Assembly: GCA_947311515.1 (NCBI GenBank)
Contig: CAMZLB010000036.1
Location: forward strand, 1-40,476
Direction of reading: 5' to 3'
Source: Candidatus Moraniibacteriota bacterium
Lineage (GTDB): Bacteria > Patescibacteriota > Minisyncoccia > Moranbacterales > GCA-2747515
Length of the DNA stretch: 40,476 bases
Part shown: piece after piece, positions 1 through 40,476 of the stretch
Layout: every line of letters begins with the position of its first letter
How positions within the stretch are numbered: position 1 is the stretch's first letter
Notes under the pieces: model-generated
Databases searched by the model: none
What the model saw: the letters and a program-made list of their open reading frames with translations, nothing else
What the model was told of the DNA's origin: nothing
Made by a program: the position numbers and the translations under genes

Positions 1-141
1 ATAACAGATGAGGAATTATTGAAAGCTGAATATTTGATTGATGCTAGACCACGTAAAAGACTAGATTGGAAAACACCTGTCGAAGTATTTTATGAAAAAA
101 CTGAAATTGCTATTTATGAGTGTATTGCAATAAAAGGTTGA
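1..141 (+). CDS. IS30-family transposase, C-terminal end (cut by window edge)
   Basis: Frame 1 is open from the first base to TGA at 139-141 and gives the last 46 residues of a protein. The stretch ARPRKRLDWKTPVEVF is the typical C-terminal signature of IS30-type DDE transposases, which cut and insert the element as a small circle or dimer intermediate. Only the end of the catalytic domain is visible, so it cannot be said whether the copy is intact. The right terminal inverted repeat of the element should lie within about 100 bases after the stop; the run around 155-180 (GTCACCTCTTGGGCAC followed by T) is a candidate, but the left end is outside the window so this cannot be tested here. Confidence 0.8.
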   Translation: MTDEELLKAEYLIDARPRKRLDWKTPVEVFYEKTEIAIYECIAIKG

Positions 142-820
142 ATGTAGCCATATTATATTGTCACCTCTTGGGCACTTTTTTATATCGTCGTATAAATTAG
201 GTTATAGTTTTTTGGTATGAATTTTTATAGGGTCTATGAATTATACTCAAATAATTTATCTCTTAATTTAGTATTAAAACTTCAATGTTTTATAGAATGT
301 TTTAATTTAATAAACCTTCCTTAAAGTGTTACAAAAACTTTCACAAATGTAATTGGTGTTGGTTCACTTAAATATTTATTTAATTTTTAACAAGATCTTT
401 AGAATTTTTTTCTAACTTATGATTATTATTTGTTAAAATATTATCGATTTTACTTTCAAATTGATAGTTAGGGAAGATCTGTAACCTGTATTTATATAGT
501 TTTTATAAATTATATTTTGTAAAAATAATAAAAATATATTCTCTGTAGTTTTGTAAAGCTACTTTAAGTAAAAGAAATATGTATAAAAAATATGGAATAA
601 TAATTATTTCACAGTTTTGAACAAAACAAAATAAAAAATGGTTATGTTATCTTAGAATTTTTGACTTATAGAAAGATTTAGGATTGTATTGGCGTCTGGA
701 GTTTTAAGGTATCTTATTATTTTTTTCGCTCAACATAGACATGAATAATGATTTTTAGATAGTTCTTGAGGTTTTGTATTCAACGGACAGGAATTATGAG
801 AAAAGATTTTTAGTAAGCTC
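142..820. other. Intergenic gap, no gene seen
   Basis: About 680 very AT-rich bases lie between the transposase end and the convergently oriented membrane protein gene. All frames on both strands are cut by stops within a few tens of codons and no recognisable protein fragment was found. One copy of the dispersed intergenic repeat lies near 475-562. The first 50-100 bases probably include the right end of the IS element. Confidence 0.5.
475..562. repeat. Dispersed AT-rich intergenic repeat, copy A
   Basis: The core at 505-534 (ATAAATTATATTTTG then TAAAAATAATAAAAA) recurs almost unchanged at 3503-3535 and 8951-8984. The right flank, CTGTAGTTTTGTAAAGCTA at 542-560, resembles a stretch at about 27617-27632. 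The copies are degenerate and lie only between genes. Base composition alone makes some chance similarity likely, but the ordered match over more than 25 bases is hard to get by chance. Confidence 0.55.
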
Positions 821-3418
821 TTAAAATGGAAGTTTATAAATTTCTGAATTTGTTGAAACTGTTATAATTTTTGTTTTCTCATTTACGATGAAGTTTGTTG
901 CATCGGATAAGCCTTCATTTGTTATAGTTTTTTCTATTGATAGTGTTTTTTTATTATGTCCCGTAATAACTTTATTTTCAGTATCCAGTACCCATACAAG
1001 TTTTAAGTTCTCATTTGTGTAGACATTCTTTGCCTTTGTGGTGCCTGGTACAGTCTTCTTTGTTAGTTTTTTATTGGAAAAAACACTCAGGATATCATTT
1101 TCTGTTACATAAATATCACCATCTATAGATACAAAGGCTCTACCTGAAAAAGAAGTTCCCTTATACCATTCAGTAGCAGCATTGAATCCTCCTTCAGTTC
1201 TAGCATGTCTGGTTATAGTGTCATTTTCTAATATATAAATATATGTTAGATATGATCCTAGAGCTTTAATTTTTTTATGATCTAAATTTTTTGTTATGCT
1301 TTGTTTTTCAAAAGTGTCAACTTTGGGACTGTACGAATATAGGGCATTTTTATCCGTTATGAAAAATATATGCATCAAATCAGTCATGTATGTTGCATGA
1401 ATGATATTTCCATATTCTTTTGGAATTTTGATTATGGTTTTTTTAGTATCTTTATCAATTTTTACAAAAGAATTCATGGTGGTAATAAGTGTTTCTCCAA
1501 TAGGTAGAGGTGTTATTAATTTGGTATTATTAATATCAGTAAATTTCATGTCTTTTGAAAATGTTGTAATAGCTACCTCCTTTTCTGTTTTCTGTTTTAT
1601 TTTTCTCTTATCAGTTTCTTCTATAATATTGTTTTTATGATTACTATCTTTAGATTCTTTTACATTTTCCGTGGTAATTGTAACTGCTTTATTACTGTAA
1701 ATTTTATTAAATATCAATGGTACAGCAATCAAAATAAAAACGAAACTTGCGGTAGCTATTGTAGTTGTTTTAGATATTCCTTTGAAAAAATCTTTTATAA
1801 TACTAGAGTTATTGGATAAGTTCAACGTCTTAGTTTTGTTCGTAGTAGATTTAGATTCTTTATTTGAAGTGATGGGCTTTCTTTTTAATTTATCTTTTAT
1901 AATATGCGTTACCTTACTGGCGGTTTTTTTTGCTAAAGTAGTTGATTTTTTTACTGTTATTTTTGACAATTTAAGAGTTTTACTAATTGTGGGTAGTAGA
2001 ATTTTTTTTGCTTTATTTACTGAGTTAGAGATAGTTAGGTTGGTTGATATTGTTTCTATTGCTATCTTTTTCTTTTTTTTAGTACTGTTTATAGTTAAAT
2101 CACTCCTCCCTTCAATGACCTTGTTTGTGTCTGTTTTAGTTTGACTTTCTGGTTTTTTGAGTTTGTTAGGTATATAATTTGCTATTTTTAATTCTTTTAT
2201 ATTAGTAGTGGCATTGGAAATTTCCATTACTTTCCCTTTTTGTTTCATCTTATTTTTTTTCTTTGCTATTTCATAAACTTGCTTACTTTTTTCTTTTAAA
2301 TAATTCTTTGTACTAGGTAGAATTTGTTTAACTTTTTCAGAAGTTACTATGTCTTTTACAACGTCTAGTGTAGTTCTTGAAGATTTTAGGAGTTTGTGAT
2401 GTATTTTTGAAGAATGAGTTTGTGCTTCATAGGATAAGTCACTTACAACGTCTTTTGTTTTGTTTACTATTGCAGAAAATTGAGATTGTCTATCTGATTG
2501 AGTTTTGTCACCTTGTACGTATATGTGTCCAGTGCGTTTGTCTGTGTAGTCTCCTTTTTTTGGAGTTATAACTTCTTTTGTCTCTTCTTTAGGTGTATTT
2601 GGGCTTTCTAAAGTGAAAGCATCCGCTCCAAATACATTTACTTGCTGTTCTGATTCATCTTCAACTTCATATTCTTGTTCGCTTATTGCAGTATGAATAG
2701 GCTCATGAATTATTTTCTGTGTAACACTTACTATGGTAGTTGATGCTATTTCAGATTCATTTTTAAGTATTGTTAATATAAGTTGTTTAAATTCTTTATT
2801 GTCAAATCGTAAAGAGTTATTTTTAAGCTCGTTAAGACTTATGAAGTCCGTTAATTCATTAGATGTAATGATTAATCTATCTAGATTGTATAGAGCACCA
2901 TGTGATGTGTCTACAAAAGTTTTCATTGGAGTCGTAGCGGATTCATCAGATGCAAGTCCCTCTGATAGATTAATTATATTATTATCTCTTATGAGAAATA
3001 CAGAGCCTTTACCAGTAACGCTGAAATATACATTATTGTTATCATAAGCACAAACAGCACCGTCAATAGAACCGATCCAAGCCACGTTATCATTTTTTGC
3101 AAGTTCAGTGAGAGCTCTATTTCCTCTGAGTAAGGCTGCTTCAAATGCCTCTGAAATATTTCGTTTACTAACTGCAAAAAATTCCTTTTTGATTTCAGAA
3201 GTTAAAAAATTTACAATATGAGCATTGTATTTATCTTTATTTCTAACAATAAAAAACCCACAAATAGTACCTAGATGCTTTTGTGTAAAGTTTATACTAG
3301 TATGAGAAAATTGTTCTATGTAACCTCTATGTTTTGCAGTTTTAACGACAAATACTTCATCGAGTTCCATATTTAATATTCTTTTTTCTTTTTTGATTGT
3401 TTTTTTCTTGTTTAGCAT
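821..3418 (-). CDS. Membrane protein with PP2C-like N-terminus and propeller-like C-terminus
   Basis: The protein has 865 residues. From about residue 17 to 240 it resembles a PP2C/PPM phosphatase fold: the stretch AVCAYDNNNVYFSVTGKGS followed by a short strand and an acidic loop matches the core strands, but the metal-binding DG motif near the N-terminus of true PPM enzymes is missing, so it may be a pseudophosphatase. Residues 240-550 are a Lys/Thr/Ser-rich linker. One transmembrane helix lies near 553-572 (FVFILIAVPLIFNK). The last 230 residues, outside the membrane in this model, are beta-rich with repeated short strands (DALYSYS, DGDIYVT, KLVWVLD types), suggesting a propeller-like domain. 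The true start may be Met17 (3368-3370), because the first 16 residues are mostly Lys. Function is unknown; a signal-sensing or envelope role is inference. Confidence 0.75.
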   Translation of the reverse strand: MLNKKKTIKKEKRILNMELDEVFVVKTAKHRGYIEQFSHTSINFTQKHLGTICGFFIVRNKDKYNAHIVNFLTSEIKKEFFAVSKRNISEAFEAALLRGNRALTELAKNDNVAWIGSIDGAVCAYDNNNVYFSVTGKGSVFLIRDNNIINLSEGLASDESATTPMKTFVDTSHGALYNLDRLIITSNELTDFISLNELKNNSLRFDNKEFKQLILTILKNESEIASTTIVSVTQKIIHEPIHTAISEQEYEVEDESEQQVNVFGADAFTLESPNTPKEETKEVITPKKGDYTDKRTGHIYVQGDKTQSDRQSQFSAIVNKTKDVVSDLSYEAQTHSSKIHHKLLKSSRTTLDVVKDIVTSEKVKQILPSTKNYLKEKSKQVYEIAKKKNKMKQKGKVMEISNATTNIKELKIANYIPNKLKKPESQTKTDTNKVIEGRSDLTINSTKKKKKIAIETISTNLTISNSVNKAKKILLPTISKTLKLSKITVKKSTTLAKKTASKVTHIIKDKLKRKPITSNKESKSTTNKTKTLNLSNNSSIIKDFFKGISKTTTIATASFVFILIAVPLIFNKIYSNKAVTITTENVKESKDSNHKNNIIEETDKRKIKQKTEKEVAITTFSKDMKFTDINNTKLITPLPIGETLITTMNSFVKIDKDTKKTIIKIPKEYGNIIHATYMTDLMHIFFITDKNALYSYSPKVDTFEKQSITKNLDHKKIKALGSYLTYIYILENDTITRHARTEGGFNAATEWYKGTSFSGRAFVSIDGDIYVTENDILSVFSNKKLTKKTVPGTTKAKNVYTNENLKLVWVLDTENKVITGHNKKTLSIEKTITNEGLSDATNFIVNEKTKIITVSTNSEIYKLPF

Positions 3419-3427
3419 AATATCTTA

Positions 3428-3560
3428 GGAGAATCTGCAAAGCTAATTTATTAATAAAAGTAAGAAGTAAATTTTCAGTAATATGTGATTTCTAAGGTTT
3501 CCATAAATTATATTTTGAAAATAATAATAAAAAGACTAATTTTTGGAATTTTATAGAGCC
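3428..3560. repeat. Dispersed AT-rich intergenic repeat, copy B
   Basis: This stretch aligns over about 130 bases with 8863-9005. Both contain a left block around TTATTAATAAAA and the core ATTATATTTTG followed by AAAATAATAAAAAGA. The left edge, GGAGAATCTGCAAAGCT (3428-3444), also matches GGAGAATCTGTAAAACT at 21961-21977. It lies between divergently transcribed genes (the membrane protein on minus and the thioredoxin/CcdA gene on plus), so it may also hold their promoters. Confidence 0.55.
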
Positions 3561-3623
3561 TCCTTAATATTATACAGTGTATTTTAGATATTTAAAAGAG
3601 TACAATTATAGTCTTATTTTTTT

Positions 3624-3652
3624 TTGGAGTGTAATGTGATATAATCTATAAT
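3624..3652 (+). promoter_or_regulatory. Promoter of the thioredoxin/CcdA gene
   Basis: TTGGAG (3624-3629) and TATAAT (3647-3652) are separated by 17 bases, a good sigma-70 type match. Transcription would start near 3659, about 22 bases before the start codon. No ribosome binding site is visible in that leader. A second TATAAT lies at 3640-3645. Confidence 0.6.
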
Positions 3653-3680
3653 AGTAATTACCTGATAAATGATATAAGTT

Positions 3681-4934
3681 ATGAATAAATTTTTAGTAAT
3701 AGCTGTTTTCATATTTCTATTTAGTATTGTCTCTGTGTCAGAGGCACACCCTCATGATAAAGATAATGGAATAATAAGTGAAAAAAAGACAGAAATTATT
3801 TTTTTTGAGAGGAATGGGTGCGGAGCTTGTAAAAATGAAAAGAAGTTTCTTGAAAGTAATAGTATCATAAATAATGAATATAATGTTACATTTTTGGATA
3901 TTGGCATAAAAGAAAATAAAGAAAAATGGAGTAAGATTATAAATTTTCATGACTTATCCAAAGTTACACCAATAACTTTAATTGGAGGAGATGTTTTGGT
4001 TGGTTTTTCTAAAAAAACAACAGAGGAAAGGATTTTGGGTTATAGTGAAAATCACAAAAAATATGGACTTGAATATTATTTCAAAAAAAAAGATGGAGAA
4101 ACTGGTAATGAATCATCAGTTGCCTCTTGTAGTGTTGATGAAGCTTCAGCTTGTTCTATAAATGGAAATAGCGAATCCAAGTCTAATTTCAACCTACCAT
4201 TTTTTGGGGAAATAAATGTAAAGGAAACTTCACTTTTTATACTTTCTATTGTGCTAGGTTTTATTGACGGATTTAATCCCTGTGCTATGTGGGTTTTACT
4301 TACTTTTCTGTTGATTTTGTCACAAATTGGAAATAAGAAAAAAATGATTTATCTAGCAGGTCTATTTATTGTTGCAGAGGCTGTTATGTATTTTTTCATA
4401 TTAAATGTTTGGTATAAAACTTGGGATTTTATAAGTTTGGATGTATTTGTAACTCCTATAATTGGCGTGGTTGCTGTAGGTGGTGGACTATATTTCTTGT
4501 ATAAATATCATAAAAGCAAGGGTCAGCTTACGTGCGATATAACAAGTTTAGAGTATCAACAGAAAACTACACAAAAAATAAAAAATGTAGTTTCAAAGCC
4601 AATAACTATAATCACAAGTCTAGCAGTTCTTGGAATTGCTTTTTCTGTGAATATTATAGAATTTGCATGTTCTGTAGGAATCGTTCAATCATTTACAAAA
4701 ATTTTGGAAATTAATAGTTTAAGTTTTGTTTCTCAACAGTGGTATGCATTTATTTATACTTTATCATATATGATAGATGATTTTATAATTTTTGGACTTG
4801 CGATTTTTGGATTTCAGAAGTTTCATGCAGTAGGTGAAAAATATTCACATTTATCTATGCTTATTGGTGGGATTTTGCTTATATTATTAGGTGCAATGCT
4901 TATATTTAATCCTGAATTTCTGATGTTTTCTTGA
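3681..4934 (+). CDS. Thioredoxin-like domain fused to CcdA/DsbD-type membrane domain
   Basis: The protein has 417 residues with a signal peptide at about 1-22 (cleavage near SEA-H). Residues 36-130 form a thioredoxin/glutaredoxin-like domain with a CxxC redox pair, C47-G-A-C50. After a Cys-containing linker (C150, C158) come about six membrane helices of the DsbD/CcdA type. The family's two intramembrane cysteines are visible as C201 in FNPCAMW and C330 in EFACSVG. CcdA/DsbD proteins move electrons from cytoplasmic thioredoxin across the membrane to keep outside disulfides reduced or to support isomerisation. Here donor channel and acceptor domain are in one chain. The order, periplasmic domain first, is unlike CcdA alone. 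The gene has its own promoter and stands alone. The Cys-rich secreted protein at 29442-30692 is a plausible client, but that is inference. Confidence 0.85.
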   Translation: MNKFLVIAVFIFLFSIVSVSEAHPHDKDNGIISEKKTEIIFFERNGCGACKNEKKFLESNSIINNEYNVTFLDIGIKENKEKWSKIINFHDLSKVTPITLIGGDVLVGFSKKTTEERILGYSENHKKYGLEYYFKKKDGETGNESSVASCSVDEASACSINGNSESKSNFNLPFFGEINVKETSLFILSIVLGFIDGFNPCAMWVLLTFLLILSQIGNKKKMIYLAGLFIVAEAVMYFFILNVWYKTWDFISLDVFVTPIIGVVAVGGGLYFLYKYHKSKGQLTCDITSLEYQQKTTQKIKNVVSKPITIITSLAVLGIAFSVNIIEFACSVGIVQSFTKILEINSLSFVSQQWYAFIYTLSYMIDDFIIFGLAIFGFQKFHAVGEKYSHLSMLIGGILLILLGAMLIFNPEFLMFS

Positions 4935-5005
4935 AATTGTAATTTATTTTTTGCAAGAGTGGAAAAGTAGTGTAAACTAAAGAAAGGTTTGTGAAATGTT
5001 AGATT

Positions 5006-5057
5006 AACAAAGTTTTTATAATTTAGCTAGTAGGTAAATTTTACAAATTACTTTGTT
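5006..5057. repeat. Imperfect inverted repeat upstream of smc
   Basis: AACAAAGT (5006-5013) and ACTTTGTT (5050-5057) are perfect 8-base arms, and the sequence inside continues to pair imperfectly. It could form a hairpin after the 3681-4934 gene, but no T-run follows, so it is a weak terminator candidate. Confidence 0.35.
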
Positions 5058-5147
5058 GGTACAAGATTTTTGATGAAATAGATTTTATAGACAATTCTGA
5101 TAAACATAGTTTATGGAGTATTGTGTATATTTTTAAAGAGAATGGAG

Positions 5148-5175
5148 TTGATTCACTTAAAATTATTAGTAATAT
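5148..5175 (+). promoter_or_regulatory. Putative promoter of the SMC-like gene
   Basis: TTGATT (5148-5153) and TAATAT (5170-5175) are 16 bases apart. Transcription would begin close to the GTG at 5184, giving a leaderless or nearly leaderless message. This supports GTG 5184 as the start. Confidence 0.4.
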
Positions 5176-5183
5176 TTTTGTCT

Positions 5184-7457
5184 GTGTATTTAAAACAAAT
5201 TGAATTGAATGGATTTAAGTCCTTTGCGGAGTCAACAGTTATATCTTTTGTTTCTGGTTATTTTGTGAGTGGTGATAATATAGGAATAACAGCAATAGTG
5301 GGACCAAACGGCTCTGGTAAATCAAATGTTTCGGACGCTATAAGATGGGTTATGGGTGAGCAGTCCATGAAATCACTTAGAGGAAATAAGGGTAGTGATG
5401 TAATTTTTTCAGGTTCAGAAAAAAAGGGAAGTATGTCATTTGCTAGGGTTGCGCTTGTTTTTGATAATGTAGATAAAATTTTGCCCATTGAGTATGATGA
5501 GGTTGTTATTGAAAGAAAAATGTACAGAAATGGTGATAGTGAATACCTCATAAATGGAGCTAGAGTGAGATTACTTGATATTGTAGATATTTTTGCACGT
5601 TCTGGTATAGGAAAGGGAACATATACGGTTGTAGGACAAGGTATGACAGATGCAATATTAAATGCAAGTCCAGTAGAGCGTAGGTTTATGATAGAAGATG
5701 CTGCAGGTGTTAAACATGATCAAATTAGAAAAATTAGATCAGAAAAAAAATTAATAAAAACAAAAGAAAATTTAGATAGAACGAAAGAGCTTATAGTAGA
5801 AATTGAGCCACACTTAAGGATGTTAAAAAGACAGTCAGAAAAAGCTACACGAAGTAAAGTAATTTATGAAGAACTTAGGAACTTGCAATATGTTTACTTT
5901 GGTTTTATGTGGAAGCTTTATTCAAAGAAGAAGAATAAGTTAGAGTGTAAAAAGTTAGATTTTGAAAAAGTACTAAATAGAGCATTAAGGGCAGTGAATG
6001 AATTAAATGAAAAAATTGCAATAGAGTCAAAAAAAGTTCAAAAAGCACAGGTTGTAAGTGAATATGAAGAATTAAAAAAGAAGCTTTATGAGGAAATGAG
6101 AAAGGCTGATCAAAAAGTTGCAATAATTCATGGAAAAATTGCAGTTGAAAGGGAGAGAAAAGTCACAGAGCAAAAAGTCAAGAGTATTCCAGTTGATTTG
6201 AATTATGTAAGAGAAAAACTAACCTTAATTCAAGAAAAACATAAAGAACTTTTGCAAGAACTAGACAAAGTTATAGATATAAAACAATTAGGTGCAATAA
6301 ATAAGAAAATTGCGTCTGTACAAAAAGATTTGGATGAACTCTACAGTGATGCAGGTAAAAAAACTGTAGTATTGCCAATGATAGTAAATGAGGAAAAGAT
6401 GACAGAAATAGATAAGTCTATAAAGAAATATGAAAAAGAAATCCTAGAAGGAAATAGATTGAGAGCAAAAATCCAAGATGAGATAAGTAAGTTAAATGAA
6501 AAAATAACAAAAGAGGTTTTACAAGATAAAGAAGCTCGAGCTAAATTTTTTGCATTAGAAAGAGAACTTCGTTTATCACAAGATAAATTAAATAATGAGC
6601 AAAATACATGCAATGAGATAAAAATTGAAATCGCAAGAATAGAAGTTTATGAAGAAGATATAAGGAGAGAAGTTATGGAGGATTTGAATATAGATATAAC
6701 TGAAATAACTTTTGATAAAGTTAAAAATATTGATAAAGATAACCTTCTTTTGAAAATTAATAAACTTAAAAGTGAATATGAGCGCATAGGTAGAATTGAT
6801 CCTATGATTGTGGAAGAGTATGAAGAAACAAAAGAGAGATTTGAATTTCTTACAACTGAATCAGAAGATTTAGAAAAAACTATTATTAAACTTAGGAGAA
6901 TTATAGTAGAAATGGACAAAAAAATTCATGATGCTTTTATAAAGGCTTATAAGGAAATTGATAGAGAATTTACTAAATATTTTAGAATTCTTTTTAATGG
7001 AGGTAATGCAAAACTCAAAAAAATTAATGTAGAAATGGGAGGAGGAAAGAAGCAAGATGATGAAAATGTTTGTGAAATAGGCAGTGAGGATGATAATAAA
7101 AAAAATTTGAAAATAGAGATTGGTGTTGAAATAAGTGTAACTCCACCAGGAAAAAAAATCAAACAACTCTCACTTCTTTCTGGTGGTGAGAGGTCTCTCA
7201 CGTCAATTGCAATGCTTTTTGCTATTATAGCATATAATCCGCCACCGTTTATTGTACTTGATGAGGTAGAAGCTGCACTTGATGAGGCTAATTCTAGACG
7301 ACTTGCAAAGATTTTTAAAGAGTTGAGTGATAAGACTCAGTTTATCATAATTACTCACAATAGAGAGACTATGAGACATTCAGACAAGCTTTATGGTGTG
7401 ACCATGGGGAGTAATGGTATTTCTCAGGTTCTTAGCGTAGAGTTAGATGCATTGTAA
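5184..7457 (+). CDS. smc: SMC-like chromosome segregation ATPase, hinge-less short form
   Basis: The start is taken as GTG 5184, giving MYLKQIELNGFKSFA, the classic SMC N-terminus; upstream in-frame codons to 5121 give a hydrophobic extension with no family match. The protein has 757 residues. Walker A is GPNGSGKSN (about 40-48), the signature LSGGE is near 665-669 and Walker B FIVLDEVEAALDE is near 689-701, so both halves of the ABC head are intact. Between them is a charged coiled coil of about 400 residues. Bacterial SMC is usually 1150-1200 residues with a globular hinge of about 150 residues in the middle. No glycine-rich hinge and no Rad50-type CxxC hook can be seen here. It probably still compacts DNA, but must dimerise differently. 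No scpA or scpB is in the window. SMC-family head identity is certain; orthology to standard Smc is likely. Confidence 0.85.
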   Translation: MYLKQIELNGFKSFAESTVISFVSGYFVSGDNIGITAIVGPNGSGKSNVSDAIRWVMGEQSMKSLRGNKGSDVIFSGSEKKGSMSFARVALVFDNVDKILPIEYDEVVIERKMYRNGDSEYLINGARVRLLDIVDIFARSGIGKGTYTVVGQGMTDAILNASPVERRFMIEDAAGVKHDQIRKIRSEKKLIKTKENLDRTKELIVEIEPHLRMLKRQSEKATRSKVIYEELRNLQYVYFGFMWKLYSKKKNKLECKKLDFEKVLNRALRAVNELNEKIAIESKKVQKAQVVSEYEELKKKLYEEMRKADQKVAIIHGKIAVERERKVTEQKVKSIPVDLNYVREKLTLIQEKHKELLQELDKVIDIKQLGAINKKIASVQKDLDELYSDAGKKTVVLPMIVNEEKMTEIDKSIKKYEKEILEGNRLRAKIQDEISKLNEKITKEVLQDKEARAKFFALERELRLSQDKLNNEQNTCNEIKIEIARIEVYEEDIRREVMEDLNIDITEITFDKVKNIDKDNLLLKINKLKSEYERIGRIDPMIVEEYEETKERFEFLTTESEDLEKTIIKLRRIIVEMDKKIHDAFIKAYKEIDREFTKYFRILFNGGNAKLKKINVEMGGGKKQDDENVCEIGSEDDNKKNLKIEIGVEISVTPPGKKIKQLSLLSGGERSLTSIAMLFAIIAYNPPPFIVLDEVEAALDEANSRRLAKIFKELSDKTQFIIITHNRETMRHSDKLYGVTMGSNGISQVLSVELDAL

Positions 7458-7475
7458 GTTTCAGGGTCTCTCCTT

Positions 7476-7490
7476 AGAACCTGTCTAAAA
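7476..7490 (+). repeat. Short gene-end repeat, copy 1
   Basis: AGAACCTGTCTAAAA lies 19 bases after the smc stop. Near-identical copies lie just after the khpA stop (9508-9522) and across the uppS stop (12509-12523). They may be ends of a degraded small element. Confidence 0.45.
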
Positions 7491-7577
7491 TCTCTTAATT
7501 GCTAAAGTTTCCCTATTTTTGCTACAAATTATTCAAATTAGAAGTTACTGAAAATGGCATACTGCAATTTTTTTTGA

Positions 7578-8810
7578 CTATAGGTACATTGTAGGATTTA
7601 CTGTGCCGCCCGAAGGAATATAAATACCTTTTACCTTAGTAGATTCAATTACCTTGAAAGTTGTTTGAGCAAATACTGAGAAGTGAAGATGTACTCCAGT
7701 GGAAAATCCTGTAGTTCCCATAATTCCTAAACTGTCACCTTTGTCGATTTTGGAGCCTTTTGACACACTAATTATTGATAAATGAGCATATAGTGTGACC
7801 AGTCCGTTTAAATGGTCTACAGCGACCCATTTGCCATAACCATAGCGTCCCATATTTCCAGTAGCTACAACTATGCCATCAGATGCTGACATTATGGTTT
7901 TACTACCTCTTGCAGCATAGTCTACACCATTATGATGACCTCCTTTGTAATGATGAGAATAAAATGTTTTTCCATAACCTTGTGTTACTACGTAAGGTTT
8001 TTTCACAGGTCTCTTTAAGTTAGCTTCTTCTTTAGTGGGTAAATCAGATAATGAAAAATTTCCAATCTGAGCACTAGAAAGTGAATTTATCTCATTTTGT
8101 ACCTGTAGTTGTTGTAACTTTATACCCTTTAATTCAGTTTCAAAGGCGCGTTTTTCTACTGCTACTCGTCCTGCTAGTATAGATTTATAATTTTTGGAAT
8201 TTTCAAGGTAAATATTTTGTTCATTTAAATCGAATTGTACGTTTTGAATGTCTTTCTTTTTAAATTCCAGTTTTGAAATGTCTTTTTCTAGGGTTATTTG
8301 TTCTTCTGTAATAAAAGTTAACATGTCATGAATTTTGGATGCAGTTTGTTCAATTTTATCCTTTGAATGAAATGCTTCAACGGAAGAAGGGGAGAATAAT
8401 CTTCGGATATTATTATCATAAGAAGATGTTTGATATCTATTTAAAAGTATTTTTTTTAAGAGTTCTTTTTGAGAATTCATAACAATAATTTTTTGTGATA
8501 TTTTATTTTCTATCTTCTGTATATCAGATTCAATATCTCTAACTTTCTTTCTACTTTCTTTTATATCACTCTCTAGTTTTTTGCTTTGTGATTCTAATTC
8601 CTTAACTTGAGCTTTGATAGCTGTTTCTTCTTTCTTTTTTAAATTTATCAAATTTTTATATTTTTCTTCTTTCTTTTCTAATTGCTTTAGTTTTTTTTCT
8701 TTTTCATCCGTTGTAGATGCTAAAGTGTAACTAGTTATCCCAAAAAATATAAATATAATAAAAATGACTAAATGTGAGGCAATTTTAAATTTTTGGTTTA
8801 TTTTGTTCAT
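7578..8810 (-). CDS. EnvC-like murein hydrolase: coiled coil plus M23 peptidase
   Basis: The protein has 410 residues with an N-terminal signal anchor at about 10-31, a long Lys/Glu-rich coiled coil at about 35-250, and a C-terminal LytM/M23 metallopeptidase domain at about 275-405. The zinc and catalytic residues are present: H293-x3-D297 in HHNGVD, H343 in YAHL and H374/H376 in HLHF, so the domain looks active rather than an EnvC-type degenerate activator. M23 enzymes cut peptide bridges in peptidoglycan. Proteins of this layout are partners of FtsEX in division in many bacteria, and ftsE/ftsX are in the same window (20.3-21.9 kb). That partnership is inference. The gene converges with smc. 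Confidence 0.9.
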   Translation of the reverse strand: MNKINQKFKIASHLVIFIIFIFFGITSYTLASTTDEKEKKLKQLEKKEEKYKNLINLKKKEETAIKAQVKELESQSKKLESDIKESRKKVRDIESDIQKIENKISQKIIVMNSQKELLKKILLNRYQTSSYDNNIRRLFSPSSVEAFHSKDKIEQTASKIHDMLTFITEEQITLEKDISKLEFKKKDIQNVQFDLNEQNIYLENSKNYKSILAGRVAVEKRAFETELKGIKLQQLQVQNEINSLSSAQIGNFSLSDLPTKEEANLKRPVKKPYVVTQGYGKTFYSHHYKGGHHNGVDYAARGSKTIMSASDGIVVATGNMGRYGYGKWVAVDHLNGLVTLYAHLSIISVSKGSKIDKGDSLGIMGTTGFSTGVHLHFSVFAQTTFKVIESTKVKGIYIPSGGTVNPTMYL

Positions 8811-8862
8811 ATGTTTATTATAACAGAAAATAAAAAAAAACTTTATACAATAGTTATATGAG

Positions 8863-9005
8863 TAAGAAGAACTTGAAGAGTCAACTTATTAATAAAAATT
8901 AAGAAAATAGATATAAATACATTTTAAAAAGACTTTATTCATTGGGTTTTAATGAATTATATTTTGTAAAAAATAATAAAAAGAGTAATTCATAGAGTTT
9001 TCTAG
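8863..9005. repeat. Dispersed AT-rich intergenic repeat, copy C
   Basis: Aligns with 3428-3560 over its length, including TTATTAATAAAA (8885-8896 region) and the core ATTATATTTTG with AAAATAATAAAAAGA (8957-8984). It lies between the divergent M23 hydrolase and khpA genes, just upstream of the khpA promoter. Confidence 0.55.
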
Positions 9006-9041
9006 ATCTTATTTGAGTATGTTAAAAAAGTTTCTTTATGG

Positions 9042-9047
9042 TATAAT
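9042..9047 (+). promoter_or_regulatory. -10 box for khpA
   Basis: TATAAT at 9042-9047. No good -35 lies at the usual distance; TTGAGT at 9013-9018 is 23 bases away. Transcription would start near 9054, leaving a leader of roughly 87 bases before ATG 9141, longer than for most genes here. Confidence 0.45.
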
Positions 9048-9067
9048 ATAAAGAGTAAATTATTAGC

Positions 9068-9127
9068 ATGTTTGTGCTGGAGACGGTCGAAAGTGCAATC
9101 AAATATTTACGTAATAAATCAGTGTAA
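9068..9127 (+). CDS. Possible 19-residue leader peptide upstream of khpA
   Basis: ATG 9068 opens a short frame reading MFVLETVESAIKYLRNKSV, ending at TAA 9125-9127, 13 bases before the khpA start. It begins about 14 bases after the predicted transcript start, like other genes here. The stretch is richer in G and C than the surrounding intergenic DNA and uses sense codons of ordinary type. The sequence is unrecognised. It could be a regulatory leader peptide, or the bases could act as structured RNA. Low confidence as a gene. Confidence 0.3.
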   Translation: MFVLETVESAIKYLRNKSV

Positions 9128-9140
9128 TCAGTTTTCACGT

Positions 9141-9473
9141 ATGGAACAGGATGCAAATTTTGTTGAACAAGTTGTAAAAATGCTTGTAGATAATCCAGAG
9201 GATGTAAGTGTTGAGCGTGTAGTAGATGAAATGGGTGTACTTATTACTCTTTCTGTAAATCAGGAAGACATGGGTATGGTCATTGGCCGTGAAGGTAGCA
9301 CAGCAAAAGCACTTAGAACACTACTTCGTGTTGTAGGAGCTAGAAATAATGCTCGTGTGAATCTAAAAATAAATGAACCTGAAGGTTCAGAACGTCCTAA
9401 AAGAAAAGAGAGGTCTTCTGAGAGTTCTCCAAAGAAAACTTTAGATGAGGTTGTGGGTGATATAGAAATCTAG
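9141..9473 (+). CDS. khpA: KhpA-type KH-domain RNA-binding protein
   Basis: The start is taken as ATG 9141 (MEQDANFVEQVV), which matches the family N-terminus; an in-frame TTG at 9072 would add 23 residues with no family match. The protein has 110 residues. The KH fold is shown by DMGMVIGREGSTAKALRTL, with GREG as the GxxG RNA-binding loop. A charged tail of about 35 residues (Lys/Glu/Ser-rich) follows. KhpA pairs with KhpB/Jag in many bacteria to bind sRNAs and mRNAs and affects cell division and envelope synthesis; no khpB is visible here. In many bacteria khpA follows rpsP, but not in this window. Confidence 0.9.
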   Translation: MEQDANFVEQVVKMLVDNPEDVSVERVVDEMGVLITLSVNQEDMGMVIGREGSTAKALRTLLRVVGARNNARVNLKINEPEGSERPKRKERSSESSPKKTLDEVVGDIEI

Positions 9474-9507
9474 TTTTTATAGTACTTATAGTCACAGATA
9501 TATAGAT

Positions 9508-9592
9508 AGAAACTGTCTAAACTTTCATTTTAGCTAACTTTATTTTTGTTATAAAATTTTTTAGTCATAGATGAAGGTTTTTGACAGATTCT
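9508..9592. repeat. Small inverted-repeat element after khpA
   Basis: The left arm AGAAACTGTCTAAACTTTC (from 9508) pairs with the reverse complement of the right arm, which ends in TTTTTGACAGATTCT at 9578-9592; 12 of the outer 15 positions match and the pairing continues inward past TTCAT. The left arm is also copy 2 of the gene-end repeat seen at 7476 and 12509. Size and form suit a MITE-like remnant or a large hairpin. Confidence 0.45.
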
Positions 9593-9765
9593 GAGAATTT
9601 ATTTCATGTCAATGCTTCAAGTCTAAACTTGAATATGGGACAAGTAACATATTAATTTTCATAAAATATGTTAATTGGGCTATGCAGAAATTAATCTATT
9701 TTCGGGTTTACATTTATATAACTGATGCGATAGTTATAGCTATAAGTTATTGCAAAGAAGTAATT

Positions 9766-9786
9766 ACTAAGCACGGTTGGCTTAGT
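9766..9786. other. Perfect stem-loop
   Basis: ACTAAGC (9766-9772) and GCTTAGT (9780-9786) enclose a 7-base loop, and the stem extends by about two further pairs. It stands in a locally GC-richer spot. There is no clean T-run, so it is not a standard terminator. Confidence 0.4.
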
Positions 9787-10109
9787 TATTTATATTGTAA
9801 AATTAACATGGTAAAATTAAAGAGAAGTTTCTTGGCTTATAATAGATATATTTAAATATGTAAAGTAAGTCTTTGTTATTTAGATTTTATCTTAACTTTA
9901 GACTTCATAAAGTTATAAAAAAAGCATGAAATGTGTTATATATAAAAAAGTTTATGGTCAAGACTAGAGTGTTTGACTGAACTTAAATATCTTGAGCGTG
10001 AGCTTGTGGTTTTTTATTTAAAATAAGAAATGCATATTTCTATCTAATTAGATTTTATTATTTTAAAATGGGTTTTTAAATAGGTTATTAATACTATTTA
10101 GATAAATTC

Positions 10110-10556
10110 TTAAGTAATTTTTGTATTCGTAATATTAGGATTGGTTGCGATTAGTTTTTTATCTTCTAATCGTAAATGATAAATTTTAAAGACTTTTAAA
10201 ATCCATATTATTCGCAAGAAAGCTAAGTTTAAAAAAGATGGAATTAGTAGTGTGATTATTACTAATAAAGTAATCCAAGGGTAGAGAGTTAAAAATTTTT
10301 TATCAGGTATATATACATAGATAACTCTAAAGAAGAACTCTATTAGAAAAAATATTCCAAATGTTACTTCAATTACTCGTATGCCATGATGAGTTTCATT
10401 TGAGATAATTATCATTTGATTACCATTCATAATTTCCAAAATAGCAAGAAAAAACAAAAAAATGCTGATAACCATAAGAATTTCATTTAATATGAAGTTT
10501 TCACGATTTCCAGCGTCAAATGACCTGTCTATTTTAATTAAAATTTGTTTTAACAT
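10110..10556 (-). CDS. Voltage-sensor-like four-helix membrane protein without a pore
   Basis: The protein has 148 residues and four helices: about 22-43, 59-82, 88-108 and 110-128. Helix 2 (E63, F66, F69/F70, E73, R77) follows the S2 pattern of voltage-gated channels, with Phe and Glu facing the gating charges. Helix 4 has R115, W118, K121, K124 and H127 at strict three-residue spacing, the S4 pattern. The usual S3 Asp is not evident. The chain ends about 20 residues after helix 4, so no S5-pore-S6 follows. This matches the voltage-sensor part of the ion transport family and, by layout, sensor-only proteins such as Hv1-type proton channels. Channel or sensor activity is inference; a generic four-helix membrane protein is the alternative. 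It appears to start leaderless. Confidence 0.6.
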   Translation of the reverse strand: MLKQILIKIDRSFDAGNRENFILNEILMVISIFLFFLAILEIMNGNQMIIISNETHHGIRVIEVTFGIFFLIEFFFRVIYVYIPDKKFLTLYPWITLLVIITLLIPSFLNLAFLRIIWILKVFKIYHLRLEDKKLIATNPNITNTKIT

Positions 10557-10564
10557 TAATTTTA

Positions 10565-10570
10565 ATTATA
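10565..10570 (-). promoter_or_regulatory. -10 box for the voltage-sensor-like gene
   Basis: On the minus strand TATAAT occupies 10570-10565, ending 8 bases before the ATG whose A is at 10556. Transcription would start at or next to the start codon, so the message would be leaderless. No convincing -35 was seen. Confidence 0.5.
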
Positions 10571-10700
10571 CAATTCTTTTCTTTATTTGTATAGTTTAAC
10601 AAATAGGTGTATCATTTAAAGTAAAGCTTTAATTAGCGTTTCTATTGAGATATATTAAAATTGGAGAGAGTATTAAAGTAAGTATTTAATTGAATATTTT

Positions 10701-11768
10701 ATGGAGTTTAGTAAAGAATTGGAAGAATTTAAATTTCAAATAGATAAGATAATAGAGAAAAAGATAGATGAATCAATTGCTGAAGCTGCAGAAGATGATG
10801 AAATTGTAGCTGATATGCTTAGGTACTTCAAAAAAACATTGTTAGCAGCAGGTAAGCGAGTTAGACCTTGTATGATGTATTATGGATATTTAGCAGCAGG
10901 AGGCACAGATAAAAAGAAAATTATGGATACAGCTATTTGTGTTGAATTGATCCATTCCTTTTTATTGATGCATGATGATATAGTTGATAGGGATGATATA
11001 AGACATGGCATGAAAACAATACATACTCACTATAGAGATTATGCAAATAAAAATTATAAAACAAAGGATTCAAAACATTTTGGAGTAAGCGTAGGAATTA
11101 TAATGGGTGATACTATATATTCTATAGCTAATCAAGTATTATTTTCTTCAAAATTTGAAGCTGGTCTTATAATAAAGGCTATGAACAAATTACAAGAAAT
11201 TGTTAGATATACAGCACTTGGAGAAATGCAAGATATAATCATGGAATATAAAAAAAAAGCTACTGAAAAAGAAATTCTTAAAATGTATGAAAATAAAACA
11301 GCAAAGTATACATTTGAAGGGCCTTTTCAACTAGGTGCTTTATTAGCTGGAATTACTAGCGAAAAAGCCAAAAAAATTAGTGAATTTGCAATTCCGCTTG
11401 GCATTGCTTTTCAACTTCAGGATGATTTTTTAGGAGTATTTGGAAATGAAAAAAAGACTGGTAAGCCTTTTGCGTCAGATATAATAGAAGGCAAACAAAC
11501 ACTTCTTGTTACTAGAGCTGTAAGTTTAGCTCCTAATAATGATAAGAATAAAATTAAAAAATTATTAGGAAAAAAAAATATATCAAAAATTGAGATTGAC
11601 GAATTTGTGTCAATTTTAAATTCTTCTGGAGCAGTTAAATCTATAGCAAAGAATACTGAAGAATATCTCAATAAAGCTACTAATATAATAAATATGAGTG
11701 AGATACCAAGAGATATAAAAGATTTTTTATTAGGAATGATTCTGTATCTTAAAAAAAGAGAATTTTAA
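10701..11768 (+). CDS. Trans-polyprenyl diphosphate synthase
   Basis: The protein has 355 residues and belongs to the trans-isoprenyl diphosphate synthase family. The first Asp-rich motif is DDIVD at 92-96 (in LLMHDDIVDRDD). The second region is FQLQDDFLG, with D231 and D232 and a Lys-containing turn after it. Conserved GKRVRP at 51-56 binds IPP. These enzymes condense DMAPP or FPP with IPP to C15-C20 or longer chains. The downstream gene, 31 bases away, is the cis-prenyltransferase that would extend such a primer, so together they could make the C50-C55 lipid carrier for peptidoglycan and glycans. Chain length cannot be read safely from the sequence. Confidence 0.92.
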   Translation: MEFSKELEEFKFQIDKIIEKKIDESIAEAAEDDEIVADMLRYFKKTLLAAGKRVRPCMMYYGYLAAGGTDKKKIMDTAICVELIHSFLLMHDDIVDRDDIRHGMKTIHTHYRDYANKNYKTKDSKHFGVSVGIIMGDTIYSIANQVLFSSKFEAGLIIKAMNKLQEIVRYTALGEMQDIIMEYKKKATEKEILKMYENKTAKYTFEGPFQLGALLAGITSEKAKKISEFAIPLGIAFQLQDDFLGVFGNEKKTGKPFASDIIEGKQTLLVTRAVSLAPNNDKNKIKKLLGKKNISKIEIDEFVSILNSSGAVKSIAKNTEEYLNKATNIINMSEIPRDIKDFLLGMILYLKKREF

Positions 11769-11799
11769 TTTTTTTGGTTAATATATTTACTTTAAAGAA

Positions 11800-12510
11800 A
11801 TGAATGGAAAAAATAGTATACCGAAACATGTTGCGATAATTCCAGATGGAAATCGTAGATGGGCAGTTGAGCATGGTAAAAAACCTTGGATTGGACACGA
11901 GGAGGGAAGTAAAAGAATAGAAGAGATAATTGAAATTGCTTGGGAGTCGGGGATAAAGTGCTTGTCTATTTGGGGATCATCACAGAAAAATTTAACAAAA
12001 CGACCATTTAGAGAAAGAAAAGCTTTACTAGACATATATAATATATATTTTAAGAGATTGTTCAGCAGTAAAGAAATTAAAAAAAAGGATGTAAAAATAA
12101 GCGTCTTTGGTTGCTGGAGAGATGAGTTTCCCATTAAGCTCGTGCGGAGAATTCAAAGTGGAGTAGACAGTACAAAAAATAATAAAACTTTAAGTTTGAA
12201 TTTTTTTCTAGCTTATGATGGAGATGAAGAAATGATTAGTGCTATAAAAAAAATTATTGCATCTGGAGTCAAGGTAGAGGATATGTCTAGAGATATTCTT
12301 AAAAGAAATTTGTTGACCTATGAGTTACCTTCAGTTGATTATCTAATAAGAACAGGAGGAGAACCTCATTTAAGTACTGGATTTATGATGTGGGATACAG
12401 CTGATGCACAGTTATATTTTACGGATAAATACTTTCCTGATTTTTGTGCAAATGAATTTAAAGAGGCTTTAGAAGAATATACTAGGAGAAAACGTAGACA
12501 TGGGGCATAG
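11800..12510 (+). CDS. uppS: Divergent cis-prenyltransferase (undecaprenyl diphosphate synthase family)
   Basis: The protein has 236 residues. PDGNRRWA (15-22) with D16, N18 and R20, and the following H33, match the active site of UppS. IRTGGE near residue 183 matches the C-terminal diphosphate-binding motif. Several usually fixed positions differ: the Arg of GExRxSN is His here (GEPHLS), SNFLLW is STGFMMW, the YGGR motif is YDGD, and the Trp of SSENW is Leu. So the fold and main catalytic Asp are kept but the IPP-binding site is changed. It follows the trans-synthase, so synthesis of the lipid carrier is the likely role. No other uppS is in the window. The stop codon overlaps a repeat (12509-12523). 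Confidence 0.85.
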   Translation: MNGKNSIPKHVAIIPDGNRRWAVEHGKKPWIGHEEGSKRIEEIIEIAWESGIKCLSIWGSSQKNLTKRPFRERKALLDIYNIYFKRLFSSKEIKKKDVKISVFGCWRDEFPIKLVRRIQSGVDSTKNNKTLSLNFFLAYDGDEEMISAIKKIIASGVKVEDMSRDILKRNLLTYELPSVDYLIRTGGEPHLSTGFMMWDTADAQLYFTDKYFPDFCANEFKEALEEYTRRKRRHGA

Positions 12511-12523
12511 AACCTGCCTAAAA
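12509..12523 (+). repeat. Short gene-end repeat, copy 3
   Basis: AGAACCTGCCTAAAA starts inside the uppS stop codon (TAG 12508-12510). It differs by one base from the copy at 7476-7490. Confidence 0.45.
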
Positions 12524-12637
12524 GCTTATTCAAATCTTCTGTTTTGGTAAAAAGATTCTATTATCCCTTTTCTAGTATTTACATTAAATAATCTAAAAAT
12601 TTAACAAAAAATCAAGGTTTTAAAGAGGTTTTTGCAT

Positions 12638-12745
12638 ATGGAAATGGAGCTATATGAATATTTTAAAAATATGAAAAAGACTTAAGAAGGAAAATAAAAA
12701 GTATTAGAAGAGGAACTAAATAAAGATAAAGAGATGTTACACTAA
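12638..12745 (+). pseudogene. Remnant of a small Glu/Lys-rich gene
   Basis: One frame from ATG 12638 reads MEMELYEYFKNMKKT, stop, EGK, stop, KVLEEELNKDKEMLH, stop. The composition is that of a helical protein, and both internal stops are TAA at places where Glu (GAA) would fit. The family is not recognised. The rest of the 12511-12824 gap shows nothing else. Confidence 0.35.
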
Positions 12746-12824
12746 ACATTAAGAATGTAAAATAAGTTATTTTTATTTAATTTTTATAATAAATTATAGT
12801 CTTGTTATGTTATGTTAGGAGATA

Positions 12825-13439
12825 TTATTTTTTATCAAAGCATCTTATGTTTTCTAAATTTTTTCTATAAGATTCAGCATCTAGATATTCAACAAAATTA
12901 CTATATTGCGAGTGTGGCTGTTCAAGTCTTTTTGCATGTTTTATTGGACACCAATACCGTTCTGTTCTACCAGCAATTTCAGTCGCATATGCCATAAGTC
13001 CGTTAAAATAACTACAATAAAAACAATTAAATTTTTCAAAAGAGTTTAGATAAGCTAGGTGAACTCTGTCAAAAATTATATAGTCACTTCGTTTTACGAT
13101 TGGAATTTTGTATAATCTAAAGCATATGTGATGATAGACCTCTAACCAAATATCAAAAAGTATAGCTGGGAAAATCATGCCGTATATAAATGGGACGCTT
13201 AACAAATTCCTTAAGTGTATATTTGAGAAAAAATTCTCTCTATATTTCTTAAGATAATTCTTTTTTTTAAAAGACTCTTTAACTAAGTTTTGCTTTTCTA
13301 GGAGGATGTCAATTTTGCGATCTATCTCTGCTGATAAACGTTCTTTTAGTTTATATAGTTGAGAAAATTGCTCATTATTATCTTTGTTTTTAAATTCTGA
13401 AATTTTATCTTCAATTATTTTTTTAAAATCTTTATTCAT
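12825..13439 (-). CDS. Conserved protein of unknown function with Cys motifs
   Basis: The protein has 204 residues. The first 75 are a charged helical region. A hydrophobic stretch near 80-100 (SVPFIYGMIFPAILFDIW) is probably membrane-associated. The C-terminal half has HLAYLNSFEKFNCFYCSYF, then IAGRTERYWCPIKHAKR. I recognise this as a conserved uncharacterised family seen in proteobacteria and CPR bacteria, where the CxxC, the third Cys and the following His are kept, suggesting a metal site. Function is unknown. The gene stands alone on the minus strand, with long gaps on the upstream side. Confidence 0.75.
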   Translation of the reverse strand: MNKDFKKIIEDKISEFKNKDNNEQFSQLYKLKERLSAEIDRKIDILLEKQNLVKESFKKKNYLKKYRENFFSNIHLRNLLSVPFIYGMIFPAILFDIWLEVYHHICFRLYKIPIVKRSDYIIFDRVHLAYLNSFEKFNCFYCSYFNGLMAYATEIAGRTERYWCPIKHAKRLEQPHSQYSNFVEYLDAESYRKNLENIRCFDKK

Positions 13440-14032
13440 GAATCTCTTTAAATTCCATTAGTTTCAATATATATCCTTAAGTTCTAGTGAGTATCATCAT
13501 TATTAATAGTATACAAAAACCAAAGTAATAAAAGACTTAGCTTTTCTAGAATGTGTGAAATAATATTTTTCATGTGAATATTATATCATAATATAGAAAA
13601 AATAACAAAATTTATTTATAATTTAAAGCTTTAGTATAATTTGAAAAAAATTTTTATATGAAATAATCGAAAGATTCTATCTAAAATTTTTAGTTTTTTA
13701 TAAAAGATAAGGGACTTTGTATAAATATTTAAGAGTTAATATGATAATTTTTGTGTGTTAGTTAAAATTATTCCATAAGAAAAGACTGAAAAACTTTATT
13801 AATTAATCTAAAACTTGAAAACTTATCTCAAAAGAAATTAGTCTTATTTGATTCATGATAATATAGCCTTTTCATGTTATTCGTAATTATTTATCTATAT
13901 ATAAAACAATTTATTAAATAAAATTACTATTAATTATTTATATATTTTGTAAAATATCTTTAATAAATTTAGAAAAGTGATATTTCTACTTAAAAATATT
14001 TTTATCAACAATTGACATCTAAAATTTAGGCA

Positions 14033-14060
14033 TTGACTTATTTTTAGAGGCTGATATACT
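14033..14060 (+). promoter_or_regulatory. Strong promoter far upstream of greA
   Basis: TTGACT (14033-14038) and TATACT (14055-14060) are 16 bases apart, and TGA before the -10 makes it an extended -10. It is among the best promoters in the window. Transcription would start near 14067, more than 200 bases before greA. It could drive greA with a long leader, or a small RNA. Confidence 0.55.
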
Positions 14061-14128
14061 ATATCTCATGATAATAAATTTTAAAGATTCTTTTTACTTG
14101 ATTATAATATAACTTATAAAGGAGTACG

Positions 14129-14147
14129 AAGAAATTATAAATTTCTT
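14129..14147. other. Perfect inverted repeat in the greA leader
   Basis: AAGAAATT (14129-14136) and AATTTCTT (14140-14147) flank a 3-base loop. AAAGGAG just upstream (14118-14124) looks like a Shine-Dalgarno site but no usual start codon follows at the right distance. The palindrome could be an operator or an RNA hairpin. Confidence 0.35.
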
Positions 14148-14239
14148 ATTTGTTAAAGTTTATTATTTGCAAAATAAGTTGTTCTGAATTTTTTTAAATT
14201 TAAACAAATTTTTAGAGTTTGTTTTAAAAAAAGAAGGTA

Positions 14240-14245
14240 TATAAT
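14240..14245 (+). promoter_or_regulatory. -10 box proximal to greA
   Basis: TATAAT at 14240-14245, with a weak TTTGTT (14218-14223) 16 bases upstream. Transcription would start near 14252, 20 bases before the start codon. Confidence 0.5.
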
Positions 14246-14271
14246 AAAAGATTATAAGTTAATATAAAAGT

Positions 14272-14727
14272 ATGGTACGTATTGTTACACAAGAAGGATT
14301 AGATAAAATCAAATTTGAATTAGAGGAAAGAATAAATAGTACTAGGAAAACTATAGCAAAGGCTATAAAAGAAGCAAAAGAACAGGGGGATTTAAGTGAA
14401 AATGCTGAATACTCAACTGCAAAGGGAGAGCAAGCAGAAAATGAACAAAGAATCGCTGAATTAGAAGGTCTTTTAAAGGAGACAAAGGTTGTTGAACATG
14501 ATAATAATGATTCAAGTATTCAAATTGGTGATAGAATAACAGTAAAAGCACAAGGTAAGGAATTAGATTTTGAAATAGTTGGATCCAATGAAGCAGATCC
14601 TTCTAGTAATAAAATTTCAAATGAATCACCTATAGGAAGCGCACTTTTGGGATCTGTTGTAAATGATAGTGTTGATGTCAATACGCCAGTAGGTGTTGTT
14701 AGTTATAAAATTATTTCTATAAACTAA
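14272..14727 (+). CDS. greA: Transcription elongation factor GreA
   Basis: The protein has 151 residues, close to the family's usual 158. The N-terminal coiled coil carries the hallmark GDLSENAEY, whose acidic residues reach into the RNA polymerase channel. The C-terminal FKBP-like domain has the hallmark SNEADPSSNKISNESPIG. GreA helps stalled, backtracked RNA polymerase cleave its transcript and resume. The gene has its own -10 box and possibly a second, distal promoter. It is followed after 89 bases by lysS, which has its own -10 box. Confidence 0.97.
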   Translation: MVRIVTQEGLDKIKFELEERINSTRKTIAKAIKEAKEQGDLSENAEYSTAKGEQAENEQRIAELEGLLKETKVVEHDNNDSSIQIGDRITVKAQGKELDFEIVGSNEADPSSNKISNESPIGSALLGSVVNDSVDVNTPVGVVSYKIISIN

Positions 14728-14769
14728 TAAGGTTTGTTGTGGAATCTTTATTTTTGACTAGATTTCTTG

Positions 14770-14775
14770 TATAAT
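14770..14775 (+). promoter_or_regulatory. -10 box for the lysS operon
   Basis: TATAAT at 14770-14775; the only good -35-like match, TTGACT at 14754-14759, is too close (10 bases). Transcription would start near 14782, 35 bases before the start codon. Confidence 0.4.
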
Positions 14776-14816
14776 AGAAATATAGGAAATGTTTTTTATA
14801 TTAACGAATTTAATTT

Positions 14817-16952
14817 ATGAATAATAAAGTACAAAATAGTTTTCGGAGTGAGTATGAAGAAAGAGTGAAAAAAGTAGATCGTTTATTAAAAGATGGTATA
14901 GAAGCATACCCCTCTAAGTCACATAGAACTCATAAAATTAAGGAAGTACTTTTTCAGTTTAACTCTTTACAAGAAAAAGAGGAGGTCATTACTGTAGTTG
15001 GACGCATAAGATCAAAGAGAGTGCATGGAAATCTTACCTTTGTTGATTTAGAAGATGCTTCAGGACGTTTTCAGATTGCGATAAATAAAAAAGAACTTTT
15101 AAAAAGTGAAACGTATAAAAAATTTGAAAATTTTATAGATACAGGGGATTTTGTGGAATTCATTGGTAAAGTATTTATAACAAAATCGGGTCAGAAAACG
15201 TTACTAACTAGAGAATGGATTTTAGCTTCAAAAGCTCTTCGAAGTATGCCAACTGATCACTTTGGATTAATAGACGAGGATGAAAGATTTAGAAAGAGGT
15301 ATGTAGATTTGATGTTAAATGAGGACTTGAGGAAATTATTTATCAGAAGATCGAAATTTTGGCGTGTTATACGTGAATTTATGGAGGAAAAAGATTTTTT
15401 AGAAGTAGAAACACCAACTATTGAAACGACTACGGGAGGAGCTGAGGCAAGACCATTTGCTACCTATCACAATGATTTTGACTTGAATGTTTATATGAGA
15501 ATCTGTATTGGTGAGCTGTGGCAAAAGAGACTTATGGCTTCGGGATTTGAAAAAACTTTTGAAATTGGAAGAGCATATAGAAATGAAGGATCGAGTCCGA
15601 ATCATATGCAAGAATTTACAAATATGGAGTTTTATTGGGCATACGCAAACTATGAAGATGGTATGAAATTTACGCAAGAGTTATATAGATTCATAGCAGA
15701 AAAAGTGTATAAAAAGACAAAATTTAAGGCTCGTGGACATGTGTTTGACTTAGCTGATGATTGGAAAAAAATTGATTATGTAAAGGAAATTGATAAACAA
15801 ACTGGTATAAATGTTATATCTGCTTCAGAGGAAGAAATGGTTGAAAAATTAAAAAAATTAGATATAAGATATGATGGGGCTAATAAGGAGAGATATGTAG
15901 ATAGCTTATGGAAGTATTGTCGAGCAAATATAGCGGGACCTGCATTTTTGATAGGTCATCCGTCATTTACTTCACCGCTCTCTAAAAAGATGAAAGATTC
16001 ACCAGGGCAAGTTGAAAGATTTCAGATAATACTTGCAGGAGCAGAGATTGGAAATGGTTATAGTGAATTAAATGATCCAATTGATCAAAGAGAGAGATTT
16101 AAAAAGCAGCAAAAATTATTGGAAGCAGGTGATGAGGAGGCTATGATGCCTGATTGGGAATTTGTTGAAATGTTGGAATATGGCATGCCTCCTACATGTG
16201 GATTCGGAGTTGGAGAGAGATTATTTGCCTTTTTTGAAAACAAAACTTTAAGAGAAGTGACGTTATTTCCATTTATGAAACCTAAGGAGAGTAAAAGTGT
16301 CTGTGTTGTTGCTAAAAATAGTGATGAGATAAATGAAAAAAGTGAATTTTCAGAAGATGAGAAATTATTAGTTAGCTTGAGGCAGGCAAATAAATTAGTA
16401 GATAAATGGATTTTTAATCCTATAACTAAATTACACTCTCAGGAAAGTGAGATTATAATGAGAGGACTTGCGAGACATTTTAATAAAGATGAAGAGGAAA
16501 TTGAAAAATGGGGAATATTAGGGTTATTGCATGATTTAGATTGGGATATAACAAAAGATAATCCAGCTAGTCATTCGCTTAAAACTGAAGAAATTTTGAA
16601 AGAATTTGGGGCTAGTGAATTTTTAATTGAAACCATAAAATCACACAACTATGGTTACAAGCTTTCGGAAGAATTGAAAGATAAAAAGCGTTCAACGAGA
16701 ATTCAGCACGCATTAGCATCTTCGGAAACTTTAACAGGACTTATAATTGCCTCCGCGCTTGTCTTACCATCAAAAATGGTTAAAGATTTAAAGTTAGAAT
16801 CTCTAAAGAAAAAGTTTAAGAATAAAAAATTTGCACAAAATTGTGATAGAGATATAATCAGGGAGTGTGAAAAAATTGGATTATCAGTTGATGAGTTTTT
16901 GGAAATTGGATTGATTTCATTACAGGAAGCATCTGAAAAATTAAAGATATAA
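14817..16952 (+). CDS. lysS: Lysyl-tRNA synthetase (class II) fused to a C-terminal HD domain
   Basis: The protein has 711 residues against about 500 for normal class II LysRS. An OB-fold anticodon-binding domain (about 55-160) precedes the catalytic core (about 175-480). Motif 2 contains GRAYRNEGSSPNHMQEFT, and motif 3 is GFGVGERLF near 461, keeping the conserved Arg. GNGYSELNDP is also typical of LysRS. After FPFMKP comes about 220 extra residues with an HD phosphohydrolase fold: H near 540 (KLHSQES), the HD pair in GLLHDLDWD near 573, H in ASHSLKT and H in IKSHN. This matches small HD-domain hydrolases. The enzyme charges tRNA-Lys. LysRS is also known as a source of Ap4A, and the HD protein YqeK breaks Ap4A down, so a coupled nucleotide-signalling role is possible; this is inference. 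It heads an operon with the next two genes. Confidence 0.95.
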   Translation: MNNKVQNSFRSEYEERVKKVDRLLKDGIEAYPSKSHRTHKIKEVLFQFNSLQEKEEVITVVGRIRSKRVHGNLTFVDLEDASGRFQIAINKKELLKSETYKKFENFIDTGDFVEFIGKVFITKSGQKTLLTREWILASKALRSMPTDHFGLIDEDERFRKRYVDLMLNEDLRKLFIRRSKFWRVIREFMEEKDFLEVETPTIETTTGGAEARPFATYHNDFDLNVYMRICIGELWQKRLMASGFEKTFEIGRAYRNEGSSPNHMQEFTNMEFYWAYANYEDGMKFTQELYRFIAEKVYKKTKFKARGHVFDLADDWKKIDYVKEIDKQTGINVISASEEEMVEKLKKLDIRYDGANKERYVDSLWKYCRANIAGPAFLIGHPSFTSPLSKKMKDSPGQVERFQIILAGAEIGNGYSELNDPIDQRERFKKQQKLLEAGDEEAMMPDWEFVEMLEYGMPPTCGFGVGERLFAFFENKTLREVTLFPFMKPKESKSVCVVAKNSDEINEKSEFSEDEKLLVSLRQANKLVDKWIFNPITKLHSQESEIIMRGLARHFNKDEEEIEKWGILGLLHDLDWDITKDNPASHSLKTEEILKEFGASEFLIETIKSHNYGYKLSEELKDKKRSTRIQHALASSETLTGLIIASALVLPSKMVKDLKLESLKKKFKNKKFAQNCDRDIIRECEKIGLSVDEFLEIGLISLQEASEKLKI

Positions 16953-16972
16953 ATAAAAAATAATTAAAATAT

Positions 16973-17398
16973 ATGTCTGATAGAAAAGTTATGGTATTTG
17001 GAGTTTTTGATGAACTTCACGATGGTCATCGTGATTTTTTGCGTCAAGCAAAAGAATATGGTGATCATGTGGTTGTGGTAGTGGCTAGAGATGCTATTAT
17101 TGCTAGATTATATGGTAAAAAACCAAACAATGATGAAATTACTAGAATATCCGAATTACTTAAAGATGGTTCTGCTGATGATATAGTTATGGGTCATATA
17201 GAAGACAGGAAACAAGTATTTCTTGAACATAAACCAGATGTTATAGTATTGGGATTTTCTCAGGAAAAATTTTCTAAAGAATTGAGAGAAAATGAGAAGG
17301 AATTAGGAATTGAAGGAGTTGATATAGTTCTTGCAGAGCCATATAATCCAAAAAATAATCCACCATCAGAATTTAAGAATGAAAAAATACACTTCTAA
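16973..17398 (+). CDS. Cytidylyltransferase-fold nucleotidyltransferase
   Basis: The protein has 141 residues of the HxGH nucleotidyltransferase superfamily. GVFDELHDGHRDFLRQA near the N-terminus carries the HxGH motif that binds ATP or CTP. Relatives include glycerol-3-phosphate cytidylyltransferase and archaeal FAD synthase. The usual C-terminal ISSTxIR motif is replaced by a polar tail (NPPSEFKNEK), so substrate assignment is unsafe. It lies 20 bases after lysS and 39 before malic enzyme, so it is probably cotranscribed with them. Confidence 0.8.
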   Translation: MSDRKVMVFGVFDELHDGHRDFLRQAKEYGDHVVVVVARDAIIARLYGKKPNNDEITRISELLKDGSADDIVMGHIEDRKQVFLEHKPDVIVLGFSQEKFSKELRENEKELGIEGVDIVLAEPYNPKNNPPSEFKNEKIHF

Positions 17399-17437
17399 AC
17401 GATTTGTAAATTTACTAATTTTTTAAAATTTTTATTA

Positions 17438-18580
17438 ATGACTATATATGAGGAGTCTATAAAGCTCCATAAAGAAAAAGGAGGAAAAATAGGTACGGAA
17501 AATAAGATATCTCTTAAAAATGCTTATGATTTATCTTTGGCATATACTCCAGGAGTTGCTGGAGTATGCAAGGCTATATATGAGGATAAAAAAAAGGTAC
17601 ATGAGCTTACGATAAAGAAAAATACAGTTGCTATAGTTACTGATGGTAGTGCAGTGCTTGGATTGGGCAATATTGGACCTGAAGCAGCATTGCCAGTTAT
17701 GGAGGGAAAGGCTGCATTATTTAAGCGATTTGGAGATATTGATGCATTTCCAATATGTTTAAATACACAAGACACAGAGGAAATTATTAAAACGGTAAAA
17801 AATATAGCTCCTGTGTTCGGAGGTATAAATTTGGAAGATATTTCTGCACCGAGATGTTTTGAGATTGAAAAAAGACTAAGAAAGGAATTAGATGTCCCAG
17901 TTATGCACGATGATCAACATGGAACAGCAACTGTCGTATTGGCTGGAATCATAAATGCTTTAAAATTACGAAATGTAAAAAGTAAGAGTGAAGTACGAGT
18001 GGTTATATCAGGTGCAGGCTCTGCTGGTGTAGCTGTTACGGAAATTCTACTTACGTACGGAATAAAAAATATAACTGTATGTGATAGTAGGGGGATAATT
18101 TGTGATTCTAGAAAGGATTTAAATAATACAAAAAGATTACTTGCGAGAAGAATTAATACCGAAAATAAGTCAGGGTCAATGGAAGATGCTTTAGTAGATT
18201 CAGATATTTTTATAGGAATGAGTGCTCCTAATATTTTATCACAAAAAACAGTTGAGACTATGGAGGATAATCCTATAATTTTTGCATTAGCTAATCCAGA
18301 TCCAGAGATAACACCAGAAGATGCATATTCTGCAGGGGCTTATATTGTAGCTACTGGTAGAAGTGATTATCCAAATCAAGTAAATAATGTACTTGCATTT
18401 CCTGGACTCTTTAGAGCATTACTTGGAAGCGGTAAGCAATTTGAAAGTTCAATTTTTGTAATTGCTGCAAAAGCTATAGCTAATAGTGTAGATAATTTGT
18501 CTGTGAATAACATTATTCCAAATCCATTTGATGAGGGCATTGTCGAAAATATCACTACCTCAATTGAAAAAATAGTTTAG
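17438..18580 (+). CDS. Malic enzyme (NAD(P)-dependent malate dehydrogenase, decarboxylating)
   Basis: The protein has 380 residues, the length of the short bacterial and archaeal form. YTPGVA at 36-41, the catalytic Lys region VMEGKAALFK, metal-binding HDDQHGT at 157-163, and the Rossmann loop GAGSAG at 192-197 are all present. It converts malate to pyruvate and CO2 with reduction of NAD(P). In a fermentative CPR cell this could supply pyruvate and reducing power. It lacks the phosphotransacetylase extension of long malic enzymes. A weak stem AGTTTA/TAAACT (18574-18592) overlaps the stop. Confidence 0.93.
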   Translation: MTIYEESIKLHKEKGGKIGTENKISLKNAYDLSLAYTPGVAGVCKAIYEDKKKVHELTIKKNTVAIVTDGSAVLGLGNIGPEAALPVMEGKAALFKRFGDIDAFPICLNTQDTEEIIKTVKNIAPVFGGINLEDISAPRCFEIEKRLRKELDVPVMHDDQHGTATVVLAGIINALKLRNVKSKSEVRVVISGAGSAGVAVTEILLTYGIKNITVCDSRGIICDSRKDLNNTKRLLARRINTENKSGSMEDALVDSDIFIGMSAPNILSQKTVETMEDNPIIFALANPDPEITPEDAYSAGAYIVATGRSDYPNQVNNVLAFPGLFRALLGSGKQFESSIFVIAAKAIANSVDNLSVNNIIPNPFDEGIVENITTSIEKIV

Positions 18581-19179
18581 ATTTTTTAAACTTATGAATA
18601 AGTATAGGAAAGTGAAGAATTTTATAAAAATTTAAAGTATGAAATATCATAAGTATAAGTATTATAAAGAACAATTTTCAAGTTTTAATTTGTAAAATAA
18701 CAAAAGTTGTGATTATAAAAAGATTATTTTAAGTTTTTAAGGTATGTTCATACTTTTAAAACTAAATGCTATTTTTATGAAAGAAAGTAGGGCTAAACTT
18801 AATTAGGAGGATGATGCAAAGTAAGAAATTGGATATTATGCAGAGATGAAAATTTTAGGTAGAGTTTCAAAGTAACTTTTAAAAAAGAGTAAGGGAATGC
18901 TAGAATATGAAATATTATATTAAACTATGGATGCTTATAATTTATCAGTGTGTTAACGGAAGAGGTACTAGAGTTTTTAGAAAGATATGTGAGGAATTAA
19001 TTGGAAAAAAATGATATAGATGAGTATATTGAACTGAAGTTAGTGAAGAATTGATTATTATATGATACTAAATAGTTTAATAATTGTTGGGAATAGTATA
19101 TTATGATAATGTTCTTTGGCATATTAGGCACTAAGTTGTTAGAGTTGAACTAAAAGGAGGATACTAATAATGAAATATT
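18581..19179. other. Gap between malic enzyme and prfB, holds a gene remnant
   Basis: These 599 bases have no intact gene. The first 230 are featureless AT-rich sequence. From 18811 a degraded coding frame is visible (separate entry). Before prfB the sequence AAAAGGAGG (19152-19160) is one of very few strong Shine-Dalgarno sequences in the window. Confidence 0.5.
18811..19075 (+). pseudogene. Decayed gene of unknown function upstream of prfB
   Basis: A strong AGGAGG (18805-18810) and ATGATG precede a coding-like stretch that runs in one frame as EIGYYAEMKILGRVSK, stop, LLKKSKGMLEYEILY, stop, TMDAYNLSV, then shifts frame to VLTEEVLEFLERYVRN, stop, LEKNDIDEYIELKLVKN, stop. The composition is that of a small helical protein. 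Three internal stops are TAA where Glu fits well, as if GAA had mutated. The family is not recognised. At least two frame changes and four stops show it is dead. Confidence 0.5.
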
Positions 19180-19187
19180 ATGATTGA
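19155..19187 (+). promoter_or_regulatory. Shine-Dalgarno and mini-ORF at the prfB start
   Basis: AGGAGG (19155-19160) is ideally spaced for ATG 19170, which encodes only MKYYD before TGA at 19185-19187. The prfB ATG (19180) lies inside this mini-ORF in another frame, 19 bases from the Shine-Dalgarno. Translation of prfB may thus depend on the mini-ORF, whose own stop is UGA, the codon RF2 reads. Whether this is used is inference. Confidence 0.45.
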
Positions 19188-20263
19188 AATATCTAATGTT
19201 ATTGTGAATGAATTAAAAAGTAAGTTCCTGCAATTGCAGGACTCTCTTTGAGGTAGATAAAAAAAAAGAAAGAATTCTGGAAATTGATAATATATCAGGA
19301 AATGATAATTTTTGGAGTGATAGAGAAATGGCAATAAAATTCTTAAAAGAGAAGGATGAAATTACTACTTTAGTTCAAAAAATACAAAAAGTTTCAGAAG
19401 ATATTGAAGACTTTCAAGAACTTATGGAAATAATCACAGATACCAATGAATTGGAAGAAAGTTTAAGTGATATCAAAAAATCTTTAGATATTTTGGAAAA
19501 AATATCTTTGTTTTCTGGTGAATATGATGAAAATAATGTTATCTTAACTGTTAGAGCTGGAGCAGGAGGTACAGATGCTCAAGATTGGGCATCTATGTTA
19601 CTTCGTATGTATATATTATGGTCTAAGAATAATAATTATAAAGTGGATATAATTGAGAAAATAGATGGAGCAGAAGCAGGAATTAAAAGTGCGACATTAG
19701 AAATAAAAGGTAGTAGGACTTACGGAAAATTGAAATCTGAAACTGGTGTGCATAGACTAGTTAGATTATCACCTTTTAATTCAGATAATCTTAGACAGAC
19801 ATCTTTTGCTGAAGTGGAAGTGTTACCTATTGTTGATTACGTTTCTAATTTTAGCATTGAGGAAAAAGATTTAAGAATTGATACATTTCGTGCCTCTGGA
19901 GCAGGTGGTCAGCATGTAAATACAACGGATAGTGCCGTTAGAATTACTCATTTACCAACAAATATTGTAGCCTCATGTCAAAGTGAACGATCGCAACTTA
20001 GAAATAAAGAAAGTGCTATTAAGCTATTAAAGGCAAAGCTTAATGCTATAAATCTTAAAAAAGAGGAAGAGGAAAGGAATATATTGAGAGGCGTTAGGAA
20101 GAAAGTTGAATGGGGAAGTCAAATAAGATCTTATACACTACATCCCTATAAACTAGTAAAGGATCATCGCACAAAATGTGAGACAACTCACATAGATAAA
20201 GTTTTAGATGGAGGCATTGATGATTTTATATATACTTTTTTGCAAATGCAATCAAAAATATGA
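19180..20263 (+). CDS. prfB: Peptide chain release factor 2, with programmed +1 frameshift
   Basis: Reading starts at ATG 19180 (MIEISNVIVNELKS), reaches CTT TGA at 19246-19251, and continues in the +1 frame from GAG 19250 to TGA 20261-20263, giving 360 residues against 365 in E. coli. The GGQ peptidyl-hydrolysis motif is in RASGAGGQHVN and the SPF stop-recognition tripeptide of RF2 is in VRLSPFNSD. RF2 ends translation at UGA and UAA. The frameshift at its own UGA is the known autoregulation of prfB: low RF2 lets ribosomes shift and finish the protein. Its presence shows that UGA is a stop codon in this organism. ftsE starts 28 bases downstream with its own promoter. Confidence 0.96.
19238..19252 (+). 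promoter_or_regulatory. prfB: prfB programmed +1 frameshift site
   Basis: The site reads AGGACTCTCTTTGAG, with the slippery CTT and in-frame TGA at 19246-19251. AGGA just upstream is a weaker version of the Shine-Dalgarno-like stimulator known in E. coli (AGGGGG). The frames before and after both match RF2, so a +1 shift is needed to make the protein. Confidence 0.93.
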
Positions 20264-20269
20264 TATACT
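20240..20269 (+). promoter_or_regulatory. Promoter of ftsEX
   Basis: TTGCAA (20240-20245) and TATACT (20264-20269) are 18 bases apart; the prfB stop TGA makes an extended -10. Transcription would start near 20276, about 16 bases before ftsE. Confidence 0.5.
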
Positions 20270-20291
20270 AGTATAGTAAAATAAAAATTAT

Positions 20292-20981
20292 ATGAAACTT
20301 ATTGAATTGAGAGATGTTGGAAAAAGTTATGAAGGAGGTTTTACGATTTTGAAAAATATTAATCTTTCTATAGATGCAGGAGAATTTATTTCTATTGTAG
20401 GATCTTCCGGTGCTGGTAAATCAACTCTTCTTAAAATGATTTATGCTTATGAAGAACCTACTGAAGGTGTGGTTTTTTTTGGTAAACGCGATATAAGTAC
20501 TATTAAAAAAAAATCTTTGCCATTTTATAGGAGGAATTTTGGAACTGTTTTTCAGGATGCAAAACTTTTAGAATATAAAACTATATTTGAAAATGTTGCC
20601 TATACTTTGGAAGTACAGGGTGCAGGTGATGAGCAGATTAAAAAAGAAGTTCCTAAATTACTTGAAATTGTAGGTCTATCTAATCAAAGTGAGAAATATC
20701 CTGCACAGGTGAGTGGTGGAGAGGCACAGAGAGCTTCATTGGCTAGAGCTCTAATACATAGACCTAGAGTGTTAATTGCAGATGAACCTACTGGAAACTT
20801 GGATCCAAATTCAACTTGGGAAATGACAAAGTTATTACTAAAAATAAATGAGCTTGGAACTACCATAATTCTTGCAACACATGATGAGGAAGTTGTTAAT
20901 AATATATATAAACGAGTTATAGTTATCGGTAATTCTACAATTATAAGTGATAAGATAAGAGGTAAATATTCTACTCAATAA
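20292..20981 (+). CDS. ftsE: Cell division ATP-binding protein FtsE
   Basis: The protein has 229 residues, the usual FtsE length. Walker A is GSSGAGKST at 37-45, the ABC signature SGGEAQ at 141-146 and Walker B LIADEPTGNLD at 161-171. FtsE dimers drive FtsX, which turns on periplasmic peptidoglycan hydrolases at the division site. ftsX follows after 4 bases, so the two are translated from one message. The order prfB-ftsE-ftsX is common in bacteria. Confidence 0.97.
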   Translation: MKLIELRDVGKSYEGGFTILKNINLSIDAGEFISIVGSSGAGKSTLLKMIYAYEEPTEGVVFFGKRDISTIKKKSLPFYRRNFGTVFQDAKLLEYKTIFENVAYTLEVQGAGDEQIKKEVPKLLEIVGLSNQSEKYPAQVSGGEAQRASLARALIHRPRVLIADEPTGNLDPNSTWEMTKLLLKINELGTTIILATHDEEVVNNIYKRVIVIGNSTIISDKIRGKYSTQ

Positions 20982-20985
20982 TAAT

Positions 20986-21903
20986 ATGTTTAAGTCCATA
21001 AAATTTGTTCGTGTTTTGCGTGAAGGGTGGTTAAGTTTTTATAGAGATAAGTGGCTTACTGTTGCTACTATTTCTATCATGACTTTGACATTATTTCTTA
21101 TTGGCACAACAATTTTTCTTTGGATAGGTATTCAAAAAACGGTTAAAGAGGTAGAGAAGCAAATAAATATAAGTATATATTTTGATTTTGATGTTGAAGA
21201 AGGTCGTATAAAAGCAATTAAAACACGTCTTGAAAAAAAAGGATTACAAGAAATAAAAAAGATTGTTTACATTTCTAAAGAGGAGGCACTTGAGCAATTT
21301 AAGGAGGAAGAAAAAGATGATGAAAATATGAAAAAAGCACTTGAAATCATAGGAGAAAATCCATTTCCAGCTTCACTCATGATCACTGCTTCTGATACTT
21401 CTCACTATGATAAAATTGATTATTTTTTTGAACAAGAATATGGAGATATAGTACTTAGTTCAAATTATAAAAAAAATAAAAATGTAATAACCGATATAAA
21501 AAATAGAATAATATTTTTACAAAAGGCAACATTTTTTTTGAGTATTGTGTTTTTTATGGTTGCCATTTTTGTTACGTTTAATGCTGTGAGTATGAGTATA
21601 TACACGCACAGAAAAGAATTTGAAATTATGAGATTAGTAGGAGCTTCAAATTTATATGTAAAAATGCCAGTTGTTGTAGAAGGTGTTTTATATGGATTAA
21701 CAAGTTCTTTTATAGCAATAATACTTTTGGTTGTAACTATTTATTCAGTTGATCCACTTGCTCAAAGAACTCTGGAAAATGTGCAAATATTTGATTTTTA
21801 TAAAGAAAGTATCTTTATGATGACGGTTTCTATAGTTGGAATTAGTGTTATTTTGGGTTCAGTTAGTAGTTATATAGCAATTCGCAGATACTTAGAAAAG
21901 TAG
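20986..21903 (+). CDS. ftsX: Cell division membrane protein FtsX
   Basis: The protein has 305 residues. Helix 1 is at about 24-48 (LTVATISIMTLTLFLIGTTI). An extracytoplasmic domain spans about 60-165 and contains the typical motif ISKEEALEQFKEE. Helices 2-4 are near 180-204, 228-252 and 277-298, with the conserved cytoplasmic HRKEFEIMRLVGAS between helices 2 and 3. FtsX passes the ATP-driven signal of FtsE to hydrolases outside. The M23 protein at 7578-8810 is a possible target. The gene ends at a clear terminator. Confidence 0.96.
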   Translation: MFKSIKFVRVLREGWLSFYRDKWLTVATISIMTLTLFLIGTTIFLWIGIQKTVKEVEKQINISIYFDFDVEEGRIKAIKTRLEKKGLQEIKKIVYISKEEALEQFKEEEKDDENMKKALEIIGENPFPASLMITASDTSHYDKIDYFFEQEYGDIVLSSNYKKNKNVITDIKNRIIFLQKATFFLSIVFFMVAIFVTFNAVSMSIYTHRKEFEIMRLVGASNLYVKMPVVVEGVLYGLTSSFIAIILLVVTIYSVDPLAQRTLENVQIFDFYKESIFMMTVSIVGISVILGSVSSYIAIRRYLEK

Positions 21904-21922
21904 TTTTTTTGAAATTAATTAT

Positions 21923-21951
21923 ATAAAAACATAGAATTTCTGTGTTTTTAT
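21923..21951 (+). terminator. Rho-independent terminator after ftsX
   Basis: ATAAAAACATAG (21923-21934) pairs with CTGTGTTTTTAT (21940-21951) around a 5-base loop, with one G-T pair. The T-rich right arm acts as the U-tract, and the left arm could serve the opposite strand too. Confidence 0.75.
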
Positions 21952-21960
21952 GTTTCTTAA

Positions 21961-22030
21961 GGAGAATCTGTAAAACTGACTAAACACAAAAATGCAAATT
22001 AGTTCTGTAAAGTTGTTTTTGTTTGATATA
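21961..22030. repeat. Partial copy of the dispersed intergenic repeat
   Basis: GGAGAATCTGTAAAACT (21961-21977) matches the left edge of copy B at 3428-3444. A second similar block, TTCTGTAAAGTTG, lies near 22003-22015. The rest of the 21952-22291 gap holds no gene. Confidence 0.45.
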
Positions 22031-22270
22031 ATAATACTTACTAGTGAATATAATTACGATTATATTATTTTTATAACACTACTAAAAACAAAAAATAAAT
22101 TTTTTAGAAGAAATGAAGTGAGTTTGTTATGAGAAATTTTTATGGGTTATTTGTGTGTACTTAGACGTATAAAAGCTTTATTAATTAACATATAATCTTT
22201 TTAAAGGGATATTGGATTAATACATATGAAACTTTTGTTTTTTGATTATTTTAGGTTCAGTTTTTAGTTG

Positions 22271-22292
22271 AAATAGTTTTTTTTAACTATTT
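22271..22292 (-). other. Stem-loop at the end of the envelope operon
   Basis: AAATAGTT (22271-22278) and AACTATTT (22285-22292) form a perfect 8-base stem that touches the stop codon of the glycosyltransferase gene. On the minus strand no T-run follows, so it would be a weak terminator but may protect the mRNA end. Confidence 0.4.
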
Positions 22293-23374
22293 TAAAGTAG
22301 AGACTTTGAAATTTGATCTACGTACTCTTTTGAAATATGTTCCCAACTATTATTTTTTATAATGTAGTTAGAAGCTTTTTTTCCAAATGTCTGTTTATCA
22401 AAGTTCTCACTTAGAATTTCGAGTACTTTATTTGTCCATTCCTCAGGGTTTTCGTGTGATACTGTAAATCCATTCTTGCCATTTTTTATAGCATCTTTTA
22501 AGCCTTCTAAATATGATACTATTACAGGTATTTTACAGACACCTGCTTCTATGACGCTAATACCAAACCCTTCCATATCTCCATCTATTTTTATATTTGG
22601 TTGCACAAAAACGTCACACGTGTGCCATAATGTAAGTAATTCTTCTTGAGTAACACGACCGAGAAGAATAACTTTAGTAAATTGATTGGTTTCATCGATG
22701 GCTTTTTCTATATTTCCTCTATCAGGACCGTCTCCTGATACTATATAAACTACATTATCCGGCATATTTGGAAGTACATTTCGTATAAACCATGCAACAC
22801 CTTTACGTTTAGCTAATCTACCTGATGTTAATATAAATTTTTTATTTCTATATTCTTCTCCTATTATTGAAATTAAATCATTTTGTACAGCTTTAAAGTT
22901 TATAAAATTTTCTGAAGTTATTCCATTTGGGATAAATGTACATTTATCTTTAGGAACTTCTCTTGTAACTAATTCTTTTATAGTTTGATTTCCAACAGAA
23001 ATAAATTTATCACATTTAGGAAAAAAGTAGCCAGTCCATAAGATTTGATATAATGGATGATTATAAGTGACATCTAGACCATGTACAATGCAAATAAGTT
23101 TTTTATTTGGAAAAAATTTCTTAGTCCACCAAGCTAAAATAGCAAGTAGTCCATCACCTAATAGTATAGCGTCATAATTTTTTGCTATAAATGGTAATTT
23201 TATAAACATCCATGGAATAAAAAAGGGAAGTGCTATTTTCCCTAATGTATTAGCAATTATTTCAGTTTTCGAATATTTAGGAAGCCATTTAGATAGCTCA
23301 TAATTCATGTTTTCTATACCTCCAATAATTGGTGGAAATGCTCTGGAAATGAACAGTATTTTGGTTTTTTTCAT
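22292..23374 (-). CDS. Glycosyltransferase family 4
   Basis: The protein has 360 residues with the two-domain GT-B layout. The N-terminal ISRAFPPIIGGIENMNYELS is the GT4 acceptor-side motif with the glycine-rich loop. In the C-terminal domain, TSGRLAKRKG and the E-x7-E-type region MEGFGISVIEAGVCKIPVI bind the nucleotide sugar. It transfers a sugar, probably onto a lipid or envelope glycan; donor and acceptor cannot be read. It is the last gene of a five-gene operon with cell-wall ligases, 16 bases after ddl. Confidence 0.9.
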   Translation of the reverse strand: MKKTKILFISRAFPPIIGGIENMNYELSKWLPKYSKTEIIANTLGKIALPFFIPWMFIKLPFIAKNYDAILLGDGLLAILAWWTKKFFPNKKLICIVHGLDVTYNHPLYQILWTGYFFPKCDKFISVGNQTIKELVTREVPKDKCTFIPNGITSENFINFKAVQNDLISIIGEEYRNKKFILTSGRLAKRKGVAWFIRNVLPNMPDNVVYIVSGDGPDRGNIEKAIDETNQFTKVILLGRVTQEELLTLWHTCDVFVQPNIKIDGDMEGFGISVIEAGVCKIPVIVSYLEGLKDAIKNGKNGFTVSHENPEEWTNKVLEILSENFDKQTFGKKASNYIIKNNSWEHISKEYVDQISKSLL

Positions 23375-23390
23375 ATTGTAAGTATATTTT

Positions 23391-24563
23391 TTATTTTTTT
23401 AATTTTAAACTATTAGTATTATTTAATACATCAGTTTTGAAATCATTATTTAATTCTTGACAAGTATTCCATCTCCTCATTCCATCTAATAACATATAAT
23501 CTAAAACTTTAGAAAATTTTATTCCTGATTTTTCCCATAGATGATGATATAGAGTTCCTGGTAATGTGTTGATTTCATTTGCAAATAACTCATCACTTTT
23601 TGCATTATATAAGAAATCAATTCGCATAGTTCCATTTCCCTGGGTTGCTTTAAAAATTTTTTCAGAAGATTCCTTTATTTTGTTTGTTATATCACTGCTA
23701 ACATTGGCTGGAATTACTAGATTTGATTTAGCATTTCCAGTTTGAGCGCCACCATCCTTTTCGTATTTTGAACTAAAATCAAATAAATCATCTTCAAATA
23801 ATGACTCTTGAACTTTTGAAATAAGAATTTCTTTACCATCACTCAAAACAGAGCATGTTAAGTCTACAATATTTTCAACAGATTGCTCAACTATGATTTG
23901 TGTGTCATAGTGCATTGCTATATTTAGAGCATCTTCTAAGTCGATGTAGTCCCTAACTTTAGAAATTCCTATGGAAGACCCTCCTAATGCAGGTTTTACA
24001 AAAAGAGGTATGCCAATTTCATTTTTTATCTTATGTAAAATATCTTTCTTATTATTTTTTATATCATTTTTTGAAAAACTTAAAAACTTTGTTGTAGGAA
24101 TATTTAGAGATAATAGTAGTTTTTTTGTAAGTATTTTATTTATGGCTACTGAAGAGCTATATATTCCACATCCTGCATAAGGAATATTAAAAAACTCGGC
24201 TAACCCTTGAATAGTCCCATCCTCACCATTTAAGCCATGAAAAGCGGGAAATATATAATCCAATGTTATTGAATTTTGAGATAATATAGTTTTTTTTTCT
24301 AATACTAATTTTGAGTGAGATTTTGATAAATTTAGAGAATATTCAGAAAAAGTTTTTAATTTTTCCTTGTAATCTTCTTTGAAAAAACTAAGTTTAGATA
24401 GTTTTTCGGATAGATACCATTTACCATCTTTATCAATATATACTGCTTCTGCCTTATATCCAAATTCTCTTAATTTTGATAATATGAATTCTCCAGTTAT
24501 AATAGATATTTCGTGTTCAGTGCTTCTTCCTCCAAATAATACGCCAATTGTTCGATTTTTCAT
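23391..24563 (-). CDS. ddl: D-alanine--D-alanine ligase
   Basis: The protein has 390 residues. GVLFGGRSTEHEISI at the N-terminus, FHGLNGEDGTIQG, the ATP-grasp stretch KPALGGSSIGISK, and the C-terminal NEINTLPG match Ddl. It joins two D-Ala with ATP to make the dipeptide that MurF adds to the peptidoglycan precursor. The MurF-like gene is directly upstream (4 bases apart), which agrees with this role. It is slightly longer than usual (about 310-370), with insertions near residues 75-105 and at the C-terminus. Confidence 0.95.
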   Translation of the reverse strand: MKNRTIGVLFGGRSTEHEISIITGEFILSKLREFGYKAEAVYIDKDGKWYLSEKLSKLSFFKEDYKEKLKTFSEYSLNLSKSHSKLVLEKKTILSQNSITLDYIFPAFHGLNGEDGTIQGLAEFFNIPYAGCGIYSSSVAINKILTKKLLLSLNIPTTKFLSFSKNDIKNNKKDILHKIKNEIGIPLFVKPALGGSSIGISKVRDYIDLEDALNIAMHYDTQIIVEQSVENIVDLTCSVLSDGKEILISKVQESLFEDDLFDFSSKYEKDGGAQTGNAKSNLVIPANVSSDITNKIKESSEKIFKATQGNGTMRIDFLYNAKSDELFANEINTLPGTLYHHLWEKSGIKFSKVLDYMLLDGMRRWNTCQELNNDFKTDVLNNTNSLKLKK

Positions 24564-24567
24564 ATAT

Positions 24568-25950
24568 TTATTTATAATTGTCAGTGATATCGTTTTGAAA
24601 AATTATAGTATCACCATTCTTCAAAACGTGAATAAGGTCATCGTGAGCTTTTTGAGTAGTATCATAGACCTTATAATCATTGTACCTTAGTTCCTTAAAT
24701 TTTTCTACAATAACATCAGTAGCTTTTGTTTTTATGAGGAGTACTAGATCAACATTTTTTGCATATTTCTCAGCTAGGATTTTATGTGTTTCTACTAGTT
24801 TTTCTCCTAGCTCTACTATACCAGGAGTTAGAACTATTTTTCTTCCAGGAGCTCTTTTTAGAATATTAATTCCCTCACAAAAACCAGCATAATTTCCATT
24901 ATAGCTATCATCTATAATTATTCTATTCAAATTAGTATTGTTGATAACTTCTAGTCTATGTGGTGTAAAACTTAAATTAGCTAATCCATTACTTATTTCT
25001 GTGTTTGTTAAATTTAATTTTTTTGATAGTTGGATTATTATTATAAAATAATTAATTATATAATCAGCTATCAAATTTGTGGTAAATATTTGAGAGTCAT
25101 ATTTAAATGAAAGTCCGCTAAAATTGGGTAAATATTTTTTTTCTGAATAACTCTGGCAAATCTTTAGGATTTCTATATTTTTATTTATGTAGGTGTCCGC
25201 GTTATTTTTTATAATATTGTCGCAGGTATTTAAAAAGGCTATTTTTTTTGTATTATTTGCTAGCTCAAATTTAGTTTGTATAATATTTGTAAGTGATTTA
25301 AATCTTTCTAGGTGAACTTCTCCAATGCTTGTCGTAATTGAATAGTCAGGATTTATGATGTCACATAGATTTTCTATATCTCCTAGTTGAAAAGCGCCCA
25401 TTTCAGAGACTAGTATTTCAGACTTTTCTATGGATTTTTCATTATTTATGATATATTGAGCAACTCCTATGTCGGTATTTATATTTCCAGAAAATGTAAA
25501 TACTTTGTATTTTTCACTTAAAACTGATACTAGAATATTTTTTACACTAGTTTTTCCATAGCTACCCGTTATTCCTATGGTTATTAGATGTTTCTTTTTA
25601 TTCTTTGAAATTATTGTTTTTGCTAGGCTTATTGATTGAGTTTTTTTGTATCTGATAAGAGGATTTATAATTGAGTCTGAAACTATTATAAATAATGGGA
25701 GTATTATGATATAAAATAATATAGATACTGTAAAATATGTTAGATTTTCTAGGTGCATATAAGAAAGAAAAATTAACATCATAATGGACAGTGTGGTGAT
25801 GCCGAAAATAAGTTTTGTGCGAACTGTCCAATCTAAAGAATTTCTTTTATTTATATGTAACCAATCTATGTTTTTGTACGCAAATTTCAAAAATCTTTTT
25901 TTATTATAATATTCTAATTGATATATGTAGATTAAATTTTTTAGTATCAT
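24568..25950 (-). CDS. murF: MurF-like Mur ligase with N-terminal membrane helices
   Basis: The protein has 460 residues. Two hydrophobic helices (about 47-65 and 70-92) come first, a form common in CPR and some other bacteria and unlike soluble MurF. The Mur ligase ATP loop is GITGSYGKTSVKN (P-loop 129-135), followed by SEMGAFQLGDI and by HRLEVI in the C-terminal part. MurF joins D-Ala-D-Ala to the UDP-MurNAc-tripeptide. The first 90 residues lack the normal MurF substrate domain, so substrate recognition may differ. Its start codon overlaps the stop of the upstream hydrolase gene by ATGA, pointing to coupled translation. The neighbour ddl supports the assignment. Confidence 0.85.
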   Translation of the reverse strand: MILKNLIYIYQLEYYNKKRFLKFAYKNIDWLHINKRNSLDWTVRTKLIFGITTLSIMMLIFLSYMHLENLTYFTVSILFYIIILPLFIIVSDSIINPLIRYKKTQSISLAKTIISKNKKKHLITIGITGSYGKTSVKNILVSVLSEKYKVFTFSGNINTDIGVAQYIINNEKSIEKSEILVSEMGAFQLGDIENLCDIINPDYSITTSIGEVHLERFKSLTNIIQTKFELANNTKKIAFLNTCDNIIKNNADTYINKNIEILKICQSYSEKKYLPNFSGLSFKYDSQIFTTNLIADYIINYFIIIIQLSKKLNLTNTEISNGLANLSFTPHRLEVINNTNLNRIIIDDSYNGNYAGFCEGINILKRAPGRKIVLTPGIVELGEKLVETHKILAEKYAKNVDLVLLIKTKATDVIVEKFKELRYNDYKVYDTTQKAHDDLIHVLKNGDTIIFQNDITDNYK

Positions 25951-26726
25951 TTTGTTAGTTTATTTAGTGTTTCTACAAATTCTTCTGTGTGAGGATATAT
26001 AAATGGGAAGTGATTTGAATTATTTATTATTGCAATATCAATATTTAATTTTCTTGCTATTATTTTTGCATATTTAAGAGGAGCTTCTTTATCTCTTTGT
26101 CCCCAGATAAAATCAACCTTGAATTTTTTTAAAATATCTACATAACTTTCAATGTCTTCATTTATGATATTTTGAAATGTTTTTTGTGTTACTTCATTAC
26201 TAATGTTTGCATAGTCTTGAATTCCTAGTACATTGTACCACTTTAATTTAATTTTTTTTTTAATATTAGTAGGAAGAAAGCTTGTTGCTTTTTCTCCAAA
26301 TTTAGTAAGTTCTTGTATTATGGGAGTAGCTGATTTTTTTTCCCTTATAAATGGAACACCTATGCAGATAATTTGATGTATTTTTTTATTAAAGTTAAAT
26401 GTATTTAACATTTTAAGAAGCACTCTACCACCAAATGAGTGAACTATAAATATTATTTTTTTATCACTAGGTATTTTTTTATCTATGAATTTTTTTGTAA
26501 ATTTTGCATAGTCTAACAATCTCCAAGGAATGCTTAAATTTGAACTCCGTCCCATATTAGGAAAATCCAGAGCTATAAAATTTGATAAGTTTTCATAAAC
26601 TCCATAAAATAAATCTGAGTTACTATCCCATCCATGTAAAAAAAAATAGACATTATTTGTATCAGGATCGATGCTTTCCCTATAGAAAATTTTATTATTA
26701 TCAATTATTAACTCTTTTTCTTTCAT
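25947..26726 (-). CDS. Alpha/beta hydrolase
   Basis: The protein has 259 residues of the alpha/beta hydrolase fold. The oxyanion region is HGWDSN (31-36), the nucleophile elbow is VHSFGG with S97, the acid is likely D in WGQRDKEAP, and the His is in NSNHFPF near the end. The triad is thus complete. Substrate is unknown; esterase or lipase-like activity on a lipid or envelope ester is a guess. It is second in the envelope operon, one base after the GNAT gene, and overlaps the MurF-like gene. Confidence 0.85.
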   Translation of the reverse strand: MKEKELIIDNNKIFYRESIDPDTNNVYFFLHGWDSNSDLFYGVYENLSNFIALDFPNMGRSSNLSIPWRLLDYAKFTKKFIDKKIPSDKKIIFIVHSFGGRVLLKMLNTFNFNKKIHQIICIGVPFIREKKSATPIIQELTKFGEKATSFLPTNIKKKIKLKWYNVLGIQDYANISNEVTQKTFQNIINEDIESYVDILKKFKVDFIWGQRDKEAPLKYAKIIARKLNIDIAIINNSNHFPFIYPHTEEFVETLNKLTK

Positions 26727-26727
26727 A

Positions 26728-27180
26728 CTAGGGGTAAATTTTGAATTTACAGGTGGTACTTGTTAGTTCATAGCCTAGTTTTTTGTATAAATTATGTGCT
26801 GCTACTCGTTTTTTATTACTAGTTAATACAACTTCCTTAATTCCTTTATCTTTAGCTATATCATGAAGTTTTTTCATAATCATAGAACCAATCCCATAAT
26901 TACTATAGTCAGAGTTTCTTACTACGTCTTCTATGCTATAATGCCCAAATCCTTGAATATGCTCCACTAGCATTCCAATTCCTACTACTCTATTATTAAG
27001 TTCAGAATCTCTGACTGTAGCTATATCTGAGTGTTTCATTATCCTTTGCCAGTATGAGATATCTTGTAGTTTGGACTTCATTTTAGTTAGTTGTTTTTCT
27101 GAAAGAGTGGTCATTAAATTTAAAAGGTCCGGTAAATCTTCTCGTATTATATCATTATTATTAATCAAGAATCGTGACAT
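26728..27180 (-). CDS. GNAT-family N-acetyltransferase
   Basis: The protein has 150 residues. The acetyl-CoA-binding motif A lies in SNYGIGSMIMKKLHDIAKDKG (the R/Q-x-x-G-x-G/A loop is reduced to NYGIGS), preceded by strand-4 residues HYSIEDVVV-type sequence and followed by AAHNLYKKLGYE, the typical GNAT C-terminal part. The substrate is unknown. It is the first gene of the minus-strand envelope operon and has a good promoter. Confidence 0.82.
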   Translation of the reverse strand: MSRFLINNNDIIREDLPDLLNLMTTLSEKQLTKMKSKLQDISYWQRIMKHSDIATVRDSELNNRVVGIGMLVEHIQGFGHYSIEDVVRNSDYSNYGIGSMIMKKLHDIAKDKGIKEVVLTSNKKRVAAHNLYKKLGYELTSTTCKFKIYP

Positions 27181-27209
27181 ATATTTATAATTAGTATACT
27201 ACTAATAAA

Positions 27210-27239
27210 ATAATAACAGTTTTGTACTAAGTATGTCAA
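27210..27239 (-). promoter_or_regulatory. Promoter of the envelope operon
   Basis: On the minus strand TTGACA (27239-27234) and TATTAT (27215-27210) are 18 bases apart, a near-consensus promoter. A further TATACT (27198-27193) is closer to the start codon and may be a second -10. Confidence 0.55.
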
Positions 27240-27359
27240 TATTTAAGTATGTTTTTTGTATAGTCTATTCAAATCTATCATGTTATTTGCATTTTTTTAG
27301 GACAAAAATAACTCTTGTATTTGTGATATTATGAGTATTAAAAATATTTTCTATTTTTA

Positions 27360-27536
27360 ATGATAATATTATTATTAATTATAGGTTTTGATATTCGATA
27401 TTTTTTATTAAATATATTTCTTATATTATTGTATGATGGTTATCTATACTCTTTTTTCGTAATAGGGTTAATTTCGTATTTTCACTTTGTCATAGTAGGT
27501 CCTATTTTTATGTATTACTATAGTATTTTATTTTAA
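27360..27536 (+). CDS. Possible small membrane protein
   Basis: ATG 27360 opens a 58-residue frame ending at TAA 27534-27536. It reads MIILLLIIGFDIRYF at the start, and IFLILLYDGYLYSFFVIGL and YFHFVIVGPIFMYYY later, giving two or three hydrophobic segments with D11, R13 and D26 between them. It is slightly richer in G and C than nearby intergenic DNA. No Shine-Dalgarno is seen, as for most genes here. In T-rich DNA a hydrophobic frame can arise by chance, so this is tentative. The family is not recognised. Confidence 0.35.
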   Translation: MIILLLIIGFDIRYFLLNIFLILLYDGYLYSFFVIGLISYFHFVIVGPIFMYYYSILF

Positions 27537-27584
27537 AAATTACATTTTACAATAACCTAAAAGCGTAGATAATATTGGGGATTA

Positions 27585-27635
27585 TCACATATAATTATTA
27601 TAAAAAATATAGTTTGTGGAGTTTTGCAAATTTTA
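27585..27635. repeat. Partial copy of the dispersed intergenic repeat
   Basis: The stretch ATAAAAAATATAGTTTGTGG followed by AGTTTTGCAAA resembles the right half of copy A (ATAAAAATATATTCTCTGT then AGTTTTGTAAA at 528-556). Confidence 0.4.
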
Positions 27636-27646
27636 TTTTAAATATT

Positions 27647-27675
27647 TTTACCTAAAGAATTAAATATGGTATTAT
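27647..27675 (+). promoter_or_regulatory. Putative promoter of xseA
   Basis: TTTACC (27647-27652) and TATTAT (27670-27675) are 17 bases apart. Transcription would start near 27682, about 20 bases before ATG 27702. Confidence 0.4.
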
Positions 27676-27701
27676 AAATAAATATTTTTATTATAAATTT
27701 A

Positions 27702-29384
27702 ATGACATTACTCAGTAAACTAACAGCTTGGCAAAAACAGCAATCTCGTTATGAAGGAGTTGAAGGGTATAGAGTATTGCCTTTTTCTACGCTTAAATTA
27801 ATTTCACAAATTTTACCTAGAAATAATAAAGAATTGTTAAGTATTAAGGGAATTGGACAAGTCAAAGTTAAAAAATATGGAAGAGATATACTTAATATAG
27901 TTTTAGATAAAGATGTATCAGAACAAATGAATTTCTCAGGAGTTTCTCATAATAACTTTGTTAAAAATTTCAATCAGAAAATGGGAATATTTGATGAATC
28001 TAAGGCAATAAATGATATATTGGAGAGTAAGGTTGAACACTTTTTAAATGCTAAGAAAAGTAAAAATGAGAACTCTACAATAAAAATAGAAGAAGATTTG
28101 AAAATAGTTAATATAGGATATCCTACAGAGTCAGAAAAGTGTAGGAAAAATAAGAAAAAGAAGTTAAATATAGACAAAAAGACAGGTGAAATTTTTGAGG
28201 ATGATAGTAATGTGGTTAGCGTTAGTGATTTTTTGTCTCAAATAAATCAGGTACTTAACTCATATTTTTCAAAGGTTCGTATAAAGGGGGAGATTATAGG
28301 ATTCAAAAGAAATCAAAATGGACATGCGTATTTTGAGTTAAAAGACAGTTATGGAATTGTACGAATAAGTGTGTTCAAGAGTGCTTATGAATTGTCTGGT
28401 GTAAGTCTTGAGGATGGCATGGAGGTTATAGTAACTGGAAAACCAGAACATCACAAAAGATATGGTTTTAGTTTTATAGGGGAATTTGTAGAGTTAGCTG
28501 GAGAAGGAGAGTTGAAAAAAGCTTATGATGATTTAAAGAAAAAGCTTGAATTAGAAGGATTGTTTTCCTTGAAAAAAAAGAAGCCTATACCAAATTTACC
28601 AGTGAGAATAGGACTTATAACCTCAAAGACTAGTGCGGCTATTGGTGATTTTACTACAAATTTAGGAAAATATGGCTTTAAAATCATTTTTTGTTCGTCT
28701 TCAGTAGAAGGTCAAAATTCAGTAAAAGAGTTATTAGAAGCATTGAATACTTTAAAAAAAGAAAATTTAGATTTACTTGTGATAACAAGGGGTGGAGGAA
28801 GCCTTGAAAGTCTCAAAACATTTAATAATGAAAATGTTGTAAGAGCTATAGCAAACTTTCCTGTACCAATAATAGCTGGAATAGGTCATGAACAAGATGA
28901 AACTATATCTACTCTCGTTGCAGATAGGGGAGTTAGCACACCAACTGCTGCTGCTAGAATAGTTAGAGATAGTTGGGATAATGCTGTAAATAAATTGGAT
29001 ACGTATGAAAATACAATATTGAATCAATTTCAAGACATGTTATCAGAAACTGAAAAATACTTAAATAGTAAGTCAAATAGTATAGTGAGTTTTTTTGATA
29101 ATGTATTTGATAAGTATTATGAATATAGTCACGAAATAGAAAGGGGTTTTTTGAAAATTGAAATGCAATTTATAAATGAAATGTCTAGATGTGAGTATTT
29201 TGAAAAAATATTTAAGTTTAATAACCCGCTTAGACAGTTAAAATTAGGCTATAGTATTGTAAAAAATAAAAGTGGTGATATTGTAAATAGTACTAGTATA
29301 GTTAAAAAAGGAGAAAAGATTGATATTGCACTAGAAAATGGTATTTTGGAAGCTGTTATAAATAATAAGAAAGATAATTTGTAA
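27702..29384 (+). CDS. xseA: Exodeoxyribonuclease VII large subunit with N-terminal HRDC domain
   Basis: The protein has 560 residues, longer than the usual 400-450. Residues 1-75 form an HRDC domain (AWQKQQSRYEG, then LLSIKGIGQVKVKKYG), which binds nucleic acid in RecQ helicases. A Lys-rich linker (about 80-165) follows. The OB-fold of ExoVII begins near VSVSDFLSQINQVL (about 172) with SKVRIKGEI and HAYFELKD. The catalytic region has GLITSKTSAAIGD, RGGGSLE and GIGHEQDETIS. XseA with XseB degrades single-stranded DNA in repair. The partner xseB is not next door but at 34659-34877, beyond accessory genes. After the stop, the same frame stays open for 14 more codons to TGA, a possible sign of a recently shortened C-terminus. 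Confidence 0.95.
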   Translation: MTLLSKLTAWQKQQSRYEGVEGYRVLPFSTLKLISQILPRNNKELLSIKGIGQVKVKKYGRDILNIVLDKDVSEQMNFSGVSHNNFVKNFNQKMGIFDESKAINDILESKVEHFLNAKKSKNENSTIKIEEDLKIVNIGYPTESEKCRKNKKKKLNIDKKTGEIFEDDSNVVSVSDFLSQINQVLNSYFSKVRIKGEIIGFKRNQNGHAYFELKDSYGIVRISVFKSAYELSGVSLEDGMEVIVTGKPEHHKRYGFSFIGEFVELAGEGELKKAYDDLKKKLELEGLFSLKKKKPIPNLPVRIGLITSKTSAAIGDFTTNLGKYGFKIIFCSSSVEGQNSVKELLEALNTLKKENLDLLVITRGGGSLESLKTFNNENVVRAIANFPVPIIAGIGHEQDETISTLVADRGVSTPTAAARIVRDSWDNAVNKLDTYENTILNQFQDMLSETEKYLNSKSNSIVSFFDNVFDKYYEYSHEIERGFLKIEMQFINEMSRCEYFEKIFKFNNPLRQLKLGYSIVKNKSGDIVNSTSIVKKGEKIDIALENGILEAVINNKKDNL

Positions 29385-29441
29385 GATCCATTAAAAGATG
29401 GTAAGAAAGAGGCTTATAAATATTTTTGATAATAAAAAACT

Positions 29442-30692
29442 ATGAAACAGATAATTTTAGGAATAGTGGTATTAGTAGTTTTAATTGGTGGATATATTTT
29501 TTATCAATCAGAAAATGCTGATAGAACAACAACTTCTGCAGCATATTATCAAGAGTTGACACAAGAATGTGAACAGAAGGACAATAAAAGCTGTTGTATG
29601 GCATCTGTAAAAAGAATGGAAGAAACGGGATCTTATAAAGTTTCCGTTAATGGGATATGTGACTATGGTTATAAAAAAGAAATGATGAGATGTGTGGATT
29701 CTTTTACTTGGTGTGAAGCAATGACCATAAATGATACAAGTAAAGCTGGTTTTTATCAAGGGTTAAGAGATAACTGTGAAAACAATAGATTTAAAGAGTG
29801 TTGTTTAGACTCTGTAAAAGCTATGGAGGTTGTTGGTGCAAAATCATTTCCAGATGTAAAACATGGGAAAAAATATGGATACGAACCTGTTTGTAAAAGT
29901 GGATTAAAAAAAATGGTATTGAGATGTCCAGGCTCCTATACTTGGTGTCAGACATACAATGATTTTGATGATGATGAAGATTTTGTGCCAGTACCAGTAG
30001 AGCTGCCGACTATAAATCCTGGTCCGGGATACGACAATGACGGAAATGGTTCAACCTGTACACAAGAAGCAAAATCTTGTGGAGATGGAACTTTTGTTGG
30101 GAGAACTGGTCCAAGTTGTGAATTTGCAAAATGTCCTGGTAAAAAATTAAACCCAGATTTTGTACCAACGAAGGATAATCCAATTGAATTACCAGACAAT
30201 GTAATTTCAGAAAAAGATTGTATCGCTGCTGGTGGAGAAGTTTGGAATACGCTAGGTGAAACAAGCTACGATGGAGAACTAATCGGAAAAGTAGAAGGTT
30301 TGAAATGTCCTTGTGCTTGTTTGATAAGAAACAAAAAACCAGATGTGCTATGGATTAATAAAAATGGAAATAAAGAAGAATTTACAGGAAATTTAGATGA
30401 TATAAAAACTTTTGATGATTGCGAAAAAGCTGGATTTAAAATATTAAATACTAACCCAAAAACTTGTGTTGTTGGTGAACCACATATGACAGGAGGAAAG
30501 TATATAACTTTTACAAACAACCCAATGGAAGCAAAAAAAACCTGCTCGGATTATACATATAGTAATTGCCCAGGTTCGTGTGTTGCAAAGTGTACTTCAA
30601 GCTCTTGTGGTGAACCATGGATTGAAGACGGAGAAGAAATGACGGCCTGCACTTCTGATTGTGACGGTGTTGGAAGTTGTGTAGTTAGGTAA
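29442..30692 (+). CDS. Cys-rich secreted or membrane-anchored protein with tandem modules
   Basis: The protein has 416 residues with an N-terminal signal anchor (about 4-21). Two tandem modules follow, 35-93 and 105-171, each with the Cys order C-CC-C-C-C: C43, C51/C52, C73, C84, C91 and C112, C120/C121, C151, C162, C169, and each ending in a TWC motif. An acidic, Pro-rich spacer comes next. A short motif CGDGTFVGRTGPSCEFAKC, common in CPR surface proteins, lies near 213-231, then two more Cys-containing blocks (CIAAGGEVW; CEKAGFKILN) and a Cys-rich tail. It must fold outside the cytoplasm with many disulfides; the thioredoxin/CcdA protein of this window could help. Binding or adhesion to a host surface is a guess. 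Confidence 0.75.
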   Translation: MKQIILGIVVLVVLIGGYIFYQSENADRTTTSAAYYQELTQECEQKDNKSCCMASVKRMEETGSYKVSVNGICDYGYKKEMMRCVDSFTWCEAMTINDTSKAGFYQGLRDNCENNRFKECCLDSVKAMEVVGAKSFPDVKHGKKYGYEPVCKSGLKKMVLRCPGSYTWCQTYNDFDDDEDFVPVPVELPTINPGPGYDNDGNGSTCTQEAKSCGDGTFVGRTGPSCEFAKCPGKKLNPDFVPTKDNPIELPDNVISEKDCIAAGGEVWNTLGETSYDGELIGKVEGLKCPCACLIRNKKPDVLWINKNGNKEEFTGNLDDIKTFDDCEKAGFKILNTNPKTCVVGEPHMTGGKYITFTNNPMEAKKTCSDYTYSNCPGSCVAKCTSSSCGEPWIEDGEEMTACTSDCDGVGSCVVR

Positions 30693-30695
30693 AAT

Positions 30696-30956
30696 ATGAA
30701 CATAAATAAAAAAGAAATTATAAATAATATTTGTTATACAGAACTTGTTTATGGAAGGATAAATAAAAAGCTTGGCATAGAATTTTCAAGGGAGCAGATT
30801 GAAAACTTGATTCTAAAGTATCTCGAGGAAGCGAATTTGGAAAATTTTAGAAAAACTGGAAAAAATTATTATGTTTCAAACACAGAAAATAATGTTAGAC
30901 TAACAATAAATTCAAATACTTTTAGAATTATTACCGTTGATAGAATAAAAAAATAA
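30696..30956 (+). CDS. DUF3781 family protein
   Basis: The protein has 86 residues. The pattern ICYTELVYGRINKKLG, then GKNYYVSN and LTINSNTFRIITVDR matches DUF3781, a small family best known from Firmicutes, whose function is unknown. It starts 3 bases after the Cys-rich gene and directly precedes a broken AraC-type regulator. Families next to it (AraC, VOC, cupin, GNAT/YoaP) are also typical of Firmicutes genomes, which suggests the group arrived by transfer. Confidence 0.75.
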   Translation: MNINKKEIINNICYTELVYGRINKKLGIEFSREQIENLILKYLEEANLENFRKTGKNYYVSNTENNVRLTINSNTFRIITVDRIKK

Positions 30957-30959
30957 TCA

Positions 30960-31723
30960 ATGTCAAAGCAACTTATAGAATTTAAGCCTAGCGAGAGTTT
31001 ACGACAGTACGTAGATGCTTTTTGGTTTTTTAGAAATACTTCTAAAAAATAATACATTGGCCAGTTGTTCCTGACAGTTGTAGTGATATTATTTTTTATC
31101 TTAATAATTCTAAAAAGTTGGAAGGAATTGAAAATACTTTTGTAACTGGAGTCATGGAGCAAACACAATTAATTCCGATTCCTGCGGAAATGGAATTTTT
31201 TGGTATTAGGTTTAAGCCAGGATTTCTTTATTATCTACTTGAAGTTGATATGGGCAAGTTAAGTAATGATATGATTGAGTCACAACAATTGAATGAGGAT
31301 ATTTGTAAGATGTTAAAGATTGATATATTTGCAAAAAATGAAGAAATTGTTAAAAGTATTGAGTCTCAGCTAGAGGATATTTTTAAAGAATATGATTCAC
31401 AAGATACTTTTGTACAGGTTGTGAATGATTTGGTTGATGATCCAAATAGGACAATTGATGAATTAGGGAGGGTGCACCATTTTTCTGTTAAGAACTTAGA
31501 GAGAAAATTTATTAAGCAAGTTGGTTTAACGCCTAAAAAAATCGCACGGATTATGCGGTTTCAAAAAGCACATAAAAAAATTTCTAAAAAAGGATTGGAG
31601 AATTTAATTGGAGTTGCATTGTCTTCTGGATATTATGACCAGGCACATTTTAATCGTGATTAAAAGAAATTAACTGGTGATAATCCCAGCAGTGAAACAA
31701 TGTCGATTTTGTACAATCAATAA
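30960..31723 (+). pseudogene. AraC-family transcription regulator, broken
   Basis: ATG 30960 opens MSKQLIEFKPSESLRQYVDA and continues to NTSKK, where a six-A run (31044-31049) leads straight into TAA. The rest of the protein continues in another frame: IIHWPVVPDSCSDIIFYL is the typical next strand of this family, followed by the sensor domain and the C-terminal AraC HTH (TIDELGRVHHFSVKNLERKF and ALSSGYYDQAHFNRD). A second lesion is TAA at 31661-31663, in the middle of the conserved end; the tail KKLTGDNPSSE follows in frame to 31723. One lesion could be slippage on the A-run, but two together indicate a pseudogene. It probably once regulated the neighbouring genes. Confidence 0.8.
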
Positions 31724-31802
31724 AGTTTATAATAGAGTATATTTAAACTGTTGCTTAATAGAGTTAAATCTTCAAAAAGAGTGACTTTAATTTTTAATAA
31801 AT

Positions 31803-32363
31803 ATGCCCATGAACAAAAACATGCTATTAGTTATTTTAACGGTAGTGATTATAGGACTTGTTGTTGGATTGGTTACAAACGATAAAAGTGTAAGAAAATC
31901 GACTCAGGAAGCAAAAAACAATTTAGAAACAAATAATAATTTAATTACAAAAACTATGAAAAAAATTTCACCAAATATGATGGTTGCTGATGTGGATGCA
32001 ACTGTTGATTATTACAAGGAAAAATTAAGTTTTAAAACTGTGATGGTTGTAGATGAGGCGAAGGGGGATGGAACTTCTGGGAAACCTCTTGTTTGGGCGA
32101 TGCTTAAGAACGGAGATGTAGAGATAATGTTTCAAAGAAAGGATGGTTTTATTGCAGAATTACCAGAAATGAAAGATAAGAAAATGGGAGGAACATTCAC
32201 CTTGTATATTAGTATGACAGACATTAAGGATTTTTACGAAAAAATAAAAAACGAGGTTAAAATAGTTAAAGAATTACATAAAACTTGGTATGGAGCAGAT
32301 GAATTTGTGGTTAAAGATTTGAATGGGTATATAATTTATTTTGCAGAAGCACAGGGTGAATAA
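31803..32363 (+). CDS. Membrane-anchored VOC (glyoxalase-fold) protein
   Basis: The protein has 186 residues. Residues 6-25 (MLLVILTVVIIGLVVGLV) form a membrane anchor, followed by a polar linker to about 50. Residues 52-184 form a VOC/glyoxalase domain: ISPNMMVADVDATVDYYKEK at its start and FVVKDLNGYIIYFAEA at its end, with an E as the last metal-ligand-like position. The soluble family normally starts at a Met equivalent to M52, so the anchor looks like an added N-terminus. Outside or inside placement is not known. Members bind small molecules or detoxify; the substrate cannot be named. A terminator follows. Confidence 0.8.
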   Translation: MPMNKNMLLVILTVVIIGLVVGLVTNDKSVRKSTQEAKNNLETNNNLITKTMKKISPNMMVADVDATVDYYKEKLSFKTVMVVDEAKGDGTSGKPLVWAMLKNGDVEIMFQRKDGFIAELPEMKDKKMGGTFTLYISMTDIKDFYEKIKNEVKIVKELHKTWYGADEFVVKDLNGYIIYFAEAQGE

Positions 32364-32389
32364 TTAAAAATTATCTTATAAGAACACAA

Positions 32390-32425
32390 AAATCCTCAAT
32401 ACTTATTGTGTTGAGAATTTTTTTT
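32390..32425 (+). terminator. Rho-independent terminator after the VOC gene
   Basis: CTCAATAC (32395-32402) pairs with GTGTTGAG (32408-32415) with one G-T pair and a 5-base loop; outer A/T pairs extend it, and eight T follow at 32418-32425. Confidence 0.75.
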
Positions 32426-32508
32426 GTGGATATAACACGCCTAAACCATAGATTGAGGTCTGAGATGTAGCTAATTTAAACAAATTTTCTAAATTTTGAG
32501 ATATGATG

Positions 32509-32514
32509 TATAAT
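32509..32514 (+). promoter_or_regulatory. -10 box for the cupin gene
   Basis: TATAAT at 32509-32514, 22 bases before ATG 32537. No clear -35 was found. Confidence 0.4.
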
Positions 32515-32536
32515 GAAAGTAAATAAATTATAAATT

Positions 32537-32878
32537 ATGAAAACAGCAGAATTATTAAAAGATGTAGAATACAAAGAAGGCGGACCAGTAATAAGTGTGA
32601 TGTTTGAAACAGCTTTTACTAAGGAGATTAGAATAGCAATGAAAAAAGGGCAAATGATGAAAGAGCATCAGACACCCTTTGCTATCGTTGTGGAGATAAT
32701 AGATGGCAAGCTTGATTTTGGGGTGCAGGGTAAAGTATTAAATTTAGACAGAGGATCCTTACTTGCCCTAGAAGGAAATGTTCCACATGATTTAAAAGCT
32801 GTAGAGAATTGTATAGTAAGGTTAACACTTACAAAATCAGATGAATCAGAAAGGGTTCAGAAAGTAATTAATTCTTGA
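32537..32878 (+). CDS. Small cupin-domain protein
   Basis: The protein has 113 residues and a single cupin barrel. The first motif region is KKGQMMKEHQTPFAIVVEIIDGKLDF, where H40 stands in place of the usual HxH, and the second is LLALEGNVPHDLKA with H88. Some usual metal ligands are therefore replaced, so metal binding is uncertain. Such small cupins often bind ligands or act in stress responses. It begins 174 bases after the VOC gene, beyond a terminator, and is followed after 7 bases by the broken acetyltransferase gene. Confidence 0.8.
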   Translation: MKTAELLKDVEYKEGGPVISVMFETAFTKEIRIAMKKGQMMKEHQTPFAIVVEIIDGKLDFGVQGKVLNLDRGSLLALEGNVPHDLKAVENCIVRLTLTKSDESERVQKVINS

Positions 32879-32885
32879 AAATCTT

Positions 32886-33647
32886 ATGAAAATTATTTCA
32901 ATTGATAAAAATAATATTGACGAAGAACATATTTGCTGTGCTCTGGGTAATGATAAGGAAAATAAAGAAAGAGCTCAGACAAAAAAAGATTGGATGAAAG
33001 AAAGGTTTGGTGATGGGTTAGCCTTTAAAAGGCTGGATGATAGAGGTAAAATCTTTATTGAATACATGCCAGTTTAAAAAGTATGGAAACCTGTAAAGGG
33101 GAAAAACTATATGTTTATAAACTGTCTTTGGGTAGCTGGAAAATTTAAAGGTAAGGGTGTATCAACTAAATTATTGAATGAGTGTATATCTGATGCAAAA
33201 AAGCAAAAAATGGATGGTGTTGCAGTAATTACTAGTAATAAGATAAAACCTTTTTTAACAGATAAGAAATTTTATGAGCATAATGGTTTTGAAGTTGTGG
33301 ACACAGCAGGTGCTTATTTTGAACTGCTTACTTTAAGATTTAGCAAGAAGGCTAATGACCCTAAATTCACGAAGAGTGCAAAAGAGAGTACGTGCACGAA
33401 TAAAAAAGGTTTTACGTACATATTTTCAAATCAATGTCCTTTTATGGAAGATTTTGCTCAAAGAATGAAAAAAGTTGCTGAGAGTGATAATATAAAGTTC
33501 AAAATAGAGAAGTTAACTTCAGCAAAGGAGGCTCAAAAAACAGGATCTTGTTTTGGTACATTGGGACTGTATTATGACGGTAAGTTTATAACACATGAGA
33601 TTATGCCAGAGAAAAAGTTTAAGAAGTTTATTGAAGGGATAAAATAG
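32886..33647 (+). pseudogene. GNAT acetyltransferase with YoaP-like C-terminus, split by TAA
   Basis: The frame runs 253 codons from ATG 32886 to 33647, broken only by TAA at 33075-33077 (codon 64). Before it stand EEHICCALGNDKENKERAQ and IFIEYMPV; after it KVWKPVKGKNYMFINCLWVAGKFKGKG, which is the acetyl-CoA region of the GNAT domain, and a C-terminal YoaP-like part (YIFSNQCPFMEDF near 33420). In the family I know, Glu stands at the stop, so one GAA to TAA change explains it. Two separate products from 32886-33077 and from ATG 33111 would each be incomplete. Readthrough cannot be excluded. Confidence 0.8.
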
Positions 33648-33752
33648 TTATTGTGTCAATTTTAGTAACTTTTATTGTCGAAAGAGCGAAAATGAAGTAT
33701 GCTATAAGAATGAGTTATATATTTATAAAAAATCAGTCATTAATTATAAAGT

Positions 33753-34142
33753 ATGAAAGTAAAATTACATCATTTTGCATATAATATAAAACCAAATGAA
33801 TTGGAATTGGTTTTAGAACTTTTTAAAAAATTAGGATGTACATTATCATATCGAGAAGAAAATGCTAGATGGTGTATGATTGAACAAAAAACAATTCCTA
33901 TTGACATCCAAATTATTGAAACTAATGATCAGTCAATTTCAATTGAGAAAAAAATCAATACGCATATTGCTTTTTTGTCTAATACTCCTAAAAAAGATAT
34001 TGAAGAAATTAAGTATTGGCTAAAAGACAAAGATGTGAATTTTAAACAAGGTAGCTGGTCTGATAAAGAATTATGGTTTGATTTACCAGATATTTTTATC
34101 AATTTTGTAATTGAAATAATGCACACTTCAATAGTTGAATAG
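33753..34142 (+). CDS. VOC (glyoxalase-fold) family protein, small
   Basis: The protein has 129 residues. It begins MKVKLHHFAYNIKPNELELV and contains RWCMIEQ and IDIQIIETND, the strand order of a VOC domain, with INTHIAFLSN beginning the second half. Metal ligands are partly recognisable (H6, H72) but not complete. The substrate is unknown. It is the second VOC gene in the same accessory stretch; the two are not close copies. Confidence 0.65.
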   Translation: MKVKLHHFAYNIKPNELELVLELFKKLGCTLSYREENARWCMIEQKTIPIDIQIIETNDQSISIEKKINTHIAFLSNTPKKDIEEIKYWLKDKDVNFKQGSWSDKELWFDLPDIFINFVIEIMHTSIVE

Positions 34143-34291
34143 TTCATTATTAAATTATTGTTTCGTTATTTTTTATTACAGAAAAAACGCATAATAAAGA
34201 TTAAGAAACTTTGCCTTGCAAGCTCCGTATAAATTTAATTTTTTAAATCTTGATTTTATGCAAAATTACGATTTTTTAACCAATATTAATC

Positions 34292-34552
34292 ATGAGCAAA
34301 ATAAAAATTTCAATTATAATGGTTACAATATCAGTTATTATTTTTTATCTTGAGATAAACTTTGCTTTTTCTGTGGGTAAAAGTATAAATAGATATTTCC
34401 CTTGTGATTAAAATCCTATGAATTTATTTTCATATTTCGGCATTTACGATATATATTTCATGTTTTTTCTAATTGGAATTTTTATCACATCGCTAATAAT
34501 AATGATTAGCGTCAGTGTTTATAAAGCGAGAAAAAATTGTAACATCACATAA
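34292..34552 (+). pseudogene. Small two-helix membrane protein, interrupted by TAA
   Basis: One frame from ATG 34292 to TAA 34550-34552 holds 86 codons with a single internal TAA at 34409-34411 (codon 40). The first part has a signal-anchor-like helix (ISIIMVTISVIIFYLE), the second a strong membrane helix (FMFFLIGIFITSLIIMISV) and a basic tail (KARKN). The second part could be a separate protein from ATG 34418 (44 residues). The exact frame agreement suggests one damaged gene. The family is unknown. The rest of 34143-34658 shows only the xseB promoter. Confidence 0.5.
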
Positions 34553-34580
34553 CAAGAAGGAATATGGAGAGAGATGATTT

Positions 34581-34609
34581 TTGCTCTTTTTTTCATTTTA
34601 AATTATAAT
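34581..34609 (+). promoter_or_regulatory. Promoter of xseB
   Basis: TTGCTC (34581-34586) and TATAAT (34604-34609) are 17 bases apart. Transcription would start near 34616, after the upstream ATG at 34611, which supports ATG 34659 as the real start. Confidence 0.55.
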
Positions 34610-34658
34610 AATGAGACGGGTAAAAACTTCATATACACACAACATTAATATAAGTTTT

Positions 34659-34877
34659 ATGACAAAAGACACAAAACAAGCACTGGGAAAATCAATGAAA
34701 AAGTTGGAAGAAATTGCAAACTGGTTTGAAAATCAAGAAGAAATAGATATAGAGAATGGGATAGAAAAAGCTAAAGAAGGCGCTTCGTTATTAGTATCTA
34801 CTAGAAAACAGTTGGATAATGTAGAAAATGAATTTAAAGAAATTAAAAAAACTTTGCAAGGAGATAGGCTATTTTAA
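34659..34877 (+). CDS. xseB: Exodeoxyribonuclease VII small subunit
   Basis: The start is taken as ATG 34659 (MTKDTKQALGKSMKKLEEI), giving 72 residues, the usual XseB size. The sequence MKKLEEIANWFENQEEIDIENGIEKAKEG and the following helix to NEFKEIKKTL match the family, two helices that wrap around the C-terminal coiled coil of XseA. An upstream in-frame ATG (34611) would add 16 polar residues without family match. It is separated from xseA by 5.3 kb of accessory genes, which is unusual. Confidence 0.85.
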   Translation: MTKDTKQALGKSMKKLEEIANWFENQEEIDIENGIEKAKEGASLLVSTRKQLDNVENEFKEIKKTLQGDRLF

Positions 34878-34880
34878 ATT

Positions 34881-35306
34881 ATGAGTAAATCAAAATATAA
34901 TTCAGCTTTTAAAATATATTTTATTGCATTTATCATTATTTTATTGTTATCCATAGGCAGTATTTGTTATGCAATCGAACTATCATTGATTTGGAGTTAT
35001 GTAGTTTCTATAAATATAGTCACAGCTATATTTTATATATTTGACAAGATAATTTCATCATCAAAAATTATCAGAGTGCCAGAAATTTTATTTCATATAT
35101 TTTCAGTTATAGGAGGTTCTTTATCAGCTATTATTTCACAAACAATTTTTCGTCACAAAACAAAAAAAGTAACTTTTCAACTATTAAGTGTAATTATTTT
35201 TATAATTCAATTGAGTATTTTTGTATATTTAGTTTTTATAAATACAGAATTTAAAAATATTTTAGAAATAAAGTTAGGTTTTTTAACCTCGTTCTTTGTA
35301 AGATAG
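34881..35306 (+). CDS. DUF1294 family membrane protein
   Basis: The protein has 141 residues with about four membrane helices. The signature of DUF1294 is clear: IFYIFDKIISSS near 55-66, then RVPEILFHIFSVIGGSLSA and FRHKTKKVTFQ, corresponding to the family's YDK, RVPE...GG and RHKT-K motifs. The function of the family is not known. An extra N-terminal helix and a C-terminal helix frame the core. It begins 3 bases after xseB and is probably cotranscribed with it. Confidence 0.85.
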   Translation: MSKSKYNSAFKIYFIAFIIILLLSIGSICYAIELSLIWSYVVSINIVTAIFYIFDKIISSSKIIRVPEILFHIFSVIGGSLSAIISQTIFRHKTKKVTFQLLSVIIFIIQLSIFVYLVFINTEFKNILEIKLGFLTSFFVR

Positions 35307-35755
35307 TTCAAATATATGATATTTTGCGTATTTTTTTTGTAAAAGTATAGATAGATAATTAAATTTACTGTTGCAAAAATTCCCAAAAAGACTATCATTT
35401 TTAAGTTGTGACTAGTAGTATTAAAAAGTATTTCTACAATAGGCGCAGTTATAGTTAATTTTATGAGAATTCTATATTTAAATGGTGTGTTTTTGCATGA
35501 GATATGAGGATTATGTAGGCTTTAACTAAAATTATTGTGAAGGCTATGGTGTGTAATAGGTTTTTTACAACTATGGTTTTTCCTGTATACATAAATATCC
35601 AAATATTGATAAAAAAGATATTAATTCTTTTGTGTGAGAGTAACTAATATATATTTCACTAATGTAAATGCTACAGAATATACAAAAATAGAGACTATTT
35701 TAGTAAGTGTATTTAAGAACTATTATTCTGTCTTTTCTGAAGAAATATAATTATT
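35300..35755 (-). pseudogene. Decayed multi-helix membrane protein gene
   Basis: Read on the minus strand from about 35755 to 35300, successive pieces in different frames look like one membrane protein: YFFRKDRIIVLKYT, then VSIFVYSVAFTLVKYILVTL, then NIWIFMYTGKTIVVKNLLHT and IAFTIILVKAYIILISHAK, then ILIKLTITAPIVEILF and MIVFLGIFATVNLIIYLYF. Frame changes occur at about three places and stops are present. The pattern of helices followed by YRILIKLTITAPIVEI recalls uncharacterised four-helix membrane proteins of CPR genomes, but this is from memory. Its 3' end meets the DUF1294 gene. No intact gene lies in 35307-35837. Confidence 0.55.
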
Positions 35756-35784
35756 ATGATTTTTATTTAATATTATAGTTTTTA

Positions 35785-35812
35785 TTGAAAAGTTTGGGAA
35801 ATAATGTATAAT
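35785..35812 (+). promoter_or_regulatory. Promoter of nrdR
   Basis: TTGAAA (35785-35790) and TATAAT (35807-35812) are 16 bases apart, with the start codon 25 bases after the -10. No clear NrdR box was seen here. Confidence 0.5.
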
Positions 35813-35837
35813 TATTGTAAATATTAATAAATATTAT

Positions 35838-36293
35838 ATGCAATGTCCATTTTGCAAAAAAGCACAAAATACAAAGGTAGTTGATAGTCGAGTTGTGAAG
35901 TCTGGTAGAGCAGTAAGACGCAGAAGAGAATGTTTACGTTGTGGTGAACGTTTTTCTACACGTGAAGAAATAGAAATAGTTCGTCTTAGAATTATAAAGA
36001 GAGATGGGACTCGTCAGGAATATAACAGAATAAAGATAGAAAGTGGACTTAGAAATGCTTTACAAAAAAGACCTGTAAGCGAAGAAAGATTGCAAAAATT
36101 ATTAAATACTATTGAAAGGAGTATACAATCATTAGAAAAAAGAGAAGTTAAAAGTAAGGTTATAGGTAGAATTGTTATGGATCATTTGAGAGATGTAGAT
36201 GATGTTGCATTCATTAGATTTGCTAGTGTGTACAAATCAATTGGTTCTGCAAATACTTTTAATAAAGTTATTCAAGATGTTTTGGATGAATAG
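35838..36293 (+). CDS. nrdR: Transcriptional repressor NrdR
   Basis: The protein has 151 residues, the usual size. A zinc ribbon at the N-terminus carries C3, C6, C32 and C35 (MQCPFC and ECLRCGERF). The ATP-cone domain spans about 48-138. NrdR senses ATP/dATP and represses ribonucleotide reductase genes; none of these are in the window. The gene has its own promoter and stands 229 bases before comEC. Confidence 0.97.
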   Translation: MQCPFCKKAQNTKVVDSRVVKSGRAVRRRRECLRCGERFSTREEIEIVRLRIIKRDGTRQEYNRIKIESGLRNALQKRPVSEERLQKLLNTIERSIQSLEKREVKSKVIGRIVMDHLRDVDDVAFIRFASVYKSIGSANTFNKVIQDVLDE

Positions 36294-36469
36294 TTATGAT
36301 TGTTAAAAAATATAAGTAAAATTTAGAAAAAAGTGAAAAAAGAATATGTATAAGTTCTTAAATAGAAAAGTTTGAAGATTTTTGTGAAAGCTTATATGGT
36401 GGATAATAAAGCAAAGATTACACTTAAAAAAATCCTTACTAAATTAATATAATATTTCAAAAATTTAGT

Positions 36470-36475
36470 TATAAT
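36470..36475 (+). promoter_or_regulatory. -10 box for comEC
   Basis: TATAAT at 36470-36475, 47 bases before ATG 36523; another TATAAT lies at 36448-36453. Confidence 0.4.
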
Positions 36476-36522
36476 TGAAAGAAATGCAACATTATCTATA
36501 AAATTATATGAACTAATATTAG

Positions 36523-37980
36523 ATGAAAAATGGAGAAAAAATAAGATCTCTTCCGCATATTTCTCAAGTGATTTTGGGTATTTGTAGTGGAATAATAATT
36601 GGAATAAGTATTAGACTTTGGATTGGTGCTGTTTTTGATTATCTTGTTTTTTTTGGTGGAATTATTTCAGTTATAGTTTTACTATTTTTTTACAGAAATT
36701 GGCAAGCATGGATTATTTTTGTAATGATTTGTGGATCGATTTATGGTTTTTTTCATACAAATGAAGTGATTAAATATGAAGATAATTCCAAAGAAGGAGC
36801 TGAGTTGAATGCTAAATTTGAGATAGTATCACAACCAACAAGTTCCGGTAGATTTTTAAAAACTTATGGAATTTCACAGGAATATGGAAAAATTCTTTTG
36901 AATTTTGCTACACACAGTGATATTATACGCGGTTCAATTGTTCAAGTTAAATGTAAACTTAAGTCTCCTAAGAAATTTAACGATTTTGATTATCCAAAGT
37001 ATTTATTTATGCATAGAGTAAACTATATTTGTAATGTGAAATCATATGAATTAGTGGGTTATAATAATAATTTTTTGAATGAAATTGCTTCTGTACGTAG
37101 GCAATTGGAAGGAAATATATCAAAAATGATGCCTGCGCCAGAATCTGGATTAGCCAATGGACTTATTTTTGGCGGAGATGATAGACTCAGTGAAGAATTG
37201 CAGAATTCTTTTGCTATTACTGGAATGTCTCACATTGTTGCAGTTAGTGGGTATAATGTGAGTGTTATCGTCTTTACTATTATAATAGTTGGGATTTTTA
37301 TAGGATTTTGGAGAAAACAAGCTGCACTTCTTTCTGTGGTTGCAGTCATAATTTTTGTGGCTATGATAGGTTTTCCAGCTTCTGGAGTACGAGCTGCTAT
37401 TATGGGTACAATCGTGCTTTTTGCAGTTGTTTTTGGTAGAGTGGTAAATTCTTTAAATTTAGTTGTCATATCTTGTACAGTTATGCTTTTATGGAGTCCG
37501 TTACAGATTAGATATGATGTTGGATTTCAATTATCATTTCTAGCCGTTATTGGTATTTTGACTATTTATCCGATTTTTGAAAAATTAATTGTAATCAAAT
37601 ATAAAGTATTCACATTAACTGAAATACTTTTTCTTACTATCAGTGCACAACTTTTTGTTTTGCCTATAATAATTATAAATTTTCATATATTTTCATTTTC
37701 TTCTGTTCTAACTAATTTATTAATATTACCTATATTACCACTTACTATGCTTTTGGTATTTTTTGCTTCAATTTTGAGTATAATTTCTTTTTCTATTGCA
37801 TATCCATTTGTTTGGTTGGCTTATTTATTGCTTTCTTATGAGATATTCATGATAGAATTTTTTGCAAATCAAAAATGGAGTAGTGTGGTAGTGGAAAATT
37901 TTCCTATAAGTTTATCTGTACTTTATTATCTTGCATTATTTTCAATAATATATTATTTTAAGGATAGATTGGAAGTTTAA
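36523..37980 (+). CDS. comEC: ComEC/Rec2 DNA-uptake channel, membrane part
   Basis: The protein has 485 residues. The N-terminal part has helices followed by a DUF4131-type beta domain (about 70-180, with SPKKFNDFDYPKYLF). The Competence domain begins near GLANGLIFGGDDRLS (about 208) and has the hallmarks SHIVAVSGYNVS and FPASGVRAAIMG, with about eight membrane helices. It forms the channel that passes single-stranded DNA into the cell. The metallo-beta-lactamase domain that many ComEC proteins carry at the C-terminus is here encoded by the next gene, 13 bases downstream. Confidence 0.95.
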   Translation: MKNGEKIRSLPHISQVILGICSGIIIGISIRLWIGAVFDYLVFFGGIISVIVLLFFYRNWQAWIIFVMICGSIYGFFHTNEVIKYEDNSKEGAELNAKFEIVSQPTSSGRFLKTYGISQEYGKILLNFATHSDIIRGSIVQVKCKLKSPKKFNDFDYPKYLFMHRVNYICNVKSYELVGYNNNFLNEIASVRRQLEGNISKMMPAPESGLANGLIFGGDDRLSEELQNSFAITGMSHIVAVSGYNVSVIVFTIIIVGIFIGFWRKQAALLSVVAVIIFVAMIGFPASGVRAAIMGTIVLFAVVFGRVVNSLNLVVISCTVMLLWSPLQIRYDVGFQLSFLAVIGILTIYPIFEKLIVIKYKVFTLTEILFLTISAQLFVLPIIIINFHIFSFSSVLTNLLILPILPLTMLLVFFASILSIISFSIAYPFVWLAYLLLSYEIFMIEFFANQKWSSVVVENFPISLSVLYYLALFSIIYYFKDRLEV

Positions 37981-37993
37981 CTTTAACAAGATT

Positions 37994-38842
37994 ATGAGAA
38001 TATTTTATACCATAATTATTATAATAGGAATTGTAACACTTATAATTTCTAGTGTTACAATTTATCAAATATATAAATTTGATGAAACTAGAATAATTTT
38101 TTTGGATATTGGACAAGGAGACTCTGCTCTTATTACTGAAGGTGATTATCAGATTCTAATTGACGGTGGTTCTGATGGTAAGATTTTACAAGAAAAACTT
38201 AGTAAATATATGCCTTTTTGGGATAGAACAATTGATGTAGTAATCGCGACACATTTAGATAATGATCATGTTAGTGGTTTGGTTGATGTTATCAAAAATT
38301 ACAAAATTCACAAATTTTGGTATTCAAATATAGAAAAAAATACTACTACAGCACGAGCACTTAAAGCTAATATTGATGAGTTTAATGTTCAAACGCATGA
38401 ACCTGTTTTTGGGGATAAGATTATATTTCCTTCAGGTGCTAACTTTCAGGTTATTTATCCGATAATTAGAAATGAGGCATATAATAATTTAAAGGATTTA
38501 AATGCAACTAGTATAGCTGGAATTTTTGAAATTAATAATGAAAAATTTTTCTTAGGTGGAGACTTACCTTTCGAGATAGAGGATAGATTGGATGTAGGTA
38601 ATGATATTACAGTTCTTAAGGCTGGGCATCATGGCTCTCGAACTTCTACTTCACAATTATTTTTAGACAAAATAAAACCAAGAGATGTTATAATTTCTAC
38701 TGGTAAAAATAACCGCTATGGACATCCTCATCGTGATGTAATTAAAAGGTTGATTATGGGAAGAGTGAGAATTTTTAAAACTTATGAAAATGGTGCTATA
38801 ATTTATACATGTGCAGATGAGTGTGAAATTTCGTTTGATTAA
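37994..38842 (+). CDS. ComEC-type metallo-beta-lactamase-fold hydrolase
   Basis: The protein has 282 residues with an N-terminal membrane anchor (about 3-24). The fold motif THLDNDH (86-92) gives the HxDxDH metal site, with the earlier IDGG (56-59), and later GHHGSRTST with a further His and HPHRDV near the C-terminus. This matches the detached C-terminal domain of ComEC2/Rec2, thought to degrade the non-transported DNA strand. Linked to comEC by order and close spacing. The anchor places it beside the channel. Confidence 0.92.
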   Translation: MRIFYTIIIIIGIVTLIISSVTIYQIYKFDETRIIFLDIGQGDSALITEGDYQILIDGGSDGKILQEKLSKYMPFWDRTIDVVIATHLDNDHVSGLVDVIKNYKIHKFWYSNIEKNTTTARALKANIDEFNVQTHEPVFGDKIIFPSGANFQVIYPIIRNEAYNNLKDLNATSIAGIFEINNEKFFLGGDLPFEIEDRLDVGNDITVLKAGHHGSRTSTSQLFLDKIKPRDVIISTGKNNRYGHPHRDVIKRLIMGRVRIFKTYENGAIIYTCADECEISFD

Positions 38843-38931
38843 AATTTGTTTGAATTAAATAAAAAAGGTCATAGAACTTTACAAATTTTCTAAATAATGT
38901 TATTGTTGTGTGGTGATATTAAAATGTATAT

Positions 38932-39894
38932 ATGTTAATAGATGATGTAACAATTGAGGTAAAGGCTGGACGTGGAGGTGATGGCGTTGTACGTTTTACA
39001 AAGCTCATGATGTCTCAGGGACCAACTGGTGGAAATGGTGGTCATGGTGGAAGTGTTATTTTAAGAGGTGTGTCAGACCTTGGAGCACTTAAACAATTTA
39101 GAAATAAGAAAGGTGTTAAGGCAGAATCAGGAAAAGATGGTGCACAGAACAAATGTGATGGGAGAGATGGGATGAACGTTATCATTCTAGTCCCTGTTGG
39201 AACATTAGCACATGATCTTACAAATAATAAGATATATGATATAACATATGTCGACCAAGAGGAAATTGTTGCAAGGGGGGGCAATGGTGGATTTGGTAAT
39301 TTTCATTTTAAATCAAGTCGTAATACTACACCACTTCGAGCAAATGAAGGGCAAGTTGGAGAAGAAATAGAATTACGCCTTGAATTAAAATTAATAGCAG
39401 ATGTGGGTTTTGTGGGACTTCCAAATGTAGGCAAGTCCAGTTTACTTAACGAACTTACAAATGCATCTAGTAAAGTAGCTAACTATAAATTTACTACTCT
39501 TGAGCCACACCTAGGAGTGTTTTATAGACTGATACTTGCAGACATTCCTGGACTCATAGAGGGAGCAGCAGAGGGAAAGGGTCTTGGGCATAAATTCTTA
39601 AGACATATCGAGAGGACAAAATCAATTTTTCACTTTATAGCAGCTGATAGTAAACATCCAGTAGAAGATTATCATACAATTCGTAAAGAATTGGAAACAT
39701 TCAGTGACAAAATGATAAATAAAGATGAGTGGATTATCCTTAGTAGAAGTGATGAGGTAGATGAGGATAGACTTGAAGAGATTATAAAAAAATTGAGCGA
39801 GGTGAATAAAAATGTAGTTACATCATCACTGTTAGAAGATAATGGAACTGATGCGGTTAGGAGAATTTTATCAGAGATTGAACGAAATAAGTAA
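38932..39894 (+). CDS. obgE: GTPase Obg, short form
   Basis: The protein has 320 residues. The glycine-rich Obg domain (1-155) contains KAGRGGDGVVRF and GPTGGNGGHGG. The GTPase domain has G1 GLPNVGKSS (162-170) and G3 DIPG (204-207). The G4 motif normally NKxD is SRSD (271-274), keeping the Asp. The extra C-terminal domain found in many Obg proteins is absent. Obg helps late 50S assembly and stress control. A small membrane protein gene follows 13 bases after the stop. Confidence 0.95.
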   Translation: MLIDDVTIEVKAGRGGDGVVRFTKLMMSQGPTGGNGGHGGSVILRGVSDLGALKQFRNKKGVKAESGKDGAQNKCDGRDGMNVIILVPVGTLAHDLTNNKIYDITYVDQEEIVARGGNGGFGNFHFKSSRNTTPLRANEGQVGEEIELRLELKLIADVGFVGLPNVGKSSLLNELTNASSKVANYKFTTLEPHLGVFYRLILADIPGLIEGAAEGKGLGHKFLRHIERTKSIFHFIAADSKHPVEDYHTIRKELETFSDKMINKDEWIILSRSDEVDEDRLEEIIKKLSEVNKNVVTSSLLEDNGTDAVRRILSEIERNK

Positions 39895-39907
39895 TAAATA
39901 AAATTAT

Positions 39908-40105
39908 ATGTTTAAACCTTATATTAGGTATTTAGTATTACTTTTTATGGCGGGATTTATGTGGGGATATGTTACAAAAACTATTATAGCAGCAAAGTCA
40001 TATATTGGTTGGGATGATACTCAAATAATAGAAAGTCAGAAATTTGATATAATAGATTTGAATAATTTAAAAACTACGCCAGTGGATTTATCTAGAGAAG
40101 AATAG
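39908..40105 (+). CDS. Small membrane protein of unknown function
   Basis: The protein has 65 residues. One membrane helix is near 6-26 (IRYLVLLFMAGFMWGYVTK), with a polar tail rich in Asp and Glu. It lies 13 bases after obgE and is probably cotranscribed. I do not recognise a family. Length, composition and position support a real gene. Confidence 0.6.
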   Translation: MFKPYIRYLVLLFMAGFMWGYVTKTIIAAKSYIGWDDTQIIESQKFDIIDLNNLKTTPVDLSREE

Positions 40106-40476
40106 GAAATTAAGTAATAATAATCTTATGGGAAAGAATAAAAAAAAGAAGAAGAAAATGTACAACAAAATCTATCTTTCAAAGAAGTTGTAGAATCCGA
40201 CTGCTTTACAGGCAAATAATTGATAGTTTTAGATTTAAAGAATGCAATAAATACTGGACCTTGTTTTTAGCTAAATATTTCACAGCCATAAAACTCAACT
40301 GGTCAAAAATTCTTAGCTGATAAAGCCATCACCAACAAAGTAAATATCTCTTCACAAACCTTACAGAGCATAAATTTTCCCGTCAATAGCAAAACGATTT
40401 ATGAGTAAAATGTCTAAATATTTTGCAATTTCCGAGGATTACAAGCTGCATGTGTCTAATTTTTTTATATAAGACC
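40106..40476 (+). pseudogene. Degraded coding sequence at the window end
   Basis: ATG 40128 starts a Lys-rich frame (MGKNKKKKKKMYNKIYLSKKL) that ends at TAG 40191-40193; a one-base shift in the A/AAAATG area gives NVQQNLSFKEVVESDCFTGK. Further on another frame reads QKFLADKAITNKVNISS and then SINFPVNSKTIYE before TAA. Composition is less AT-rich than other gaps. These pieces look like one or two decayed genes, but no family is recognised and the frame connections are uncertain. Confidence 0.3.

Follow-up and report, generated by a model that had tools for sequence, protein, structure and literature searches.

A class II lysyl-tRNA synthetase with a C-terminal extension

What is a hydrolase-type domain doing at the end of an enzyme that charges tRNA with lysine, and do the two parts belong together at all? 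The question is raised by a gene in the window (the whole stretch of 40,476 nucleotides that we analysed, which is contig C36 of its genome), where a lysS-HD fusion gene at 14817..16952, on the + strand like all features given below, starts with ATG and codes for 711 amino acids plus stop in one open reading frame free of internal stops.

Residues 8-490 (14838..16286) make up a complete class II lysyl-tRNA synthetase (LysRS), as a sequence-only reading of this DNA had proposed. Two profiles that cover about residues 11-490 score above their curated cut-offs (NF001756, 503.6 against 468 bits; TIGR00499, 456.9 against 427.6), and both PF01336 (OB-fold anticodon domain) and PF00152 (class II core) are matched. 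The part comprises an OB fold (58-134), a catalytic core (153-487), motif 2 (RNEGSSPNHMQEF) and motif 3 (GMPPTCGFGVGER), whose arginine is kept although the motif is one residue short, and in the predicted full-length model it has the canonical fold and matches LysRS structures. The shortened motif 3, which reads GFGVGER (16200-16220, residues 462-468) as against GxGxGIDR, is common to many relatives, fused and unfused alike. The protein is the sole LysRS detected in the 1.2 Mb genome of this ultra-small bacterium of Patescibacteria (CPR) type: a genome search turned up neither another class II LysRS nor one of class I, and the one other weak match, 626 residues long, has the size of an AspRS. 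We take this N-terminal part to be the cell's normal class II LysRS. LysX likewise holds a LysRS within a two-activity protein, but its extra domain, a lysylphosphatidylglycerol synthase, is N-terminal and unrelated to HD. A LysX-like identity was rejected, since NF002821 matches the LysRS part alone and scores 413.5, below its cut-off of 742; with this model no N-terminal lysylphosphatidylglycerol synthase domain was detected in the 711-residue protein.

An assembly artefact or a chance read-through is ruled out by comparison with G287, a second genome from the genus, which carries the same LysRS-HD fusion at 78% identity. Between the two genomes, dN/dS is 0.10 for the LysRS part, 0.10 for the HD domain (residues 521-711) and 1.28 for the 30 residues of the linker (491-520). 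Both domains are thus under equal purifying selection, and the linker evolves without constraint. Chance is no explanation either, since 25 genomes out of 287 from the phylum have the fusion, and the LysRS-HD fusion is confirmed as real. The full-length model, built with 19 fused homologues (pLDDT 84.8), consists of LysRS, a disordered linker and HD; because the linker (residues 489-514; 16281..16358) lies below pLDDT 50, the HD domain would be tethered rather than docked in a fixed pose, within the limits of a monomer model.

The HD domain and its relationship to YqeK

The extension proper, residues 515-711 (16359..16949), is an all-helical domain of a YqeK-like family. Pfam HD (PF01966) is matched at residues 540-617 with a score of 27.9 against a gathering score of 22, and an AlphaFold2 model of this part (35 homologues) is all-helical with pLDDT 97 and pTM 0.92, so that the HD pattern noticed at the C-terminus by the sequence-only reading is borne out by both profile and predicted fold. 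The ligand positions given there (H near 540, HD near 573, further H) proved right to within one or two residues. The predicted metal ligands are His540 (16434..16436), invariant wherever aligned and paired with the first YqeK His; the HD doublet His572-Asp573 (16530..16535), invariant in all 171 HD sequences; His586 (16572..16574), His in 168 of 171, and the invariant His610 (16644..16646; 171 sequences), each of which pairs with a second-metal His of YqeK; and Glu637 (16725..16727), Asp or Glu in 171/171, mostly Asp, which pairs with a YqeK Asp. The H..HD..D ligands of the superfamily are accordingly present across the 171 homologues, the last as D or E, and the six-ligand pattern H..HD..H..H..D is kept with rare exceptions at His586. 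A review treats this six-residue signature, which YqeK shares, as diagnostic of a dinuclear site (PMC8177086). A true HD-superfamily domain with an intact predicted dinuclear-metal ligand set is therefore supported by the sequence data.

Which HD proteins are its closest relatives depends on whether fold or sequence is compared. Foldseek searches with the HD model return HD domains as top matches (probability 0.9-1.0, E 0.04 or weaker), led by those of GlyRS beta subunits (E 0.04, probability 1.00, TM about 0.48) and followed by PgpH, HD-GYP and YqeK; small alarmone hydrolases are also among the fold neighbours. The bacterial GlyRS beta subunit likewise has an HD fold inside an aminoacyl-tRNA synthetase, but its HD domain is without the catalytic HD doublet (PMC8464048) that is intact in LysRS-HD. 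Descent from a GlyRS-beta HD domain, hinted at by Foldseek, is unsupported by profile comparison (hhalign 0.3%). A single-sequence search of the PDB with the HD part gave chance matches only. When PDB sequences were searched with a profile of the family, five YqeK-type chains led (8jja, E 2e-6; 2ogi, 8wmy, 2o08 and 3ccg) and no other match fell below E 0.9. In addition, hhalign of the family against two CPR YqeK sequences gave 97% with all six ligands aligned. These comparisons support YqeK Ap4A hydrolases as the nearest relatives of solved structure, at the level of sequence profiles.

The fold neighbours could also be taken to mean that a second-messenger hydrolase, acting on (p)ppGpp or a cyclic dinucleotide, has been placed on LysRS and couples signalling to lysine charging, as the PgpH HD domain (c-di-AMP) and the small alarmone hydrolases are among them. 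The closest sequence kin is YqeK, however, the search of PDB sequences gave no SpoT or PgpH at E<=1, and among the matches listed the HD members outside CPR have no common signalling context; we consider this explanation improbable.

The sequence-only reading had linked the extension to YqeK, and the kinship holds, whereas membership does not. Like YqeK (COG1713, a symmetrical Ap4A hydrolase; SpYqeK 8WMY, B. halodurans 2O08), the domain combines an HD fold with H..HD..H..H..D(E) ligands, and it has significant profile similarity to YqeK, but the YqeK equivalog model TIGR00488 has no match at E<=1 to either the full protein or the HD part, and where YqeK has HDxxK, the family keeps an invariant HDxD (Asp575) and no conserved Lys. 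In S. pyogenes YqeK this lysine (Lys62) is important for Ap4A cleavage (PMC11857287). YqeK membership is ruled out on both counts. Further differences are the spacing from HD to the third His, 13 residues here and 32 in YqeK, a conserved C-terminal block (F672, R678) that is extra relative to YqeK in the LysRS-linked family, and the partner enzyme, LysRS here as against NadD for fused YqeK. We take the family to be COG2316. YqeK itself is scarce in the phylum: a search for it left 3 of 192 over cut-off, and TIGR00488 gave no match in the window's own genome.

Recurrent pairing of LysRS and HD across Patescibacteria

As to how common the extension described by the sequence-only reading is among CPR LysRSs, fusions are present in 25 of 287 CPR genomes, representing 14 families. 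An HD probe matched 121 of the 287 genomes, the last dozen or so being weak matches in RNase Y-sized frames. Separate HD genes number 86, and 34 of them lie directly 3' of a LysRS gene, 25 behind class II lysS and 9 behind class I LysRS; 7 more are within 15 kb of LysRS, 28 are elsewhere and 17 have no listed LysRS coordinates. For six genes upstream of HD the class I identity was confirmed (TIGR00467 over cut-off). Records labelled Patescibacteria with lysS-HD adjacency or fusion include L141, L149, L175 and L198.

We placed 90 HD domains on a tree, for which SH-aLRT is the only measure of branch support. The fused state requires 12 changes on it, at least five of them forced by well-supported branches, with gain and loss not distinguishable from the counts. 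The same LysRS-HD pairing appears to have arisen several times across the phylum, with at least 5 changes of state. The HD domains behind class I LysRS in family f78 are nested in a clade of class II-fused HDs (support 99). Family f56 likewise has one HD behind class I LysRS that is nested in a class II-adjacent clade (support 99); the HD domain therefore stays while the LysRS class switches. Its recurrence, and its persistence with an unrelated class of LysRS, suggest a hydrolase that checks the products of LysRS or clears them up.

Class swaps with HD kept can be seen within single CPR families (L226, L227 and L228 against L034-L040), and likewise in L088 against L066, L092, L234, L235 and L237.

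Does the pairing amount to anything beyond gene order? In the window, a greA-like gene (14272..14727) is the upstream neighbour of LysRS, and a homologue is found upstream of LysRS at 38 of the 72 class II loci and at 5 of the 13 class I loci. SerRS lies within 1500 bases 3' of HD in 32 CPR loci. Because this greA-LysRS-HD-serS block is common and conserved in CPR, bare adjacency could be inherited gene order. The fusion might then be neutral, a lost stop codon having joined two genes that go on working independently: neighbouring genes in the block often overlap or sit a few bases apart, and the linker is the unconstrained part of the protein. We think this unlikely, however. The fused state has changed repeatedly on the tree, the nearest unfused HD genes (L229, from the same family, and L051) do not adjoin LysRS, so loss of a stop codon is not an obvious route, and alternative hydrolase or editing domains are found in the same position on other LysRSs, one of which (L044) has B3/4 between LysRS and HD. 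Since fusion recurs and other modules occupy the same C-terminal position, more than inherited order is indicated.

In one CPR genome, the gene next to a separate HD gene (L070:5575-8070) codes for a TIGR00375-type protein split by a probable intein.

Other C-terminal modules on CPR LysRS

DUF2000 is found at the LysRS C-terminus in several CPR families (L103, L106-L110, L230 and L231), L230 and L231 being from the window's own family. B3/4, the editing domain of PheRS beta, is C-terminal on class II LysRS in L105, L091, L044 and L048 and on class I LysRS in L090, L242, L243 and L244. A 1002-residue LysRS (L110:1453-4458) has DUF2000 together with an AlaRS/AlaX-like SAD segment (PF01411 tail, PF07973). 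Forms with DUF2000, B3/4 or an AlaX-like segment are the majority of the other extended LysRSs scanned in the phylum. Combined forms are LysRS-HD-DUF2000 (L042), LysRS-B3/4-HD (L044) and LysRS-HD-B3/4-DUF2000 (L048). Compared with solved structures, DUF2000 has one good match, Atu0240 (2gax, E 6.8e-7), a protein of unknown function. The LysRS of L104 has an N-terminal extension alone, in which no Pfam domain is matched.

The editing-type modules point toward tRNA rather than nucleotides, and the HD domain could accordingly act on tRNA(Lys) itself, as a tethered deacylase or a tRNA-end repair module comparable to trans-editing domains. Pairing with two unrelated LysRS classes, whose sole common ground is lysine and tRNA(Lys), would suit such a role, as would the B3/4, AlaRS/AlaX-type SAD or DUF2000 modules on other CPR LysRSs and the lead of GlyRS beta in the Foldseek search, given that GlyRS beta-subunit HD domains are implicated in acceptor-arm binding (PMC8464048). 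On the other side, sequence kinship is with YqeK and not with GlyRS beta, the Foldseek E-values are weak at a modest TM, and L048 unites HD, B3/4 and DUF2000 in one chain, which means that a common substrate is not needed. Moreover, we know of no HD protein that is an aminoacyl-tRNA deacylase. Action on tRNA(Lys) is on balance doubtful.

A still wider proposal, which we put forward as speculation well below even odds, is that in Patescibacteria LysRS of either class is a hub to which hydrolases for quality control (HD, DUF2000, B3/4, AlaX-like) are tethered. The HD family would then be an unrecognised metal-dependent enzyme with lysyl-tRNA or by-products specific to LysRS as its substrate, and would represent a new form of synthetase proofreading.

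A possible role in by-product clean-up

The reading that we prefer, tentatively and at somewhat less than even confidence, is that of a bifunctional LysRS whose tethered YqeK-related HD hydrolase removes by-products that arise when lysine is activated or charged onto tRNA; catalysis, metal, substrate and purpose are what we infer. The class II LysRS part would charge tRNA with lysine, the flexible linker would hold an active, probably dinuclear-metal HD hydrolase on it, and this hydrolase would cleave the phosphoanhydride of an adenylylated by-product, for instance Ap4A or another Ap4N, which is the most likely chemistry because the domain is homologous to YqeK. LysRS is the classic maker of Ap4A (PMC10148737), and dinucleotides of the Ap4A type are the first, though unproven, candidates as substrate of the HD domain. 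In favour of clean-up are the location of the fusion in the genome's only LysRS, the intact ligands, the constraint on the domain, the recurrence of the pairing, its occurrence with either class and the scarcity of YqeK in the phylum. A parallel is offered by the NadD-YqeK fusion of mycoplasmas, in which an HD hydrolase is likewise tethered to an enzyme that transfers nucleotidyl groups and where the HD domain is proposed to remove faulty NadD products, making it a product-repair fusion (PMC9426524). It concerns another synthetase and another HD family, however, and the clean-up role of LysRS-HD is read from sequence.

A narrow Ap4A role fits less well. Counting against it are the missing YqeK lysine, the pairing with class I LysRS, the editing-type modules in the same position and eight Nudix matches in the genome, given which Ap4A removal need not depend on the HD domain. 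To our knowledge class I LysRS is not a notable Ap4A maker, and the HD pairing thus would not require class II chemistry. The sequence-only reading had offered two purposes, a dinucleotide signal made and broken in one chain or the removal of a side product; as HD pairs with class I LysRS too and shares its position with editing modules, the second fits better and the first less. A defence protein was considered and dropped, with no PADLOC match.

We found no reports of the LysRS-HD fusion, COG2316, DUF2000 or CPR LysRS fusions among the open-licence papers searched. Synthetases with an appended hydrolase are already known; what is new is an intact HD hydrolase on LysRS, in a pairing that recurs and involves either LysRS class. 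LysRS is, as far as we know, generally described as having no appended editing domain. A hydrolase that is fused to LysRS repeatedly and is kept through exchange of the LysRS class offers genetic evidence from which to approach what a widespread, uncharacterised HD family does, and it opens a direct test between on-the-spot clean-up of synthetase by-products (e.g. Ap4A) and hidden proofreading in lysine charging.

The HD family outside CPR

Among the matches listed, the HD family is widespread, occurring in Clostridia, Deltaproteobacteria, KSB1, Cloacimonadota, archaea and others. In these same matches no link to LysRS was seen outside CPR, which speaks against the clean-up reading, and no neighbour is shared, those observed being RNase R, Na+-pyrophosphatase, DNA polymerase I and transporters. 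In one clostridial locus (L133) the gene immediately downstream of HD is an RNase R gene of confirmed identity, and in six others from Clostridia (L127, L135, L136, L165, L171 and L174) the gene in this place is RNase R-like by size only.
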